A stretch of 64,000 bases of DNA, taken from the NCBI GenBank assembly GCA_016192135.1, contig JACPUR010000001.1, positions 248,001-312,000 of the forward strand, given 5' to 3'. This DNA comes from Candidatus Tectomicrobia bacterium (GTDB lineage Bacteria > UBA8248). Shown piece by piece: positions 1-64,000 of the stretch (positions are counted from its first letter, which is position 1; every line of letters starts with the position of its first letter). A program made the translations under genes and the position numbers. The notes below the pieces were generated by a model that searched no databases, was not told the DNA's origin, and saw only the letters and a program-made list of their open reading frames with translations.

Positions 1-698
1 TCGCGCGCGCCGGCGCCGATCTCGTCATCAACCACCGGGAGGCCAGGGGCCGCTCGGCGGAGCTGGCGGCCGGGGTGTGCCGGGAGGCCGGGGAGCTGGG
101 CGTGCGCGCCGTGGCGGCCCCCGCCGACATCTCGGATAAGAACGCCGTCCTCTCGATGGTCGCGCGCGCCGGGCGGGAGTTCGGCCGGCTCGACGTGCTG
201 GTGCTGAACGCGGCGCGCGCCCCCTTCAAGCCCTGGGAGAAGCTCCTCGAGCGCGACCTGCGCCAGCTCGTCGAGACGAACTTCCTGGGCAACGTCTTCT
301 GCATGCAGGCGGCGCTCCCGCTCCTCGCCCGGCAAGGGGGCTCGGTCGTGTTCGTGTCGAGCCTGGGGAGCCGCTTCTACAATCCCGACTATCCCCTGGG
401 CGCCATGAAGGCCGCGATGGAGGCGGCGGTGCGCCACTGGGCGGAGAGCTTTGGGGAGAAGGGGATCTCCGTCTGCGCGGTGTGCGCCGGGCTGGTGAAG
501 ACGGACTCCTTCAAGACTCTGCGGATGATCCAGCCCGAGCTGGAGAGCCTCCCGGAGCGGCTCTTCGTCACCCCCGAGGAGGTGGCTGAGGTGGTCTGGT
601 TCCTGGCCGGGCCCATGGGCGCCGTCTTCCGGGGGCAGACCCTGGTGGCCGACCGGGGGATGAGCAACCGCCTCCTGCGCCCGCCCGAGGGGGGATGA
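1..698 (+). CDS. SDR-family reductase, FabL/FabI-like (5' end missing)
   Basis: Short-chain dehydrogenase/reductase cut off by the window start; 231 residues are visible in the frame beginning at base 3 and the Gly-rich cofactor loop lies outside. Visible parts are LNAAR (the NNAG position), SSLGSRF, a Tyr followed by Lys after five residues (YPLGAMK), and the C-terminal FRGQTLVADRG stretch. Tyr/Lys spacing longer than the classic YxxxK, and a tail ending in RGQT..DRG, is typical of the enoyl-ACP reductases FabL and FabI, so reduction of an enoyl-ACP is likely. It is the first gene visible of a fatty-acid/polyketide-like operon and would complete a KS-KR-DH-ER cycle. A plain ketoreductase cannot be excluded. 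Confidence 0.8.
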   Translation, partial: ARAGADLVINHREARGRSAELAAGVCREAGELGVRAVAAPADISDKNAVLSMVARAGREFGRLDVLVLNAARAPFKPWEKLLERDLRQLVETNFLGNVFCMQAALPLLARQGGSVVFVSSLGSRFYNPDYPLGAMKAAMEAAVRHWAESFGEKGISVCAVCAGLVKTDSFKTLRMIQPELESLPERLFVTPEEVAEVVWFLAGPMGAVFRGQTLVADRGMSNRLLRPPEGG

Positions 699-1072
699 GA
701 GAAGGGGAATCTTTGGCGGGGCCGGTTCGTTGTAGTCGCCCTTACGGACCCAAGAAGGCCTCCGGAGGCGCGTTCCGCCCCCCTCTCCCTCCGGGAGAGG
801 GGATGGGGGTGAGGGAAGGAACGGCGGCTTCTCCCTCACCCGGGCATCCAAGCGGCAAGCCGCTTGGATGCCCCACCCTCTCCCAAGGGGAGAGGGAAAA
901 AGCCGGCATTCCCAAGCGGGCGCCGTGTTCGGATTGCGCGGCTGCCGGCGGCATCCTTCCCCCCGGTTGCGTTCCGGGGAAGGCCCCGGTTTAATACGGC
1001 GGCTGGCTCGGACAGGCCTGAAGCGGCGGCGAAGGCGGGAGCCTTCCGGAATCAAGAAGTTGAGGAGCGTCC
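699..1072. other. Non-coding spacer filled mainly by a repeat
   Basis: There is no convincing gene in these 374 bases. Open frames here lack ribosome sites and their translations are the Pro/Gly/Arg-rich reading of repeats. The centre (about 780-896) is a family B repeat; the last 60 bases lead into the ACP gene and its GAGGAG ribosome site. Confidence 0.7.
780..896. repeat. Family B dispersed repeat (paired hairpins)
   Basis: CCCTCTCCCTCCGGGAGAGG is followed by a GGGGTGAGGG strand and, about 50 bases later, CTCCCTCACCCGGGC and CCCTCTCCCAAGGGGAGAGG. Between them lies the palindrome GCATCCAAGCGG/CCGCTTGGATGC. Related copies occur near 6815, 30799, 41210, 47268 and 56329. Confidence 0.85.
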
Positions 1073-1630
1073 ATGGCACAGAATTTGATCGGCGAAGAGC
1101 GGATTCTCGAGGAAGTGAAGGAAGCCATCGCCCACACCACGGGGGTGGAGAAGGCGGCCATCACGCCGGACAGCTCCCTGGTGCAGGACCTGGGCGTCCT
1201 CTCCCTCGACTTCCTGGACGTGAACTTCCGGCTGGAGCAGGTCTTCGGGATCAAGATGGCCCGCAACTTCGTCCTCGAGCACGCCGAGGAGCTCTTCGGC
1301 GAGGGGACGGTCATCAACCCGGACAACGAGGTGACGGAGAAGGGCGTCGAGATCCTCAAGCTCCGCGTGGGCGAGAAGGCGGAGGGCCTCGAGCCCGGCA
1401 CCCCGGTGGACGAGCTCCCGGCCCTCGTCACCCCCCGCACCCTGACCAAGGCCATCCGCGACATCCTCGACTGCCTGCCCGAGAAGAGCCCCGCCGGGGC
1501 GGACTGGACGGTCAAGGACGGCACCCGCATCGTCTGCTCGAAGACGGGGACGCCCGCCGCCCTGCCGAGCGGGGACGAGATCGTCCAGCGCTGGCTCAAG
1601 TCCCTCCAGGAAGAGAAGCAGCTCTTCTAG
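1073..1630 (+). CDS. Acyl carrier protein with long C-terminal extension
   Basis: 185 residues, more than twice the usual ACP. Residues 1-80 have the carrier fold: a helix I segment, then QDLGVLSLDFLD with Ser44 as the expected phosphopantetheine site, and a helix II/III pattern. The usual DSL is LSL here, so the conserved Asp before the Ser is a Leu. Residues 85-185 are an extra domain containing PALVTPRTL and a degenerate region with single Cys residues, possibly a decayed zinc ribbon (inference). Start ATG has GAGGAG seven bases upstream. It probably carries the growing chain for the ketosynthases that follow and is activated by the AcpS-type enzyme encoded at 6971. Confidence 0.82.
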   Translation: MAQNLIGEERILEEVKEAIAHTTGVEKAAITPDSSLVQDLGVLSLDFLDVNFRLEQVFGIKMARNFVLEHAEELFGEGTVINPDNEVTEKGVEILKLRVGEKAEGLEPGTPVDELPALVTPRTLTKAIRDILDCLPEKSPAGADWTVKDGTRIVCSKTGTPAALPSGDEIVQRWLKSLQEEKQLF

Positions 1631-1657
1631 CCCCGCCGCCGCGCCCGGGAGATGCAG

Positions 1658-2959
1658 ATGCCGAGGAAGCGCGTGGTGGTGACGGGCTACGGCGCGGTCA
1701 CTCCGCTCGGGCCCGACGTGGCCTCCACCTTCGCCGCCGCGCGCGAGGGCCGCTCCGGCATCCGCCCGCTGCGGAACTTCGACCCCGCCCGCCTGCCCTG
1801 CCAGATCGGAGGCGAGGTCGAGGACGCCTGGCTCGACGGGCGGCCGGACCCCTCCCGCCGGCTCGACAAGTTCTCCACCCGGGGCGTCAGGATGATGCGC
1901 CTCGCGGCGGCCGAGGCCGCAGCCGCGGCCCGCCTGGGCGAGATCGGGGACCGCTCCCGGATCGGCGTGACGCTCGGCTCCCACGGCGAGCACCCGGGCG
2001 TGGGGGATCTGATGCGGATCTTCCCCCACTGGCGGCCCGCGAGCGGGAAGGCCTGGGACGGCGCCTGGGACTACGAGAGCCTCGCCGGGGCGGGGGGCTA
2101 CGACTTCCTCGCCTTCTACCGCCGCAAGGTGGACGTGGCGACCTCCGTCCTCGCGGTCTCCCTCGACTGCCAGGGGCCCACGGCCTCCATCTGCTCGGCC
2201 TGCGCGGCGGGCGCCCAGGCGGCGGGGGAGGCGGTGCGGCTCATCCGGGACGGCAAGGCCGACGCCATGGTGGCGGGCGGCTGCGAGTCGGCGCTCTCCT
2301 TCGTGGGCTTCGTGGGCTTCGTCCTCCTGACCGCCCTGGTCGAGAAGTACGAGAGCCCCGAGAAGGCCTCGCGCCCCTTCGACCGCAAGCGCAACGGCTT
2401 CGTCATGAGCGAGGGGGCGGGGGCACTCGTGCTCGAGGAGCTGGATCACGCCCGGGCCCGGCGGGCGCCCATCCTGGGCGAGGTGCTGGGCTACGGCGAC
2501 TCCGCCGACGCCTTCCGCATCACCGACATGCACCCGAAGGGCATGGGGGCCGTGCTCGCCATGCGCCGCGCGCTCGCCGACGCGGGAGTCGAGCCCGCCC
2601 GGATCGAGTACATCAACGCCCACGGCACCTCCACCCCCAAGAACGACTTGACCGAGACCCTGGCCATCAAGGAAGTCTTCGGCGAGCACGCCCGGCGCGT
2701 CCCGATCAGCTCGAACAAGTCCATGCTCGGGCACACCATCGGCGCGGCGGGGGCCATCGAGGCCATCCTCACGCTGGAGGGGATGCGCCGCTCGGAGATC
2801 CTCCCCACCATCAACTACGAGAACCGCGACCCCAAGTGCGACCTCGACTACGTGCCGAACGAGACCCGCCCCGCCGCCCACCGCCTCGCCCTCTCCAACA
2901 GCTTCGGCTTCGGCGGCCAGAACGCCTGCCTCTGCCTGGGCCGCTTCGAGGACGGCTGA
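1658..2959 (+). CDS. Beta-ketoacyl-ACP synthase II-like (FabF family), active
   Basis: 433 residues from the ATG at 1658, which has GGAG at good spacing; the ATG at 1652 lies directly on that GGAG and is less likely. The thiolase-fold condensing enzyme has an intact triad: Cys182 in SACAAG, His322 in NAHGTST and His359 in MLGHT, with the C-terminal SNSFGFGGQNA loop. It should catalyse decarboxylative Claisen condensation on ACP-bound substrate. It directly precedes a Cys-less homologue (2965), the arrangement of KS-alpha/chain-length-factor pairs in type II polyketide systems. The insert DYESLAGAGGYDF around residues 138-150 is longer than in housekeeping FabF. A pathway-specific role rather than bulk fatty-acid synthesis is inferred. 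Confidence 0.9.
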   Translation: MPRKRVVVTGYGAVTPLGPDVASTFAAAREGRSGIRPLRNFDPARLPCQIGGEVEDAWLDGRPDPSRRLDKFSTRGVRMMRLAAAEAAAAARLGEIGDRSRIGVTLGSHGEHPGVGDLMRIFPHWRPASGKAWDGAWDYESLAGAGGYDFLAFYRRKVDVATSVLAVSLDCQGPTASICSACAAGAQAAGEAVRLIRDGKADAMVAGGCESALSFVGFVGFVLLTALVEKYESPEKASRPFDRKRNGFVMSEGAGALVLEELDHARARRAPILGEVLGYGDSADAFRITDMHPKGMGAVLAMRRALADAGVEPARIEYINAHGTSTPKNDLTETLAIKEVFGEHARRVPISSNKSMLGHTIGAAGAIEAILTLEGMRRSEILPTINYENRDPKCDLDYVPNETRPAAHRLALSNSFGFGGQNACLCLGRFEDG

Positions 2960-2964
2960 GCGGG

Positions 2965-4293
2965 ATGCCGACCCCCCTGGCCGTCACCGGCGCGGGTGCC
3001 GTCAGCGCCGCCGGGCGCGGGCTGGACGCCCTGTGGAAGGCCCTGATGGAGGGCCGCGCCTTCCCCGTCCTGGATCTGGACCCCCAGCTCGCGGGCTTCG
3101 CCCCCATCGCCACGGCGCGCGCCCCCCGCCTCGATCCGGCCGCCCTCGGGGCGGACCTCCGCGCGGCCCGGCTCATGGGCCGCCACACCCACATGCTCCT
3201 GGCCTGCGCCGCTGACGCCCTCGCCGGGGCGGAGCGCGCCGGCGGGTCCCTCCGGGGCGCCGAGACGGGCTTCTTCGCGGCGCTGGACTCGGTGGATCCC
3301 GCGGAGGGAGACCTCGAGCCCGCCGCCCTCGCCTCGCTGGAGGAGGGGGGCTTCAGCCCCGCGCGCTTCTTCGCCCAGGGCCAAGCGGCCATCCATCCGC
3401 TCTGGCCGCTGGCCATGCTCAACAACATCGCCCACTGCCAGGCGGCCATCCAGCTCGGGCTGAAGGGGGAGAACGCCACCTTCGCCCCCGGACCCGAGGC
3501 GGGCGTCCAGGCGGTCGCGGAGGCCGCCTGCGCCGTGCGCGAGGGCCGGGCGCGGGCCGCCCTCGCGGCCGGGGTGAGCACGGTGGTTTCGGCCCGGGCC
3601 GTGGCCCGCCACCGGGAGCGGGGCCTCCTCCCCCCCGGCGCGGGGCTCGGGGCGGGCCGCCCCTTCGCGGGGGGGCCGGGCGCCCTCCTCGGGGAGGGCG
3701 CGGCGGGGTTGATTCTGGAATTGCCGGACCGAGGCGGGGACAGGCCCGCCCTCGGGTATCTGGCCGGCTGGGGCAGCGCCCGCGCGATTGAGAACCGGGT
3801 GAGCTTGCCCGGGGCCATCCGGGCGGCGGCCGGGGCGGCGCTGGCCTCGGCGGGGATCGGGCCCGGGGAGATAGGCCTCGTGATCCCGGACGGCGCGGGA
3901 GAGGCCCGGGCCGAGGCGGCGGAGGCAGAGGCGCTCTCGGGCCTTTTCGGGGGCCGCCGCCCCCTCGCCCTTGCCACCAAGGGCGCGTTGGGCCACCTTC
4001 TGGGGGGCGCCCCGGCGGTGGACTTCCTGCTCGCGCTGCGCTGCCTCAGGGAGGGGCGGGTGCCCCCCAGCCCCCGGCGCGGGAGCCTCGCGGACGGGGT
4101 GCTGCGCTTTCCCGGAACGCCCGAGCGGGCCGAGGGCCTGGGCCATGCCCTGGTCCTGGGCCTGGGGCGGGACGGCGCCTGCGGGGCGCTGGTCGCGGCG
4201 GGGGGGGTAGACCCGCCTTTTCGGGCGAGGAATGTTTGTAGGGGCGAGGCATGCCTCGCCCCTACGGACGAATGGTCGGCGGATTTTTCGTAG
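2965..4293 (+). CDS. Ketosynthase homologue without catalytic Cys (chain-length-factor-like)
   Basis: 442 residues, ATG five bases after the preceding stop with GAGCGGG in between. It aligns over its whole length with FabF proteins: VTGAGAVSAAG at the N-terminus, GLKGEN before the active-site loop and ATKGALGH near the end. The active-site Cys position is Pro177 (FAPGPEAG) and the first catalytic His is Asp309 (IPDGAG); only His344 remains. It therefore cannot condense by the normal route and is best read as a KS-beta/chain-length-factor partner of the protein at 1658. The final 28 or so codons run through a family A palindrome (4238-4265), so the C-terminus is repeat-encoded. Confidence 0.82.
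   Translation: MPTPLAVTGAGAVSAAGRGLDALWKALMEGRAFPVLDLDPQLAGFAPIATARAPRLDPAALGADLRAARLMGRHTHMLLACAADALAGAERAGGSLRGAETGFFAALDSVDPAEGDLEPAALASLEEGGFSPARFFAQGQAAIHPLWPLAMLNNIAHCQAAIQLGLKGENATFAPGPEAGVQAVAEAACAVREGRARAALAAGVSTVVSARAVARHRERGLLPPGAGLGAGRPFAGGPGALLGEGAAGLILELPDRGGDRPALGYLAGWGSARAIENRVSLPGAIRAAAGAALASAGIGPGEIGLVIPDGAGEARAEAAEAEALSGLFGGRRPLALATKGALGHLLGGAPAVDFLLALRCLREGRVPPSPRRGSLADGVLRFPGTPERAEGLGHALVLGLGRDGACGALVAAGGVDPPFRARNVCRGEACLAPTDEWSADFS
4238..4265. repeat. Family A palindrome, core GAGGCATGCCTC
   Basis: A perfect 28-base palindrome with GTAGGGGC and GCCCCTAC arms. It lies inside the 3' end of the preceding ketosynthase-like gene, where it is translated as part of the C-terminus. 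A half copy (GTAGGGGCG) at about 4290 overlaps the ribosome-site region of the next gene. Confidence 0.95.
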
Positions 4294-4302
4294 GGGCGTT
4301 CG

Positions 4303-4764
4303 ATGCGCTTCCTCTTCTTCGACCGGGTGCTGGAGGCCGAGCGCGGGAAGCGCATCCGCGCCGTGAAGACCTTCCCCCTCTCCGAGCCTTTCCTGAACGG
4401 CCACTTCACGCGGGCGCCGCGCGTGCCCGCCGCCCTTCTTCTCGAGACCATGTGCCAGGCGGCGGGCTGGTTCGTCCTCTACTCCTACGGCTTCGAGGTC
4501 TCGTGCGTCATCTCGCTCGCCGAGAACGTGCGGCTCACGCCCGATCTCCGCCCGGGCGCGGCGGTCGAGGTGGTGGGCGAGATTGTGGACACGAACACGC
4601 GCGCCACCCTCGCCCAGGCGCGCATCGAGGAGAATGGCGGGGTGATCGCGAGCGCCGAGCGGCTCATCTTCCCCCATTTCCCCACGGCCAACCCGGGGGA
4701 GATGGAGCGGCACTTCCGCGCCTACGGCTGGCTGGAGGGCCTTCCCGCGGGGGAGGTTCGCTGA
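4303..4764 (+). CDS. FabZ/FabA-like hot-dog dehydratase, atypical
   Basis: 153 residues, the normal length of FabZ. The catalytic His34 (NGHF) and Glu48 (LLLETMCQ) of the family are present, but the usual PVMPG loop between them is RVPAA. The N-terminus RFLFFDRVLE matches the FabZ-like protein at 7400. Expected role is dehydration of 3-hydroxyacyl-ACP to enoyl-ACP, though the altered loop could mean a changed substrate or a thioesterase-like activity. The ATG is preceded by a half family A repeat that supplies GGGGCG instead of a usual ribosome site. Its TGA overlaps the next start (TGATG), so translation is coupled to the following ketosynthase. Confidence 0.83.
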   Translation: MRFLFFDRVLEAERGKRIRAVKTFPLSEPFLNGHFTRAPRVPAALLLETMCQAAGWFVLYSYGFEVSCVISLAENVRLTPDLRPGAAVEVVGEIVDTNTRATLAQARIEENGGVIASAERLIFPHFPTANPGEMERHFRAYGWLEGLPAGEVR

Positions 4765-6038
4765 TGGCGCGCCCGGTGGCGGTGACGGGGATGGGGCTCG
4801 TGACCCCGCTCGGCGCGGACATCGAAACCGCGTGGAAGCGCGCCCTCGCGGGCGAGTCGGGCGTCCGGTCCATCCGCTCCTTCGACGCCTCGGGCCTCCC
4901 GGTCTCCGGGGCGGGGGAGGTTTCCGCGGAGGAGATGGCCGCCCTGCGCGCCCGCCTGCCCGAGGAATTCTCCGGGGAGGGCGAGCGCCGGGTGCTCTTC
5001 GCCCTGGACGCGGCCCAGAGCGCCTTCGCCGGGGCGGGCCTGGCGCCTGGGGAGATCGATCCCCTCCGCGCCGGGGTGGTGATGGGCACCGGCCTCGGCA
5101 CCTACCGCATGGAGGATTTCGCCGCCTGCGCGGCACCCGAAGGGAAAGCGGACTGGCCGCGCTTCGCGCGCGAGGCGGCGCGGGCCCACCCGGGAGGCTA
5201 CTTCAAGAACCCGCCCGAGCGGGCCACTTCCCTCATCGCCCGCTTCCTGGGGTTGGCGGGGCCCGCCGCGACCCTCACCTCGGCCTGCGCGGCGGCCGCC
5301 CAGGCGGTGGGGCTGGGGATGCGGATGATCCGGCGGGGCGAGGCGGACGTGGTGCTCTGCGGCGGGGCGGACTCGATGATCCACCCGCTCGGGATGGCCA
5401 TCTTCCTCCTCCTGGGCGCGGCCTCGACGGCGGCGGGGCCGCCCGAATCCGTCTGCCGGCCCTTCGACCGGAGGCGCTCGGGCCTCGTGGTGGGGGAGGG
5501 GGCGGGGGTGGTGGTGCTCGAATCGGAAGAACACGCCGCCCGCCGGGGGGCCGAGCCCCATGCGCTCCTTTGCGGCTATGGGGCCAGCATGGACGCCTAT
5601 CAGGTGACGGCCCCCGACCCCCGGGGAGGGGGGGCGGCGCGCGCCATGGCGGGGGCGCTCCGGGACGCGGGGGCAGCCCCCGGGGAGATCGCCTACGTGA
5701 ACGCCCACGGCACGGGGACCAGGCTCAACGACCCGGCCGAGACCCTGGCCATCAAGGAGGTGTTCGGGGATGCGGCGAAGAGGCTGGCGGTGAGCTCCAC
5801 CAAGTCCCTCATCGGGCACCTGATCGCGGCCTGCGGCGGGCCCGAGCTCATCTTCACCGTGCTGAGCGTCCAGCGTGGCGTTGTGCATCCGACGCGGAAC
5901 CTGGAGAATCCCGATCCCAAGTGCGACCTCGACTGCGTCCCCGGGGGCGCGCGCGAGATGCCGGTCGCGGCCGCGATCTCCAACTCGTTCGGCTTCGGCG
6001 GGCAGAACGCGGCCCTCGTCGTGAGAAAGGCGGCCTGA
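4764..6038 (+). CDS. Beta-ketoacyl-ACP synthase II-like (FabF family), active
   Basis: 424 residues, ATG overlapping the preceding stop. The triad is intact: Cys175 (TSACAAA), His315 (NAHGTGT) and His352 (LIGHLIA). The end has the SNSFGFGGQNA loop. This is the second complete condensing enzyme of the operon and may act on a different chain length or pair with the Cys-to-Ser homologue at 7861. The C-terminal half (RPFDRRRSG, DPAETLAIKEVFG) is close to the protein at 1658, whose equivalent is RPFDRKRNG and TETLAIKEVFG, so the two are probably an old duplication. The ketoreductase gene starts on the very next base after its stop. Confidence 0.92.
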   Translation: MARPVAVTGMGLVTPLGADIETAWKRALAGESGVRSIRSFDASGLPVSGAGEVSAEEMAALRARLPEEFSGEGERRVLFALDAAQSAFAGAGLAPGEIDPLRAGVVMGTGLGTYRMEDFAACAAPEGKADWPRFAREAARAHPGGYFKNPPERATSLIARFLGLAGPAATLTSACAAAAQAVGLGMRMIRRGEADVVLCGGADSMIHPLGMAIFLLLGAASTAAGPPESVCRPFDRRRSGLVVGEGAGVVVLESEEHAARRGAEPHALLCGYGASMDAYQVTAPDPRGGGAARAMAGALRDAGAAPGEIAYVNAHGTGTRLNDPAETLAIKEVFGDAAKRLAVSSTKSLIGHLIAACGGPELIFTVLSVQRGVVHPTRNLENPDPKCDLDCVPGGAREMPVAAAISNSFGFGGQNAALVVRKAA

Positions 6039-6791
6039 ATGCGGCTCGACCTGAGCGGGAAGGTGGCCCTGGTCACCGGAGGCGGAAGGGGGATCGGGCG
6101 GGCCTGCTGCCTCGCCCTGGCCGAGGCGGGGGCTGCGGTGGCGGTGAACTACAGCCGCTCGGCCGAGGCGGCCCAGGAGGTGAAGGCGGCCATCGAGGCC
6201 AAGGGCGGGCGGGCCGTGGCCATCGGCGCGGACGTCTCCTCCCTCGAGGAGACCCAGGCCATGTTCGCCAAGGTGAAGGAGGCCTTCGGCACCCTGGACA
6301 TCCTGGTGAACAACGCGGGCGTCATCCACGACACCCTGCTCCTCACCATGAAGCCCGATCAGTGGAGCAAGGTGCTCGGCGTGAGCCTGAACGGGGCCTA
6401 CCACTGCACCCGCCTCGCGGCCGAGATCATGATGCGCAAGCGGGCCGGGAAGGTGATCAGCATCTCCTCGGTGGTGGCCGTCCAGGGCGGGCGCGGGCAG
6501 ACGAACTACGCCGCGGCCAAGGCCGGACTCGTCGCCTTCACCCGGGCCTGCGCGGCCGAGATGGGGGGCCGGGGCATCCAGTTCAACGCCGTGCTCCCCG
6601 GCATGATCGTGACCGGCATGAGCGAGAAGGTGCGCAAGCACGCGGGGGAGCAGATCATGGCCCGCATCCCGGCGGGGCGCTTCGGGGAGCCCGAGGACGT
6701 GGCCCGGCTCATCGTCTTCCTGGCCTCGCCCGCCTCGGACTACATCAACGGCCAGGCCATCGCCGTGGACGGCGGGCTGCTCACGGGCTGA
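6039..6791 (+). CDS. 3-oxoacyl-ACP reductase, FabG-like
   Basis: 250 residues, the family's usual length, starting directly after the preceding stop. Classic SDR features are present: TGGGRGIG at 13-20 for NADP(H), NNAG at 91-94, catalytic Ser near 143, Tyr157 and Lys161 in NYAAAK, and a C-terminal ASDYINGQ..VDGG. It should reduce the 3-keto group of the ACP-bound chain with NADPH in the cytoplasm. Its place between two ketosynthase-like genes makes it the ketoreductase of this pathway. Whether it also serves ordinary fatty-acid synthesis cannot be told from this window. Confidence 0.93.
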   Translation: MRLDLSGKVALVTGGGRGIGRACCLALAEAGAAVAVNYSRSAEAAQEVKAAIEAKGGRAVAIGADVSSLEETQAMFAKVKEAFGTLDILVNNAGVIHDTLLLTMKPDQWSKVLGVSLNGAYHCTRLAAEIMMRKRAGKVISISSVVAVQGGRGQTNYAAAKAGLVAFTRACAAEMGGRGIQFNAVLPGMIVTGMSEKVRKHAGEQIMARIPAGRFGEPEDVARLIVFLASPASDYINGQAIAVDGGLLTG

Positions 6792-6814
6792 GCCCGGGGA
6801 GAATGCTTGGAATT

Positions 6815-6925
6815 TCCCTCCCCCTCCGGGGGAGGGCTTGGGTGGGGGAGTGACTTGCGGCCCGATGATCGTCCCCTCCCCCCTCGGGCCCATGCGGGCC
6901 CGACCTCCCGGAGGGAGGGGGAAAA
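6815..6925. repeat. Family B dispersed repeat inside the lipid operon
   Basis: CCCTCCCCCTCCGGGGGAGG and GGTGGGGGA are followed by a second hairpin with GGGCCCATGCGGGCCCGACC and CTCCCGGAGGGAGGG. It fills most of the 179-base gap between the fabG-like and acpS-like genes. The copy at 47268 carries the same elements in inverse order. Confidence 0.85.
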
Positions 6926-6970
6926 GCAAAGGCGTGAGGCGGCGCACCGGCTGAGTCCCCGGAGATCGAC

Positions 6971-7390
6971 ATGCGCATCTATCAGGGCGTGGACCTGGCC
7001 GAGGTGGGCCGCGTGAGGGAGGCCTGGGAGCGCACCCAGGGCTTCCGCGAGAGCGTCTTCACCGAGGCCGAGCGCACCTACTGCCTGGCCCAGGCGGACC
7101 CCTTTCCGCACCTCGCCGCGCGCTTCGCGGTGAAGGAGGCCTGCCTCAAGGCCTTCGGGGTGGGGCTGGGGGCGCCGGGCGGGCTGGGCGCGCTGGGCCG
7201 GCTGCGGGAGGTGGAGGTGGAGTCCTCCCCCTCGGGCAGGCCCCTCCTCCGGCTGCACGGCTCGGTCGAGAAGATGGGTCGGCGCCGCAGGATCACCCAG
7301 TCCACCGTCTCCATCAGCCACACGCGCGAGGTGGCGGTGGCGAGCGTGATCCTGGTCGGGGAAGACGTCCCGGACGAAGAGGAAATCTGA
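6971..7390 (+). CDS. Holo-ACP synthase, AcpS-type phosphopantetheinyl transferase
   Basis: 139 residues. GVDLAEVGRV at 6-15 holds the Mg-binding Asp, and ARFAVKEACLKAFG around 55-68 is the second signature with Glu and Lys. The C-terminal SISHTREVAVA completes the family pattern. It should transfer 4'-phosphopantetheine from CoA to the ACP Ser, most likely Ser44 of the ACP at 1073. A dedicated AcpS inside the operon suggests the atypical ACP (Leu in place of the Asp before Ser) needs its own activating enzyme, though it may also be the cell's only AcpS. The next gene follows after nine bases. Confidence 0.93.
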   Translation: MRIYQGVDLAEVGRVREAWERTQGFRESVFTEAERTYCLAQADPFPHLAARFAVKEACLKAFGVGLGAPGGLGALGRLREVEVESSPSGRPLLRLHGSVEKMGRRRRITQSTVSISHTREVAVASVILVGEDVPDEEEI

Positions 7391-7399
7391 GGAGGCTTC

Positions 7400-7864
7400 G
7401 TGCGCTATCTCCTGGTGGACCGCATCACGGAGTGGGAGGCGGGCCGCTTCATGGCCGGGGTGAAGAACGTCACCCTGAGCGAGGACGTCTTCGAGTACCA
7501 CTTCCCGCGCTTCCCGGTCATGCCGGGCTCCCTCCTGCTCGAGGCGCTGGCCCAGCTCGCCGGCTGGCTCGAGGGCGCGGGCACGGGCTTCGAGGGCTGG
7601 CTCCTGCTGGAGCGCATCCGGAGCGTGAAGTACTACGGCTTCGCCCTGCCGGGGGATCAGGTGGCGCTGCGCGTCGAGGCGGCGGGGGAAGAGGACGGGC
7701 TGCGCCTCTTCAAGGGCACGGCCCAGGTGGAGGGCCAGCGCCGGGCCGCCGTGGAGTTCGCGGCGCGCCCCGTCCGGCTGGCGGACTACGAGGATCCCGG
7801 GGAGCAGCGGGCCCTCTTCCGCGTCCTGCGGCGCGAGGCCCCCATCGCGGAAGCCATGCAGTGA
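7400..7864 (+). CDS. FabZ-like 3-hydroxyacyl-ACP dehydratase
   Basis: 154 residues from a GTG start with TGAGGAGG upstream. The FabZ signature is complete: His34 in EYHFPRFPVMPG and Glu48 in LLLEALAQ. It should dehydrate 3-hydroxyacyl-ACP to trans-2-enoyl-ACP. It is the more canonical of the operon's two hot-dog proteins, the other being encoded at 4303. Its stop overlaps the next GTG start, so the two are translationally coupled; each hot-dog gene thus sits directly before a ketosynthase-family gene. Confidence 0.9.
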   Translation: MRYLLVDRITEWEAGRFMAGVKNVTLSEDVFEYHFPRFPVMPGSLLLEALAQLAGWLEGAGTGFEGWLLLERIRSVKYYGFALPGDQVALRVEAAGEEDGLRLFKGTAQVEGQRRAAVEFAARPVRLADYEDPGEQRALFRVLRREAPIAEAMQ

Positions 7865-9162
7865 GGGAAGGCCGGGAGGTCTGGATCACCGGGGCGGGCA
7901 TGGTCAGCCCCCTGGGGGGGAGCCTGGAGGCGTCCTGGCGGGGCGTCCGCGAGGGGCGCACCGGAATCGCGCGCCACCCCCGGCCGGAGGGCTCCTCCTT
8001 CCCGGAGCGGTTCCTCTACCGGGGCGAGATCGCAGGCTTCGAGGAGCCCCCCGAGGGGTCCCCCAAGCTCGCCAGCCAGCGGAAGTTCCTGAACCGGAGC
8101 TCCATCCTCGGCCTGCACGCCGTGAGGGAGGCGCTGGCCCGATCCGGAGCAGACCCGGCCGCCCTCCCGCCCGAGCGCAAGTCGCTCTACGTCGGCGCCG
8201 GGGACTTCACCCGGCTGGGCAGCCTGGAGTTCTATTCCGCCCTGCGGCAAACGGCGGGCCCGGATTGGAAGGCACCCGAGGCCGGCGCCCTGAACGAGGC
8301 CGTCCTCCACCAGGTCAACCCCTTCTTCCTCCTCGAGGGGCTCACCAACAACATCTTCAGCTACCTCACCGCGCAGTACGAGATGATGGGCCCGAACGGG
8401 AGCTTCTCGAGTCTCTCGGCCACCGGGAGCCAGGCTCTCGAGTGCTGCGAGCGCGTCCTCCGCATGGGGGAGGCCGACCTCGGCATCGCCGTGGGGTGCG
8501 GCTCCTGGTCGAACCCGATCATCCTCTTCGAGCTGGAGGGGCTGGGCATCCTCTCCCAGGCGCGCGACGGCGCGGCCTCCTTCCGCCCCTTCGACCGGAG
8601 GCGGGACGGTTTCTTCCCGGCGGAGGGAGCCGCCGCCCTGGTGCTCGAGCCGGCGGAGATTGCCCGCGCGCGCGGCGCCAGGCCCCTGGGCCGTATCCTG
8701 GGGACGGGGAACTTCCAGGAGCTCTCCCCGGAGCGCAGCCTGGCCGCCCCGCGCGAGGCGGCGGGGAAGGCGTGCCGGGTGGCGCTCGCCGAGAGCGGGC
8801 TCGGGGCGGGGGAGATGGCGTTCGTCCTCCCCCACGGGAGCGGGACTCCGGGCGGCGACGCGGCGGAGCTCGCGGCCCTGAAGTCGTTCTTCGAGGCGGA
8901 GGGCGCCTCCCTCCCCCTCTCGGGCCTCAAGCCCTACACCGGCCACATGGGGGCCGCGAGCGATCTGGGGGAGATTCTCTTCGGCCTCAAGGCCCTGGAG
9001 GAGGGGTCTCTCCCCCCCACCCCCGGCTTCGAGCGGGCGGACCCCGGGCTGGAGGGGCTGGACATCCCTTCGGCCCCGCGCTCCGTGAAGGGCGCCGCCT
9101 TCCTCTCCCTGAGCCTGGGGCTGGGCGGCCAGGCCTCGGCCCTCGTCGTCGCCCTCCCGTGA
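7861..9162 (+). CDS. Ketosynthase homologue with catalytic Cys replaced by Ser
   Basis: 433 residues from a GTG that overlaps the previous stop; VWITGAGMVSPLGG is a normal KS N-terminus. The two catalytic His are kept (His325 in PHGSGT, His362 in YTGHMG) but the nucleophile position is Ser186 (SSLSATGS). Such a protein could be a chain-length-factor-like partner, a decarboxylase, or an esterase/transferase using Ser, as in some KS-fold acyltransferases; sequence alone does not decide. It is longer around residues 120-180 than the other KS proteins here. The next gene starts inside its stop codon (GTGA). Confidence 0.82.
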   Translation: MREGREVWITGAGMVSPLGGSLEASWRGVREGRTGIARHPRPEGSSFPERFLYRGEIAGFEEPPEGSPKLASQRKFLNRSSILGLHAVREALARSGADPAALPPERKSLYVGAGDFTRLGSLEFYSALRQTAGPDWKAPEAGALNEAVLHQVNPFFLLEGLTNNIFSYLTAQYEMMGPNGSFSSLSATGSQALECCERVLRMGEADLGIAVGCGSWSNPIILFELEGLGILSQARDGAASFRPFDRRRDGFFPAEGAAALVLEPAEIARARGARPLGRILGTGNFQELSPERSLAAPREAAGKACRVALAESGLGAGEMAFVLPHGSGTPGGDAAELAALKSFFEAEGASLPLSGLKPYTGHMGAASDLGEILFGLKALEEGSLPPTPGFERADPGLEGLDIPSAPRSVKGAAFLSLSLGLGGQASALVVALP

Positions 9163-10121
9163 GCGCCGCCCTCTCCCCCGCGCCCAAGAAGCGCCGCCGC
9201 AGCAAGGACAAGGGGCCCCTCCGGCAGTGGGCCGAGTTCGCCCTGGCCTTCTCCGCCGTGGGGCTCGTGCGCGCGCTCCCGTACTGGGCCTGCCGCGCCC
9301 TCGCGGCGGCTGCCGGGGAGGGCATCTTCTGGCTCGCCCCCCGCCGCAGGCGCGTGGCGCGCCTCAACCTGCGCATCGCCTTCCCCGGGATGCCCGAGGC
9401 GGAGCGCACCCGGGTGGCGCGGGCGAGCTGCCGCTCGTTCGTCCTGACGGGGCTGGAGGGGGTGAAGCTCCTCTACCGCTTCGACGCGGCGAAGGCGCGG
9501 GAGTACACCCGCCGCAGCGTGGAGGGCGCGGACGCCCTGCTCGCGCGGGTGCGCGCCCTGCACGAGGAGGCGGGCGGCTGCATCTTCGTGGCCCCCCACC
9601 TGGGCAACTGGGAGTTCCTCCTCCACGCGGCCGCCCTCGCGGGAATCCCGCTCGTCATCGTGGTGCGGCCGCTCGACAACGCGCGGCTCGAGAAGTACCT
9701 CTTCGGGATGCGCGCCGGCTCGGGCCAGGAGATACTCTCCAAGCGCGACGCCTTCTTTCACCTGCGGACGGCCCTGCGCCGGGGCCGGTCGGTGGGCATC
9801 CTCGCGGATCAGCACGCGGGCGCGCGGGGGATGGACGCGCCCTTCTTCGGCCGCCCGGCGAGCACCACCACCGCGCCGGCGTCGCTGGCCGTGCATTTCG
9901 GCCGGCCCATCGTGCTGGCGGCCTGCCTGCGCCGGGAGGACGGGCGGGGGCACTGGGGCCTCCTGGGGGAGCCCCTATGGCCCGGGCGGGAGGCGGATTC
10001 CCTGGCCGAGGTCGCCCGGCTGACGGCCGCCCTCAACGCGCAGATGGAGGACTTCATCCGCCGGGCGCCGGGGCAGTACCTCTGGATGCACGACCGCTGG
10101 AAATTGTTGAGAGGTAGATAG
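9159..10121 (+). CDS. LpxL/HtrB-family lipid acyltransferase
   Basis: 320 residues from a GTG overlapping the previous stop. A basic N-terminus (KKRRRSKDK) precedes a hydrophobic stretch at about 26-60, and the HxxxxE acyltransferase motif is His147 to Glu152 in APHLGNWE. The family moves acyl chains from acyl-ACP to lipid A or similar lipids at the inner membrane. As the last gene of the operon it probably attaches the finished chain to a membrane lipid carrier, as LPLAT proteins do in aryl-polyene clusters (analogy). Specificity for lipid A is unproven. Repeats follow immediately. Confidence 0.88.
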   Translation: MSAALSPAPKKRRRSKDKGPLRQWAEFALAFSAVGLVRALPYWACRALAAAAGEGIFWLAPRRRRVARLNLRIAFPGMPEAERTRVARASCRSFVLTGLEGVKLLYRFDAAKAREYTRRSVEGADALLARVRALHEEAGGCIFVAPHLGNWEFLLHAAALAGIPLVIVVRPLDNARLEKYLFGMRAGSGQEILSKRDAFFHLRTALRRGRSVGILADQHAGARGMDAPFFGRPASTTTAPASLAVHFGRPIVLAACLRREDGRGHWGLLGEPLWPGREADSLAEVARLTAALNAQMEDFIRRAPGQYLWMHDRWKLLRGR

Positions 10122-10144
10122 GCGGGGCCGGAGGTGATGGTGCC

Positions 10145-10291
10145 GTAGGGGCGATGCTTGCCTTCCTTCGCCCGCTGAAGCGGGCTTCGCGAAGGCGGGT
10201 CATCGCCCCGGCAACGGAATGGGGCGAACACGAGGTTCGCCCCTGCGGATCATCAGGTCGGGGTCGCAGGGGCGGCCGGCCGCCCCTGCGG
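10145..10291. repeat. Family A repeat cluster (three units)
   Basis: GTAGGGGCGATGCTT opens a long imperfect hairpin closing at TCATCGCCCC. Then comes GGGGCGAACACGAGGTTCGC with a CCCCTGCGG end, and at 10265-10290 a perfect 26-base palindrome with CGCAGGGGCGG arms around GGCCGGCC. It fills the gap between the lipid operon and the convergent sensor-kinase gene. Confidence 0.85.
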
Positions 10292-10316
10292 ATGGGCTCC
10301 GCGGCGGGCTTTGCGC

Positions 10317-12017
10317 CTAGGCGGCATTCCTGTCCTTGTTGTTTGTCGGCTCGCCCGCGAGGGCGGGAAGGCGGATGAAGAAAGCGGCCCCTCCGCCGGG
10401 GTCGCTTTCGGCCCAGATTTTCCCGCCGTGGCTCTCGATGATCCCGTGGGAGACGGAAAGCCCCAGCCCGGTTCCCTTGTCCTCGGGCTTGGTGGTGAAG
10501 AAGGGGTCGAAAATCCTGGCCAGGACATCCGGCGGTATCCCTTTCCCGGTATCCCCCACGCGAATCTCCCACCAGCGGTCTTGATCCTCCGGCACCTCCC
10601 TCAAGCCGACCGACAGCCTGCCTCCCCCCGGCATGGCGTCCACGGCGTTCTTGATGATGTTGACGAGCACCTGCTGGAGCTGGTTCCGGTCGCCCTTCAC
10701 GAGATGATTCTCTCCCCCCAGTTCCACCTCGGCCTGGATGCTCAGGAGGCGGAACTCGTGGCTGAAGGCCTCAAGGGAATCCGCGACCACCTTGTCCAGG
10801 TTGACGGGCTCGATGTGCACCGGATTGTCCCGGGAGAAGCGGCGGAGGTTCTCGCAGATGCGGGTGATTCGCGCTACGTTCCGGACGATCACATCCGCCG
10901 TTTTGCGGGCGGGGCTCTCGTCGGGGTTCTCCCACTGCATCCGCTGGGCGTGGAGCCCGATGATGTTCGCCGGGTTCAGTATCTCGTGGGCGGCGCCCGC
11001 CGCGAGGGTGCCCAAGGAGGAAAGCTTCTCGGCCCGGACGATCATTTCCTGGCTTTTCTGGAGCTTCTCCAGCGCGTCCCTCAGGCGCTTGATATACAGC
11101 TGCCGCTCCACCTCCAACCGCTTGCGCGCCGTGATGTCCCGGATCATGACGGTGAAGGTCAATTTGCCGTCCGTCAGGTAACTCGAAAACGAAACCTCGA
11201 CGGGGAACCCCTTGCCGTCCTCGGAGCGCCCGACCGATTCGATCCGTTCTCCCGTCCCCCGAAGCGCATACTCTTTCGCCAAGGCCTGCGCCGGATCGGC
11301 GCCGAAGATCGCCGGCGATTCCTGGGGCAACAGCATGCCGATGGGCCTCCCGGCCGCCGCCGCCTCGGAATAGCCGAACATTTCTTCCGCCGGCTTGTTG
11401 AACCGCACGATCCGCAGGCTCTCGTCCAGGGAGATGATCGCGTCCGCCGCGTTGTCGAGGATGCTCTGGACGAACATCCTCGACCGGGTCAAGTCTTCCC
11501 AGGCCCGGTTCAGGAGGCGGAGGGGCAGCAGGCGGAACCCGGCATGGATGAGGACGCCGAGCAAGGCGCCGAGCAGCGCGAAAAAGCCGGTTCGCGCGAT
11601 GATCCCGCGAAGCGACTGGCTGATCTCGATCCGCCCGGCGTCGCGGCCCGACTCGAATATCTTCTCCTTGACCGTCAGGGATGGAGGCGGGACGTCCTCT
11701 CCGTGCTGGACGACGAGCCTGTTCGCGGAATCGAACACGCGGCGCGCTCCCTCGGCGTCCCGGCCGATCATGTTTTCGAACATCTCGGTCAGCCGGTAAC
11801 TCTCGTACCGCCACATCTGGGGGCTGTGGCCGATCCGCTGCGAGAGCATGTAGGCGTCGACCTGGGCTTCTTTTTCCATGGATCCGGACAGGAAGGTGTA
11901 CGCGGCCAGGAAGTAGACCGAGGGGAAGCTGAGGGCGACCACGGCGGCCGCGATGGCCGCCATCCGGGCTATCCTCCGGAGAGCCTCTTCGTCGCCCGCT
12001 TGCCGGATGGTGGACAT
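10317..12017 (-). CDS. PAS-domain sensor histidine kinase
   Basis: 566 residues. There are two transmembrane segments (about 18-42 and 140-165) around a small periplasmic domain, then a PAS domain (about 185-300, DNAADAIISLDESLRIVRFN), a coiled linker, HisKA with the phospho-His in AGAAHEILNPANI, and HATPase_c with NIIKNAVDAM, GDTGKGIP, FFTTK and GTGLGLS. It begins 10 bases after the binding-protein gene at 12028, so the two form one transcript and the kinase may respond to that protein's ligand. No response regulator is encoded next to it, so its partner is elsewhere. The ligand is unknown. Confidence 0.92.
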   Translation of the reverse strand: MSTIRQAGDEEALRRIARMAAIAAAVVALSFPSVYFLAAYTFLSGSMEKEAQVDAYMLSQRIGHSPQMWRYESYRLTEMFENMIGRDAEGARRVFDSANRLVVQHGEDVPPPSLTVKEKIFESGRDAGRIEISQSLRGIIARTGFFALLGALLGVLIHAGFRLLPLRLLNRAWEDLTRSRMFVQSILDNAADAIISLDESLRIVRFNKPAEEMFGYSEAAAAGRPIGMLLPQESPAIFGADPAQALAKEYALRGTGERIESVGRSEDGKGFPVEVSFSSYLTDGKLTFTVMIRDITARKRLEVERQLYIKRLRDALEKLQKSQEMIVRAEKLSSLGTLAAGAAHEILNPANIIGLHAQRMQWENPDESPARKTADVIVRNVARITRICENLRRFSRDNPVHIEPVNLDKVVADSLEAFSHEFRLLSIQAEVELGGENHLVKGDRNQLQQVLVNIIKNAVDAMPGGGRLSVGLREVPEDQDRWWEIRVGDTGKGIPPDVLARIFDPFFTTKPEDKGTGLGLSVSHGIIESHGGKIWAESDPGGGAAFFIRLPALAGEPTNNKDRNAA

Positions 12018-12027
12018 GGGGCTCCGC

Positions 12028-12864
12028 TCAATTCGCCCAGTGGCCCGTCTCGCGGAGGATTCCGCGGCCCTGGGGGGACCGGACGAAGTCGATGAACTGC
12101 TGGACGGCCGGCGAAGGCTTCTTCGGGCCGAAGGCCAGGAACAGCCGCTTGAAGAAGGGGTAGCTCCCGTTCGCGACGTTCTCGGGCGTGGGAGCGGCGC
12201 CGTCCAGCGAAAGCGGCTTCAACGGGCGCTTCTCGGAGAGGATGATGGCCAGCGTGGACGAGCCCATGGCGCCGGGGATCTTCTGGATGGCGTCCGCGTT
12301 CTCCTGGTCCGAGGTCCCGATGACCAGGCCCTTGCGCTGGACCGCTTTCTGGATCGCCTGGCGCATGGCGGGAGACATGCCCTCCAGCGCCTCGGTGTCC
12401 GAGTCGCCCTTGGGGCGGAGGACCAGGCGGAGAGGGCTGCCGTCGGGCCAGGCGGTCACTTTGCCCGAGTAGATTTCGGCGAGCCGCTGGAGGGTGAAGC
12501 CTTGCGGGGCGTCCGCCTTCGCCGTGACGATGACGAAGGGGCTCCGGCCGTATTCCACCCCCGTTATCCCCCCGGCGCGCTCGCGCTCCTTCAGCGGCCG
12601 CGAGAGGAGGGCCAGATCGATGGCTCCATCCGTGAGGGCCCGGAGGCCGCCGGTCGTCCCCAGGCTGGGGAAGATGGTGAACTGGACGCCCGGGCGGGTC
12701 TTGCCGAACGCCTCCACCAGCCGCCTCATGGTGCCTAAGTTCGTGCCCGACCCCCCCATCTTGACGGTTTCGGCGGGGACGGCCGGGGCGGGGAGGGCCA
12801 AGGTCAGGGCGAATACGAGAAGAGGCGCGAATCCCGCCGCGGGTGTCTCTCTCCAGGCGTACAT
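12028..12864 (-). CDS. Periplasmic PstS-like substrate-binding protein
   Basis: 278 residues from the ATG at 12864, which has GGGAG at good spacing; an ATG at 12870 would add two residues. An N-terminal signal peptide (LLVFALTLALPAPAVPAE) is followed by MGGSGTNLG, the phosphate/oxyanion-loop pattern of PstS-type proteins, and LLSRPLKE, which resembles the S-R element of that family. It is exported to the periplasm and probably binds phosphate or another oxyanion. No ABC permease or ATPase is adjacent; instead a histidine kinase follows, suggesting a sensing rather than an uptake role (inference). Confidence 0.82.
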   Translation of the reverse strand: MYAWRETPAAGFAPLLVFALTLALPAPAVPAETVKMGGSGTNLGTMRRLVEAFGKTRPGVQFTIFPSLGTTGGLRALTDGAIDLALLSRPLKERERAGGITGVEYGRSPFVIVTAKADAPQGFTLQRLAEIYSGKVTAWPDGSPLRLVLRPKGDSDTEALEGMSPAMRQAIQKAVQRKGLVIGTSDQENADAIQKIPGAMGSSTLAIILSEKRPLKPLSLDGAAPTPENVANGSYPFFKRLFLAFGPKKPSPAVQQFIDFVRSPQGRGILRETGHWAN

Positions 12865-12998
12865 GGACATTCTCCCGAAAGGCCATCCTGCACGTCTTGG
12901 GGTATTTTCTCCGCCTGACGGTACATAAGCCGCGCCAAGCGGGCAAGCGCCGGAATTCCGGAGCGCCCCCGCCTGCAAGGGCGGCGGTTCCACCCCCC

Positions 12999-13388
12999 TC
13001 AGCGGACCGCCCCGCGCAGGCTCCCGAGGAAGGGCCGGCCCGTCCCGGCGAGCCTGGCCTCGAGCTTGAGGGTGCAGTCGCAGCCGCCGCAGTGGGGATA
13101 GCCCTCGCAGTCCTCGAGGCGCCGGGCGAAGCGGATGTCGATGGCTTCGAAATACTCCCGCCAGTAGGGGAGCTCCTCGGCGAGCTCCTGGCCCGGCCCG
13201 AAGGCCTCCCGGCAGTAGCAGACCTCGAGCCAGCGCACCTGGCCTTCTTCCGTCAGCCGGGCCTCCTCCATGCAGCGGAGAAACTCGCCGTGGGCGATGG
13301 AGCCCCGCCCCAGGGCGCCCGACTCCACGGCCTTGAGCAGGGCCTCCTCCCGGCCCGGCTTCACCCGGGCCCGCACCAGGTACCGCAT
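12999..13388 (-). CDS. Small conserved protein with CxxC..CxC cluster
   Basis: 129 residues from the ATG at 13388, which has GGAGAAG eight bases upstream; an in-frame start further upstream lacks a ribosome site. MRYLVRARVKPGREEALLKAVE looks like a ferredoxin-fold dimeric alpha/beta barrel start. The distinctive element is CEGYPHCGGCDC around 103-114, four Cys in a short span that could bind a metal. Other Cys lie at RCMEEA and VCYCREAF. I do not assign a function. It lies between the binding-protein operon and glgA, transcribed away from glgA. Confidence 0.7.
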   Translation of the reverse strand: MRYLVRARVKPGREEALLKAVESGALGRGSIAHGEFLRCMEEARLTEEGQVRWLEVCYCREAFGPGQELAEELPYWREYFEAIDIRFARRLEDCEGYPHCGGCDCTLKLEARLAGTGRPFLGSLRGAVR

Positions 13389-13472
13389 CGGCTTCTCCAG
13401 GAATGGCGGCCTCTCCCGTGCGGAAAATTCTACCATCGGACGCCGGGGGCCGGAATTCGCCTCTCGGCGCCG

Positions 13473-13501
13473 TTGTTACCTGGCGGGGGGTAAGGTAGGA
13501 T
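13473..13501 (+). promoter_or_regulatory. Candidate sigma70 promoter for glgA
   Basis: TTGTTA (13473-13478), a 17-base spacer and TAGGAT (13496-13501) lie about 50 bases before the glgA ATG. The fit to TTGACA/TATAAT is moderate. Confidence 0.45.
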
Positions 13502-13552
13502 GGCCGCTGAACGGCCCGGGAGCGGTTTTTCATTCACTTGGACGCCCGAGAG

Positions 13553-15025
13553 ATGAGCCCTCAACCCCGCGTGGCGATGGTGGCGAGCGAGATGTTCCCC
13601 TTCGCCAAGTCCGGCGGCCTGGGGGACGTCCTGGGGGCGCTGCCCGCCGCCCTGGCCCGGCACGGGGCCGAAGTTTCAGTCTTCCTGCCCGCCTACAAGT
13701 CCGTCATCCAGCGCGGCGGCTTCACCGCCCCGAACGGGGGCTACCCCGACGCCTTCGGCGGGCCCGATATCCGCTACACCGCCTTCCAGGCCGAGCACGA
13801 GGGGGTGCGGGTGTACGCCGTGCGGTGCGGCGACCTCTTCGACCGCGAGGGCTTCTACGGCGACGACCGGGGCGAGTACCCGGACAACGCGCTGCGCTTC
13901 TCGCGCTTCTGCCGCGGCGTCCTCTCCATCCTGGGCCAGAGGGAGTCCCCGCCCGACATCCTCCATTGCCACGACTGGCAGTCGGCCCTGGTCCCGGCCC
14001 TGCTCAAGACCCGCCTCGGGGGCTCCCCCGCCTGGTCGCGCACCGCCTCGGTGATGACCATCCACAACCTGGGCTACCAGGGCCGCTACGGGAGCGCCGA
14101 GTTCCAGCACACCGGCCTGCCGCCCGAGGCCTTCGGCATCGGGGGCGTCGAGTTCTACGGCGACCTGAACCTCCTGAAGGGAGGCATCGTGAGCGCCGAG
14201 GTCGTCTCGACGGTGAGCGAGTCCTACGCGCAGGAGATCCAGACCTCCGAGCAGGGGCAGGGCCTCGAGGGCGTCATCGCCTCCCGGGCGGGGGACCTCC
14301 TCGGGATCATGAACGGCGTGGACTACACCGTGTGGGACCCCGCGAACGATCCCCACCTGCCCGCGGCATACTCGCGCGAGGACATGGAGGGCAAGGCCGC
14401 CTGCCGCCGCGCGCTGCGCGCGGAGCTCGGCCTCAAGGGCGGGAACCACATGCCGCTCTGCGTGATGATCGCCCGGCTGGCTTCCCAGAAGGGGATGGAG
14501 CTCCTCCTGGAGACGCTGGAGGACCTCCTCTGGACGGGGCTCGAGGTCGCCGTCCTCGGCACGGGCGAGGTCGTCTACGAGACGGCGCTCCGCCGGGCGG
14601 CCGAGCGGCACCACAAGCAGATGGCCTTCCGCGGGCTGTTCAACGAGCGCCTGGCCCACCTCTTCTTCGCGGGGGGCGACCTTCTCCTCATGCCCTCCCG
14701 CTACGAGCCCGCCGGGCTGAACCAGCTCTACGCCATGCGGTACGGCACCCTGCCCCTGGTGCGGAAGGTGGGCGGGCTGGCGTCCTCGGTGATCGCCCAC
14801 AAGGAGATCGACCTCGAGCGGGACACGGGCTTCCAGTTCCAGGAGATGAGCGCGGGCGAGTTCTTCTGGACGGTGGTCCGCGCCTGCCGCGCCTTCGAGG
14901 ACAAGGGAGCCTGGGGGCGGCTCGTGTGGAACGCGATGACCCAGGATTTCAGCTGGGACCGCGTCGTGCCCCGGTACCTGGAGCTCTACGAGGGCGCCCT
15001 GGCCCGGCGGGCGGCGCGGGGGTGA
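13553..15025 (+). CDS. glgA: Glycogen synthase (ADP-glucose), GT5
   Basis: 490 residues from the ATG at 13553 (GAGAG before it); a TTG 15 bases upstream is less likely. The GT5 signature AKSGGLGDV lies at 18-26, where ADP-glucose is bound, and the C-terminal SRYEPAGLNQLYAMRYG motif is complete. It should add glucose from ADP-glucose to the growing alpha-1,4-glucan. It is followed 23 bases later by glgC, which makes ADP-glucose, so the pair is a glycogen-synthesis operon. No branching enzyme is present in the window. Confidence 0.95.
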   Translation: MSPQPRVAMVASEMFPFAKSGGLGDVLGALPAALARHGAEVSVFLPAYKSVIQRGGFTAPNGGYPDAFGGPDIRYTAFQAEHEGVRVYAVRCGDLFDREGFYGDDRGEYPDNALRFSRFCRGVLSILGQRESPPDILHCHDWQSALVPALLKTRLGGSPAWSRTASVMTIHNLGYQGRYGSAEFQHTGLPPEAFGIGGVEFYGDLNLLKGGIVSAEVVSTVSESYAQEIQTSEQGQGLEGVIASRAGDLLGIMNGVDYTVWDPANDPHLPAAYSREDMEGKAACRRALRAELGLKGGNHMPLCVMIARLASQKGMELLLETLEDLLWTGLEVAVLGTGEVVYETALRRAAERHHKQMAFRGLFNERLAHLFFAGGDLLLMPSRYEPAGLNQLYAMRYGTLPLVRKVGGLASSVIAHKEIDLERDTGFQFQEMSAGEFFWTVVRACRAFEDKGAWGRLVWNAMTQDFSWDRVVPRYLELYEGALARRAARG

Positions 15026-15048
15026 CGCCACCTGCCGGAGACGACACG

Positions 15049-16272
15049 ATGCGGATCCCGAATCCCTCCGTCCTCGCCTTCGTCATGGCGGGAGGCAAGG
15101 GGAGCCGCCTCCACCCCCTCACGCTGGAGCGCGGGAAGCCCGCCGTCCCCTTCGGCTCCAAGTACCGAATCATCGACTTCGTGCTCAGCAACCTCGTGAA
15201 CTCGGGCTATCTGGCCATCTACGTGCTGGTGCAGTACAAGGCCCAGTCCCTCATCGACCACCTGCGGCGCTCCTGGAACATCGGGGGCATCGACGAGCAC
15301 TTCATCGCGGCCGTCCCGCCCCAGCAGCGCGAGGGGGAGTTCTGGTTCAAGGGCACGGCCGACGCCGTCCACCAGAACCGCAACCTGGTGACGGACCACG
15401 ACCCCGACATCGTGCTCGTCTTCGGGGCGGACCACGTCTACCGCATGGACGTGCGGCAGATGGTCGCCTTCCACCTCGATCGCGGGGCGGACGCCACCAT
15501 CTCGGCCCTGCCGGTCCCGGTCGGGGAGGCGGGCGGCTTCGGCATCCTCGCCGTGGACGAGGAGAGCCGGGTCGTCGGCTTCGACGAGAAGCCCGCCCGG
15601 CCCCAGCCCATCCCCGGCGATCCGGCCCGGGCGCTCGCCTCTATGGGGAACTACGTCTTCAGGGCCGAGGTGCTCATGGAGGCGCTCGCGGGGGACGCCG
15701 CGCGCACCGGCGCCCACGACTTCGGCCACACGGTCATCCCGGCCCTCCTCTCCGAGAAGCGCAAGCTCTTCGCCTACGACTTCCTCCGGAACGAGGTCCC
15801 GGGCGTAAAGCCCGGCGAGGAGCACGGCTATTGGCGGGACGTGGGGACCATCCAGGCCTACTGGGACGCCCAGATGGATCTCCTGGGGGCCTGCCCGCGC
15901 TTCGACCTCTCGAACCCGCAGTGGCCCATCCGCACCGGCCCCTACCCGGGGCCCGGCAGCCAGATGGTCGCGGCCGAGGTGCGGGACTCCCTCATCGGCG
16001 AGGGGGTCTGCATCAAGGACGCGCGCGTCCGGCGCTCCATCATCGGCCGGGGGGTGGTGCTGGAGGAGGGGGTCGAGGTCGCCGACTCCATCGTCATGGA
16101 CCATACCGCCGTGGGCGGCGGCGCCCGGGTCGAGCGGGCCATCGTGGACCGCTTCAACCGGATACCGCCCGGGGCGCAGGTCTCGGCCGCCGGGATCTCC
16201 CGCCTTCCCGGCGCCCACCTCGACCCCTCCGGCATCGTCGTCCTCCCCCGCGGCTTCACCTGGGGCGTCTGA
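15049..16272 (+). CDS. glgC: Glucose-1-phosphate adenylyltransferase
   Basis: 407 residues. LAFVMAGGKGSRLHPLT at 9-25 is the nucleotide-binding signature, followed by KPAVPFGSKYRIIDF and QYKAQSLIDHL. GTADAVHQN and GNYVF complete the catalytic domain, and the C-terminal part has the hexapeptide-type beta helix (GEGVCIKDARVRRSIIG). It forms ADP-glucose from ATP and glucose-1-phosphate, the committed step of glycogen synthesis. It follows glgA closely and precedes a peptidase gene by four bases, so the three are probably cotranscribed. Confidence 0.96.
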   Translation: MRIPNPSVLAFVMAGGKGSRLHPLTLERGKPAVPFGSKYRIIDFVLSNLVNSGYLAIYVLVQYKAQSLIDHLRRSWNIGGIDEHFIAAVPPQQREGEFWFKGTADAVHQNRNLVTDHDPDIVLVFGADHVYRMDVRQMVAFHLDRGADATISALPVPVGEAGGFGILAVDEESRVVGFDEKPARPQPIPGDPARALASMGNYVFRAEVLMEALAGDAARTGAHDFGHTVIPALLSEKRKLFAYDFLRNEVPGVKPGEEHGYWRDVGTIQAYWDAQMDLLGACPRFDLSNPQWPIRTGPYPGPGSQMVAAEVRDSLIGEGVCIKDARVRRSIIGRGVVLEEGVEVADSIVMDHTAVGGGARVERAIVDRFNRIPPGAQVSAAGISRLPGAHLDPSGIVVLPRGFTWGV

Positions 16273-16276
16273 GGAA

Positions 16277-17776
16277 ATGGTGGACCTCGAGGCCCTGCGC
16301 GCCGAGGCCGAGGCCTTCCTCGCGGAGAGCCGGCGGGAGTGGTACCTGGCCGGGGCGGGCGTGAAGGAGCGGCTCGAGCTGGCCCCCATCTACGCCCAGC
16401 ACGGCGGGCTCTTCCGGCGGGAGGGGGTGGAGGCCGCCGCGCGCGCGTTCGGCGGGTCGCCCGGGGGGGCGGGGCGGGACCGGCTGCGCGAGCTGTGGTC
16501 CTTCCTCGCCCTGGGCTTCATCCGGGAGCGGGTCAAGGAGCTGACCGAGCAGGCCGCCAACTTCGAGAGCGCGGCCACGGTGCGTCTGCCGTGGGGGGAG
16601 GAGATCCCCTACCGCCAGAGCGCCGTCGTGCAGCTCAACGAGGCGGACCGCGGCCGCCGCGCCGCGCTCGAGGCGGCCCGGGCCGAAGTGGTCCGGCGGA
16701 AGAACGGCTTCCTGGCCCCGGTCCACGCCGCCACCCACGCGCTCGCCCCGGAGCTGGGCTTTTCCGGCTACCTCGGCATGATGGATCGGCTGAGGGGGCA
16801 TCCCCTGGAGCCCGTTCGGGCGGAGATGGCCCGCTTCCTCGGGCGCACGGAGGCGCTCTACTTGCGCGAGATGGGCGGGGCGCTCCGGGAGCGGCTGGGC
16901 CTCGCCCTCGAGGAGGCCCAGCGGCACGACGCCCTCCATCTCTTCCGGGGGCGGGAGCACGACCGGCTCTTCCCCGCGGAGCGCCTGGTGGACTCGGCGC
17001 GCGCGGTCTGCCGGGGCATGGGGCTGGACCTCGAGGCGGAGGGCCGGGTGCGCCTCGACCTGGAGCCCCGCCCGCGCAAGAGCCCCCGCGCCTTCTGCTC
17101 CTCGGTCCATGTGCCGGGGGAGGTCTACCTCGTCATCCGCCCCCGGGGCGGGCACGACGACTACCGCGCCTTCTGGCACGAGCTCGGCCACGCCCTCCAC
17201 TTCGCCTACGTGGACGAGCGCGCCCCCTTCGAGGCCAAGCGCCTGGGGGACAATTCGGTGACGGAGGGCTTCGCCATGCTCTTCGACCACCTGCTGCTGG
17301 AGGGGGCCTGGCTGGCGGACACGCTCGGGGGGGAGGAGAGGGACTACCGGGGCTTCCTGCGGCACCTCGCCCTGTTCGAGCTGTACATGCTGCGGAGGTA
17401 CGCGGCGAAGATCGACTACGAGTTCCAGCTCCACCAGGGGCCCGACCTGGGCGGGATGGACGCCCTCTACGCCCGCACCCTGGCCGGCGCCACCCGGGTG
17501 GCCTACCCCCCCGAGAGCTACCTGGACGACGTGGATCCCTTCTTCTACTGCGCCAACTACCTGCGCGCCTGGATGCTCCAGGCTCAGCTCCGCGAGGCGC
17601 TGCGCGCCCGCTTCGGGAGGCGGTGGTGGCGCGGCCCGGGGAGCGGGGGCTTCCTCCGGGAGCTCTGGCGGACGGGCCAGGCCGAGGACGCGGACGCCCT
17701 CTCCCGGAGGCTGGGCTTCTCCCGCCTCACGGCGGAGCCCCTGGCGGCGGAGATCGAGGGGCTGCTGGGGGGATGA
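16277..17776 (+). CDS. M3-like zinc metallopeptidase
   Basis: 499 residues, no signal peptide, so probably cytoplasmic. The zinc site is FWHELGHALHF (HExxH) at about 299-309, with the likely third ligand Glu in SVTEGFAMLFDH some 26 residues later, the spacing seen in M3-type oligopeptidases. The N-terminal two thirds are helical. It should cleave short peptides with a catalytic Zn. Its start lies four bases after glgC, but a metabolic link with glycogen is not obvious; the operon may simply be a housekeeping transcript. It is shorter than typical oligoendopeptidase F (about 600 residues). Confidence 0.82.
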   Translation: MVDLEALRAEAEAFLAESRREWYLAGAGVKERLELAPIYAQHGGLFRREGVEAAARAFGGSPGGAGRDRLRELWSFLALGFIRERVKELTEQAANFESAATVRLPWGEEIPYRQSAVVQLNEADRGRRAALEAARAEVVRRKNGFLAPVHAATHALAPELGFSGYLGMMDRLRGHPLEPVRAEMARFLGRTEALYLREMGGALRERLGLALEEAQRHDALHLFRGREHDRLFPAERLVDSARAVCRGMGLDLEAEGRVRLDLEPRPRKSPRAFCSSVHVPGEVYLVIRPRGGHDDYRAFWHELGHALHFAYVDERAPFEAKRLGDNSVTEGFAMLFDHLLLEGAWLADTLGGEERDYRGFLRHLALFELYMLRRYAAKIDYEFQLHQGPDLGGMDALYARTLAGATRVAYPPESYLDDVDPFFYCANYLRAWMLQAQLREALRARFGRRWWRGPGSGGFLRELWRTGQAEDADALSRRLGFSRLTAEPLAAEIEGLLGG

Positions 17777-17838
17777 GGAGACGGGCGCGCTACCGGGCAG
17801 ATGGGTATTCGCCATGCTGTTATCGGCGCGGTGCGTCT

Positions 17839-17866
17839 GTAGGGGCGAGGCATGCCTCGCCCCTAC
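17839..17866. repeat. Family A palindrome, core GAGGCATGCCTC
   Basis: A perfect 28-base palindrome with GTAGGGGC/GCCCCTAC arms. It is identical to the copies at 4238, 23958, 32293 and 42459, and lies between the peptidase gene and a convergent small gene. Confidence 0.95.
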
Positions 17867-17904
17867 GAATCAGGCCGCCAGAAAATCGATTTGGGCGCGG
17901 ACGC

Positions 17905-18123
17905 TCAGGCCGTGGTGTTCACCCGCTTCCCCCGGACCTCGACGGCCTGCTCGGGGGCGGGGACGGACGCCGGGGCCGTGTTCCGGACGGGGGCCTGGGG
18001 GGCGTTCTGCTGGGTCTTCACCGGGGCCGGGGCGGCCTCGGCCTTGGGCTGGGGCGGCGGAACGGACGCCTGGGGCCGCGCCCGGGGCGGCGGGGCGGTC
18101 TGAAGCTCGACGCGGCTGGCCAT
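17905..18123 (-). CDS. Small Pro/Ala-rich protein, function unknown
   Basis: 72 residues with a strong ribosome site (TGAGGAGAAACCGCC before ATG), which is the main reason to call it. Residues 9-55 are a low-complexity PPP/APAP/QP region, and the tail VEVRGKRVNTTA is more ordered in composition. There is no signal peptide or membrane segment and no recognised domain. Small proteins ending in V(N)-type tails often accompany surface or flagellar genes, but nothing here supports that role. It converges with the peptidase gene. Confidence 0.6.
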   Translation of the reverse strand: MASRVELQTAPPPRARPQASVPPPQPKAEAAPAPVKTQQNAPQAPVRNTAPASVPAPEQAVEVRGKRVNTTA

Positions 18124-18205
18124 GGCGGTTTCTCCTCAATATCCCTGAGGTTCGGTGCCCATCATACCCCGATGCGGGGCCTTTGCAATCGGAGGTTCTT
18201 TCTTA

Positions 18206-18352
18206 CACCTCCCCCCATCGAGCCTTCGGCCCTCCCTCCCCCCAAGGGGGGCGGGATCTTCCTTCCTCCCTCAGGGGGGGAGGTGCTGGGGGGGTGGTTT
18301 TGGGTAGACAACTCCTTTCCCCTTCAGGGGGGGGAGGTATTGGGGGGGTGGT
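18206..18352. repeat. Family D C/G-run repeat, one full and one partial unit
   Basis: The unit begins CACCTCCCCCCATCGAGCC and continues through CCCCCCAAGGGGGGCGGGAT to GGGAGGTGCTGGGGGGGTGG (about 18206-18298). A shortened second unit with GGGGAGGTATTGGGGGGGTGG follows. The same element, inverted and interrupted, flanks the DUF3800 gene at 28684-28740 and 29487-29525. The 18124-18570 stretch holds this repeat and the terminator-like hairpin at 18355; no gene is seen. Confidence 0.85.
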
Positions 18353-18354
18353 CG

Positions 18355-18395
18355 AAAAAAAGCGCCCCCGCGCGGGGGCGCCTTGTGTTTTTTTG
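18355..18395. terminator. Bidirectional Rho-independent terminator-like hairpin
   Basis: The perfect 20-base palindrome GCGCCCCCGCGCGGGGGCGC (18362-18381) is flanked by an A run on the left and a T run on the right (18386-18394). The layout suits termination in both directions. Confidence 0.75.
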
Positions 18396-18570
18396 GGCGG
18401 GCAGGCAGGGCATTGGGAGGCGGGAAGGAGGGATCCCGAGAAGCTGCACTGCCTCATCGGCCCGCCCGCGGGGCCGGCGCCGGGGAGGATGATCCCCGGC
18501 CACGGCCCGCGTTATAGAAGACGGCTGTTACGGACTGGTTTCAGCCGAATTTCGGGAGCGTGAAATCGTC

Positions 18571-18777
18571 CTAGTGGTGAAGGCGCCGGGCGTGCAGGCG
18601 GCTCTCGATCCAGGCGATCGCCGCCCCCGAGCCCAGCAGGATGAGGCCTATCGCCTGCCGCGCCGCCGAGTGGAACGGGTAAAGGATATCCGCCTGATCG
18701 ATGCGGAAGCCGAACAGGGCCTCCGCCAGCCAGAATCCCCCCAGAAGAACCAGGATTGCCGCCGCGGCGCCGAGCAT
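18571..18777 (-). CDS. Small membrane protein, two segments
   Basis: 68 residues from the ATG at 18777, chosen because CAGGAGGGGAAATC gives an excellent ribosome site; an upstream in-frame start lacks one. Residues 1-22 (LGAAAAILVLLGGFWLAEAL) and about 40-60 (AIGLILLGSGAAIAWI) are hydrophobic enough to span the membrane, and the tail is His/Arg-rich. No family is recognised. It stands alone between a terminator-like hairpin and other small membrane-protein genes on the same strand. Confidence 0.65.
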   Translation of the reverse strand: MLGAAAAILVLLGGFWLAEALFGFRIDQADILYPFHSAARQAIGLILLGSGAAIAWIESRLHARRLHH

Positions 18778-18887
18778 GATTTCCCCTCCTGACGCTTGCC
18801 AGGAACGTTCATTCTTCCCGCCATTCAATTTACGGACGGATCTCTCCCCCGTCGTTGAGGCGGGTCACTGAAAAAGGGTGAAGGAAC

Positions 18888-18998
18888 TCACGGGCGGTAG
18901 CGGGCCCCGCCGGCTCTCCCCATGAGCCCCAGCACCAGCCCCAGCAGGGGCAAAAGGGCTATCGTCACGGCTCCCCAGACCAGTTCCACGAACATCCC
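18888..18998 (-). other. Possible 36-residue membrane peptide in a spacer (weak)
   Basis: Between the small membrane genes at 18571 and 19249 there are about 470 bases without a firm gene. An ATG at 18998 opens a frame of about 36 residues containing a hydrophobic stretch (VELVWGAVTIALLPLLGLVL). The GGGAGG before it is too close to the ATG for good translation, and a longer in-frame start at 19118 has no ribosome site. The rest of the spacer shows nothing recognisable. Confidence 0.25.
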
Positions 18999-19248
18999 TC
19001 CCAAGTCTTGGGCCGGGCCGTTCCCCGGGCCCCCTGGGCGGGTGCCTGCGAAAATCGTACCCGCCCCGAAAGGGACCGGGACCAGCCCCCATCGCTCGGG
19101 GCGGAGGCGCGAAAACATGCGGGGAAAGGGCTTTTTTCAGGCGCGGGCGGGTCTGGAGGGGCCTCTGGGCGGCGTCCCGGGAATGACGGAACGGAGGGCA
19201 ATTCCTGCCGGGGAGAGGGGGAGGCGAAGGGAGGGCGGCCCCTCCCGC

Positions 19249-19536
19249 TCACCAGCCGAGGAGACGCCTCCACATCAGGAACTGCGCGTGCCCGTAGCGG
19301 CCCATCCCCGCCCAGACCGTCAGGCCGAGGTGGTAGTAGATATAGATCCCCAGGGCGAGCAGTGCCCCATAGACCAGGGTGGCCGCCCCGACCCAAAGCC
19401 CCGTGGCGAGGCGGGAGTCTTGGCCCAGCGCCCGCTTGCTCCACTCCTCCGTCTTCATCGGGACGAAGGTGGCCCCGAAGAACAGCACGATTCCGGCCAG
19501 GGAAAAAAGCATGTGAAAGAGGATGAAGTTGCGCAC
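19249..19536 (-). CDS. Small integral membrane protein, function unknown
   Basis: 95 residues from a GTG with GGAGGAATTGC upstream. It has a hydrophobic N-terminus (FILFHMLFSLAGIVLFFGATFV, about 4-26) and a second span at about 46-70 (LWVGAATLVYGALLALGIYIYY). The end GRYGHAQFLMWRRLLGW is aromatic and basic. The composition fits a two-span inner-membrane protein with both ends on one side. No recognised family. A family C repeat lies just upstream of its start, so its promoter would have to lie within or beyond that repeat. Confidence 0.7.
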   Translation of the reverse strand: MRNFILFHMLFSLAGIVLFFGATFVPMKTEEWSKRALGQDSRLATGLWVGAATLVYGALLALGIYIYYHLGLTVWAGMGRYGHAQFLMWRRLLGW

Positions 19537-19576
19537 GCAATTCCTCCGCCTTGCGAAGTCGCGATCTTCTTAGTTT

Positions 19577-19733
19577 GTCATTCCGAGGAAACGAAGCGAC
19601 CGAGGAATCTGCTTCTCGGTTTTCTCCTGCCATCTTGAACGGAGCGAAACATCCAAGTGTGGCCATTCGTGTCTTCGCTGCGCTCCGGACGACACCCAAG
19701 GCAAAGCAGATTCCTCGCTGCGCTCGGAATGAC
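19577..19733. repeat. Family C long inverted repeat
   Basis: The left arm starts GTCATTCCGAGGAAACGAAG and includes GAGGAATCTGCTTC. The right arm, read in reverse complement, matches as GCAGATTCCTCGCTGCG followed by CTCGGAATGAC. About 80 bases separate the arms, and the loop holds a nested similar element (GTCTTCGCTGCGCTCCGGAC). Other copies are at 20916 and 38363, with a single arm at 53901. Confidence 0.9.
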
Positions 19734-19766
19734 AAGCCGCCGGTCAAATCAGAGAATTACCGCCCC

Positions 19767-20825
19767 CTAGAGATTGACCGGTTTCCCTTCCTTGCAGGAG
19801 CGGTCGGCCGCCATGGTCAGGGCCAGCACCTGCCGGCCGTGCTCGGCCGTGGCGAGCCCCACCCCGCCCCGCCCCAGGATGCGGCGCACGAAGGCGTCCG
19901 TCTCCTCCTTCATGGGGCCGAAGAACTCGCCCAGCACGAAGTCCCCCGGCATGGCCGAGCCCAGGAAGGCCACCTTCACCTGGTGCTCGGGCGTGTAGGG
20001 GCAGGGGATGGGCTCCCCGGGGGCGAGGACGATGTCGCGGTGGGCGTCGTCGATGTTGAGGCTCCCCTTGGTGCCCTGAAGGTCAATCTCCATCGTGGCG
20101 GTGTAGGCGGGCCAGTGGTGGGGCAGGAGCCAGCTCGTGCCCATGGTGGCCACGCTGCCGTCGTCGAAGGTGACGATCATCCACTGGAAGTCGTCGCGGT
20201 TGTAGGGCTTGAAGACCTTGCTGGCCGAGCGGGCGTAGACCTCGACGGGTTTCTTGCCCTCCATGTACCAGAGGATCATGTCCACCAGGTAGGTGAGGGT
20301 GTTGATGGAGGGCGTGGTGTTGGGGGAGCGCCGCGCCACGGCCTCGCCCACGGCGCGGGTGACGTAGATCTTGCCGAGCGCCATCACGATGTCCCCGAGC
20401 TGGCCCGCGTGGGCCGCCTGCTTCGCCAGCAGGTAGCGGCGGCGGAAGCGCTGGGTGTAGCCCACGAAGACCTCGGCCCCGCTCTTCTTGGCCTTGGCGA
20501 TGATGTCGTCGGCCTGCTTGAGGTCGAGGACGAAGGGCTTCTCGATGAGGACGGGCTTGCCCAGCTCGGCCGCGAGGGCGGCGGGGCCGTGGTGGTACTC
20601 CTCGTCCGTCGAGACGATGACGGCCCCCACCTTGTCGTTGCGGATGGCCTCTTCGTATTTGGTCGTGGCCTGGTCCGCCCGGACGGACTCGGCCAGCCGG
20701 TCGAGCTTCTCGGGCACCTTCTCGCATATGGAGAGGTAATCGATTTGGGGAATCTGGGCGCACGAATGCGCCCGGAGGGTGCCGATGTTGCCGGCGCCGA
20801 TGACGGCCACTCCGATCGTCTTCAT
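19767..20825 (-). CDS. Gfo/Idh/MocA-family oxidoreductase
   Basis: 352 residues, the usual length. The N-terminal Rossmann fold has GVAVIGAGNIGTLRAH at 5-20 for NAD(P), the EKP motif is present in KPVLIEKPFVLD near 95, and the C-terminal alpha/beta domain carries TYLVDMILWYMEGK. Members oxidise or epimerise sugars, inositols and related compounds. The substrate cannot be named from sequence. It lies between two family C repeats with no catabolic partners nearby; the divergent amidohydrolase at 21068 is the nearest enzyme. Confidence 0.92.
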   Translation of the reverse strand: MKTIGVAVIGAGNIGTLRAHSCAQIPQIDYLSICEKVPEKLDRLAESVRADQATTKYEEAIRNDKVGAVIVSTDEEYHHGPAALAAELGKPVLIEKPFVLDLKQADDIIAKAKKSGAEVFVGYTQRFRRRYLLAKQAAHAGQLGDIVMALGKIYVTRAVGEAVARRSPNTTPSINTLTYLVDMILWYMEGKKPVEVYARSASKVFKPYNRDDFQWMIVTFDDGSVATMGTSWLLPHHWPAYTATMEIDLQGTKGSLNIDDAHRDIVLAPGEPIPCPYTPEHQVKVAFLGSAMPGDFVLGEFFGPMKEETDAFVRRILGRGGVGLATAEHGRQVLALTMAADRSCKEGKPVNL

Positions 20826-20915
20826 CCTCTCTTCCTCCGGTCCGGTTGCATGATGGCGTGAGCGGGAGAATAATCCGCTGGAATCCCTGGTAGTGGGTCA
20901 GTCTGTGCCACAGAT

Positions 20916-20996
20916 GTCATTCCGAGGGAGCGCTGCGACCGAGGAATCTGCTTCTGGTTCTTACAAAAGCAGATTCCTCGCTGCGCTCGGAATGAC
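20916..20996. repeat. Family C inverted repeat (compact copy)
   Basis: The arms are GTCATTCCGAGGGAGCGCTG with GAGGAATCTGCTTC, and GCAGATTCCTCGCTGCG with CTCGGAATGAC, separated by only about eight bases. It forms a hairpin of roughly 35 base pairs in the divergent spacer before the amidohydrolase gene. Confidence 0.92.
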
Positions 20997-21067
20997 AGCG
21001 GAATTGCGAAACTGACCCGCTGTCGAATCTTCACCGTCCGCGTCCAACTCTTGCGCTGGAGGGGAAC

Positions 21068-22048
21068 ATGCGCATCGACGTGCAGACCCATCACATGCCC
21101 GCCGCGTACGTCAAGGCCCTGCAGGGGAGGTCCGCCTACCCCCGCTTCGAGAAAAAGGGGGACCAGTGGTGGGCGCTCGGCACCCCCCACGATACCCTCC
21201 CGATGGCGCCCAAGCTCCTCACCCTCTCCATGAAGGTTGAGGAGATGGAGGCGAGCGGAGTGGACTTCTCCCTCCTGAGCATCAACATCCCGGGGCCCGA
21301 CCTCGCCCCCGATCCCCGCGAGGCGGACGACCTCGCCCGCATCTCGAACGACGGCATCGCCGAGGCGGCGGCCGCCCACCCGGGGAAGCTGCGGGGGGTG
21401 GCCAACCTCGGCTACGGCGACATGAAGGCCGCCGCCCGCGAGCTCGAGCGCTGCCTCAAGGACCTGAACTTCGCCGCCCTCCAGGTCTTCGCCTATGTCG
21501 GGGCCAAGCGCCCCCTCGACGCCCCCGAGCTCGATCCCATCTGGGCCATCCTGGAGGAGCGCGGGGCGCCCCTGGTCCTCCACCCCGGGCCCTCCCCCGC
21601 GAGCCCCATCTACGCCGACCACTGGCTGGGGCCCATGGTGGGTTTTCTCTTCGACGAGAGCCTGGCGGCCCTCCGCCTCATCCTGGGCGGGGTGCTGGAG
21701 CGCCACCCGAGGCTCAAGGTGCTGCTGCCCCACGGGGGAGCCACCCTGCCCCTCCTCATCGGGCGGGTGGACTCCCTCAGCCAGCGCTACCGCGACGACA
21801 AGAGCCTCGCCCTGCCGCACCCGCCCAGCCACTACTTCGCCCGCTTCCACACCGACACCGTCGTCCACTCCAGGGAAGGGCTCGCTTTCGCGCTTCAGCA
21901 GATGGGCGCGGGGCGGGTGATGTTCGCCACCGACTCCCCATGGGTGCCCATGAAGCGGCACGTCGAGATCGTCGAGAGCCTGGGGCTCACCCCCGCCGAG
22001 GCCGGAGAAGTCTGGAGCGGGACGGCCAAGGCCTTCTTCGGGCTGTAA
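21068..22048 (+). CDS. Amidohydrolase, ACMSD-like metal-dependent TIM barrel
   Basis: 326 residues with GGAGGGGAAC before the ATG. MRIDVQTHHMPAAYV starts with the metal-binding HxH-type element (QTHHMP), LVLHPGPS near 174 provides a further His, LLPHGGATLPLLIGR near 220 another, and ATDSPWVP near 287 the catalytic Asp. This order is that of amidohydrolase-2 / aminocarboxymuconate-semialdehyde decarboxylase-like enzymes, which decarboxylate or hydrolyse aromatic-derived acids with a Zn. The precise substrate is unknown. The gene is monocistronic. Confidence 0.88.
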   Translation: MRIDVQTHHMPAAYVKALQGRSAYPRFEKKGDQWWALGTPHDTLPMAPKLLTLSMKVEEMEASGVDFSLLSINIPGPDLAPDPREADDLARISNDGIAEAAAAHPGKLRGVANLGYGDMKAAARELERCLKDLNFAALQVFAYVGAKRPLDAPELDPIWAILEERGAPLVLHPGPSPASPIYADHWLGPMVGFLFDESLAALRLILGGVLERHPRLKVLLPHGGATLPLLIGRVDSLSQRYRDDKSLALPHPPSHYFARFHTDTVVHSREGLAFALQQMGAGRVMFATDSPWVPMKRHVEIVESLGLTPAEAGEVWSGTAKAFFGL

Positions 22049-22299
22049 GGATTCCTTTACGTAAGATTCGAGATTCGTTCGGGCCTTCGGGCCAGGACGC
22101 CGCATCCTATGCGAAGCGGCCCGGTTTGCCAATATTTCGGGCCGATCGGTCCTTAAGGCGGACCCCTGATTGTTGGGGCCCAGGAGCGGGCACTACATTA
22201 AGAGCAGGTTGGGAACCCGGGGCCGTCTAGATGAGTAAAGCCGCCTCCGCTGCGGTGGGGATGGACCCGCGGCCGCGAGGTTCCTGGAGGAAAATTCCC

Positions 22300-22590
22300 A
22301 TGAAACGCATTCTGATGCTGGCCTTCGCCGGCCTGCTCTTTCTCGGCTGGGGCGCGGGCGAAGCCTCGGCGTGGCACCGCCATCGCCCCCGCCGCGAGAG
22401 CGGAGTGATTCTCCGGTTCGACTTTGGGCCCCCCGCCTACCCCTACCATGCCTACGAGGGGCCCTTCTACCGCGGGCCCTATTACCGGGGGCCCTATTAC
22501 CCCAGCCCCTATTACTACGGGCCGTTTTACGGCGGGCCTTCCTACCGCTATTACGGCGCGCCCCGGGGGCCGTGGAGGGACCGGGACTAG
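22300..22590 (+). CDS. Secreted Tyr/Pro/Gly-rich protein, paralogue 1
   Basis: 96 residues from the ATG at 22300 (CTGGAGG upstream); an earlier in-frame ATG lacks a ribosome site. Residues 1-24 are a signal peptide (MKRILMLAFAGLLFLGWGAG, cleaved after ASA) nearly the same as in the genes at 22761 and 23143. The mature part has HRHRPRR, a VILRF strand and then a run of YYRGP/YYPSP-type repeats. Structural, surface-binding or metal-binding roles are possible; none is shown. It is the first of three tandem paralogues. Confidence 0.75.
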   Translation: MKRILMLAFAGLLFLGWGAGEASAWHRHRPRRESGVILRFDFGPPAYPYHAYEGPFYRGPYYRGPYYPSPYYYGPFYGGPSYRYYGAPRGPWRDRD

Positions 22591-22760
22591 CAACCGGCGG
22601 TGTTCCCCGGGCGTTAGTAGGAATGAGACCGGACGCCGCGCCCGGCCGTCCCTTCGGAGCCGAGGAACCCGGCCCGTCTAATTTGGAAAGACAAGGGCCG
22701 CCTGTCCTGGAGTGAAGGGCAAGGCCCCGGCGGCGGCCGGGTTTTCTGGAGGATACTCAG

Positions 22761-23054
22761 ATGAAGCGGATTCTCCCGTTCGCCATCGCCGGCCTGCTCC
22801 TCCTCGGCTGGGGCGCCAGCCGGGCCGGGGCGGAATACGGCCCTTACTATGCGCAGCCCCGGACCGGGGTGATCCTTTACTTCGGCTACCCGGTGTACCA
22901 GTACGCGCCCCGGTATTACTACCGGCCTCACGTCTACCGGCCTCACGTCCCGCCCCACCGGCATTACTACCGCCCGCACCTGCGCCACCATGAACGGACA
23001 TACCAGCACCTGTACCCCACTCAGCCCCGCGGGCCGTGGTACCGCCACCGGTGA
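22761..23054 (+). CDS. Secreted Tyr/His-rich protein, paralogue 2
   Basis: 97 residues with CTGGAGGATACTCAG before the ATG. The signal peptide MKRILPFAIAGLLLLGWGAS ends at AGA and matches its two neighbours. The mature chain has GVILYFGYP, aligned to VILRF of paralogue 1, then YYYRPHVYRPHVPPHRHYY and further His/Arg/Tyr clusters ending PRGPWYRHR; paralogue 1 ends PRGPWRDRD. The His density could bind metal ions or haem (inference). About 170 bases separate it from paralogue 1. Confidence 0.75.
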   Translation: MKRILPFAIAGLLLLGWGASRAGAEYGPYYAQPRTGVILYFGYPVYQYAPRYYYRPHVYRPHVPPHRHYYRPHLRHHERTYQHLYPTQPRGPWYRHR

Positions 23055-23142
23055 TTGGAGTAGACTGACGAGGCTTGGCTGGAGACGCGCCGCCCGCTCT
23101 CGATGAGCCTCCGGCGGCCGTTAGGTTCTGGGAGGGAAGGGG

Positions 23143-23811
23143 ATGAAACGAATCCTGGTGCTGGCGGTGGCGGGGATGCTTTTCCTGGGATGGGGCGCGG
23201 GCGAGGCCTGGGCGGGGGGGCGCCGCCATTATCACGGCCACCACCGCAGCAGCGTGGTCTTCTCCTTTGGCTTCGGCGCCCCTCTCTACTACGGGCCTCA
23301 CTACTACTACCGCCCCTATTACTACCACCCCGCCTACTACCACCCTTATTACTACGAGCCGGCGCCGGTCTACGTGGCCCCCGCGCCGGTTTACTACCCC
23401 TCCCCCGGCTTCAACGAGTTCTTCGGCACCGTGCTGGGGGCGATTGGCGGGGGGGTGATCGGGGCGCAGATCGGCTCGGGCTCGGGGCGGGCGGCCGCCA
23501 CCGTGGGCGGGGTGCTCCTGGGCTCCCTCATCGGCAACCGGATCGGCTTCGGGCTCGACGACTACGACCGCCGGCTCGCTTTCCGGAACACCCAGTACGC
23601 CCTCGAGAGCATGCGCTCGGGCACGGTGGTCGAGTGGCGCGGCCCGAGCTCGGGCGCCTACGGGACGGTGAGCCCCCGGCCCGCCTTCCAGAACCAGGCC
23701 GGCCAGTACTGCCGGGAGTTCCAGGAGACGGTCATCGTCGGCGGGCAGGAGCAAGCGGCCTACGGCACCGCCTGCCGCCAGCCCGACGGCCAGTGGCGGA
23801 TCGTGCAGTAG
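23143..23811 (+). CDS. Secreted glycine-zipper protein with His/Tyr-rich head, paralogue 3
   Basis: 222 residues with GGGAGGGAAGGGG before the ATG. Its signal peptide MKRILVLAVAGMLFLGWGAG is shared with the two upstream genes. Residues 28-85 are His/Tyr-rich (HYHGHHR, YYYRPYYYHP). Residues 95-135 form a glycine zipper (GAIGGGVIGAQIGSGSGR, GGVLLGSLIGNRIG) as in the 17-kDa surface-antigen/RcpA-type outer-membrane family. The C-terminal 60 residues (CREFQETVIVGGQEQAAYG) match that family's tail. It is likely periplasmic or outer-membrane associated. A terminator follows. Confidence 0.85.
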   Translation: MKRILVLAVAGMLFLGWGAGEAWAGGRRHYHGHHRSSVVFSFGFGAPLYYGPHYYYRPYYYHPAYYHPYYYEPAPVYVAPAPVYYPSPGFNEFFGTVLGAIGGGVIGAQIGSGSGRAAATVGGVLLGSLIGNRIGFGLDDYDRRLAFRNTQYALESMRSGTVVEWRGPSSGAYGTVSPRPAFQNQAGQYCREFQETVIVGGQEQAAYGTACRQPDGQWRIVQ

Positions 23812-23830
23812 GGTAGCGGCCGGAAAAGAA

Positions 23831-23866
23831 ACGGGGGAGGGATCGAAAGATCCCTCCCCCGTTTTA
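23831..23866 (+). terminator. Rho-independent terminator after the secreted-protein trio
   Basis: A 14-base stem (ACGGGGGAGGGATC) with a GAAA tetraloop and the perfect complementary strand is followed by GTTTTATTTC. It lies 20 bases after the last stop. Confidence 0.9.
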
Positions 23867-23903
23867 TTTCATGGGCAGGCGCGGGGGCTGCCCATGTCCT
23901 GTA

Positions 23904-24036
23904 GTAGGGGCGGGTTTCAAACCCGCCCCTACGGATGTATCGGCGGGGACACGCTCTGTAGGGGCGAGGCATGCCTCGCCCCTACAGACTGAACCTGCCG
24001 CCTCCTCCGTAGGGGCGGTTCGCGAACCGCCCCTAC
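23904..24036. repeat. Family A cluster: three palindromes with three different cores
   Basis: The units lie at 23904-23932 (core GGGTTTCAAACCC), 23958-23985 (core GAGGCATGCCTC) and 24009-24036 (core GGTTCGCGAACC). All have the same GTAGGGGC/GCCCCTAC arms. About 25 unrelated bases separate them. They fill the convergent spacer before the alcohol dehydrogenase gene. Confidence 0.95.
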
Positions 24037-24086
24037 AAAAGGCGGGCTGCCAGAATCGGTATTTTGGTGCGTCGCGCGCTCCGTCG

Positions 24087-25121
24087 TCAGCCCACCAGCA
24101 CCGCCGCCCGGCCGGTGATGGCCCCCTGGGCGAGGCGCTGGTGCACCTTCTCGACCTCCTCGAGCTTGTAGGTCTCGGTCACGAGGGGCCAGAAGTCCCC
24201 CCGCGCCACCAGCTCGAGCGACTCGATGAGCTCCTGCTTGGTGCAGTAGCGGCTCCCCATCAGCTCGAGCTCCTTGTTGACCATGTCGCGCTGGCTGGCC
24301 TCGAAGGCCTTCTGGCCCGCCCCGCCCAGGGTGACGAGCCGCCCGCCCCGGCCCAGCGCCTTGACCGCCTCGCCCAGGGTGCCGGCGCTCGAGACGAAGT
24401 CGACGGCCACGTCGAGCCCCTTGCCCCCGGTGAGGTCCAGCAGCGCCTCGGCCACCTTCCCCTGGGAGGCGTCCACGACCTCGTGGGCCCCCATGTCCCG
24501 GCACTTGCCGAGCTTCTGGGCGGAGACGTCCACCGCGATGACCCGGGCCCCCGCCCAGCGGGCCAGCGCCACCATGTGGATGCCCACGCCCCCGCCCGCC
24601 CCGATGACGGCCACGTTCTCGAGCGGCGCGATGCGCGCCCGGCGCGTCACCTTGTAGGGGGTGGCGATGGCGTCGCAGATGACCGAGACCTCGGCGGCGT
24701 TCTTCTTCCAGTCGAGTCCCTTGGGGATGTGGATGAAGTTCCGGGCCGGGAGCTTGATGTATTCGGCGTAGGCCCCGTCCACCTGGCGGCCGATGTAGCC
24801 GGTGAAGTTCTCGCAGAGGGTCTCGCGGTCGATGAGGCAGAACTTGCAGCGGCCGCAGGTGACGTAGAAGTGCGCCGTCACCGCGTCCCCTTCCTTCACG
24901 TTGTCCACGCCCGGCCCCGCCGCCGAGATGACGGCCGTGATCTCGTGCCCGATGACGATGGGGAAGTTCGCCGGGGCGCGGCCCGCCCGGGCGTGCTCGA
25001 TGGTGAGCCCCGCTCCGCAGGCGAGCACCCGGGCCACCGCCTCCCCCGGCCCCGGGACGGGGACGGGGCGGTCTTCCAGCACGAACGGGGTGTTCGGCGC
25101 CTTGAGCACCATGGCTTTCAC
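24087..25121 (-). CDS. Zinc-dependent alcohol dehydrogenase (MDR family)
   Basis: 344 residues from a GTG start with GAGGACATCCT upstream. The catalytic-zinc region has LACGAG and GHEITAV, the structural zinc site is CGRCKFCLIDRETLC (four Cys, about 92-106), and the nucleotide fold has GAGGGVGIHMVALARWAG near 170-187. It should oxidise an alcohol or reduce an aldehyde/ketone with NAD(P). The first zinc-binding Cys and GHE are intact, so it is probably active. It stands alone, and its substrate is not evident. Confidence 0.93.
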   Translation of the reverse strand: MKAMVLKAPNTPFVLEDRPVPVPGPGEAVARVLACGAGLTIEHARAGRAPANFPIVIGHEITAVISAAGPGVDNVKEGDAVTAHFYVTCGRCKFCLIDRETLCENFTGYIGRQVDGAYAEYIKLPARNFIHIPKGLDWKKNAAEVSVICDAIATPYKVTRRARIAPLENVAVIGAGGGVGIHMVALARWAGARVIAVDVSAQKLGKCRDMGAHEVVDASQGKVAEALLDLTGGKGLDVAVDFVSSAGTLGEAVKALGRGGRLVTLGGAGQKAFEASQRDMVNKELELMGSRYCTKQELIESLELVARGDFWPLVTETYKLEEVEKVHQRLAQGAITGRAAVLVG

Positions 25122-25272
25122 AGGATGTCCTCCAGGAGTCCGGGTTGGGAAGAAGGCAGGGCCGATTAAACCACAGGGCTCCGCGGGGGGACAAACGGGG
25201 GAGGGGACTTGCGGCCCGCCGCATGAAGCCGCGCGTGCGAGGGTGCCCGCGGCCCCCGTGGGAGCGGCGCCG

Positions 25273-26385
25273 CTAGGGGGTCAGCTTCTCGATCACCGCC
25301 CGGGTGGCGTCGTAGTGGTGGGCGTCCGGGGCCGGCTCGAAGCCGGGCGCCCGCCAGGCCCAGAGGGGGACGGCCTCCTCGTGCAGGGAGCCGTGGCTGC
25401 GGATCGACACCTCCCGCTCCGCCTGCTCCATCACGCCGAAGACGGTGCCGGCGTCCGCCAGCGCCATGATGTCGCCCACCCGGTCCGCGAAGAGCTGGAA
25501 GCGCCGCGCCGCCTCCCCGCGCGGGAGGGCCGCCTCGATCCCCGGCGTCTCCCGCAGGATGGCGAGGGCCTCGTCGAGGGCGTCCGGCTCCTTCAGGTGG
25601 ACGTAGGCCGAGCCTCCCTGGTTGCCGTGGTGGACGACGTAGCGGTCCTTGATGATGGGCACCGCCTCGGCCGCTACGCCCCGGGCGCGCAGGATGACGC
25701 CCGGGTCGACCGCCCGGCGCTTGTCCCGCATGCCGTGGTCCGCGGTCACGAAGACCGCCCCGTCCGGCTGGCAGTCGTCCCAGGCGTCCACGAGCCGGCC
25801 GATCTCCGCGTCCAGCGCCTCGGTGTGGGCCTGGGCCTCGGGGGCCTCGGGGCCGTGCATGTGCTGAATGTAATCGGTCGTCGAGACGTAGATGAGGCTG
25901 GGCCGCCTCTGGTGGATGACCTCCCGCGCCGCCCGCAGGAGCCAGAGGTTCACCTCGCCCGAGTAGATGTCCTCCTTCTTTCCCGCCCGATCGACGAGCC
26001 ACTTGGGGGGATTCTCCGCCGTCACGGCGAAGTCCGACCCCTTTCCGATCATGTCCAGGAGCTTCTGCTTGGACGCGAGGACGGCGCTGAAGTACCCCAC
26101 CGCCGCGCCCCGCTCCATGAGGGTGGGGGTCATGAGGAACTTCCCGGATTCCATGTACACTTCGCGGCCGCTCCGCCGGTCGAGGAAGTAGTTGGCCGTG
26201 ATGCCGTGGCGAGAGGGGGGATGGCCGCAGATCATCGAGACGTTGTTCACGTTGGTGACGGTGGGCATCTGGGCGCGGACGAGCCAGCGGCCGCCCCCGC
26301 GCGCCAGCCGGTCGAGGTTGGGGGTCGAGGCCCGCTCGAAGTAGGCGGGGTCGCCCCCGTCGATCAGGATGATGAGGGCCCGCAT
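25273..26385 (-). CDS. Alkaline-phosphatase-superfamily hydrolase, phosphonoacetate hydrolase-like
   Basis: 370 residues. The superfamily metal sites are visible: Asp near 9 (ILIDGGDPAY), the nucleophile Thr in QMPTVTNVNNVS (about 44), then STTDYIQHMHG and VTADHGM. The VTNVNN and HGITANYFLD patterns resemble phosphonoacetate hydrolase (PhnA), which splits phosphonoacetate to acetate and phosphate, rather than generic nucleotide pyrophosphatases. This identification rests on remembered family motifs. No phn transport or C-P lyase genes are nearby. It lies 10 bases downstream of purD on the same strand, so it is probably cotranscribed with it. Confidence 0.78.
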   Translation of the reverse strand: MRALIILIDGGDPAYFERASTPNLDRLARGGGRWLVRAQMPTVTNVNNVSMICGHPPSRHGITANYFLDRRSGREVYMESGKFLMTPTLMERGAAVGYFSAVLASKQKLLDMIGKGSDFAVTAENPPKWLVDRAGKKEDIYSGEVNLWLLRAAREVIHQRRPSLIYVSTTDYIQHMHGPEAPEAQAHTEALDAEIGRLVDAWDDCQPDGAVFVTADHGMRDKRRAVDPGVILRARGVAAEAVPIIKDRYVVHHGNQGGSAYVHLKEPDALDEALAILRETPGIEAALPRGEAARRFQLFADRVGDIMALADAGTVFGVMEQAEREVSIRSHGSLHEEAVPLWAWRAPGFEPAPDAHHYDATRAVIEKLTP

Positions 26386-26395
26386 GGCGCCTCCC

Positions 26396-27685
26396 TTACA
26401 CCCTCCCGCCGGTGCGGCGGAGGGCCTTGGCCCCGATGTCGCGGCGGCAGTAGACCCCTTCCCAGTGGATGCGCCCGCAGGCCTCGTAGGCGAGGCCTAC
26501 GGCCTCCTTGATCGTCTCCCCGCGGGAGGTGACGCCCAGGACGCGCCCGCCCGCGGTGACCGGGTGGCCCTCCGCGTCGAGGGCCGTCCCCGCGTGGAAA
26601 ACTTTCACGCCTTCGACGGCGCCGGCCTCCTCGAGGCCGTGGATGCGGTCGCCCTTCCTGTAGGAGCCTGGGTAGCCCCCCGCGGCCATCACCACGCACA
26701 CCGCGGCCCGGTGGTCGAAGCGGGGCGGGCGGGCGCCGAGGTTCCCGGACGCGCAGCCCATCAGGTAGGGAAGGAGGTCGTCCTCCATCCGCATGAGGAG
26801 CGGCTGGCACTCGGGGTCGCCGAAGCGGCAGTTGAACTCGAGCGCCTTGAGGTCGTCCCCCTGCACCATGAGCCCGGCGTAGAGGATGCCCCGGTAGGGG
26901 CGGCCGCGCTCGGCCATGGCGCGGACCGCGGGGAGGATGACGGTCTCCATCGCCTTCTCCTCCAGCGCGGGGGTGAGGACGGGCGCCGGGGAGTAGGCGC
27001 CCATGCCCCCGGTGTTGGGCCCGGTGTCGCCCTCGCCGACGGCCTTGTGGTCCTGGGCGGCGGGGAGGAGGAAGGCGCGCTCCCCGTCCACGAAGGCCAG
27101 GAGGCTGGCCTCCTCCCCCTTCAGGAACTCCTCCACCACCACCACTTCGCCCGCCGCACCGAAGGCTCTCCGCTCCATCATCTCGGCGATGGCGGCCTCG
27201 GCGCGGGCCGCGTCGGGGCAGAGGACCACGCCCTTGCCGGCGGCCAGGCCGTCCGCCTTGACCGCCCACGCCCCTCCGCGCGCGCGGACGAAGCGCTTGG
27301 CCCCGCCCGGGTCGCGGAAGACGCCGAACTCCGCCGTCGGGATGCCCGCCTTCCGCATGAGCTCCTTCGAGAAGGCCTTGCTGGCCTCGAGCTCGGCGGC
27401 CTCCTGGCGGGGGCCGAAGGCGGGGATGCCCTCCCGCTCGAGGCGGTTCACGAGGCCGAGAGCCAGGGGGGCCTCGGGGCCCACCACGACCAGGCCGGGC
27501 CGCTCGCGGCGGGCGAGCGCCAGGAGGCCCTCGACGTCCTCGGCCGCGACGGGTTCATTGCGGCCCTCGCGGGCGGTGCCCGCGTTGCCGGGGGCGCAGA
27601 CGATCTCTCTCGCATCGGGGCTCTGCCGGAGCTTCCAGGCCAGGGCGTGCTCGCGGCCGCCCGAGCCCACGATGAGGATTTTCAT
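26396..27685 (-). CDS. purD: Phosphoribosylamine-glycine ligase
   Basis: 429 residues from the ATG at 27685 with CCGGAGGAAGTCC upstream. MKILIVGSGGREHALAWKL is the GARS N-terminus, the ATP-grasp domain has KADGLAAGKGVVLC and VVVEEFLKGEEASLLAF, and the signature RFGDPECQPLLMRM lies near 295. It makes GAR from phosphoribosylamine, glycine and ATP, the second step of purine synthesis. No other pur gene adjoins; the phosphonoacetate hydrolase-like gene follows on the same strand. Confidence 0.97.
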   Translation of the reverse strand: MKILIVGSGGREHALAWKLRQSPDAREIVCAPGNAGTAREGRNEPVAAEDVEGLLALARRERPGLVVVGPEAPLALGLVNRLEREGIPAFGPRQEAAELEASKAFSKELMRKAGIPTAEFGVFRDPGGAKRFVRARGGAWAVKADGLAAGKGVVLCPDAARAEAAIAEMMERRAFGAAGEVVVVEEFLKGEEASLLAFVDGERAFLLPAAQDHKAVGEGDTGPNTGGMGAYSPAPVLTPALEEKAMETVILPAVRAMAERGRPYRGILYAGLMVQGDDLKALEFNCRFGDPECQPLLMRMEDDLLPYLMGCASGNLGARPPRFDHRAAVCVVMAAGGYPGSYRKGDRIHGLEEAGAVEGVKVFHAGTALDAEGHPVTAGGRVLGVTSRGETIKEAVGLAYEACGRIHWEGVYCRRDIGAKALRRTGGRV

Positions 27686-27862
27686 GGACTTCCTCCGGTC
27701 CAGGCAGGTTGGGCCAACGTAACCGCCCGGCGAAGGGGGTGTCAATCTTGGGCGGAGGGTGCTCCATTTCGGATGCCGTTCGCTTTTTTGTCCATGATCG
27801 GAGGGCGTTCCAGTGGTGCTAGAATGGGGTGCTCGCCCACAGCCCAAAGGAAGGAGGCCCAC

Positions 27863-28678
27863 ATGCGGAAAGCGGGGGTGCTCATCGCCGCCGCGCTGGC
27901 CCTCGCGCTGGCGGACGCGGGCTGGGCCGCCGGCGCGGAGCGCATGGCCGAGCGGGTCGAGGTGGACCTCGAGCTCATCCTCGCGGTGGACGTCTCGGGA
28001 AGCATCGACGAGGACGAGGGCCGGCTCCAGCGCGAGGGGTACCGGCAGGCGCTGACGGATCCCGGCGTCATCCGGGCCATCCAGGCGGGCCGCCACAAGC
28101 GGATCGCCATCGCCTACGTCGAGTGGGCGGGCTACCGCTGGCAGCGCCTCATCGCCGACTGGACGCTCATCAAGGATCTCGAGTCCGCCCGCGCCCTCGT
28201 GGCCAAGGTCGAGGCCTCCGAACGCGTCTCGGGCCCCTTCACCTCCCTCAGCGGCATCATCGACTACTCGGTCCCCCTCTTCGGGGTCAAATATAAGGGG
28301 CGGCGACAGGTCATCGACATCTCGGGCGACGGCCCCAACAACCGGGGGCGGCCCGTCGAGAAGGCGCGCGACGAGGCGCTGGCCAAGGGAATCGTCATCA
28401 ACGGCCTGCCCATCATCAACGAGCGGCCCAACCCCTGGGGCCGGATGCCCATGCAGCACCTCGACCTCTACTACCGGAACTGCGTGGTCGGGGGTCCCGG
28501 CTCCTTCCTGGTGGTGGCGAAGAATTTCACCGACTTCGCCCGCGCCGTGCGGCGCAAGCTCATCCTGGAGATCGTGGGCCTCACCCCGCCCGAGCGGCCG
28601 GTCCCCGTGGCGCTGCCCTCCGACGTGCCCGGCTGCGACGCCTATCTCCGCCCGACGCGGAATTTCGAGGACTATTGA
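27863..28678 (+). CDS. Secreted DUF1194-family protein (VWA-like fold)
   Basis: 271 residues with AAGGAGGCCCAC before the ATG. A signal peptide (residues 1-23, AALALALADAGWAAG) precedes ELILAVDVSGSIDEDE, a MIDAS-like DxSxS motif at about 41-47, so a divalent metal site is likely. VIDISGDGPNN near 150 and the ending CDAYLRPTRNFEDY are typical of DUF1194 proteins. It is exported to the periplasm or envelope; its function is unknown, but VWA-like domains usually bind proteins. Nothing in the neighbourhood identifies a partner. Confidence 0.85.
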   Translation: MRKAGVLIAAALALALADAGWAAGAERMAERVEVDLELILAVDVSGSIDEDEGRLQREGYRQALTDPGVIRAIQAGRHKRIAIAYVEWAGYRWQRLIADWTLIKDLESARALVAKVEASERVSGPFTSLSGIIDYSVPLFGVKYKGRRQVIDISGDGPNNRGRPVEKARDEALAKGIVINGLPIINERPNPWGRMPMQHLDLYYRNCVVGGPGSFLVVAKNFTDFARAVRRKLILEIVGLTPPERPVPVALPSDVPGCDAYLRPTRNFEDY

Positions 28679-28683
28679 TTTTC

Positions 28684-28740
28684 TAAAAAACCACCCCCCC
28701 AGCACCTCCCCCCCTGATGGGGGAAGGAAAAATCCGCCCC
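28684..28740. repeat. Family D repeat, left half (split by an insertion)
   Basis: AAACCACCCCCCCAGCACCT and the following CCCCCCCTGA..GGGGGAAGG..ATCCGCCCC match the reverse complement of the 18241-18300 unit almost base for base, then stop abruptly at 28740. The rest of the unit resumes at 29487. Confidence 0.85.
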
Positions 28741-29481
28741 GGTGGTTATCCCCTCTAGCCCGCTGTGATGAGTATTCGGCGGCGACAACAGGCGGTGCAT
28801 GGCCGTGCTCCACGCTTACTTTGATGAAAGTGGAACGAATGCTGGCGCTGTAGTTTTGAGTGTTGCTGCGTATTTTGGAACAGAAGACCAGTGGAAAAGA
28901 TTCGAGAGCAAATGGTGCGGTCCGCTTGGTAGTGGTGAGTTTCACGCCAAAGATTGTTCGCACTTGTTCTCACCACTGAGTGCTGCAATGGAAGTGAGCG
29001 AGATCACTGGTGTGCTTTGTACGATTGCGACAGAAGATTTCCGCAATTGTGCCAATGCGCAATTCAAATCAACCTTGGGGAACGCATACGCCGTTTGCAC
29101 GTTTGCTTGTGCGATGGCGGTATGCGATGTCGCACGGGAAAAAGGGATAGGCAAAGTTTCTTTTGTACTGGAGCATGGCCAACCTAACCTCGTCTTTGTC
29201 AAGACAGTCCTGGAGTCAATGCTTGATGTAGAGAATACATGCGTAGCTGCCGTGGAGTCAGCGGGAAAAAGTCAATTTGCCAAGCTTCATCCCGCAGATT
29301 TTACTTCACACGTTGCCAGTTCATACGACAGGGGTTGGCTGCAGCATTTGGTGGAACGTTGCAATTTAAAGCATTGCCACATTACGAGTGATACCTTGGG
29401 GGATGTTTCTCAGCAGGTAAAAACATTGATTAACCATGCACGAGATGCGAGGCGTGCCGAACGCAGGAATAGATAACCGCC
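28741..29481. mobile_element. Low-GC cassette with short terminal inverted repeats, carrying a DUF3800 gene
   Basis: The ends read GGTGGTTATC (28741-28750) and GATAACCGCC (29472-29481), an inverted repeat with one mismatch in ten. The cassette interrupts a family D repeat whose two halves are at 28684-28740 and 29487-29525, with C runs on both sides that could be a short target duplication. Base composition is far lower in GC than the surroundings. There is no transposase, so it would be a non-autonomous or gene-sized insertion. Confidence 0.55.
28799..29476 (+). CDS. DUF3800-family protein, horizontally acquired
   Basis: 225 residues, markedly AT-richer than its neighbours. The N-terminal LHAYFDESGTNAG (about 4-16) and FHAKDCS near 47-53 are the conserved DUF3800 motifs, with acidic residues suited to an RNase H-like metal site. 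Further acidic and His residues appear around GWLQHLVERCNLKHC. DUF3800 proteins are common in mobile and defence-related islands, and a nuclease role is suspected for the family but not shown here. The gene has only a weak ribosome site, and its stop lies within the right terminal inverted repeat of the cassette. Confidence 0.8.
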   Translation: MAVLHAYFDESGTNAGAVVLSVAAYFGTEDQWKRFESKWCGPLGSGEFHAKDCSHLFSPLSAAMEVSEITGVLCTIATEDFRNCANAQFKSTLGNAYAVCTFACAMAVCDVAREKGIGKVSFVLEHGQPNLVFVKTVLESMLDVENTCVAAVESAGKSQFAKLHPADFTSHVASSYDRGWLQHLVERCNLKHCHITSDTLGDVSQQVKTLINHARDARRAERRNR

Positions 29482-29486
29482 TCCGT

Positions 29487-29525
29487 CCCCCTTCACGGGG
29501 GGAGGGAGCATCGAAGATACGATGG
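29487..29525. repeat. Family D repeat, right half
   Basis: CCCCCTTCACGGGGGGAGGG followed by AGCATCGAAG and ACGATGGGGG continues the unit broken off at 28740; compare the inverse of 18206-18245. Confidence 0.75.
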
Positions 29526-29538
29526 GGGATGATGAAGC

Positions 29539-29700
29539 CTACCCCATTTCCCCCAGCGCGTGCTGGAGGATGGCGGTGAGGGCGATGGGGGCGGTGTCGG
29601 CCCGAAGCACGCGCGGGCCCAGGTCCACCGCGACGAAGCCCGCCGCGCGCGCCGCCTGGACCTCCTCCGGCGTCAGGTCCCCCTCCAGCCGGGTGTGCCC
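29539..29700 (-). pseudogene. Remnant of rsmE (16S rRNA m3U1498 methyltransferase), C-terminus only
   Basis: The minus strand encodes DLTPEEVQAARAAGF, VDLGPRVLRADTAPIALTA and ILQHALGEMG before a TAG at 29539-29541. This is the C-terminal signature of RsmE, where the LGPRILRTETA element forms part of the SAM-binding knot. Upstream the frame loses similarity: the expected IGPEGG motif is replaced by RGGHTRLEG, and only about 140 bases remain before prmA, far too few for the missing 190 residues. prmA-rsmE is a usual gene order, so a deletion removed most of rsmE. The stretch 29701-29844 shows no gene. Confidence 0.72.
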
Positions 29701-29844
29701 CCCTCGATCCAGCCGGGCCCGGCGCGGAAGAGGCGGGGGCGGCCGGGGCTCATGTCGTTTCTTCCCTTTCCCCCTCGGAAAGCCAACCCCCCCTTTCCCC
29801 CCCCTTGGTAAGGGGGGGCCGTTCTTCGAGGAGAACGAGAGGGC

Positions 29845-30723
29845 TCACGGCTTCTCCACCTCCACCGACGCCCACTCCTCCAGCCGGCCGCGGCGGAGGA
29901 CGCGCAGGCCCGCCTCCTCCGCCGCCCGGGCGAGGGCGTCCGCCTGCTCGTAGCCGATCCCGCTCAGCACGCCCCAGCTTCCCTCCGCGAGCGCCCCGGC
30001 GAATCGCGGCATGAGCACCCGCAGGGGGGTGAGGAAGATGTTGGCCGCCAGGGCCTCCACCCGGCCCGCCCAGTCGCCCAGCGCGGAGTCGTCCAGCGTC
30101 CCCAGCCTCGCCCGCAGGCGCTCCGCCACCCCGTTCGCCCGCGCGGCCTCCAAGGTGCCCTCGACCGCGAGGGGATCGAGGTCGAGCGCCAGGGCCTCCT
30201 CCGCCCCGAGCTTGAGCGCCGCCATGGCGAGGATGCCCGAGCCGCAGCCCACGTCCAGGAAGCGCGCCGGGGGCCTCGCCGCGAAGGCGCGGTCGATGGC
30301 CTCCAGGCAGAGGCGGGTCGAGGGATGGCGGCCCGTGCCGAAGGCCATGCCCGGGTCGATGATGATCTCGGCGCGGCCCGGAGGCGGCGGGGCCTGCTCC
30401 CAGGGCGGGCGGAGCCAGAGGCGCTCCCCGAAGGGCTGGGCGGTGAAGAAGTCCCGCGTCCTCAGCACCCAGTTCTCGTCCTCGACCTGGCGGAGGGTGA
30501 CGGCCTCCTTCCCCAGGCCCATGGCGGAGAGGGCGGCCTCGGCCGCGCGGAGCCTCTCCGCCGCGCCGTCTTCCAGGCGGAAGTGGGTGAGGAGGAGGGC
30601 GGTCCCCGGCGGCCCCGGCTTCTCCTCCACCGCCGAGGCACCGATCTCGATCAGGCGGGCGGCGATCTCCTCCGCCGCCCCGCGGGGCACCTGGGCGATG
30701 AGCTCGAGCCAGGGAGGGGTCAT
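29845..30723 (-). CDS. prmA: Ribosomal protein L11 methyltransferase
   Basis: 292 residues from the ATG at 30723 (TPPWLELIAQVP); open frame upstream of that reads through a repeat. Motifs: DPGMAFGTGRHPSTRLCLEAI near 135-155, SAM motif I LDVGCGSGILAMAALKLGA near 170, LDLDPLAVE, and ANIFLTPL, the PrmA form of the NPPY-like motif. It trimethylates L11 with S-adenosylmethionine in the cytoplasm. The second gene of the usual pair, rsmE, survives only as a fragment downstream. Confidence 0.94.
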   Translation of the reverse strand: MTPPWLELIAQVPRGAAEEIAARLIEIGASAVEEKPGPPGTALLLTHFRLEDGAAERLRAAEAALSAMGLGKEAVTLRQVEDENWVLRTRDFFTAQPFGERLWLRPPWEQAPPPPGRAEIIIDPGMAFGTGRHPSTRLCLEAIDRAFAARPPARFLDVGCGSGILAMAALKLGAEEALALDLDPLAVEGTLEAARANGVAERLRARLGTLDDSALGDWAGRVEALAANIFLTPLRVLMPRFAGALAEGSWGVLSGIGYEQADALARAAEEAGLRVLRRGRLEEWASVEVEKP

Positions 30724-30798
30724 GAGGGGCTTAGATGGCAGTCCCGCACGCTTGTTGAGCAAGGGAGGCGTGCCTAGGCAAACGGAGTTTGGAGGAGT

Positions 30799-30899
30799 CA
30801 CCCCTCTCCCCCTGGGAGAGGGGATGGGGGTAAGGGGAACGTCGGTGGCGCGCGCTGGAGTCTCCCTCACCCCGGCCCTCTCCCGGAGGGAGAGGGAGA
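30799..30899. repeat. Family B dispersed repeat
   Basis: CCCTCTCCCCCTGGGAGAGG and GGATGGGGGTAAGG, then CTCCCTCACCCCGGCC and CTCTCCCGGAGGGAGAGG. Same organisation as 780-896. Confidence 0.9.
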
Positions 30900-31035
30900 A
30901 GCGGCTGCACCGATCCCGCGGCTCGTCTTTCCGGATTCCCCAACCGGCCCGCCGGTTCGAGAGGGGGGAAGGAGGATGGGGGTGAGGAAAAGCGGGCGGC
31001 GGGATTCTCCCTTCGCGGGTGATGAGTTTCCACCC

Positions 31036-32136
31036 CTACCGCCCCCGCCGGGGCAGCTCGACGAGGGCCGTCCCGGCGGTGGCCTGCTCCCCCTCCTGGT
31101 TCGTGCCCGTGATCTCGACGGCGACGGTGCGCGCGGCCTCGTCCTTGGCGGTGATCCTGCCCGCGTACCAGATGGCGTCGCCGTAGAGCATGGGCCGGCG
31201 CACCTGGACGTAGAGCTTCTTGAGGAAGCCCTCGTCCCCCATCCAGTTGGTGACGAAGGGGCTCACCCAGGCGAAGCGCATCACCCCGTTGTCGAAGGGC
31301 CCGGGCATCCCCCGCTGGGCGGCGAGGTTGAAGTCCTCGTGCTGCTGGGAGTTCTTGACCTTGATCCCGATCTGGGGGATGGCCACGGCGTTGTGGGGGG
31401 CCTTCTCCAGGTCGAGGTACCCGCGCCGCCCGGCCTTGTAGGAGGGGCCGTTGCCCGCGTTCCAGGCCACCATGTCCCCGATGGTGAGGGGCCCGCGCAC
31501 CATGGGGGGGAGGGCGTCCCCCACCCGCACGTCCTCGATGCAGAGCCGCCCGGCCCCGGTGCGCCTCTCCGCCTTGTAGGCGGCCGCGATCTTCTCCATC
31601 TCCTCCGCCGAGTATTTCCGGATGGGCCGCTCGTAGAGGAGCTCGGTGCCCTGCTGGAGGGTGCGGATCATGGTCCCGGCGGCGGTGGCGACGGTTTCGC
31701 CGTTCTGGTTCCGGTAGGTGCATTCCGAGACGACGAAGATGAGCTTGCGCCCCGCCTTGTTCGCCTTGACGTAGGATTCCTTCTGCACCGAGGAGGCCCG
31801 CAGCTTGTCCCCCGCCCGGACGCGCTTCCTCCATTCGAACTCGACCCCCCCGATGAGGGAGGAGAGCGGGGCCGCCACCGGCGCGCCGTGGAGGATGGGG
31901 TAGAGCACCGAGACGAGGAAGGCGGGCGGCGCCAGCAGCCCCCCGTGCGGCGTTTGGGCCGCGTAGGCCGGGTCGAGCCAGAGGGGGTTGTCGTCGTCCG
32001 TGCCGTGGGCGAAGTGGCGGATGGCGTCGGGCGTGGCCTCGCTGTTCCAGGGCTCGCGCTCGCGCACTTCCTTCCCGTCGAGGGCCTTCGTGCGGGCGAT
32101 GAATTCCTCGATCAGGGCGTCGGCGCCGGAGGCCAA
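31036..32136 (-). CDS. MaoC-like double hot-dog dehydratase/hydratase
   Basis: 366 residues, most likely from a TTG with GTGAGGAATCCGCC upstream. Two hot-dog halves are visible: an N-terminal FAS1-type MaoC domain (AIRHFAHGTDDDNPLW and LLAPPAFLVSVLYP, about 39-80) and a C-terminal half with NGPSYKAGRRGY and HEDFNLAAQRGMPGPFDNG near 275. DxxxxH-like hydratase elements appear in both halves. Such proteins hydrate or dehydrate acyl-CoA or related thioesters. Specific substrate unknown. Repeats lie on both sides and there is no operon partner. Confidence 0.85.
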   Translation of the reverse strand: MASGADALIEEFIARTKALDGKEVREREPWNSEATPDAIRHFAHGTDDDNPLWLDPAYAAQTPHGGLLAPPAFLVSVLYPILHGAPVAAPLSSLIGGVEFEWRKRVRAGDKLRASSVQKESYVKANKAGRKLIFVVSECTYRNQNGETVATAAGTMIRTLQQGTELLYERPIRKYSAEEMEKIAAAYKAERRTGAGRLCIEDVRVGDALPPMVRGPLTIGDMVAWNAGNGPSYKAGRRGYLDLEKAPHNAVAIPQIGIKVKNSQQHEDFNLAAQRGMPGPFDNGVMRFAWVSPFVTNWMGDEGFLKKLYVQVRRPMLYGDAIWYAGRITAKDEAARTVAVEITGTNQEGEQATAGTALVELPRRGR

Positions 32137-32239
32137 GGCGGATTCCTCACGATGGGTGAAAGGAGAAGGGAACGCCTGTTAGGTAGCAGGAAAGCCGGGG
32201 AGGGGCAAGGCGGGGGGAGAAAATCATGCCACCGGAAAT

Positions 32240-32413
32240 GTAGGGGCGGTTCGCGAACCGCCCCTACGGGGATGTATGATCGCGTGTCGTACGTAGGGGC
32301 GAGGCATGCCTCGCCCCTACAGATGTGGCAGGCAATCGCGTGACATCCGTAGGGGCGAATCTTGTATTCGCCCCGCTTGCCTGCGTCAGGGCGAACACGA
32401 GGTTTGCCCCTAC
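32240..32413. repeat. Family A cluster: two palindromes and one composite unit
   Basis: The units are 32240-32267 (core GGTTCGCGAACC), 32293-32320 (core GAGGCATGCCTC), and a longer composite 32349-32413. The composite opens GTAGGGGCGAATCTTGTATT and closes GAGGTTTGCCCCTAC, with an inner GCGAACAC element as at 55778. It occupies most of the spacer after dnaJ. Confidence 0.92.
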
Positions 32414-32429
32414 AAACCTGACGCCTCCC

Positions 32430-33494
32430 TCACCCCAGGAACCCCTTCACCTTCTCCCAGAACTTCCGCATCCTCGGGTTGGTCGAGGGGGAGGAGATGC
32501 GCTGGAACTCATCGAGGAGCCTCTTCTGGCGCTCGCTGAGGCGGGTGGGCGTCTCGATCACCACCCGCACCCGCTGGTCCCCGGGGCGGATGGCGCCGGG
32601 CGGGCACATGCCCTTGCCGCGCAGCCGGAAGACCCGGCCCGACTGCGTCCCCGCCGGGATGCGCACCTTCACCTCGCCCGAGAGGGTGGGGACGAGGACC
32701 TCCTCCCCCAGCGCGGCCTGGGGGAAGCTCACGGGGAGATCGAAGAGGATGTCCAGCCCCTCGCGCTTGAACAGGGGATGGGGGCGGACGGCGACGGTGA
32801 CGATCAGATCGCCCGCCTCCCCGCGCGCGGCGCTCTCGTCGCCCTTCCCGCGCAGCTTGAGGTGGGCGCCGTCCTCCACCCCGGGAGGGATCTGGACCCG
32901 CAGACGCTCGTCGCGCCGGCGCCGGCCCTTGCCCCCGCAGGCGCCGCAGCGGTCGCGGACGCTCCGGCCCCGGCCGTCGCAGGCCGTGCAGGGGATGCTG
33001 AGGTCGGCGAGGCCGCGCTTGAACTTGAGCTCCCCGGCCCCGCGGCAGAGCGGGCAGTCGGAGGGCGGGGCGGCGGGGTCGTGGCCCTTGCCGCGGCAGG
33101 TCTCGCAGCGAACCCATCGGGTGGAGAGGATCTCCCGGGAGAGCCCCGCCGCGGCCTCCTCCAGCGTGATCTCGATCCGGGCCTGGAGGTCGCGCGGTCC
33201 GTCCTCGGCGCGCGCCGCCGGGGGGCGGGTGCGGCGGAAGATCTGGGCGAAGATCTCCTCCCACTCCGCGTCGAAGCCCGGGGCGCGCCGGTCCGCCCCG
33301 GGGGCGCGGGGGGCGGGGTCCCGCGCCGCCTCGTAGGCCAGCACGACCTCCTTGAAGCGCTCCTCGGCCCCGGGGTCCCCGGGGTTGCGGTCGGGGTGGT
33401 GGGCGAGGGCCAGGCGGCGGTAGGCCGCGCGGAGCTCGGCGGGGCTGGCGTCCCGGGGGACGCCCAGCACGGCGAAGGGGTCGGCGATTCTCAC
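32430..33494 (-). CDS. dnaJ: Chaperone DnaJ without a Gly/Phe region
   Basis: 354 residues. J domain 1-65 with HHPDRN; a short Pro/Ala linker replaces the usual G/F region. The zinc domain has four repeats (CETCRGKG, CPLCRGAG, CTACDGRG, CGACGGKG, about 128-190), followed by both C-terminal beta domains (DLIVTVAVRPHPLFKREG). It should present clients to DnaK and stimulate its ATPase. It is second in an operon with hrcA, 46 bases after it, under the CIRCE-bearing promoter; grpE and dnaK are not adjacent. The loss of G/F could alter client handling. Confidence 0.92.
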   Translation of the reverse strand: MRIADPFAVLGVPRDASPAELRAAYRRLALAHHPDRNPGDPGAEERFKEVVLAYEAARDPAPRAPGADRRAPGFDAEWEEIFAQIFRRTRPPAARAEDGPRDLQARIEITLEEAAAGLSREILSTRWVRCETCRGKGHDPAAPPSDCPLCRGAGELKFKRGLADLSIPCTACDGRGRSVRDRCGACGGKGRRRRDERLRVQIPPGVEDGAHLKLRGKGDESAARGEAGDLIVTVAVRPHPLFKREGLDILFDLPVSFPQAALGEEVLVPTLSGEVKVRIPAGTQSGRVFRLRGKGMCPPGAIRPGDQRVRVVIETPTRLSERQKRLLDEFQRISSPSTNPRMRKFWEKVKGFLG

Positions 33495-33540
33495 GCGGCG
33501 CGGGAGGGGAGGGCGCGGAGCCGCGGGGGCGCCGCGAGCC

Positions 33541-34599
33541 TCACCGGTCGTCCCCCTGGGACATGAACTGGGTGAGGGAGTCGGCCGTCCAGTCCACGAG
33601 CGGGATGATGCGGTCGTAGCGCATCCGCTTCGGGCCGATGACGCCGATGGTGCCGAGGGGCTTGCCGCCCACGTAGAGGCAGCGGGCGACGAGGCTGCAG
33701 TCGTCCATGCCTTCGATCTTGTTCTCGGCGCCGATGATGACGGCGATCTCGGTGGAGCTCAGGCAGCGGTCCAGGAGCTGGACGAGCTTGTTCTTCTCCT
33801 CGAAGGCCCGGTAGAGGCTCCGCAGCTTCTCCACGTCGCCGGAGAAGTCGGGCTGGGAGAGGACGCGCGAGGCGCCCTCGACCACCAGGGTCTCGCCCGT
33901 CTCCTCGGCCCCCTCCACGAAGGCGCGCTGGCTGAGCTCCAGCGCCCGGCGGTAGAGCTCGTCGAAGTTGTCCCGGTCCTCCTCCATCCGCTCGATCACC
34001 CGCTGGCGGACCTCCCGCAGGGAGAGGTCCTTGAACTCGTCGTTCAGGTAGCGCGAGATGCGGTCGAGCTCCTCCTGGAGGAGGTCCTCCTCCGTGACGG
34101 CGATGCGGGTCTGCACCAGGCCGCTCTTGGCCACGATGACCACGAGGATCTGCCGCTCGGTCATGCGGATGAACTCGATGTGCTTGAACTCGAGCTGCGC
34201 GCCCCCGGGCAGGAGCACCAGGCCCGCCTGGTTCGTGAGCTCCGAGAGGACGCGCGAGGCGTGCGAGAGAATCTGCTCGACCTGCAGGGCGTCGCGGTTG
34301 TAGCTGGCGCGGATGGTGAGCCGCTCCTCCGGGGTGAGCTCGTGCCGGTCCATCAGGCCGTCCACGTAGAAGCGGTAGCCGAGGTCGGTGGGCATCCGCC
34401 CGGCCGAGATGTGGGGCTTGCTGAGAAGGCCGGCCTCGGCCAGGTCGCTCATGATGTTGCGGATGGTGGCGGGGCTGCAGGCGAGGGGCGCGCGCTTGGA
34501 GAGGGTGCGGCTTCCCACCGGTTCGCCGGTTTCGACGAACAGATTGACGATGGCCCGGAGAATCTCCTGGCTCCGGAGCGGAAGATCCGAACTCGCCAT
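33541..34599 (-). CDS. hrcA: Heat-inducible transcription repressor HrcA
   Basis: 352 residues from the ATG at 34599 with GAGGATTCCCC upstream. The N-terminal winged helix has LRSQEILRAIVNLFVETGEPVGSRTLSKR and CSPATIRNIMSDLAEAGLL (about 8-60), then SAGRMPTDLGYRFYVDGL, and the C-terminal GPKRMRYDRIIPLVDW. It binds CIRCE elements as a dimer and represses chaperone genes until heat titrates it away through GroEL. A CIRCE lies in its own promoter (34634) and another at groES (57460), so it is autoregulated and controls groESL. Confidence 0.96.
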   Translation of the reverse strand: MASSDLPLRSQEILRAIVNLFVETGEPVGSRTLSKRAPLACSPATIRNIMSDLAEAGLLSKPHISAGRMPTDLGYRFYVDGLMDRHELTPEERLTIRASYNRDALQVEQILSHASRVLSELTNQAGLVLLPGGAQLEFKHIEFIRMTERQILVVIVAKSGLVQTRIAVTEEDLLQEELDRISRYLNDEFKDLSLREVRQRVIERMEEDRDNFDELYRRALELSQRAFVEGAEETGETLVVEGASRVLSQPDFSGDVEKLRSLYRAFEEKNKLVQLLDRCLSSTEIAVIIGAENKIEGMDDCSLVARCLYVGGKPLGTIGVIGPKRMRYDRIIPLVDWTADSLTQFMSQGDDR

Positions 34600-34633
34600 G
34601 GGGAATCCTCGCCTGGGGACGGGCATCCAAAGA

Positions 34634-34660
34634 TTAGCACTCCGTCCGGGCGAGTGCCAA
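34634..34660 (-). promoter_or_regulatory. CIRCE operator of hrcA-dnaJ
   Basis: TTAGCACTC, nine bases, GAGTGCCAA (consensus TTAGCACTC-N9-GAGTGCTAA, one mismatch). It begins four bases after the -10 element of the minus-strand promoter, so HrcA would block transcription initiation. Confidence 0.93.
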
Positions 34661-34664
34661 GCCC

Positions 34665-34693
34665 AAAATAGGGCTCTTATTGGACGCTGTCAA
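34665..34693 (-). promoter_or_regulatory. Sigma70-type promoter of hrcA-dnaJ
   Basis: On the minus strand TTGACA (34688-34693), a 17-base spacer and TATTTT (34665-34670) directly precede the CIRCE. Spacing is ideal and the -35 hexamer is perfect. Confidence 0.85.
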
Positions 34694-34792
34694 GGGATTC
34701 GGCCCGGTAAAACCCGGGTCGCACGAGGGGCGGCGGGAGCGTATACTCTTGGATTCAGTAGGGCCTGGACCCACCTGGAGAGCTTGAAAAAC

Positions 34793-36945
34793 ATGCGGTT
34801 CTGGAAATTCTGGAGAAAAGCGGAGGGCCCGGCGGACCCCCTCCCGAAGGAGGGGCATCCCCTGGCGCGCCTGCGCGAGATGCGCCGGCGCAGCCGGAAG
34901 CTCCAGTTTCAGGTCATCGTGGGGAGCGGGATTCTGCTGGGGGTCCTCATCCTGTTCTCGATCCAGCTCTACCTGGAGGCCCGGCAGGACATCGAGACCC
35001 AGTTCAACCGCCAGCAGCTTCTCATCGCCGAGCAGACCGGCGGCCAAATTGCGAACTTCCTGGCCGATCTGACCTCCACGCTGCGCTATAGCGCCCGATT
35101 CCTGCGGACGGTGGGCCACGACCATCCGGGCCGCATGAGCGCCATGACGGGCCTCTACGAGCGCCTGGGGGGGAACAACCGGGTGAGCGAGGTGGGCTAC
35201 CTGCGGGGGATGGGCCGGCCCGGCTTCTTCTCCACCAACGAGTACGCCGAGATCCTCGCGCAGTGCCAGGTCAAGCAGGGCGTGTGCCTCCAAGTGGTGC
35301 GCGATGTGGGCGGCGAGCCCGCTTACATTCTCGGCGGCGCAAGGGTGGGCGAGGAGGACTGGCTCTACGCGAAGGTGGCGCTGGACGACCTGGACCGCTC
35401 CTTCGTGCAGCCGGTCGAGTCGGGCCTGAAGGGCCGGGCCTGGCTGGTGGACAACGAGGGGCGCATCCTCCTCTCCCCGGCGGCGCCCGGGCTGGGGGGC
35501 CGCCGGCTCGTGGAGCTCGCCCACTCGCTGAAGGATATGCGCCTCAGCGCCATCGCCCGGCAGATGACCCTCGGCGGCCGGGGCTACGACTGGCACAGCT
35601 TCTTCCGCCCCGGCGAGAAGGGATGGAACCACCGCTACCTGACGGCCTACAGCCCGTTCCTGGTGGGCGAGGAGATGTGGACGCTGGCGGTGACGGCGCC
35701 CTCCTCCGAGGTGGTCGACACCGTCCGCCGCGCTTTCCGCAAGGGGTTCCTGCTGACCGGCTTCGGCTTCATCGTCGTCATCGCGGCGGCCCTGCTGGTC
35801 CTCGACCGGGACCGGCGGCGCATCCGGGCGGAGGAGAACCTCCTCTGGTCCGAGCAGGTGTTCGACAGCAAGCGCCGGCTGCAGGCGCTGTTCGACGGGA
35901 TCACGGACGGCATCTGCATCGTGGGCAAGGACTTTCGCATCCAGTTGGTCAATCGCGCGATGGCCCGCCTGCTGGGCAAGCGGATCGCGGACCTCCTGGG
36001 CCGGCCTTGGGGCGGCGAGAACTCGCCCGTGCCGGCGGCGCTGGCCGACCGCGCGCCCGCGGCCGGCACCTTCGAGGACGGGCGGCGGGGCTTCTCCGAG
36101 CGGAAGATCGCCCTGCCCGACGGCGGGCGCATGGACATCGACATTTACACTTACCCCATCTTCGGCGCGGAGGGCGAGACAGCCCAGGTCGTCCTCTACC
36201 TCAAGGACGTGACCGAGCGGCGGGCCCTCGAGCGCGAGGTGCAGCAGCGCGACCGGCTGAGCATCGTGGGCAAGATGAGCGCCCAGGTGGCCCATTCCAT
36301 CCGCAACCCGCTCTCGGCCATCAACCTGAACGCCGAGCTCCTGGAGGACGAGCTGGTCCGCTTCGGCGAGGCGGAGACGGCCGAGGCGTGGGCGCTCCTG
36401 CGCTCGATCAAGGCCGAGGTGGATATCCTGCGGCAGGTCACCGACGACTACCTGAAGTTCGTCCGCATGCCCCGCTCCGACCGGCGGCCGGGGGACGTGA
36501 ACGACCTCCTGGACGATCTGCTCCTGTTCTACGCCGAGGAGGCCTCCACGCTGGGCATCGAGCTCCGGCAGGAGCTCTCGCCCGACCTGCCCGAGGTGGC
36601 GCTGGACGAGGCCCAGATGAACGTGGCCCTCCACAACCTGATCCGCAACGCCTTCGACGCCATGCCCGGCGGCGGGCGGCTCACCGTCCGGACCCGCCTC
36701 GCCGGCGGAGGCGTCGTCATCGAGCTGAGCGACACCGGCTGCGGCATCGCCCCCGAGGACCAGGCCGTCCTCTTCACCCCCTTCTTCACCACCAAGGCGA
36801 ACGGCACGGGCCTAGGCCTCGTGCTCTCCCAGCAGATCGTGAGCGAGCACAAGGGCGTCATCCGCTTCTCCAGCCAGCCGGGGCGGGGGACCACCTTCAG
36901 CATCGAGCTTCCCGCCGCCGCTCCCACGGAGGCGCACGTAGAGGC

Positions 36946-36949
<4 letters not shown>
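34793..36949 (+). CDS. NtrB/AtoS-type sensor histidine kinase with periplasmic sensor and PAS
   Basis: 718 residues. A transmembrane segment at about 40-62 (VIVGSGILLGVLILFSIQLY), a periplasmic dCache-like sensor to about 310, a second segment at about 316-340 (FLLTGFGFIVVIAAALLVL), a PAS domain (LQALFDGITDGICIVGKDF), HisKA with the His in KMSAQVAHSIRNPLS, and HATPase_c with NLIRNAFDAM and GTGLGLVLSQQI. It should phosphorylate the regulator encoded next, whose start overlaps its stop. A TATACT-like -10 lies at 34742-34747, divergent from the hrcA promoter. Signal unknown. Confidence 0.93.
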
Positions 36950-38337
<1,388 letters not shown>

Positions 38338-38362
38338 GGAACATCTTGCAGGGGAATCGGAT

Positions 38363-38447
38363 GTCATTCTGAGGGCCAGAGGCCCGAAGAATCTGCTTCT
38401 TACTTAAAAGCAGATTCTTCGCTTCACTTCGTTCCGCTCAGAATGAC
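38363..38447. repeat. Family C inverted repeat
   Basis: GTCATTCTGAGGGCCAGAGG and GAAGAATCTGCTTC face GCAGATTCTTCGCTTCACTT and CGCTCAGAATGAC, with about eight bases between. It may serve as a terminator between two convergent genes, but there is no T run. Confidence 0.9.
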
Positions 38448-38462
38448 GGCCGGGAGGCATTC

Positions 38463-38490
38463 GCAGGGGCGCTCCATTGAACGCCCCTGC
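38463..38490. repeat. Family A repeat, imperfect
   Basis: GCAGGGGCGCTCCATTGAACGCCCCTGC arrangement, written here as arms GCAGGGGCG/CGCCCCTGC around CTCCATTGAA. The core is imperfect and resembles that of 41298-41325. It directly follows the family C copy. Confidence 0.8.
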
Positions 38491-38501
38491 ATGCGCGCCC
38501 C

Positions 38502-39275
38502 CTACCTCCCCGGCCCCATCTCCTCCTTCCGGTACCCTTCCGGCACCTCGAAGAGCGAACCGGGGAAGGACTTGCGCGCGATCTCCTGGACCTCCATCCG
38601 CTCGGAGGCCTTGTCCTCGGAGAACGAGACGGTCTCGACGGGGATGCCGGGCGGCTCCGAGCCCTGGAACACCCCGAAGACGGCGCCCATCTGCTTGGCG
38701 GTCTTGGACATGAAGGCGAAGAAGGATTCGAGCGTCTGGGCCTCGGGGGGATCGACGCCGATGGAGGCGGCGCGCGCGAAGCACGTCTCGGCCTTCTTGC
38801 GGCCGTCGACGAGCATCTCGTAGCGGTCGCAGGTCCACTTCCCGGCGCGCGCGTTCGAGGCGATCTTCCGGTATTCCACCTTGGAGGGGGCGGAGTGCTT
38901 CTTGAGGGCCTCCCCCATCATCCCCTCCATGAGCTTCCGCTCCTCGGGGGAGAGGTCCTTCATCTGCTCGCGCAGGCCCTCCATGGCCTTGCCCATATCC
39001 TTGCCCACCTTCTCGGCCTGCTGATGCGTGAGCTCGGTGTAGGTCTTCTCCCGGGAGTTGAGGCTCCAGAGGAGGTTCTTGTCCCGCCGGTAGATGGCGA
39101 CGTTCCCGCCCTCCTCGATCCGGAGGGCCTCCTTCTCGATGGACATCCGCGCGGGGGTCTGGCTGTCGGAGGCGCCCGAGAACGTCAGGAGGAACCCCGC
39201 CCCGGCCGGGGGGGCCGCCGCGAGGGAGAGAACCATCCATGCCCATGCCGCGCACGCGGCGATGGCCGTCCGCAT
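38502..39275 (-). CDS. Secreted DUF4412-like protein
   Basis: 257 residues from the ATG at 39275 (AAGGGGAATATCG upstream). A signal peptide (residues 1-26, AWMVLSLAAAPPAGAGF) is followed by FLLTFSGASDSQTPARMSIEKEALRIE, a beta-rich start seen in DUF4412 and LolA-like lipoprotein-associated folds. A middle Lys/Glu-rich helix (EKVGKDMGKAMEGLREQMKDLSPEERKLMEGMM) follows, then KWTCDRYEMLVDGRKKAETC with two Cys likely to form a disulfide. It is probably periplasmic. Assignment to DUF4412 is from general pattern only; function unknown. Confidence 0.75.
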   Translation of the reverse strand: MRTAIAACAAWAWMVLSLAAAPPAGAGFLLTFSGASDSQTPARMSIEKEALRIEEGGNVAIYRRDKNLLWSLNSREKTYTELTHQQAEKVGKDMGKAMEGLREQMKDLSPEERKLMEGMMGEALKKHSAPSKVEYRKIASNARAGKWTCDRYEMLVDGRKKAETCFARAASIGVDPPEAQTLESFFAFMSKTAKQMGAVFGVFQGSEPPGIPVETVSFSEDKASERMEVQEIARKSFPGSLFEVPEGYRKEEMGPGR

Positions 39276-39447
39276 CGATATTCCCCTTATTTCGGGAGGG
39301 TCCGGCGGCCGCCCTCGATTATCCCACATTTCCCCCCGGCCCGTGAGGCGGGGAAATACCCGGATGGCCCGCCCCCGGGTGCCTGATTTACAATTAAAAG
39401 AATGAGGCCGCTCCGGGCCGCCGGGGGCGGCGGTGGAGGGCCTGGCC

Positions 39448-40947
39448 ATGGTGATCGAGGGCCGGAATCTCATCGGCGGCGAATGGGTTTCAGCGGCGGG
39501 CGGCGCCGCGTTCGAGAGCGTGAACCCCGCGCGGACGGACGAAGTGATCGGCCGCTTCCCGCGCTCGGGGGCGAAGGACGCCGAGCGGGCCGTGGCGGCG
39601 GCGAAGGAGGCTTTTCCCGGCTGGCGGGCGCTCTCGCGCATCCGGCGGGGGGAGTTCTTCGACGCCTTCGTCCAGCTCGTGAAGGCCGAGCAGGAGCCCC
39701 TGGCCGATCTCCTCGCCCGCGAGTGCGGGAAGCCCCGGAACGAGGCCCTGGCCGACGTGGTCGAGGGTATCCACATGGCGCAGTACGTCTTCGGCGCCTC
39801 GCGGATGCCGCTGGGCGAGGTGCTGGCCAGCGAGTTCGCCGCGAAGGACTCCTCCGTCGTCCGCAAGCCCAAGGGCGTGATGGCCGTCATCACCCCCTGG
39901 AACTTCCCCTTCGCCATCCCCCTCTGGCTCCTGGGCCCCTCCCTGGTGGAGGGCAATACCGCCGTCTTCAAGCCCTCCGAGGACACCCCCGCCGTGGGCC
40001 ACCGCCTCGCCGAGCTGATGCGCGAGGCGGGCTTCCCGGACGGGGTCGTGAACCTCCTCCAGGGCACGGGCGAGGAGGCGGGCGACCCCCTCATCCGCCA
40101 CAAGGACGTGGAGGCCGTGCTCTTCACGGGCTCCTTCGAGGTGGGCCAGCTCATCCGCAAGGCCTGCGCCGAGAGCGAGCACCGCCTCGCCGTCTGCGAG
40201 ATGGGCGGCAAGAACGCCCTCATCGTGCTCAAGGACGCGCGCATGGACCTGGCCGTCCGCGCGGGGCTCCTGAGCGCCTTCAAGACCGCCGGCCAGCGCT
40301 GCGTGAGCGCGGGGCGGATTCTGATCGAGGAGCCGCTCTACGAGGAATACTGCCGCCGCTTCGCCGGGCTGGCCGCGCGCATCCGGGTGGGGGACCCCCT
40401 CGACCCGGCCATGTTCATGGGGCCCCTCATCAACGAGGCCGCGGTCCAGAAGGTCACGGGCTACAACAAGCTCGCCCGGGAGGAAGGGGGCGAGATCCTG
40501 CTCGACCGGGCCGAGCTCCCCGACGGGGAGCGCCGCGGGGGCCACTTCATGGGGCCCTTCGTCTACAAGCTGGCGCCCAGCCCGAAGAGCCGCGTGCTGC
40601 GCGAGGAGGTATTCGGCCCCCACGTGGCCCTCGTGCCCGTGCGGGACCTCGACCACGCCATCGAGGTCTACAACGACACCCCCTACGGCCTCGCCTGCGC
40701 CGTCGCGACCGAGGACTACCGCAAGGCGCGGCGCATCCAGCGCGAGTGCGAGTTCGGCCTGGGCTACGTAAACCTGCCCACCATCGGGGCCGAGGTGCAC
40801 CTGCCCTTCGGCGGGGTGAAGCGCAGCGGCACGGGCATGCCCTCGGCCGCGGCCCTCTTCGCCGCCGTCACCCACCAGGTGGCCTGGACGGTGAACCACG
40901 CCGAGGAAATCGAGCTGGCCCAGGGGCTGTCGTCGAAGGTGGATTGA
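39448..40947 (+). CDS. NAD(P)-dependent aldehyde dehydrogenase
   Basis: 499 residues from the ATG at 39448, which has GGAGG eight bases before; an upstream GTG is less likely. The family pattern is complete: TPWNFPFAIPLW near 150, VLFTGSFEVGQLIRKAC, the catalytic Glu in CEMGGKNALIVL near 250, catalytic Cys in TAGQRCVSAGRILIEE near 285, and EVFGPHVALVPVRDLD. It oxidises an aldehyde to the acid. The overall form is like succinate-semialdehyde, dioxovalerate or delta-1-pyrroline-5-carboxylate-type members. It is a single gene with no pathway context, so the substrate remains open. Confidence 0.93.
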   Translation: MVIEGRNLIGGEWVSAAGGAAFESVNPARTDEVIGRFPRSGAKDAERAVAAAKEAFPGWRALSRIRRGEFFDAFVQLVKAEQEPLADLLARECGKPRNEALADVVEGIHMAQYVFGASRMPLGEVLASEFAAKDSSVVRKPKGVMAVITPWNFPFAIPLWLLGPSLVEGNTAVFKPSEDTPAVGHRLAELMREAGFPDGVVNLLQGTGEEAGDPLIRHKDVEAVLFTGSFEVGQLIRKACAESEHRLAVCEMGGKNALIVLKDARMDLAVRAGLLSAFKTAGQRCVSAGRILIEEPLYEEYCRRFAGLAARIRVGDPLDPAMFMGPLINEAAVQKVTGYNKLAREEGGEILLDRAELPDGERRGGHFMGPFVYKLAPSPKSRVLREEVFGPHVALVPVRDLDHAIEVYNDTPYGLACAVATEDYRKARRIQRECEFGLGYVNLPTIGAEVHLPFGGVKRSGTGMPSAAALFAAVTHQVAWTVNHAEEIELAQGLSSKVD

Positions 40948-41055
40948 CCCGGTGGTTCGCCAACCTCTGCAGGGGCGGGGTACTCGGCTCCGCCGAAGGC
41001 TTCGCCGGAGGCAGCTGCCTCGCCCTGGGGGGAAAACGGCTCCACCCTCGCCTCT

Positions 41056-41083
41056 GTAGGGGCGGTTCGCGAACCGCCCCTAC
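41056..41083. repeat. Family A palindrome, core GGTTCGCGAACC
   Basis: Perfect palindrome with GTAGGGGC/GCCCCTAC arms, identical to 24009-24036, 32240-32267 and 55175-55202. Confidence 0.95.
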
Positions 41084-41209
41084 GGAAACCAAGCCGCCAC
41101 GGCCCTTGCGCCGTTTCCCCTCCACCTCCGGGAAGGACCCAAAAACCGGTGGAGTGAAGTGTCACCCATGTACCCGGTTGCACAGAGGGGGAGATCGTCT
41201 CGGGCCGTT

Positions 41210-41245
41210 CCCTCCCCCCGCCCCCTCCCGGCGGGAGGGGGAAAT
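41210..41245. repeat. Family B-like hairpin
   Basis: CCCTCCCCCCGCCCCCTCCC followed by GGCGGGAGGGGG; a short relative of the hairpins at 6815 and 47268. Confidence 0.6.
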
Positions 41246-41297
41246 TCGAAAGGCCTTCACCGTTGACATCCCGCGGTGCCTGGGAGCCGCCGTTCGT

Positions 41298-41435
41298 GTA
41301 GGGGCATTCAATTGAACGCCCCTGCGGATTCATCAGGCGGCGAGGGGATTCGATTTCCGTAGGGGCGACCGGCCGGTCGCCCCTGCATTTTGCCCTGCAG
41401 AATTGTGGCGAGGGCGGTTCGCGAACCGCCTCTAC
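41298..41435. repeat. Family A cluster: three units, three cores
   Basis: 41298-41325 has core ATTCAATTGAA, 41359-41386 has core GACCGGCCGGTC, and 41406-41435 has core GGTTCGCGAACC with decayed arms (GCGAGGGC/GCCTCTAC). The cluster ends about 25 bases before the stop of the Sel1 gene. Confidence 0.88.
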
Positions 41436-41458
41436 GGTCAGGGGTCACGCCGTTCAGA

Positions 41459-42364
41459 TTATTTCCCCGGCTTCCACTCGCGCGCGAGGCGCTGGGCCTC
41501 GGCGATCTGGGCGGGGGTCATCTTCTGGGCGAGGGCGTCGCGGGCCTGGGCCGCCTGGTCCTGCGCCTCCCCGGCGGGAAGCCGCGCCGCGGCCAGGTTG
41601 AGCCACATGTGGGCTCGCACGTGGTCCTGGGGCACCCCCCGGCCCGCCTGGTACATCACGCCCAGGTTGTAATAGGCGGGCGGGAAATCCTGCGCGGCGG
41701 CCATGCGGTACCATTTCACCGCCTCGGCATGATCCTGAGGCACCCCGCGGCCGTTCTGGTGCATGAAGCCCAGGTTGTTCTGGGCCGAGGCGTGGCCCTG
41801 CCGGGCGGCCAGCCGGTACCAGCGCACGGCCTCGGCGTCGTCCCGGGGGACGCCCTGGCCCCGGGCGTACATGAAGCCCAGGTTGTTCTGGGCGGCGGGG
41901 CTCCCTTGGCGCGCGGCCAGCCGGAACAGCCGGACCGCCTCGCCGGGGTCCCCTTTCACTCCCCGGCCGTGCTGGTAGAGGATGCCCAGGTTGTTCTGGG
42001 CCGTGGGATCGCCTTGCCGGGCCGCAGGGTGGTACCACCGGGCGGCCTCGGCGTAGCTGCGCCCCACCCCCCGTCCCTCGTCGTACATGAGGCCCAGGCG
42101 AAGCTGAGCGGGGGTGCTCCCCCGAAGGGCGGCCAGCCGGTACCATTTGACCGCCTCGGCCGCATCCTGCGGGACGCCCCGCCCCTCCTCGTGGAGCTCG
42201 CCCAGGCGGAACTGCGCCTCCGGCTCCCCCGCCTCGGCCCGCGCCTGGAGGGAGGGCTGGGGGGGCTCCGCGGCGCGCTTTTCCTCGGGCCTATCCAGCG
42301 CGGCGCAGCCGGCCAGGGCGAGGACGAGGACGAGGAGAAGGTACGCGGCGAGAAGGCGTTTCAT
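41459..42364 (-). CDS. Sel1-repeat lipoprotein
   Basis: 301 residues from the ATG at 42364. The N-terminus is a lipoprotein signal (LLLVLVLALAGCAALD, lipobox LAGC with Cys near 19), so it should be lipid-anchored. After a short linker come six Sel1-type repeats of 36 residues (pattern AQNNLGxMYxxGRGVPQDxAEAVKWYRxAAxQG, about 47-265), forming a solenoid for protein-protein contacts. The tail KMTPAQIAEAQRLAREWKPGK follows. Sel1 lipoproteins often scaffold envelope or secretion complexes; no partner is evident here. Confidence 0.9.
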   Translation of the reverse strand: MKRLLAAYLLLVLVLALAGCAALDRPEEKRAAEPPQPSLQARAEAGEPEAQFRLGELHEEGRGVPQDAAEAVKWYRLAALRGSTPAQLRLGLMYDEGRGVGRSYAEAARWYHPAARQGDPTAQNNLGILYQHGRGVKGDPGEAVRLFRLAARQGSPAAQNNLGFMYARGQGVPRDDAEAVRWYRLAARQGHASAQNNLGFMHQNGRGVPQDHAEAVKWYRMAAAQDFPPAYYNLGVMYQAGRGVPQDHVRAHMWLNLAAARLPAGEAQDQAAQARDALAQKMTPAQIAEAQRLAREWKPGK

Positions 42365-42458
42365 GGGTAGGGCTCCCGGGCGGCGTTGAATTATAGGGGC
42401 CGCGCGGGGATTCTTCCAAGGGGGCGGGATCTTGGGACGAGGCGCGCGTCCATGTTCT

Positions 42459-42486
42459 GTAGGGGCGAGGCATGCCTCGCCCCTAC
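42459..42486. repeat. Family A palindrome, core GAGGCATGCCTC
   Basis: Perfect copy in the divergent spacer between the Sel1 gene and tmk, upstream of both. Confidence 0.95.
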
Positions 42487-42555
42487 AGACCTGCGCGTCC
42501 ACCTCCCTGTGATAAGCTTCCCCCGTCCCCCATTCGAAATGGGGCTGGAGGTTCC

Positions 42556-43209
42556 ATGCGCGGGCGCTTCGTCACGTTCGAGGGGATCGAGGGGTCGGGC
42601 AAGTCCACCCAGCTCGGCCTCCTGCGCGCCTGGATGGAGGAGGGGGGTCTCCCCGTCCTCGCCACCCGGGAGCCGGGAGGGACGGCGCTGGGCCGGGCCA
42701 TTCGCCAGGCGCTCTTGACCCCTGGCGAGGGCGCGGTGGCGCCCGAGGCGGAGCTTCTCCTCTACGAGGCCGACCGGGCCCAGCACGTGCGCGAGACCGT
42801 CCGCCCGGCGCTGGAGCGGGGCCTGAACGTGCTCTGCGACCGCTTCTTCGACTCCACCACGGCCTACCAGGCCTTTGGAAGAGGGCTCGACGGGGAGCGG
42901 GTGCGCGCGCTGAACGCCTGGGCGGCGGGGGGATTGGCGCCGGACCTGACGTTTCTTTTCGATCTTCCGGTGGAGGAGGGGCTCCGGCGGGCGCGGGGCC
43001 GGGGGCCGGGCGACCGGCTGGAGCGCGAGGCGCTGGAGTTCCACGAACGGGTGCGCCGGGGCTTCCTCGCGCTGGTGGAGCGGGAGGCGGGGCGCTTCCG
43101 GGTGATTCCCCCGGGAACGATTGAAGAGACGCACACGCGCGTTGTCGAGGCCGTGAAGGAGGCTTTCGGATGGGCTGGGAGAACCTCCGCGGCCAAGACG
43201 CGGCCGTAG
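42556..43209 (+). CDS. tmk: Thymidylate kinase
   Basis: 217 residues with CTGGAGGTTCC before the ATG. The P-loop is FEGIEGSGKSTQ at 8-19, then TREPGGTALGRAIR, the DRF motif in CDRFFDSTTAYQAFGRGLD and a LID-like RARGRGPGDRLE. It phosphorylates dTMP to dTDP with ATP. Its 3' end overlaps holB by 40 bases, and these two head a nucleotide/replication/translation block (tmk-holB-yaaT-metG) on the plus strand. This order is conserved in many bacteria. Confidence 0.96.
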   Translation: MRGRFVTFEGIEGSGKSTQLGLLRAWMEEGGLPVLATREPGGTALGRAIRQALLTPGEGAVAPEAELLLYEADRAQHVRETVRPALERGLNVLCDRFFDSTTAYQAFGRGLDGERVRALNAWAAGGLAPDLTFLFDLPVEEGLRRARGRGPGDRLEREALEFHERVRRGFLALVEREAGRFRVIPPGTIEETHTRVVEAVKEAFGWAGRTSAAKTRP

Positions 43210-44234
43210 CCGCCCTCCGGCGCGACCTCACCTCGGGGCGGGTGGCGCACGCCTATGTCTTCCACGGGCCGCCCGGCGCGGGGAAGGGCACGGCCGCGCG
43301 GCTCTTCGCCCAGGCCCTCCAGTGCGAGGCGCCCGAGGCGGAGAGGCCCTGCGGGGCCTGCCTCCCCTGCCGCAAGGTGGCAGGGGGCGTGCACCCGGAC
43401 GTGGTGACCGTCCGGCCCGAGATGGACCGGAGCGGCAAGCCCAAGCGCTCCATCGGCATCGACGCGGTGCGCGAGCAGGTGCTGGCCCGGGCCTACCTCC
43501 GCCCTCAGGAGGGCCGCCGCCAGGCCTTCATCCTGGACAACTCGGACGAGCCGGTCACCGTGGACGCCTTCAGCGCCCTCCTCAAGACGCTGGAGGAGCC
43601 CTCGCCGGACACCCTGCTCCTTCTTCTCACCCCGAACCTGCAGGGCCTGCCCGCCACCATCGTCTCCCGCTGCCGGAAGGTGCGCTTCCGGGCCCTCGCC
43701 CGGGCGGACCAGCGCGCCGTCCTGGCCTCCCTCCAGGAGGCCGGTCGGTGGGAGGGGGAGGGGATGGAGCCGGACGAGGTCATCTCCCTCACCATGGGCC
43801 GCCTGGGGCTGGCCCTGGAGGGCGGGGCCGAGGCCTTGGCCCGGCGGCGGGAGGCCGCCCTGGAGTTCATCGAGGGGCTCTCCGCCCCTCCCGGGAAGGC
43901 GGACGAGGTCCAGCTCCTCCTCCTGGCGGGGGGGCAGGTGGCCGGGGGGGAGGCTTCACGGGAGGCGGCGGTCCGTTTTTTGGAAATGCTTCGCGGGCTG
44001 CTTCGGGATATACTGATCCTCCAGGCGGCGCCCGGGGCTGTGGAGCCCTGGCACGCGGACCTGGAGGAGACCCTGGCCGGCATCGGCCGCCGCTGGGGCA
44101 TGAACGGTCTGACCGAGGCGCTCGACCGCGTGGAGGCGGCCCTCCACGATGTCGGGGTGGTGAATACGAACCCGGCCCTGACCCTCGAGGCCTTGGTGTT
44201 CGCGCTGCGGGCCACGGTGGCCCTCAACGCATAA
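43170..44234 (+). CDS. holB: DNA polymerase III delta' subunit
   Basis: 354 residues, ATG inside the end of tmk. The AAA+ clamp-loader pattern has VFHGPPGAGKGTAARLFAQAL at 29-49 (Walker A), the zinc site CGACLPCRKVAGGVHPD with a further Cys at ALQCEAPEAERPC, then NSDEPVTVDAFSALLKTLEEPSPDT and the sensor-1 region. It belongs to the clamp loader that places the beta sliding clamp on DNA. The Walker A appears complete, unlike E. coli delta', so ATP binding is possible and the protein may also be read as a gamma/tau relative. Followed by the PSP1 gene after nine bases. Confidence 0.9.
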   Translation: MGWENLRGQDAAVAALRRDLTSGRVAHAYVFHGPPGAGKGTAARLFAQALQCEAPEAERPCGACLPCRKVAGGVHPDVVTVRPEMDRSGKPKRSIGIDAVREQVLARAYLRPQEGRRQAFILDNSDEPVTVDAFSALLKTLEEPSPDTLLLLLTPNLQGLPATIVSRCRKVRFRALARADQRAVLASLQEAGRWEGEGMEPDEVISLTMGRLGLALEGGAEALARRREAALEFIEGLSAPPGKADEVQLLLLAGGQVAGGEASREAAVRFLEMLRGLLRDILILQAAPGAVEPWHADLEETLAGIGRRWGMNGLTEALDRVEAALHDVGVVNTNPALTLEALVFALRATVALNA

Positions 44235-44243
44235 GAGGTTGGA

Positions 44244-45206
44244 ATGACAGAGGAAACACCAACCGGGACCTTCCAGAAGGGTTCCGATCTGCTGCCTGAA
44301 GGATATCAGCCCCCCGATCCCCGCGAGAAGATCAAGGTGGTGGGCGTCCGCGCGCGCGATGCGGCGCGGCCGGTCTACCATCTGATGGACGGCCTCTGCC
44401 TCCGCGTGGGGGACAAGGTGGTGACCGAGTCCGCCGCCGGCGAGGCCGAATGGGGCGAGGTGGTCGAGAGCCCCCGGGTGCTCGAGGCCCGCTACGTGCC
44501 GGGCCCCCTGGGGAAGGTGCTCCGCCGCGCCAGCGAAGAGGAGGTGAACCGCGTCGCCCGCGCCGTCAGCCTCGAGGCCCGCGCCAAGGCGCTCTGCCTG
44601 GAGAAGATCAAGGAGTTCGATCTCCCCATGCGGCTCATCGACGTGAAGTACGCCTTCTCGAACCAGAAGGCCACCTTCTTCTTCTCGGCGGAGGGAAGGG
44701 TCGATTTCCGGCGCCTCGTCCGCGCCCTGGCCGAGCAGCTCTCGGTGCGGGTCGAGATGCGGCAGATGGGGGCCCGGGACGAGGCGGGCATGATCGGCGG
44801 GTGCGGGGACTGCGGGCGGCAGTACTGCTGCTCGACCTTCCTCAAGGCCTTCGACCCCATCTCGGTGCGAATGGCGAAGGACCAGAACCTGAGCCTCAAC
44901 CCCTCCAAGCTCTCGGGCGGGTGCGGGCGGCTCAAGTGCTGCCTCCGCTTCGAGCACTCGCACTACCTGGCGGTGAAGAAGACCCTGCCCGCCTGCAAGA
45001 AGAAGGTGGGCGGCTGCAACTGCGGGGCGACGGTGATCCGGCAGGACCTGCTGAAGGAGGAGATCACCCTCGCCCTGGAGACGGGGGACCGGCTGACGGT
45101 CCATTCGAGCCAGCTCACCCGCCTGCCCACGGGGCAGTTCGCGCTGAAGACGCCGATGGAGGTGCCTGTGGCGGCGGCGAAGGGCCGTCCCGGCGGGCGA
45201 GAATGA
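44244..45206 (+). CDS. PSP1/YaaT-family regulatory protein
   Basis: 320 residues. PSP1 C-terminal domain core: RASEEEVNRVARAVSLEARAKALCLEKIKE, then RRLVRALAEQLSVRVEMRQMGARDEAGMIGG. The conserved Cys motifs are GGCGDCGRQYCCSTFL, SGGCGRLKCCLRFE and CKKKVGGCNCG (nine or more Cys in about 80 residues), which in YaaT coordinate an iron-sulfur cluster. In Bacillus the YaaT complex acts on RNA turnover and phosphorelay, but here only the family is certain. It sits between holB and metG, the usual place, and its stop overlaps metG. Confidence 0.9.
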   Translation: MTEETPTGTFQKGSDLLPEGYQPPDPREKIKVVGVRARDAARPVYHLMDGLCLRVGDKVVTESAAGEAEWGEVVESPRVLEARYVPGPLGKVLRRASEEEVNRVARAVSLEARAKALCLEKIKEFDLPMRLIDVKYAFSNQKATFFFSAEGRVDFRRLVRALAEQLSVRVEMRQMGARDEAGMIGGCGDCGRQYCCSTFLKAFDPISVRMAKDQNLSLNPSKLSGGCGRLKCCLRFEHSHYLAVKKTLPACKKKVGGCNCGATVIRQDLLKEEITLALETGDRLTVHSSQLTRLPTGQFALKTPMEVPVAAAKGRPGGRE

Positions 45207-47200
45207 CCAAGCCTTTCTACATCACGACGCCCATCTACTACGTGAACGACAAGCCGCACCTGGGGCACGCCTACACCACCGTCGCGGCGGACGCCAAGGC
45301 CCGCTTCCACCGGCTGCGCGGGGAGCCCGCCTTCCTCCTGACCGGGACGGACGAGAACGCCCAGAAGGTCGAGCGCGTGGCCCGCGCCGCGGGGGAGGAC
45401 CCGCTCGCCTTCTGCGACGCCTACAGCGCCAAGTTCCGGGAGCTGTGGGCCAAGCTCAACATCCGCTACGACGACTACATCCGCACCACCGAGGAGCGCC
45501 ACAAGCTGGGGGTGCAGGAGATCTGGCGGCGCGTCCGGGAGGCGGGCGACATCTACCTCGGCTCCTACGCCGGCTGGTACGCCGTGCGCGACGAGGCCTT
45601 CTACGCCGAGGAGGAGATCAGCGAAGGCCCGGACGGCAAGAAGGTCGCCCCCACCGGCGCCGAGGTGGAGTGGGTGGAGGAGCCGAGCTACTTCTTCCGC
45701 CTGGGCAAGTACCAGGAGCCCCTGCTCGCGCACTACCGCGCCCATCCGGAGTTCGTCCAGCCCGAGACCCGGCGGAACGAGGTGGTCCGCTTCGTCGAGA
45801 GCGGCCTGCGCGACCTCTCCGTGAGCCGCACGAGCATCAAGTGGGGCATTCCGGTGCCGGACGACCCGGCCCACGTCGTCTACGTCTGGTTCGACGCCCT
45901 GAGCAACTACCTCACCGCGGGCGGCTTCGGCCCCGGGGGCGCCGCGCCGGGAAACCCCTGGCCCGCCGACCAGCACTTCATCGGCATGGACATCATCCGC
46001 TTCCATGCCGTCTTCTGGCCCGCCTTCCTCATGTCGGCGGGGGTGCCTCTCCCCAAGCAGGTCTTCAGCCACGGCTGGTGGACGGTCGAGGGGCAGAAGA
46101 TGTCCAAGAGCCTCGGGAACGCGGTGGATCCCCACTGGCTCATCGAGGAGTACGGGGTGGACCCCATCCGGTACTTCCTCCTGCGGGAGATCGCCTTCGG
46201 GCTGGACGGGGACTTCTCCCACCGCGCCCTCATCGAGCGCATCAACAGCGACCTCGCCAACGACCTGGGGAACCTCCTCCACCGCACCCTGAGCATGGTG
46301 AAGCGCTACCGGGGGGGCCGCGTCCGCCGCGCCCCGGGCGGGGAGGGGGAGGCCGAGGAGGCGCTGCGGCGGAACGCGCGCGAGTGCGCCGGGCGCTATG
46401 TGCAGCAGATGGAGGCCACCAATTTCCAGGAGGCCCTGCGGGCGGCGCTCCAGGTGGTGGGCGCGGCGAACAAGTACCTGGACTCGAGCGCCCCCTGGGC
46501 CCTGGCCAAGGAGAAGCGGGAGGAGCGCCTGGACGCCGTGCTCTACCACGCGGCGGCCTCGGCCCGGCTCGCGGCCGTGCTCGTCTCGCCGGTCATGCCC
46601 GCGGCGGCCGAGAAGATGGGCCGCCAGCTCGGCCTCCCCGAGGGCTGGCTCTCCGGGCCCTTCGACAGGCTCGCGGCGCTGGAGTCCCTGCCGGACTCCC
46701 TGGAGACGAAGCTGGGGGAGCCCGTCTTCCCCCGCATCGAGGAAGATGCGCGGGAGGAGATCCAGCGCAAGGTGGCGGCGCGCATCGCGGGGGGCGAGGC
46801 CCTTCCGGTCCCGGCGGGGGAGAAACCCGGCCCGAAGGCCGGGGAAGGGGAGGCGGACGCCGGCGGGGAGGCGGCCAATCTCGTCACCATCGACGACTTC
46901 CGGAAGCTCGACCTGCGCGCCGCCAGGGTGATGGCGGCCGAGGCCGTGCCGAAATCCAAGAACCTGCTCAAGCTCCAGGTGACGCTGGGGGGCGCGCCGC
47001 GCACGGTCGTGGCCGGCATCGCCCGGCACTACGCGCCGGAGGCCCTGGTGGGCCGGACGATCATCCTCGTGGCGAACCTCGCGCCCGCCAGGCTGATGGG
47101 CATCGAATCGCAGGGGATGCTCCTCGCCGCGCGGGACGGCGACCGACTGCTGGTCGCGGGCGTCGAGGGCGAGATTTCCCCCGGCGCAAAGATCCAGTGA
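45203..47200 (+). CDS. metG: Methionyl-tRNA synthetase with C-terminal tRNA-binding domain
   Basis: 665 residues, ATG overlapping the preceding stop. It has the HIGH-type motif PHLGHAYTT at 17-25 and KMSKS in QKMSKSLGN near 304-308. The connective insertion lacks the CxxC zinc-knuckle (AFYAEEEISEGPDGKK), so it is the zinc-free form. Residues 565-665 are a separate OB-fold tRNA-binding/dimerisation domain (IDDFRKLDLRAARV, NLLKLQVTLGG, MGIESQGMLLAA), joined by a Gly/Glu/Ala-rich linker. It charges tRNA-Met. It is the last gene of the tmk block before a repeat. Confidence 0.96.
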   Translation: MTKPFYITTPIYYVNDKPHLGHAYTTVAADAKARFHRLRGEPAFLLTGTDENAQKVERVARAAGEDPLAFCDAYSAKFRELWAKLNIRYDDYIRTTEERHKLGVQEIWRRVREAGDIYLGSYAGWYAVRDEAFYAEEEISEGPDGKKVAPTGAEVEWVEEPSYFFRLGKYQEPLLAHYRAHPEFVQPETRRNEVVRFVESGLRDLSVSRTSIKWGIPVPDDPAHVVYVWFDALSNYLTAGGFGPGGAAPGNPWPADQHFIGMDIIRFHAVFWPAFLMSAGVPLPKQVFSHGWWTVEGQKMSKSLGNAVDPHWLIEEYGVDPIRYFLLREIAFGLDGDFSHRALIERINSDLANDLGNLLHRTLSMVKRYRGGRVRRAPGGEGEAEEALRRNARECAGRYVQQMEATNFQEALRAALQVVGAANKYLDSSAPWALAKEKREERLDAVLYHAAASARLAAVLVSPVMPAAAEKMGRQLGLPEGWLSGPFDRLAALESLPDSLETKLGEPVFPRIEEDAREEIQRKVAARIAGGEALPVPAGEKPGPKAGEGEADAGGEAANLVTIDDFRKLDLRAARVMAAEAVPKSKNLLKLQVTLGGAPRTVVAGIARHYAPEALVGRTIILVANLAPARLMGIESQGMLLAARDGDRLLVAGVEGEISPGAKIQ

Positions 47201-47267
47201 TGAGCCGGTCATTTTGAGGGGCGCCCATCCGGCGGCGGGCCGTTCAATCCGAGAAGGGAATTTTCTT

Positions 47268-47371
47268 TGCCCCCTCCCTCCGGGAGGTCGGGCCCGCATG
47301 GGCCCGAGGGGGGAGGGAAGGCCACCAAGCGATTTCCCCCACCCCAGCCCTCCCCCGGAGGGGGAGGGAAA
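47268..47371. repeat. Family B dispersed repeat
   Basis: CCCCCTCCCTCCGGGAGGTC, GGGCCCGCATGGGCCCGAGG and later CCCCACCCCAGCCCTCCCCC with GGAGGGGGAGGG. It has the same parts as 6815-6925 in the opposite orientation. Confidence 0.88.
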
Positions 47372-47476
47372 GACAGCGGGAGCGATTTCCTGTCTTGCTT
47401 CCAAAGGGAGGAATGACAGGAATCATTCCCGGCTTTGCAGCCTGAAGGGCCTCCCCGGGAGGCCGAAGGAAACGTG

Positions 47477-49096
47477 ATGAGCGAACAGAATCCCGGCGGC
47501 GCTCCGGGCGGAAGCCCGGGCGGTTCGAACGGAGGGGGCACTCCCCGCCCGGGAGGCGGCTTCCACCGCCGGCGCCGCGGGCGCCGGTTCGGGCGAGGCG
47601 GCCCGCCCCGTCCCGGCCAGCGCCCGCAGGGGCAGCCGGAGGCCGGGGGCGAGGGGCAGCTCCCGGCGGCCCTGCCTCCCCCTCCCGCCGCGCGCGAGGA
47701 CGGCCTCGTCCTCGTGGACACGCACTGCCACCTGGCGGACGCGGCCTTCGACCGCGACCGGCGGGCCGTGGTCGAGCGCGCCCACGCCCAGGGGGTGGCC
47801 TTCATGCTCTCGGTGGGCTCGGACGCCGAGAGCAGCCGGAAGACCATCGACGTGGCGGGCTCCTTCCGCGGGGTGTACGCCGCCGTCGGGATTCACCCCC
47901 ACGAGGTGAAGGGGATCGACAATAAGACGCTCCCCGCCATCGCCTCCATGGCGAGCCACTCGCGCGTGGTGGCGGTGGGGGAGATCGGCCTCGACTACTA
48001 CCGCAACAACTCCCCCCAGAAGGCGCAGCGCCACTGGTTCCGCGAGCAGGTGCGCCTCGCCGTAAAGGCGGGCAAGCCGGTGATCGTCCACTGCCGCGAC
48101 GCGGGGGAGGACGTGCACGCCATCCTGGCCGAGGAGAAGGTGTGGCGGGCGGGAGGGGTGGTGCACTGCTTCACGGGCGACGCCGAGCTGGCGAAGAAGT
48201 TCCTCGCCCTCGACCTCCACCTCGGGGCGGCGGGGCCCCTCGCCTTCGACGACGGCCAGGCCCTGCAGGAGGTCTTCGCCCAGGTGCCCATCGAGCGCGT
48301 CCTGGTCGAGACGGACAGCCCCTACCTCGCGCCCCCGCCCATGCGGGGCAAGCGCAACGAGCCCGCCCTGGCCTACCAGGTGGCCGAGACGCTGGCCCGG
48401 ATCCACGGCCTGTCCACCGGCGAGGCGGCCCGCATCACCACCTCGAACGCCCGGCGGCTCTTCGGGATCGGGCCCGAGCGGAAGGGCGGCAGCTTGGCCT
48501 ACGCGCACGAGGGCCGCCTCTACCTCAACATCACCAACCGCTGCCAGAACGCCTGCTACTACTGCGGCCTGCTGAGCGACCGCGTCTTCAAGGGCCACGA
48601 CCTGACCCTGCCCTCGGAGCCCGCTGAGGAGCCGGGCGCCGCCGCCATCCTCGAGGCGGCGGGCGACCCCTCCGGCTACGACGAGGTGGTCTTCAGCGGC
48701 TTCGGGGAGCCCACCCTCCGGCTCGACGTGCTGGCGGAGGTGGCGCGGGGGCTGAGGGAGAAGGGGGCGAAGCGCATCCGCCTCGTCACGAACGGCCTGG
48801 GCAGCCGCACGGCGGGCTACGATATCGTGCCCGAGCTGCGGGGGGTCCTGGACGCCGTCTCGGTGAGCCTCCAGGCGGCGACCCCCGAGGCCTACGCCAA
48901 GGTGTGCAAGACCCAGGGCATCGAGAACCCCTACCCCTCGGTCAAGGACTTCGTCCGGAGCGCGCGGCTCCACTTCCCCGAGGTGGAGGTCACCGCCGTC
49001 CGCATGCCCGGCATCGACATCGCGGCCTGCGAGAAGGTCGCCCGCGAGGAACTGGGCGTGCCCTTCCGGGCGCGGGAGTACGTGCTGACGGATTAG
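47477..49096 (+). CDS. TatD-family DNase fused to a radical SAM domain, with a Gly/Arg-rich N-terminus
   Basis: 539 residues. Residues 1-70 are low-complexity Gly/Pro/Arg with an RRRRGRRFGRGG run. Residues 78-335 are TatD: DTHCHLADA, GIHPHEVKG, EIGLDYYRN, VIVHCRDAGEDV, HCFTGD and ETDSPYLAPPP provide the two-metal site. Residues 345-539 are a radical SAM domain with the 4Fe-4S motif NRCQNACYYCG and SGFGEPTLR. TatD-associated radical SAM proteins (TatD_link_rSAM) are usually separate neighbours; here they form one chain. The likely roles are nuclease plus an unknown SAM-dependent reaction. Confidence 0.92.
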   Translation: MSEQNPGGAPGGSPGGSNGGGTPRPGGGFHRRRRGRRFGRGGPPRPGQRPQGQPEAGGEGQLPAALPPPPAAREDGLVLVDTHCHLADAAFDRDRRAVVERAHAQGVAFMLSVGSDAESSRKTIDVAGSFRGVYAAVGIHPHEVKGIDNKTLPAIASMASHSRVVAVGEIGLDYYRNNSPQKAQRHWFREQVRLAVKAGKPVIVHCRDAGEDVHAILAEEKVWRAGGVVHCFTGDAELAKKFLALDLHLGAAGPLAFDDGQALQEVFAQVPIERVLVETDSPYLAPPPMRGKRNEPALAYQVAETLARIHGLSTGEAARITTSNARRLFGIGPERKGGSLAYAHEGRLYLNITNRCQNACYYCGLLSDRVFKGHDLTLPSEPAEEPGAAAILEAAGDPSGYDEVVFSGFGEPTLRLDVLAEVARGLREKGAKRIRLVTNGLGSRTAGYDIVPELRGVLDAVSVSLQAATPEAYAKVCKTQGIENPYPSVKDFVRSARLHFPEVEVTAVRMPGIDIAACEKVAREELGVPFRAREYVLTD

Positions 49097-49150
49097 CTTC
49101 TCCAAATTCCTTTCATAAGAACCCGCCCGTCGTTTCGGACACTGGTTTCG

Positions 49151-49215
49151 TCACCACCTCCGCCCCAGCAGGAAGCCGGCCACGAGGAGCCCCGCCCAGC
49201 CTCACCCACATGGGG
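49151..49215 (-). pseudogene. Frameshifted remnant of a small membrane-protein gene
   Basis: The minus strand encodes PMWV, then after a one-base shift WAGLLVAGFLLGRRW and a TGA. This parallels PMWVSWAALLISGYLAWAGF of the intact gene at 49972. Only the last quarter is left. Confidence 0.6.
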
Positions 49216-49532
49216 GACCCTCCCCCCCAATATGGGCCGGGGCCCGCGCGGCGGTCCTCGCCCGGCCCGCGCCCTCTGGAGAAGCGCCTCTGGACCGGCT
49301 GGAAAGGACCGGACGATACATGAAAGGGAAGAAGCCAGCCCTCTTAAATCCGATCGGCAGGGGCGGGTCCTTCAGGCCCATGGGCGCTTCTTTTTTCTCT
49401 CTGCCACGAACCAGCGCGAAATTGGACGAAATTGCGGTAAGCGGCCCTCCGCCTCCGGGGTGTATCTTGCCCGAGGGGCGCGGCGCGCCCGCGCGTTTTC
49501 GCGGGGCGCAGAGCCCACACGCCCATGGAGGG

Positions 49533-49575
49533 AGTAACGGCGAGTAACGCTTAGTAACGGGAAAAGCCCATGAAA
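49533..49575. repeat. Three AGTAACG direct repeats at 10-base spacing
   Basis: AGTAACG occurs at 49533, 49543 and 49553, exactly one helical turn apart, and is followed by GGGAAAAGCCCATGAAAG. A degenerate version (GTTAGTCTCGCTTATTGACC, AAAAAGCCCATCAAAA) lies at about 49690-49727. It looks like a regulator-binding array, but no target gene is certain. Confidence 0.6.
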
Positions 49576-49617
49576 GGAATATGTGGCGCGGTAAGACCAC
49601 CTCCGGGCGTTCATCTG

Positions 49618-49646
49618 TAGGGGCGGGTCTGAAACCCGCCCCCGCG
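49618..49646. repeat. Family A repeat, core GGGTCTGAAACCC
   Basis: GTAGGGGCG arm with a decayed right arm (CGCCCCCGC); the core resembles that of 23904. Confidence 0.8.
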
Positions 49647-49785
49647 GGACCGGGAGGTCCATCGGGTGGCCGTCCCGCGGCCTGTCGCGGTTAGTCTCGC
49701 TTATTGACCCAAAAAGCCCATCAAAAATAAGGTGCCGCAGCCGGATCAGGGAGAAATTTGGGCTTATCCGGCTCAGATCCGGATG

Positions 49786-49985
49786 TCCACGAGGCGCCCC
49801 CGGTGGGGGAGGGCGCCGGCCGGAGGAAGCCCGCCGAGGGGAGCGGGCCGGAGAAGGACGCCCTCCTCGATGGGCTCGAGGCCGAGGACGGAAAGCCCGG
49901 CGGGGGACCCGCCTGGGCCGGCGCGCGGCGGAGCGGACGTCCGTGCCGGCCCGAGGACGCCTCCCCGTCCCTCAAGCCCGGCTGA
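49786..49985 (-). pseudogene. Second copy of a small unknown protein (start lost)
   Basis: One minus-strand frame reads LSVLGLEPIEEGVLLRPAPL, GGLPPAGALPH and RGRLVDIRI before a TGA. It matches LVLDLEPLDEGAALFHPSPA, QGTPPAGIHPH and RGRLIDIQI of the frame at 50237. No ATG, GTG or ribosome site opens it within the homologous part, so it is probably decayed or an N-terminally lost duplicate. Confidence 0.5.
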
Positions 49986-50163
49986 GCCGGAAGCCCGCCC
50001 AGGCCAGGTAGCCCGAGATGAGGAGCGCCGCCCAGCTCACCCACATCGGGGTGGTCCAGGCGCCGACCACGGCCGGCCAGCCGTAGAACACCCGGAACAG
50101 GTGCAGCAGGGCGATGATGGCGAAGATGGCGGCCGTGAACTGGTGGTAGGTGTGTCGCGTCAT
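49972..50163 (-). CDS. Small two-span membrane protein
   Basis: 63 residues from the ATG at 50163, supported by CAGGAGGATCACGCC as a strong ribosome site. MTRHTYHQFTAAIFAIIALLHLFRV gives the first hydrophobic segment and WVSWAALLISGYLAWAGF the second, separated by FYGWPAVVGAWTTPM. No signal-peptide cleavage site is evident, so it should be an inner-membrane protein. A broken paralogue lies at 49151. Function unknown; similar short His-containing proteins occur near haem or respiratory genes, but nothing here indicates that. Confidence 0.72.
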   Translation of the reverse strand: MTRHTYHQFTAAIFAIIALLHLFRVFYGWPAVVGAWTTPMWVSWAALLISGYLAWAGFRLSRA

Positions 50164-50236
50164 GGCGTGATCCTCCTGATTCACGCATATGGCCTCCGCC
50201 CGACGCCCGCGCACTCAGGTCAAGGCCGGACCCGGG

Positions 50237-50464
50237 TCAAATTTGAATATCGATGAGCCTCCCCCGGTGGGGATGAATCCCGGCTGGGGGAGTTCCCTGC
50301 GCCGGGGAGGGATGGAAGAGCGCGGCTCCCTCGTCGAGAGGCTCGAGGTCGAGGACGAGGGGCCCGGCGGCGAAGGGCGCTGGGGTCCGGCCGCCCGGCC
50401 GGGCGGGGCCGCTTTCCGCATAAGGAGGCTGGGGCCAGGGGCGGCCCGGGACGCGGAGGTCCAT
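50237..50464 (-). CDS. Small unknown protein with conserved C-terminus
   Basis: 75 residues from an ATG with TGGAGGATGAGGG just upstream. The N-terminal 30 residues are Pro/Arg-rich and not distinctive. Residues 34-75 (PLVLDLEPLDEGAALFHPSP, then PPAGIHPHRGRLIDIQI) are duplicated in a neighbouring frame at 49786-49985 with the same ending, which argues that this reading frame is real. There is no known domain. It lies downstream of the DnaJ-like gene on the same strand and may be translated from its transcript. Confidence 0.5.
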   Translation of the reverse strand: MDLRVPGRPWPQPPYAESGPARPGGRTPAPFAAGPLVLDLEPLDEGAALFHPSPAQGTPPAGIHPHRGRLIDIQI

Positions 50465-50490
50465 CCCTCATCCTCCAGGCGTCGCGGGGG

Positions 50491-51285
50491 TCACCGGCGC
50501 CCCCGAGCGAACGGCATGGCTGCCGGCGGGACGGGAGAGGCGGCGATCCGGACGAAATGATCCCCCGCCTCGGCCTCTCCTCCGCGCTCCCGGCGGATAC
50601 CCTCCCCGCGGAGCTGGATGATCTTTCCCTCCGGGGTGTAGGGCAGGAGGAAGACCTGCCGCGTCCCGCGCAGGGTGCCCACCCGGATGGTGCCGCCCTC
50701 CCAGAGCCGGGCGCGCGGCACGGCCGCCTCGCTGTGGATGTCCGGCCCCCGGCGCCGGAAGACGGGATGGGGGCGGATCGAGACGGAGAGGTAGAGGTCG
50801 CCCGGCGCCGCGCCCGGCGCGCCCAGCCCCCCGGCGGCCCGCAGGCGGAGGATCTCGCCTTCTTCCACCCCCGCCGGGACGCGCGCGCGCAGCCGCGCGC
50901 GCTCCAGGGATTCGCCCTTCCCCCCGCAGCGGCGGCAGCCCCTCCCCGCGCAGCGCGGGCAGGGGAAGGGCTTGGGGTAGCGCAGGAGGGCCTCGCCCCC
51001 CAGGGCCGCCTGGAGGAAGGGGAGGGCGAGGCGGAAGGAGAGGTCGCGCCCCCGCCGGGGCGGCGCGGGAGGGGCGGGCGTTTCATCCTCGGCCAGCGCC
51101 AGATGGTAGGCCTCGGCCAGCTCCCGGAAGCGCTCCTCCAGGCCGGGGCGGCCGGGATGGAGGTCGGGATGGCAGGCCAGCGCGTGGCGGCGGAAGGCCC
51201 GGCGGATCGCCTCGCGCCCCGCGTCCGGGGAGAGGCCCAGCGTCTCTAAGGCGCGGGCCCGCCGGGGGAAAAGCGAGAGGGCCAT
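50491..51285 (-). CDS. DnaJ-like protein with half a zinc domain
   Basis: 264 residues. The J domain (6-65) keeps HPD in ACHPDLHPG. The substrate-binding part has only CPRCAGRGCRRCGGKG, one merged pair of Cys motifs instead of four, followed by the beta domains with LYLSVSIRPHPVFRRRGPDI and a Lys/Ile/Gln element EGKIIQLRGEG. It is shorter than DnaJ and CbpA. It probably delivers a special client to DnaK; the specific partner is unknown. Full DnaJ is encoded at 32430. Confidence 0.82.
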   Translation of the reverse strand: MALSLFPRRARALETLGLSPDAGREAIRRAFRRHALACHPDLHPGRPGLEERFRELAEAYHLALAEDETPAPPAPPRRGRDLSFRLALPFLQAALGGEALLRYPKPFPCPRCAGRGCRRCGGKGESLERARLRARVPAGVEEGEILRLRAAGGLGAPGAAPGDLYLSVSIRPHPVFRRRGPDIHSEAAVPRARLWEGGTIRVGTLRGTRQVFLLPYTPEGKIIQLRGEGIRRERGGEAEAGDHFVRIAASPVPPAAMPFARGRR

Positions 51286-51340
51286 GAATCGGGTCTCCGG
51301 CTAAGGTTCCTTGCACGCCCTGAAATCCGTCCGGTCGATT

Positions 51341-51464
51341 TGTACTGCCAATGGCATGCAGTTCAATGTGGGAAATGTACTGCCAATGGAATGCCAAAAT
51401 CAAGCGGAAAAATCTGATGTCCACCGAAAATTTTGGCTTGATTTATGGTGCCATTGGCACTACA
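51341..51464. repeat. AT-rich island with three copies of TGTACTGCCAATGG
   Basis: Two direct copies (51341-51354 and 51376-51389, 35 bases apart) and one inverted copy with one mismatch (51451-51464, CCATTGGCACTACA) occur. CCAAAATCAAGCGG and TTTTGGCTTGATTT also form a near inverted pair inside. The stretch is low in GC and contains no gene. Confidence 0.7.
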
Positions 51465-51498
51465 TTTGCTTGGGAAAAGGCCGGTAGACCCTGTCTTT

Positions 51499-51525
51499 GT
51501 AGGGGCAGGGCATGCCTCGCCCCCG
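51499..51525. repeat. Family A repeat, decayed
   Basis: GTAGGGGCAGGGCATGCCTC with a decayed right arm (GCCCCCGG), about 25 bases before the next gene. Confidence 0.8.
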
Positions 51526-51551
51526 GGCGAGACGCGAATAGAGAGGCGGCC

Positions 51552-51773
51552 ATGGACGACCCCAAGACCCCCGCCAAGCGCCACCACGACCGCCCCATGC
51601 AGATCCGCATGACCCAGGAGCTGCTGGACCTCATCCAGCGCGCCTCCGAGAAGTCGGGCCTCTCCACCTCGGGCTGGGTGCGGGACCGCCTCGCGCGCGT
51701 CGCCCGCCGGGAGCTGCGGGGCATTCCGGACGAAACCCCCCGCCAGTCCTACCGGGACAAGGGCAAGCCGTAG
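51552..51773 (+). CDS. Ribbon-helix-helix-like small protein
   Basis: 73 residues with GAGAGGCGGCC before the ATG. Residues 14-52 (RPMQIRMTQELLDLIQRASE, then SGLSTSGWVRDRLARVARRE) have the beta-strand then two-helix pattern of Arc/MetJ/CopG DNA-binding proteins, with the strand QIRM able to lie in the major groove. It likely acts as a dimeric repressor, perhaps at the inverted-repeat island directly upstream, which would make it autoregulatory (inference). No toxin partner gene follows within 250 bases. Confidence 0.7.
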   Translation: MDDPKTPAKRHHDRPMQIRMTQELLDLIQRASEKSGLSTSGWVRDRLARVARRELRGIPDETPRQSYRDKGKP

Positions 51774-52028
51774 TCCTGCTCCGGCCGGGTGTGCTACCAT
51801 CGGGCATCCGACGCGCGAGACGCCTTCTCCCGCCCTGCCAGGCGGACGGACGGATCGGCGCATGTGTGGCCCGCCGCCGGGCTTCCAGCGGATTTCACAT
51901 CCAGGCGGTTTCGCGCAGGCGCCGGGGGGAGGTCACGCTCCCCGCGTCCCGCCAGGGGGGAAGCTCCGCCGGGAGGCGCCGGGCGGGAGAGGAATCCCGG
52001 GGAAATCCCGGGCCGGGGGGAGGACGCC

Positions 52029-52457
52029 ATGAACAAGATCGAGTGCATCGGCCGCATTCCGCTTTTCCAGGGCTTCCCCCGGCACCTGCTCCGCAAGATC
52101 AGCACCTTCTGCGTCGAGCGCAGCTACGGGCCCGGCGACCTGCTCTGCCGCGAGGGCACCAAGGGCCTGGGCCTCTTCTTCATCGTGGAAGGGAAGGTCG
52201 AGATCTTCGGCTCCGCCTCGAACGGCAAGGAGAAGCGCCTCGCCACCCTGGGGCCCGGCGAGGTGGTGGGCGAGATGATGATCCTCGACCGGAGCCCCCG
52301 CTCGGCCAGCGCCCGCGCCCTCGACGACGTCACCTGCTACCTCATGCCCGAGTGGGACTTCCGGCGCCTGCTCAAGGCCTACCCCGAGATCGCCGTGCGC
52401 CTCCTCCCCACCCTCGCCGGCCGTATCCGCGCGATGGACAAGGCGATGCTGAGCTGA
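52029..52457 (+). CDS. Cyclic-nucleotide-binding-domain protein, stand-alone
   Basis: 142 residues with GGGAGGACGCC before the ATG. The whole chain is a Crp-type beta barrel: IPLFQGFPRHLLRKIS, YGPGDLLCREGTKGLGLFFIVEGKVEIF and GPGEVVGEMMILDRSPRSASARALDDV, where the GE..RSA phosphate-binding cassette reads GEMMILDRSPRSAS. No helix-turn-helix follows, so it is not a transcription factor by itself. It should bind cAMP, cGMP or another ligand and regulate a partner. The 255 bases before it hold no gene. Confidence 0.85.
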   Translation: MNKIECIGRIPLFQGFPRHLLRKISTFCVERSYGPGDLLCREGTKGLGLFFIVEGKVEIFGSASNGKEKRLATLGPGEVVGEMMILDRSPRSASARALDDVTCYLMPEWDFRRLLKAYPEIAVRLLPTLAGRIRAMDKAMLS

Positions 52458-52485
52458 CGGGAAGGGTGGATGGGCCAGGCGATCC

Positions 52486-52544
52486 GTAGGGGCGGCCCCC
52501 CGTGGCCGCCCTTCAACGGGGCAGGCACAGGGGCCTGCCCCTAC
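52486..52544. repeat. Family A composite unit
   Basis: GTAGGGGCGGCCCCCCGTGG is followed by CCGCCCTTCAACGGGGCAGG and then GGGGCCTGCCCCTAC. The same two-hairpin form occurs at 53949-54006. Confidence 0.88.
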
Positions 52545-52584
52545 GGTTTCATCCTGCCAGTGACGTTTCGCGGGGGGGGCTTGC

Positions 52585-52941
52585 ATGCCCATCCGCCTGA
52601 AGCGCGCCTACGAGCCCCCCTCGCCCGGGGACGGCCTGCGCGTCCTCGTGGACCGCGTCTGGCCCCGGGGGCTCACGAAGGACGAGGCCCGCATCGATCT
52701 CTGGCTCAAGGACGCCGCCCCCTCCACCCCGCTCCGCAAGTGGTTCGCCCACGACCCCGGGAAATGGCCCGGGTTCCAGCGGCGCTACAAGGCCGAGCTC
52801 AGGCGGGAGCCCGCCCGGAGCGCCCTGGCCGAGCTCAAGCGGCTCGCCAGGGAGCACAAGACCGTCACGCTCGTGTTCGGCGCCAAGGACGAGAAAAGGA
52901 ACCAGGCGGTGGTGATCAAGGGGCTCCTTGGAGGAGTGTGA
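52585..52941 (+). CDS. DUF488-family protein
   Basis: 118 residues; MPIRLKRAYEPPSPGDGLR leads into VLVDRVWPRGLTKDEARIDLWLKD, the family signature, then WFAHDPGKWPGFQRRY and LVFGAKDEKRNQAVVIK. Family members are small cytoplasmic proteins of unclear role, often linked to stress or nucleotide metabolism. The next gene begins inside its stop (TGATG), so the two are coupled even though the next one has quite different base composition. Confidence 0.88.
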   Translation: MPIRLKRAYEPPSPGDGLRVLVDRVWPRGLTKDEARIDLWLKDAAPSTPLRKWFAHDPGKWPGFQRRYKAELRREPARSALAELKRLAREHKTVTLVFGAKDEKRNQAVVIKGLLGGV

Positions 52942-53480
52942 TGACCAACGGGCAGGATGACGAGGAAGATCAAAGGGAAAATTTGGAACGCCAATTCGAT
53001 TTGTTGCACAGGGAATATTACGGAGCCGAATCATTCTATGGGACGTTAGAGTCAGGATATATGGTTGCACAATCCTTCTTCTTTGTTTCGGCTGCCACTT
53101 TGCTGCTTTTTGGGAAGCCTCTTCTGGTCAGTATTTTGGAGGCGGGGCTTTCTTTTGCGGCTTTTTGGATGAGTTTTTTTATTCGAAGGATATATCGAAA
53201 TAACTTTTTGTATTCAACGTCGAGGGGAAAAGTACTGGATGAACTTGCACGTGATGTTAATTATGGCTTTCGAGCTCGAGTAGAACAGTTGGTCAGCGAC
53301 AGTAGAACTCAAAGGAACTGGCATTGGAGGGGTTGGCCCTCACGAGATTGGATACCTTTCATCTTTCTCGTGTTTTGGTCGGTAGTTTTTGGCATAAGCG
53401 TCATATGCGTTGTCGTATTTTCGTCGCCTTGGGTTGTCAAACTTTTGATTGTACTTCGAGAGATTTCTAAAGGAGTCTAA
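52941..53480 (+). CDS. Low-GC membrane protein of unknown function
   Basis: 179 residues. The codon usage is AT-rich, unlike the DUF488 gene it overlaps by one base, so it was probably acquired. The N-terminus is acidic (NGQDDEEDQRENLERQFDLL). Hydrophobic segments lie at about 42-58, 62-80 (LLVSILEAGLSFAAFWMSFFI) and 142-170 (FIFLVFWSVVFGISVICVVVF). Between them is an amphipathic region. No known domain. The GGAGGAG before its ATG is also the end of the DUF488 coding sequence. Confidence 0.75.
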   Translation: MTNGQDDEEDQRENLERQFDLLHREYYGAESFYGTLESGYMVAQSFFFVSAATLLLFGKPLLVSILEAGLSFAAFWMSFFIRRIYRNNFLYSTSRGKVLDELARDVNYGFRARVEQLVSDSRTQRNWHWRGWPSRDWIPFIFLVFWSVVFGISVICVVVFSSPWVVKLLIVLREISKGV

Positions 53481-53511
53481 GTGCGGAGAAAATTTTTTAG
53501 GTTCCCCCCCC

Positions 53512-53853
53512 TCATGCTGCCCTCTTCGGCCCTGGGATCTTCTCAATCACCTTCTTCATCCGCTTCCCGGCGAACCAGAGGTCGTGCTCCTGCTGGAGGC
53601 TGAGCCAGAGGCCAGGGCCGTTGCCGCAGAACTTGCCGAGGCGCAAGGCCATCTCGGGGGTGATGGAGGACTTCTCGGCCAGGATGCGGTGGAGGGTCTG
53701 GCGCGAGACCTTGAGCTGGCGCGCCGCCGCGCTCACCGAGAGCCCAAGGGCGGGCAGCACGTCCATCCGCAGGATGACCCCAGGGTGGATGGGGGGCAAC
53801 AGGATTCTTCGTTTGCGGTTTCTGCCGACGAAGTATTCCTTGCGCCTGGGCAT
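53512..53853 (-). CDS. HigA-like XRE antitoxin, no toxin adjacent
   Basis: 113 residues with AGGAAAGGGAAACGC before the ATG. PPIHPGVILRMDVLPALGLS and VSAAARQLKVSRQTLHRILAEKSSITPEMALRLGKFCGN are the helix-turn-helix of the VapI/HigA family. HigA pairs with a RelE-like HigB, normally just upstream, but no toxin-like gene occurs upstream (family A and C repeats) or downstream. It is therefore an orphan antitoxin or a stand-alone regulator. It is also longer at both ends than HigA (about 90-100 residues). Confidence 0.85.
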   Translation of the reverse strand: MPRRKEYFVGRNRKRRILLPPIHPGVILRMDVLPALGLSVSAAARQLKVSRQTLHRILAEKSSITPEMALRLGKFCGNGPGLWLSLQQEHDLWFAGKRMKKVIEKIPGPKRAA

Positions 53854-53900
53854 GCGTTTCCCTTTCCTGCGCGCGATGCGGATGTCTATTATAGGATAGA

Positions 53901-53929
53901 AGCAGATCCTTCGCTTCGCTCAGGATGAC
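53901..53929. repeat. Family C repeat, single arm
   Basis: AGCAGATCCTTCGCTTCGCT followed by CAGGATGAC; one arm of the family C element, with no facing arm. Confidence 0.8.
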
Positions 53930-53948
53930 GGCTCAGCCGACGTCCTCT

Positions 53949-54006
53949 GTAGGGGCGGCCCCCTGTGGCCGCCCTTGGTGGGGCAGGCACGGGGGCCTGC
54001 CCCTAC
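53949..54006. repeat. Family A composite unit
   Basis: GTAGGGGCGGCCCCCTGTGG, CCGCCCTTGGTGGGGCAGG and GGGGGCCTGCCCCTAC: nearly identical to 52486-52544. Confidence 0.9.
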
Positions 54007-54752
54007 GTTCGTCTTGCGTCTCTCCATCTCCCCCACCCCGGCACGAACCTGGGCACGCGCCTTTGGTACTCCGCGTACGCCGCGCCGTGGGCGGCGAGGA
54101 GGCCGCGCTCCTCCCAGCGGACGGCGAGGAGGACGTAGAGGGTGAGGCCCGCGCAGAAGAGGAGCCGCCCCTGGGTCATCCGTGGGGCAGCCCAGATGGC
54201 GAGGAGGGTGCCAGAGAGGACGGGATGGCGGATGTGCCGGTAGAGGCCGCGCTCCATGAGGGGGAGAGGAGTGTAGGGCCTTCGGGTGAAGTGGAGCCAG
54301 GGCTGGCGCAGCCCGAAGAGGTCCCAGTGGTTCACCTGGAAGGTGGCGAGGGCGACGAGCGCCCAGCCCGCCAGGTGGAGGGCGAGGAGGAGGAGGCCCG
54401 GGGGGCCCTGCGCCTCCCACGCGGGGGCGGACAGGGGGCGCCACCCCCAGTAGAGGAGGATGAGGGCGAGGCTCGAGGCGAGGACGTAGGTGGGGCGCTC
54501 GATGGGGCCGGGGGCGAGGCGGGCCCAGCGCCGCTTGAGCCCCTCGCGGGCCATGAGGCTGTGCTGGAGGCCGAAGAGGGCGAGGAGGGCGAGGTTGCCG
54601 GCCGCCGCCCGCCCGGGTGGCGCCGGGGGGCCGGAGTCGATGGTCCTGGGGAGGAAGGATGCGTCCGCGATGAAGCCCGCGCCGTAGAGGACCGTGGCGA
54701 GGAAGGCGGTGTAGCATCCCATCCCGTAGAGGAGGACCGGCCAGCGCGGCAT
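54003..54752 (-). CDS. Multi-pass membrane methyltransferase-like protein (NnrU/ICMT-like)
   Basis: 249 residues. About five hydrophobic segments span the chain, with LLALFGLQHSLMAREGLKRRWA near 56-77 (an NnrU-type element) and PLMERGLYRHIRHPVLSGTLLAIWAAPRMT near 165-195, in which the RHPxxxG pattern typifies isoprenylcysteine- and phospholipid-methyltransferases. WEERGLLAAHGAAYAEYQRRVPRFVPG closes the SAM-binding region. It is an inner-membrane enzyme that probably methylates a lipid or a small molecule. Its substrate is unknown. Confidence 0.82.
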   Translation of the reverse strand: MPRWPVLLYGMGCYTAFLATVLYGAGFIADASFLPRTIDSGPPAPPGRAAAGNLALLALFGLQHSLMAREGLKRRWARLAPGPIERPTYVLASSLALILLYWGWRPLSAPAWEAQGPPGLLLLALHLAGWALVALATFQVNHWDLFGLRQPWLHFTRRPYTPLPLMERGLYRHIRHPVLSGTLLAIWAAPRMTQGRLLFCAGLTLYVLLAVRWEERGLLAAHGAAYAEYQRRVPRFVPGWGRWRDARRT

Positions 54753-54836
54753 GGGGGCTTTCCCTCTTGGCGGGTTGACGCTGCGCGGGCGGGGCCGCGA
54801 TGATGAATCCGGGGCGCCGCCGGGGGGGATTCTACC

Positions 54837-55115
54837 TTGAAGCGATTGCCGCGGGCCTCCCTCTGTTTTTTCGTCCTTCTCTTCGGCCTCTTCTTGCCGG
54901 GGCTGGCGCCCGCCGCCCCGGACTGCCCGCCCTTCACCGAGAGGAGCCGCACCATTCCGGCGGGGAAAGGGCGCCGCGCCGTCCTCCCCCGCCCCGCCTG
55001 CCTGGACAAGCAGGCCCGGGAGAAGGAGCGGTCCATCCCCCTCCCCCCGAAGTGCCCGGATTCGGGGACGCCCGTCCACCGCTTCGGGAGATGGGAGTGC
55101 CGGGAGGCGAGGTAG
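54837..55115 (+). CDS. Small secreted Cys-containing protein (start uncertain)
   Basis: 92 residues from a TTG with GGGGGGAT upstream; no better start is available. A signal peptide (KRLPRASLCFFVLLFGLFLPGLAPAAP, cut near residue 27) leads a mature chain with Cys in DCPPFTE, RPACLDK, PPKCPDS and WECREAR, spaced for two disulfides. The chain is Pro/Arg/Lys-rich. No family recognised. The spacer downstream holds a family A repeat. Confidence 0.5.
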   Translation: MKRLPRASLCFFVLLFGLFLPGLAPAAPDCPPFTERSRTIPAGKGRRAVLPRPACLDKQAREKERSIPLPPKCPDSGTPVHRFGRWECREAR

Positions 55116-55174
55116 GGCCGCTCGCTTGTAAAACAGCGCCCATGCCGGACGGGCGGGATATTCCGCCGATCCCC

Positions 55175-55202
55175 GTAGGGGCGGTTCGCGAACCGCCCCT
55201 AC
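55175..55202. repeat. Family A palindrome, core GGTTCGCGAACC
   Basis: Perfect copy between the small secreted protein gene and the convergent CinA gene. Confidence 0.95.
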
Positions 55203-55243
55203 ACGGATTCAAACGTTCCCCTGGATTTTCGCGCCCGTTCGTC

Positions 55244-55732
55244 CTACGCCTTTTCCTCCAGCGCGCTCACGAGCAGTTCCAGCGCCGCCCGGGCGAATGC
55301 CCACATGTTGGCCTCGCGGCCGGCGCTCCGCGTCTCGACGGTGAGGGACTTCTCGGCCGGCCCCGCGACGGCGATGCACGAGTGGCCGGCCGGGTCGCCG
55401 TAGCGGTTGCCGGAGGGCCCGGCCGCCCCCGTCTCCCCGACGGCCCACGTCGTCTGGAGGCGCTCCCGGGCGTGGCGGGCGAGGCGCCGGGCGTACTCCT
55501 CGGTCGAGGGGCGGATGTCCTTGAAGCCCTCCGCCGGGACGCCGAGGAGGATGGTCCGCGAGGCGTAGGTGTAGACCACGCACCCGCCCTGGAAGTAGGC
55601 CGAGGCCCCCGGCTGGGCCAGGAGGGCGGCGGAGATGAGGCCGGCGGCGGAGCTCTCGGCGACGGCGACGGTTTCCTTGCGCTCCTTCAGGAGCTCCCCG
55701 GCGCGGCGGCCGAGGGCGGCGAGATCGGGCAT
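55244..55732 (-). CDS. CinA C-terminal-domain protein (NMN amidohydrolase-type)
   Basis: 162 residues, the length of the stand-alone CinA domain. The family motif AVAESSAAGLISAALLAQPGAS at 22-43 is modified: many members have ESCTGG where this has ESSAAG. GGCVVYTYASRTILLGVP and AVGETGAAGPSGNRYGDPAGHSCIA, the usual second region with G-x-AGP, follow. Members deamidate nicotinamide mononucleotide in NAD recycling. With the first motif altered the activity is less sure. The gene is monocistronic between family A repeats. Confidence 0.85.
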   Translation of the reverse strand: MPDLAALGRRAGELLKERKETVAVAESSAAGLISAALLAQPGASAYFQGGCVVYTYASRTILLGVPAEGFKDIRPSTEEYARRLARHARERLQTTWAVGETGAAGPSGNRYGDPAGHSCIAVAGPAEKSLTVETRSAGREANMWAFARAALELLVSALEEKA

Positions 55733-55777
55733 GGCGGCGTCTCCTCTGTAGGTAAATGCCCCTGAGGAGCATGGTCT

Positions 55778-55848
55778 GTAGGGGCGAATTTTGTATTCGC
55801 CCCTCGCGCCAGGGGGACGAACGGGGCGAACACGAGGTTCGCCCCTAC
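55778..55848. repeat. Family A composite unit
   Basis: GTAGGGGCGAATTTTGTATT with CGCCCC, then GGGGCGAACACGAGGTTCGC and CCCTAC. Same type as 32349-32413 and the middle unit at 10222. It lies between the CinA and VOC genes. Confidence 0.9.
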
Positions 55849-55870
55849 GGATTCCTGATTTTCCTCCCGG

Positions 55871-56263
55871 TCAAATCGTCCGCTGGCTGAGCTCGATGCG
55901 GACCTCCTCGGGTCCCTGGATGTAGCCGGTCCAGCGCCCGCCGAGGCCGCTGGGCCCGGGCTCGCGGATGAACCGGGCCCCGCGCCGGCGCACGAACTCG
56001 GCCGCCTCCTTCGTGTCCTCCACGGTGAAGGAGAAGTGGTCGAGCCCCATGATGGAGCCCTCGCAGGAGGGGCCGGGCTTCTCCCCGGGCCGCGCGCCCC
56101 GGCAGAATATCTTGGCCGTGCCCACCCGCACGACAATGTTGGGGGCGCCGTGGAAGTCCGGATCGTCGAGGATGCGCTCCCCGCCGAAGACGCGCTCGAA
56201 GTACCCGGCCATCCCCTCGGCGTCCCGGCAGATGAGGTGCACGTGGTCGAACGAGAAGTCCAT
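55871..56263 (-). CDS. VOC/glyoxalase-family metalloprotein
   Basis: 130 residues from the ATG at 56263, with CAAGGAGGCCCC as the ribosome site; the upstream frame lacks one. Two beta-alpha-beta-beta-beta repeats are visible: FDHVHLICRDAEGMAGYFERVFGGE (His near 7-9) and LDHFSFTVEDTKEAAEFVRRRGARF (His near 72), and GYIQGPEEVRIEL contains the C-terminal Glu. Metal-binding His and Glu are in place. Members isomerise or cleave small molecules or give antibiotic resistance. The substrate is not inferable. Confidence 0.85.
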   Translation of the reverse strand: MDFSFDHVHLICRDAEGMAGYFERVFGGERILDDPDFHGAPNIVVRVGTAKIFCRGARPGEKPGPSCEGSIMGLDHFSFTVEDTKEAAEFVRRRGARFIREPGPSGLGGRWTGYIQGPEEVRIELSQRTI

Positions 56264-56328
56264 GGGGCCTCCTTGGAGGATGCGGCCTAGGAAAATCCGT
56301 GCGCCGCTGCGTGATTCGCCGTGCATGT

Positions 56329-56424
56329 CTCCCTCTCCCCTTGGGAGAGGGCCGGGGTGAGGGCAGGTTCCCTTCCCGTCCGTGGCTTTCCCTCACCCTA
56401 CCCTCTCCCGGAGGGAGAGGGAAC
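56329..56424. repeat. Family B dispersed repeat
   Basis: CCCTCTCCCCTTGGGAGAGG with GGGGTGAGGG, then CCCTCACCCTACCCTCTCCC and GGAGGGAGAGGG. Confidence 0.9.
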
Positions 56425-56459
56425 GGCGACCCCGCTTTGCTTCCTCTTGGCCCATTGGC

Positions 56460-57236
56460 CTACCGCCCCTCGAATTTGGGCGCGCGCTTCTCGAGGAAGG
56501 CGGTCGTGCCCTCTTGCTTGTCCCGGGTGGTCATGAGGCAGCTCTGGGCCAGGCGCTCGACGAGCATCCCGGCGTCCGGACCGTGCTGGACGCGGGCGTT
56601 CAGGGCCACCTTGGCGAGGCGGACGGCGAGGGGGCCCTTGGAGAGGATCTTCTTGGCCATGGCCCGCGCGGCCGCCAGGAGCTCCCCGTGGGGGACCACC
56701 TGGTTCACCAGGCCGATGCGGTGGGCCTCCCGGGCGTCGATGATGTCCCCCGTCAGGATGAGCTCCTTGGCCTTGCCGGGGCCCACGAGGCTCACGAGGC
56801 GCTGGGTCCCCCCCGCGCCGGGCATGATGCCCAGGTTCACCTCGGGCTGGCCGAAGCGGGCCTGCTCGCTGGCGATGCGGATGTCGCAGGCCAGGGCGAG
56901 CTCGCAGCCCCCGCCCAGGGCGAAGCCGTTCACGGCGGCGATGAGGGGTTTCTCGGCCGCCTCGACCCGCACGAGGGCCCGGGAGGGAGGGGCGGCGAGG
57001 CCGTCCAGGAGGGTGCGCTCCTGGATCTGGCGGATGTCCGAGCCGGCGGCGAAGGCCTTGTCCCCCGCCCCGGTGATGAGGATGACACCCGCCGAATCGT
57101 CCCGCTCCAGCTCCTCCACGGCCCGGGCCAGCTCCTCCCAGGTCTTGGGATCGAGGGCGTTGCGTACCTCCGGGCGGTTGATGGTGAGGAGGGCGACGCC
57201 CTCGGCGATCTCCACGAGCAGGTTGTCGAACGGCAC
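56460..57236 (-). CDS. Enoyl-CoA hydratase/isomerase
   Basis: 258 residues from the GTG at 57236, which has GGAGGAGG eight bases upstream; an earlier GTG at 57260 would add eight residues. The crotonase core is GDKAFAAGSDIRQIQ, AVNGFALGGGCELALACDIRIA (oxyanion-hole Gly) and FGQPEVNLGIMPGAGGTQRL with the catalytic Glu. It hydrates trans-2-enoyl-CoA in beta-oxidation. The second catalytic Glu is usually in this GIxPGxGGTQRL region; the Gly-Ala-Gly form is normal. It stands alone, so its acyl specificity is not indicated. Confidence 0.93.
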   Translation of the reverse strand: MPFDNLLVEIAEGVALLTINRPEVRNALDPKTWEELARAVEELERDDSAGVILITGAGDKAFAAGSDIRQIQERTLLDGLAAPPSRALVRVEAAEKPLIAAVNGFALGGGCELALACDIRIASEQARFGQPEVNLGIMPGAGGTQRLVSLVGPGKAKELILTGDIIDAREAHRIGLVNQVVPHGELLAAARAMAKKILSKGPLAVRLAKVALNARVQHGPDAGMLVERLAQSCLMTTRDKQEGTTAFLEKRAPKFEGR

Positions 57237-57459
57237 CGGGAACTCCTCCTCCGACGGCACATGAAGAGCGGGGCGGGCCCTGAAGCCGGCCGCGCCCGGA
57301 CGGGGAAATGAAGGACTGGAAGATAGCGCAGGGGGCGGGGCGCGTCATCTGGAGGGCGGCCCCGGCGCGGCTGGCGAGGGCTCTCGCGCGCCGAAGTCTG
57401 GCGAATTAGGCTCAAAATCAAAGGGTTTTCCGCAAAATGGGGTGTCATGAAATTTTTGT

Positions 57460-57486
57460 TAGCAATTTAGTGCAATGAGTGCTAAT
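57460..57486 (+). promoter_or_regulatory. CIRCE operator of groESL
   Basis: TTAGCAATT, nine bases, GAGTGCTAA: the right arm is perfect and the left arm has two mismatches to TTAGCACTC. It lies immediately upstream of the -35 element, so HrcA would block RNA polymerase. Confidence 0.92.
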
Positions 57487-57493
57487 TTCTTAT

Positions 57494-57522
57494 TGACAGC
57501 GCCGAGCCATTTTTGTATATAT
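57494..57522 (+). promoter_or_regulatory. Strong sigma70 promoter of groESL
   Basis: TTGACA (57494-57499), a 17-base spacer and TATATA (57517-57522). Both hexamers and the spacing are near consensus. The leader to the groES ATG is about 210 bases. Confidence 0.93.
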
Positions 57523-57741
57523 CTGAGCGACAGGACGCATTAAAACCTTAGTGTCTTACACTCATACTTAAGGTTGCCTGAAGCCAGACCTAGGGGCTTG
57601 ACGTACGCGTAACGCGCGGAGGCGGCGCATCTGCATCGCACCGATTTCCCGCGAGCCAGGCGAAGAGGAAGGGCCGAAGCGGCATACCCGGAAGCTCGAA
57701 AGGGCAAGTTTGTGGGCAAAGTGAGCGAAGGAGGGAGAAGA

Positions 57742-58044
57742 ATGGCGAAGGTGAAGACGAAGGTTCAGCCCCTGCAGGACCGCATCCTGGTGAAGCGCCT
57801 CGATGCGGACGAGGAGAAGGTCGGCGGCATCATCATCCCGGATACGGCCAAGGAGAAGCCCCAGGAGGGCGAGGTGGTGGCCGTGGGGCCGGGCAAGGTG
57901 ACCGACGACGGCAAGCGGCAGCCGGTCGGAGTAAAAGAGGGCGACAAGATCCTCTTCGCCAAGTACGCCGGCACCGAGGTGAAGATCGACGGCGAGGATC
58001 TTTTGGTCATGCGCGAGGACGACGTCCTGGCTGTCCTGCGCTAG
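57742..58044 (+). CDS. groES: Co-chaperonin GroES
   Basis: 100 residues from the ATG at 57742 with GGAGGGAGAAG upstream; an in-frame start 30 bases earlier is less likely. [32 protein letters not shown] holds the mobile loop (GGIIIPD), then [15 protein letters not shown] and [19 protein letters not shown]. It forms the heptameric lid of GroEL. It is first in a CIRCE-controlled operon; groEL follows 86 bases later, with a hairpin (CCAAGCGGC/CCGCTTGG) in between. Confidence 0.97.
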
Positions 58045-58094
58045 GTGGCGGTACCTGCCACCGCCCAAGCGGCGGGCCGCTTGGGGCGAGCTAG

Positions 58095-59762
<1,668 letters not shown>

Positions 59763-59794
59763 GGAGCCGCCTCGGCGGCTGAGACGAGAAGCAC

Positions 59795-59831
59795 CGGGGG
59801 GCGCCCGCGAGGGCGCCCCCCGGTTGTTTTT
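59795..59831 (+). terminator. Rho-independent terminator of groESL
   Basis: A 13-base stem CCGGGGGGCGCCC with a GCGA loop and its complement (59795-59824) is followed by TTGTTTTT. Confidence 0.95.
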
Positions 59832-59883
59832 CAAAACGAAAATAGCAACGGTGAGATGTTGGTTAACAGCGGAGAATCCCCAA

Positions 59884-60816
59884 TCACCTATCGAGCAAGC
59901 TTCTAAGTTTGTCGATTTCAAGCTTTGACAAGGGTGTTCTGGAGTGAGGCAATTCATGAAATTCGGTTTGCAGAAATTTCCAGCTATCAGAGATCACTAT
60001 TCCGGATAGGTTAAGAGTTGGGTCATCGAAACATCGCTCAATTCCCAATTGGGCAAAATGTCTGTCTGCTCCCAGGGGATTCCTGCCGAGAAACAGAATC
60101 GAGGGATTTCCTCCGGCAACGCCGAGTTGACGTCCCCGCCCCACTTTTTTGTGAACTTTATTAAATACCTGCGCTATCAGCGTATTTGGGTTTGCAGTAT
60201 GGGGGCCTGGAACTCGGGAAAGAATCTCTTGCGTGGTTAACGTGACTTCGATGAGGATTGGGCGGTTGTCTATCTTTATCTCTCCATCGACCTTGCTACC
60301 GCCATTGCCGACTGAAACCTCGATGTCGGTGAGAATTTCCTTCTTGGCAAAAAAACCAAGAACGGATAGCTCAAAGGCATGGTTTTGAAACTTTTGACTA
60401 AACCGAGTGGCGCATAGCTCCTTCAGTTTGTTTGCTACCTCGCTTTGCTTGAAAGGTAGCGCTTGCAAACTCGCTAGGCGTTCTTCGAGGATAGGCAGGA
60501 AGGTTCTAACTGGATCACGGCCAAACAAGGCGATAGCTATCTCTTGTCCCCTTTCAAGGTCCTGGGGATGTCCCTCTTCTAATAGCTTCTGCGCGCTTTC
60601 AAACCATTCGATGCCGCGGAACGGGTGACTTAACATAAAAAACATGAATGCGGCATCGGATGTGAATGGTTCACTAAGATCGGCTTTTTCAATCTCCTGT
60701 TTGATTCTATAAAACCATGTCTGGTCGAAAATTCCCGCCAAAACTCTTGTCTTGGACAATGCTTCATATACGGATTGTAATTGATATTGCAGGCGTGCCC
60801 GATCTTCTTCTGACAT
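59884..60816 (-). CDS. Low-GC orphan protein, possible nuclease-like fold
   Basis: 310 residues from the ATG at 60816 with TGAGGAGCAT upstream; a TTG at 60852 is less likely. The GC content is well below its neighbours. The N-terminal two thirds are helical (ARLQYQLQSVYEALSKTRVL, FFMLSHPFRGIEWFESAQKL). Near 195-220 DGEIKIDNRPILIEVT resembles the D..ExK core of PD-(D/E)XK nucleases, with T in place of the Lys. The fold is only a suggestion. Context (between groESL and a toxin-antitoxin pair) suits an accessory or defence gene, but nothing proves it. Confidence 0.7.
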   Translation of the reverse strand: MSEEDRARLQYQLQSVYEALSKTRVLAGIFDQTWFYRIKQEIEKADLSEPFTSDAAFMFFMLSHPFRGIEWFESAQKLLEEGHPQDLERGQEIAIALFGRDPVRTFLPILEERLASLQALPFKQSEVANKLKELCATRFSQKFQNHAFELSVLGFFAKKEILTDIEVSVGNGGSKVDGEIKIDNRPILIEVTLTTQEILSRVPGPHTANPNTLIAQVFNKVHKKVGRGRQLGVAGGNPSILFLGRNPLGADRHFAQLGIERCFDDPTLNLSGIVISDSWKFLQTEFHELPHSRTPLSKLEIDKLRSLLDR

Positions 60817-61034
60817 ATGCTCCTCAGGTATATTTTTTCTGATTTTATTCAAACCGAACGGGCGGTATAGTAGCCGACCTTAAGTGAATCAAAAACTAGG
60901 AAAACTCGTTGAAGTATCCGTACCTACTGCAACCCGACAATCCTCTTATCTTCGTCTTTTTCCCCGCCTTGCTCCCCTTATCCCTCTAGCCCTAGAATGA
61001 TGTAGTGAGGATTTCCTTTCTCTTGGAGCCAACG

Positions 61035-61268
61035 ATGACTACCGTGATCGCCGAGATCGAGGCGAAGTTCCGGTCCTTGAGCGACGGGGAAAAGGCGGAG
61101 GTGCTCCGCTCTCTCCTCGCCGAGCTGGACGGGCCGGCCGAGGCTGGCGCCGAGCGCGCCTGGCTGGAGGAGGCGAGGAAGCGTCACCGCGAGTTGGCCG
61201 AGGGCAAGGTGCAGCCCGTTGCCGCCGACCGTGTGTTTGAGAATCTGCGCTCCCGCCTCGACGGATGA
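61035..61268 (+). CDS. Antitoxin of the addiction-module-component type
   Basis: 77 residues. The protein is helical (TTVIAEIEAKFRSLSDGEKAEVLRSLLAEL), ending in the tail LAEGKVQPVAADRVFENLRSRLDG. This resembles the TIGR02574 family of antitoxins, whose genes lie just before a RelE/ParE-type toxin. Its stop overlaps the toxin start (ATGA at 61265-61268), the usual arrangement. It should bind and inhibit the toxin and repress the operon. GGAGCCAACG precedes its ATG. Confidence 0.82.
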   Translation: MTTVIAEIEAKFRSLSDGEKAEVLRSLLAELDGPAEAGAERAWLEEARKRHRELAEGKVQPVAADRVFENLRSRLDG

Positions 61269-61561
61269 GGCTGGAGTTCCACCCGGAGGCGGAGCGGGAA
61301 CTCATCGAGGCGGCTCTCCGCTACGAGCTTCAGGTGCCGGGGTTAGGCCGGCGATTCGGTGTTGAAGTGAGGCGGGCTTGCGACCTTCTTCTGGAGCAGC
61401 CCGCGCTAGGGCATCCGGTGGAGCCGGACCTCCGCCAATTTGTTCTGGATCGTTTTCCCTTCACCCTTATCTATTCGCTACCACCCGAATCAGTCCGCGT
61501 TCTTGCCATCTCTCATCATCGGCGGCGGCCCGGTTATTGGCGTTCAAGAATGTTATCTTAG
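61265..61561 (+). CDS. RelE/ParE-type toxin
   Basis: 98 residues: MRLEFHPEAERELIEAALRYELQVPGLGRRFGVEVRRA matches the ParE/RelE start, PALGHPVEPDLRQFVLDRFPFTLIYSL matches the core, and the tail has ISHHRRRPGYWRSRML. The Arg and His residues near the end would be catalytic or contacting in RelE-like proteins; whether it acts on mRNA or gyrase is unknown. It is translationally coupled to the antitoxin. Confidence 0.85.
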   Translation: MRLEFHPEAERELIEAALRYELQVPGLGRRFGVEVRRACDLLLEQPALGHPVEPDLRQFVLDRFPFTLIYSLPPESVRVLAISHHRRRPGYWRSRMLS

Positions 61562-61577
61562 AGCCATTCCCCCCGCC

Positions 61578-61606
61578 TTGCCCCACGCCCCCCCGGGCCC
61601 TAAAAT
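61578..61606 (+). promoter_or_regulatory. Candidate sigma70 promoter of the TonB-family gene
   Basis: TTGCCC (61578-61583), 17 bases and TAAAAT (61601-61606), about 50 bases before the TonB ATG. Confidence 0.5.
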
Positions 61607-61655
61607 ACACGCCGTTGGGGCGGGCTTTCGCCCCCTTGCCGCCAGGTAGGACGCG

Positions 61656-62741
61656 ATGAGCCGCGAGAGGCGCTCGCCGGGGGTCGCCCTCCCCCTCCTG
61701 ATATCCCTTCTGCTCCATCTCCTGGCGTTCGCCGCCTTCAGCCTTCAGGCGCTCTGGCCGGCCCGGCTGGCGGAGAGCCGCCCGCCCGCCTTCCGGGTGG
61801 TTTCGGTCGAGCTGCCCAAGCCCGAGGAGACGGTGCCGGAGAACCCGGAGAGCCGCCTCCTCTCGGACGCCAACCGCAAGGAGAGCGGGGAGGCGCTGAC
61901 CGGCCCCGAGCCCCGGCTCCCCCGCGAGGCGGAGGACAAGGTCCCGGCCCGCCGGGGCGCCCCCCAGGAGCAGACGGCCTCGCTCCCGCCCTCGCCGCCC
62001 TCTCCCCCGGCGCCCCCCGTGCCCGAGGTCCAGGCGGTCCCCCCCACCCCCCGGGAGCCCGCGCCCAAGCCCCCCGAGCCCGAAGCGAAGCCGCCCGAGC
62101 CTCCGCAGGCATCCCGGCCGCCCGGGCCCCGGCCGGCGCCCCGGCAGGAGCAGGCGAGAGCGGTTCCTCCGAAGGAGGAACCGAGGGAGAAACCGAAAGA
62201 GGAGCCCCGGCGGGAGCCGAAGAAGGAAGAGGCCAAGCCCCAGCGGGCGCGGCCGCCCCAGCGCCCGGCCCCGCCCCAGGACCCCCTCGCCATGTTCCGG
62301 GCCCGGCCGAAGGGCCGCCCGGACGCGCCCAACCTCAAGCTCTCGGACGAGGAGGCGGATCGCATCGCCCGCGCCTCGCTCGAGAAGGATCTCAAGAAGG
62401 AGGAGATCGGCGAGGCCATCTCGCTCGACACGCGGGACTTCCGCTTCTCCTCCTACTTCGCCCACATCAAGGAGCGCATCCAGAGCCACTGGAGCTGGCC
62501 CCGCGAGGCGCGCGATTACTCGGGGAGGCTGGTGCTGCGCTTCATCCTCTCGGCGGACGGCCGGCTGCGCCAGGTGGAGCTCCTCACCTCCTCGGGGTAC
62601 CGCATCCTGGACGACGAGGCCCTCTCCGCCGTCACAAAGGCGGCGCCCTTCAAGCCCTTCCCGCCGGGCCTGGGGCGCAAGTTCCTCAACATCGAGGGCA
62701 CCTTCGTCTACGAGCACGCCGGCCGCCGGGTGGTGCCGTGA
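61656..62741 (+). CDS. TonB-family energy-coupling protein
   Basis: 361 residues. One N-terminal membrane anchor (about 10-33, VALPLLISLLLHLLAFAAF) with the SLLLHL motif of TonB is followed by a very long Pro-rich spacer (about 50-215) with EPRE/KPKE runs and a Pro-Pro segment, and a C-terminal TonB domain near 275-361 (RIQSHWSWPREARDYSGRLVLRFIL and LTSSGYRILDDEALSAV). It would carry ion-gradient energy from ExbBD to outer-membrane receptors. No exbB/exbD or receptor is near. The long spacer would reach across the periplasm. Confidence 0.9.
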   Translation: MSRERRSPGVALPLLISLLLHLLAFAAFSLQALWPARLAESRPPAFRVVSVELPKPEETVPENPESRLLSDANRKESGEALTGPEPRLPREAEDKVPARRGAPQEQTASLPPSPPSPPAPPVPEVQAVPPTPREPAPKPPEPEAKPPEPPQASRPPGPRPAPRQEQARAVPPKEEPREKPKEEPRREPKKEEAKPQRARPPQRPAPPQDPLAMFRARPKGRPDAPNLKLSDEEADRIARASLEKDLKKEEIGEAISLDTRDFRFSSYFAHIKERIQSHWSWPREARDYSGRLVLRFILSADGRLRQVELLTSSGYRILDDEALSAVTKAAPFKPFPPGLGRKFLNIEGTFVYEHAGRRVVP

Positions 62742-62751
62742 AATGACTTTG

Positions 62752-62780
62752 TTGACACCCCCCCACTCCCCGCCTACCAT
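62752..62780 (+). promoter_or_regulatory. Sigma70 promoter of the DtxR-family gene
   Basis: TTGACA (62752-62757), 17 bases, TACCAT (62775-62780), with the ATG 49 bases further on. The -35 element is perfect and the -10 matches at four of six positions. Confidence 0.65.
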
Positions 62781-62828
62781 AACCCGGCCCGGGGACGCGC
62801 CCCGTCGTCCCCCGCACAGAGGCAGTAC

Positions 62829-63488
62829 ATGGTGGAACGCCTGAGCAAGCACGTCGAGGACTACCTGAAGAACATCTACAAGCTCCAGGCCGAGTCCGCG
62901 CCCGTCTCCACCAAGTCCATCGCCGAGCGGATGAACCTCTCGCCGGCCTCGGTGACCAGCATGACCCAGAAGCTCCACCAGATGGAGCTGCTGGACTACA
63001 CCCCCTACAAGGGCGTCACCCTGACGGCGCGCGGGGAGAAAGTGGCCCTCGAGATCATCCGCCACCACCGCCTGCTTGAGCTCTACCTGAACCAGAAGAT
63101 GGGGATGGAGTGGCACAAGGTGGACGCCGAGGCGGAGGAGCTCGAGCACGTGCTCTCGGAGGAGCTCGAGGCCGCCATGGACCACGCCCTCGACTATCCC
63201 ACTCTCGATCCCCACGGGGATCCAATCCCGGCCAAGGACGGCACCATGGTGAGCGCGGAGGAGGAGGTGCTCACGGACATCCCCCCCGGCCGCGCCACCC
63301 GCGTCACCCGGGTGCTCCAGGACGACGCCGAGGTGCTCCGCCGCCTGGGCCAGCTCGGCTTCTATCCCGAGGCCGCCCTCGAGGTACGCCGCCAGGACCC
63401 GCTCGCGGGGACCGTCACCGTGATCCTCGGGGGAAAGAGCGTCACCATCGGCCGCGAGATAGCCCTGCGCATTTTCGCCGCGAAGTAA
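62829..63488 (+). CDS. DtxR/MntR-family metal-dependent repressor
   Basis: 219 residues, of the DtxR/IdeR length. An N-terminal winged helix has VEDYLKNIYKLQ, STKSIAERMNLSPASVTSMTQKLHQMELLDYTPYKGVTLTARGEKVAL, then RHHRLLELYLNQKMGMEWHKVDAEAEELEHVLSEEL with metal-binding Glu/His, and a C-terminal SH3-like domain (RATRVTRVLQDDAEVLRRLGQLGF). It represses iron or manganese genes when metal is bound. Which metal cannot be told. It precedes a dps gene, a plausible target, and has its own promoter. Confidence 0.93.
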   Translation: MVERLSKHVEDYLKNIYKLQAESAPVSTKSIAERMNLSPASVTSMTQKLHQMELLDYTPYKGVTLTARGEKVALEIIRHHRLLELYLNQKMGMEWHKVDAEAEELEHVLSEELEAAMDHALDYPTLDPHGDPIPAKDGTMVSAEEEVLTDIPPGRATRVTRVLQDDAEVLRRLGQLGFYPEAALEVRRQDPLAGTVTVILGGKSVTIGREIALRIFAAK

Positions 63489-63665
63489 GCCCCCTCAGGG
63501 GCGCTTTCCCGATGCAAGGTTTCCTGCGTCGCACCTGCCCCCTCCCGGTAGGCCCGCAGGGCCGCGCTCGATGACGAGCCGGCGGGCCGCCCGCCTGAAT
63601 TTCCCCCGCCTCACCCGCCCGTCTCTCCCTGAGCCGATTTCCGCCCAGCCCGGTCCCGCTTCCCG

Positions 63666-63694
63666 TTGCGGGCGCGGTTGGTGGGGCCTAATTT
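63666..63694 (+). promoter_or_regulatory. Candidate promoter of dps
   Basis: TTGCGG (63666-63671), 17 bases, TAATTT (63689-63694), about 85 bases before the dps ATG. A palindrome of CGGCCGGCCGGCCG follows. The match is moderate. The rest of the 290-base spacer shows no gene or repeat. Confidence 0.4.
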
Positions 63695-63778
63695 ATAAAA
63701 GAAGACCTTCATGTTGCGGCCGGCCGGCCGCGCTTATTGTCTCAAAAATCCGCCGCCGATCCACAGAGAGGCAAAAAT

Positions 63779-64000
63779 ATGGCAACCCAGGCCGACAAGC
63801 TGCACCGGACCGCCAACGATCTTCCCGCCGAGACGCGGAAGGAGATCATCCCGCTCCTCCAAGCGTCCCTGGCGGATACCCTGGATCTGCAGACCCACAT
63901 GCGGCAGGCCCATTGGAACCTGAAGGGCCCGAATTTCTACTCGCTCCACAAGCTGTTCGACGAGGTCGTGGCTTCGGCGGGGATATGGATCGACGAGATC
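63779..64000 (+). CDS. dps: Dps/ferritin-like DNA-protection protein (3' end missing)
   Basis: 74 codons from the ATG to the window end. LQASLADTLDLQTHMRQAHWNLKGPNFYSLHKLFDEVV and AGIWIDEI are the Dps start, where QAHWN carries the ferroxidase His and FDE the acidic ligands. It stores iron and protects DNA under oxidative stress. It follows the DtxR-family repressor and may be under its control. The C-terminal half lies outside the window. GAGAGGCAAAAAT precedes its ATG. Confidence 0.9.
   Translation, partial: MATQADKLHRTANDLPAETRKEIIPLLQASLADTLDLQTHMRQAHWNLKGPNFYSLHKLFDEVVASAGIWIDEI

Follow-up and report, generated by a model that had tools for sequence, protein, structure and literature searches.

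Mobile insertion cassettes (MICs) have been defined as elements in which a cargo gene lies between two terminal inverted repeats, with a target duplication and no transposase gene (PMC3913671). Described examples include MIC231 of Bacillus cereus, mic-qnrD and mic-qnrS2, and the ISsaga paper (PMC3129680) is a further source for the definition. The earliest MICs to be described were those of IS231 in Bacillus, and others with quinolone resistance genes followed. The IS1595 family was reportedly defined by Siguier, Gagnevin and Chandler in 2009, as cited in PMC3129680 and PMC12561309. Members of this family usually generate 8-bp duplications (PMC8101967).

Here we describe a 741-bp insert in a window of 64,000 nucleotides from Candidatus Tectomicrobia bacterium (the window being the whole stretch of DNA that was analysed). 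The explanation we favor, to which we give a probability of about three in four, is that the insert is a transposase-less MIC with IS1595-type ends that was moved in trans and carries a DUF3800-like gene. With two inverted repeats, a target duplication and no transposase gene inside, the cassette falls under the published MIC definition (PMC3913671; ISsaga, PMC3129680). MIC231, mic-qnrD and mic-qnrS2 share this layout of cargo between terminal repeats, target duplication and missing transposase gene; however, their ends are those of IS231 (IS4-type) or are unassigned, whereas the cassette has putative IS1595-type ends, an 8-bp duplication and DUF3800-like cargo. If this explanation is correct, the cassette extends MICs to another transposase family and shows a specific way in which DUF3800 genes could be transferred from one genome to another.

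The interrupted family D repeat and its empty counterpart

The palindromic repeats of family D are intergenic; they are strewn over the source genome, in tandem in places, and one is also present at the orthologous site of the congener G001. Family D sites were located in the window at 18206-18360 and 28684-29529, and elsewhere in the source genome (G000) at C19:60666-60933, C39:14646, C18:8956 and C34:39828-39974. The intact unit at 18206-18298 served as the in-window comparison for the interrupted copy, whose features are as follows:

28684..28740 (+): family D repeat, left part; matched at 88-91% by intact genomic copies, ending with the left duplication
28733..28740 (+): target site duplication, left copy TCCGCCCC; single copy in the G001 empty site
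28741..29481 (+): candidate mobile insertion cassette, 741 bp, 50% GC; limits from the empty orthologous site in G001 and from the terminal repeats and duplication
28741..28750 (+): left terminal inverted repeat GGTGGTTATC, from repeat search
28799..29476 (+): divergent DUF3800-like gene P0001, 225 aa; YFDESG...FHAKD...FVLEHG...PAD
29472..29481 (-): right terminal inverted repeat GGCGGTTATC (read inward), which holds the gene's stop codon
29482..29489 (+): target site duplication, right copy TCCGTCCC, with one C-to-T change
29482..29529 (+): family D repeat, right part; 78-79% to other copies and 90% over 50 bp to the G001 empty site

The initial annotation of this DNA had proposed that an inverted family D unit was split here by a one-gene cassette. 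Both halves of the unit were present as it described, the left half ending ...AAAAATCCGCCCC at 28740 and the right half opening TCCGTCCCCCTTCACGGGGGG at 29482. The break had been placed between 28740 and 29487; an interruption does lie there, but the exact insert is 28741-29481, flanked by an 8-bp duplication.

A search with the upstream gene against 18 genomes of the phylum located the orthologous locus in the same-genus genome G001 (C65, locus L050; 84% identity), and with it the empty site for which the annotation had recommended looking. In this locus an uninterrupted family D unit, which reads GGGGGAATCCGCCCCCCTTCACGGGGGG, lies at about 1224-1323 of L050 between a DUF1194 gene and prmA; the DUF1194 and prmA family identities were confirmed for the window's genes. 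The empty site has a single octamer TCCGCCCC, whereas the window has two copies of it, the second reading TCCGTCCC (7/8 equal). Joining the flanks to the empty site therefore gives a duplication of 8 bp with one later change and an element that spans 28741-29481, and the G001 site fits no alternative base assignment of the junctions. The target duplication shows that the element was gained in the source genome, not lost in G001, and the one mismatch between its copies indicates that the insertion was not very recent. The locus is an insertion of foreign DNA into an intergenic family D palindrome, with ends that are exact to the base.

The source genome has many family D repeats, a good number of them partial, which would allow the two halves to be independent partial copies with an ordinary horizontally acquired gene between them, an outcome that the annotation had itself foreseen as counting against an insertion. 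However, the congener has a single orthologous copy that is uninterrupted, and the halves in the window overlap by exactly 8 bp. The G001 empty site rules this explanation out, and we give it next to no weight.

The insert opens with GGTGGTTATC and closes, in forward reading, with GATAACCGCC. Repeat search placed a 10-bp inverted pair exactly at the insert junctions, 9/10 paired, as expected from the 10-base terminal repeats in the initial annotation; beyond these the two ends are unlike each other. Under equal base frequencies, the chance of an inverted repeat of at least 9/10 at fixed junctions is 3e-5 and that of a duplication of at least 7/8 is 4e-4, and a comparable combination of repeat and duplication was present in 3/1000 random window intervals when 100 bp of freedom was allowed on each side. 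The foreign composition that had been claimed for the insert was also evident (50% GC in 69% GC DNA): GC was 0.498 for the insert versus 0.695 for the window, 0.484 for the cassette gene and 0.46 for its third codon positions. No sigma-70 promoter and no terminator were found inside the cassette. Together, the uninterrupted site in G001, the duplicated target and the terminal repeats at exact junctions supported the insertion of a one-gene cassette, to which our analysis added the 8-bp duplication and the probable IS1595 type of the ends, neither of which had been noted before.

A 72-residue fragment, the end of a reading frame, lies between the cassette and prmA (29539-29757, minus strand). 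Its match to the RNA methyltransferase domain PF04452 (RsmE-like; 45 bits) is confined to the last 41 positions at the C-terminal end of the domain, and it has no similar stretch in the G001 locus. This fragment looks like a gene remnant.

The cargo gene

P0001 is the only plausible gene in the cassette; it starts 58 bp inside the left end, and its TAA stop codon falls within the right terminal repeat. The protein had no Pfam, NCBIfam, PHROGs or PADLOC match, and the DUF3800 model PF12686 of Pfam gave none up to E = 1. L149, a viral-contig protein with the same motifs as P0001, matches PF12686 at 41.5 bits, and P0001 scores 42 bits against L149, compared with a maximum of 23 bits over 500 shuffled versions. 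At the level of sequence, these two scores identify P0001 as a remote DUF3800 homologue through an intermediate protein. The initial annotation had stated that the insert carries only a DUF3800 gene; the single gene was confirmed, but its family label is indirect, by way of L149 and with no library match. P0001 resembles DUF3800 (PF12686) proteins in its YFDESG, FH..D and E/D motifs, and differs from them in being missed by the Pfam model and, unlike the DUF3800 of PMC10910872, in having no Cas12 link.

No close relative of P0001 was found in 84,980 species genomes, searched with exact 8-residue words, nor in plasmids, phages, viral contigs or the 18 genomes of the phylum. A weak relative with the same motifs is present on Bradyrhizobium plasmids. 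The annotation had held that occurrences of the gene without these ends would speak against a cassette; two remote relatives (21-24% identity) lack such ends, and are too distant to bear on the matter. In addition, the cassette contained no Rfam DUF3800 RNA motif.

The Pfam entry for DUF3800 lists its function as unknown. Structure prediction of P0001 from the single sequence, with few relatives to draw on, gave a mean pLDDT of 35.6. An AlphaFold2 model of another DUF3800 domain has an RNase H nuclease fold (PMC10910872), and by analogy P0001 is probably an RNase H-fold nuclease.

An RNase H-type fold is also that of DDE transposases, and this raises the question of whether the DUF3800-like protein could itself be a transposase, or a transposition partner, acting on IS1595-type ends, in which case the 741 bp would form a minimal autonomous element of a new type. 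A single gene takes up the element, opening near the left end and reaching its stop codon in the right end, and the element is close in size to the shorter insertion sequences, for example ISApl4 (712 bp). However, the cassette is present as a single copy in the source genome and is absent from the 17 other genomes of the phylum, no convincing terminal repeats with a duplication were found at the 14 other DUF3800 loci of the phylum or around the two closest relatives of P0001, and the ends resemble those of IS1595, a family with its own transposase. We consider an autonomous element of this kind very improbable.

Comparison of the cassette ends with IS1595-family elements

Four complete IS1595-family elements, with a transposase, ends and duplications of 7-8/8, were delimited on public plasmids of other bacteria (L098, L105, L099 and L109), and the ends of an element from the same-family genome G004 (L078) were set beside them:

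L098 (Geminicoccaceae): ends GGGGATTATCCCCTTGAC; duplication GCACGCAA
L105 (Sulfitobacter): ends GGGGGGTATCCCCTTGAC; duplication ACTCGAAT
L099 (Roseomonas): ends GGGGATTATGTATTTGAC; duplication TATCTTTA
L109 (Pseudosulfitobacter): ends GGCGATTGTATACTTGAC; duplication 7/8
L078 (G004): ends GGGGATTATATAC; duplication 7/8

The transposase locus of the congener G001 (L073) has a probable left end, GGCGATTACCCAGTTGAC, recognized by eye at the usual distance upstream of the transposase start, in an element that is cut by the contig end. Another candidate for this end, GGCGGTAACTC, was dropped in its favor on account of that distance.

The IS1595-type likeness of the cassette's left end runs on as GGTGGTTATCCCCT to 28754, and 12/14 positions of this stretch equal the ends of L098 and L105; one IS1595 end is GGGGATTATCCCCT. 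The motif GG.G.TTAT is common to both cassette ends and to most of the IS1595 ends compared. In two respects the cassette departs from the IS1595 ends examined: it has G at position 5, which in those ends is usually A, and it lacks their inner TTGAC. In a profile built from 11 IS1595 ends, with the cassette excluded, both cassette ends ranked in the top 0.02% of window positions. About 20 of the 128,000 window positions equal the cassette ends in profile score. The profile is too unselective to find such elements alone, but the cassette junctions were fixed by the empty site, independently of the profile. The 58 bp that separate the gene start from the left end compare with 48-69 bp for the transposases of the four IS1595 elements. 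Based on end similarity, duplication length and gene placement, we assign the cassette ends to the IS1595 type with moderate confidence.

IS1595 transporter elements resemble the cassette in the GG.G.TTAT motif, the 8-bp duplication, a gene that begins at a like distance (48-69 bp) inside the left end and the carriage of extra genes, but they encode an IS1595 transposase and the cassette does not.

Relatives of ISL3, IS6, IS256 and IS66 are examples of elements that also make 8-bp duplications, and a MIC moved by such a family, with a coincidental likeness to IS1595 ends, has to be weighed. The shortness of the cassette ends, the number of window positions that match the profile equally well and the failure to find a helper in the source genome would all be consistent with this. 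We nevertheless regard it as unlikely, given the 12/14 agreement of the left end with two IS1595 elements, the rank of both ends in the profile and the shared gene placement.

Candidate helpers and the origin of the cassette

No PF12762 / DDE_Tnp_IS1595 transposase was found in the cassette or in the source genome, a draft about 97% (96.8%) complete. Multi-copy elements are often lost from draft genomes. IS1595-family transposases were present in 8/18 genomes of the phylum, one of which is the same-genus congener. The initial annotation had advised searching the source genome for other insertions with these ends and for a transposase with matching ends; neither turned up there, but the congener offers a plausible family, of IS1595 type.

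Searches for further copies covered several collections. In the source genome 38 sites fit GGNGRTTATC. Apart from the cassette ends, just one pair of these faces inward at a spacing of a few kb (C17:313731/316336), and it was rejected, as it lies in apparently coding DNA and its adjoining 8 bases do not match. The combination of a left end with YFDESG 45-75 bp after it was matched 16 times in all genome contigs, none with a matching right end and duplication, and more than 100 times in viral contigs, where the 80 matches examined likewise had no right end with a duplication. The cassette is known from a single copy.

On the grounds given for the ends, the enzyme that mobilized the cassette would belong to the IS1595 family, and we infer that mobilization took place in trans. 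In the mechanism we propose, a full-length IS1595-family element would supply a DDE transposase in trans, and this transposase would bind and cut both terminal repeats of the cassette. Staggered cuts in the C-rich stretch of the intergenic palindrome would then lead to insertion of the cassette and to the 8-bp duplication. The base-exact pair of full and empty sites makes the question of the helper testable.

A similar structure could remain if a longer IS1595 transporter element had inserted here and an internal deletion had then removed its transposase. Related IS1595 elements do carry a transposase together with cargo, and the short distance from the cargo gene to either end is what a deletion would produce. 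However, the gene is intact, starts where a transposase normally starts and ends in the right terminal repeat, and no transposase fragment was detected; decay in place is, in our view, distinctly unlikely. As the origin of the cassette, derivation by deletion from an IS1595 element with cargo is plausible and, with one copy, is hard to separate from a MIC, which may itself arise by just such a transposase deletion.

MICs are a known kind of element. IS1595 and MICs appear together in four open-access papers; in one of these, PMC3129680, no link between the two was found. No mention of DUF3800 together with IS1595 was found in the open-access literature, and the combination of IS1595-type ends with DUF3800-like cargo was not found in the open-access literature searched.

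The related IS1595-family elements differ in the genes they carry. The element in G004 (L078 326-3201, contig C94) is 2.9 kb long and has 24-bp imperfect ends; its transposase is divided between two frames, and the additional genes include an aspartyl protease-like one (PF13975). Of the two from alphaproteobacterial plasmids, one (L098 2417-4943) carries a Cas2/VapD-like gene that scores just under the Pfam cut-off, and the other (L099 2415-5018) carries a PIN-domain gene. Small nuclease-type genes may be a favored cargo of the IS1595 family, and DUF3800 cargo, if nuclease-like, would be in keeping with this.
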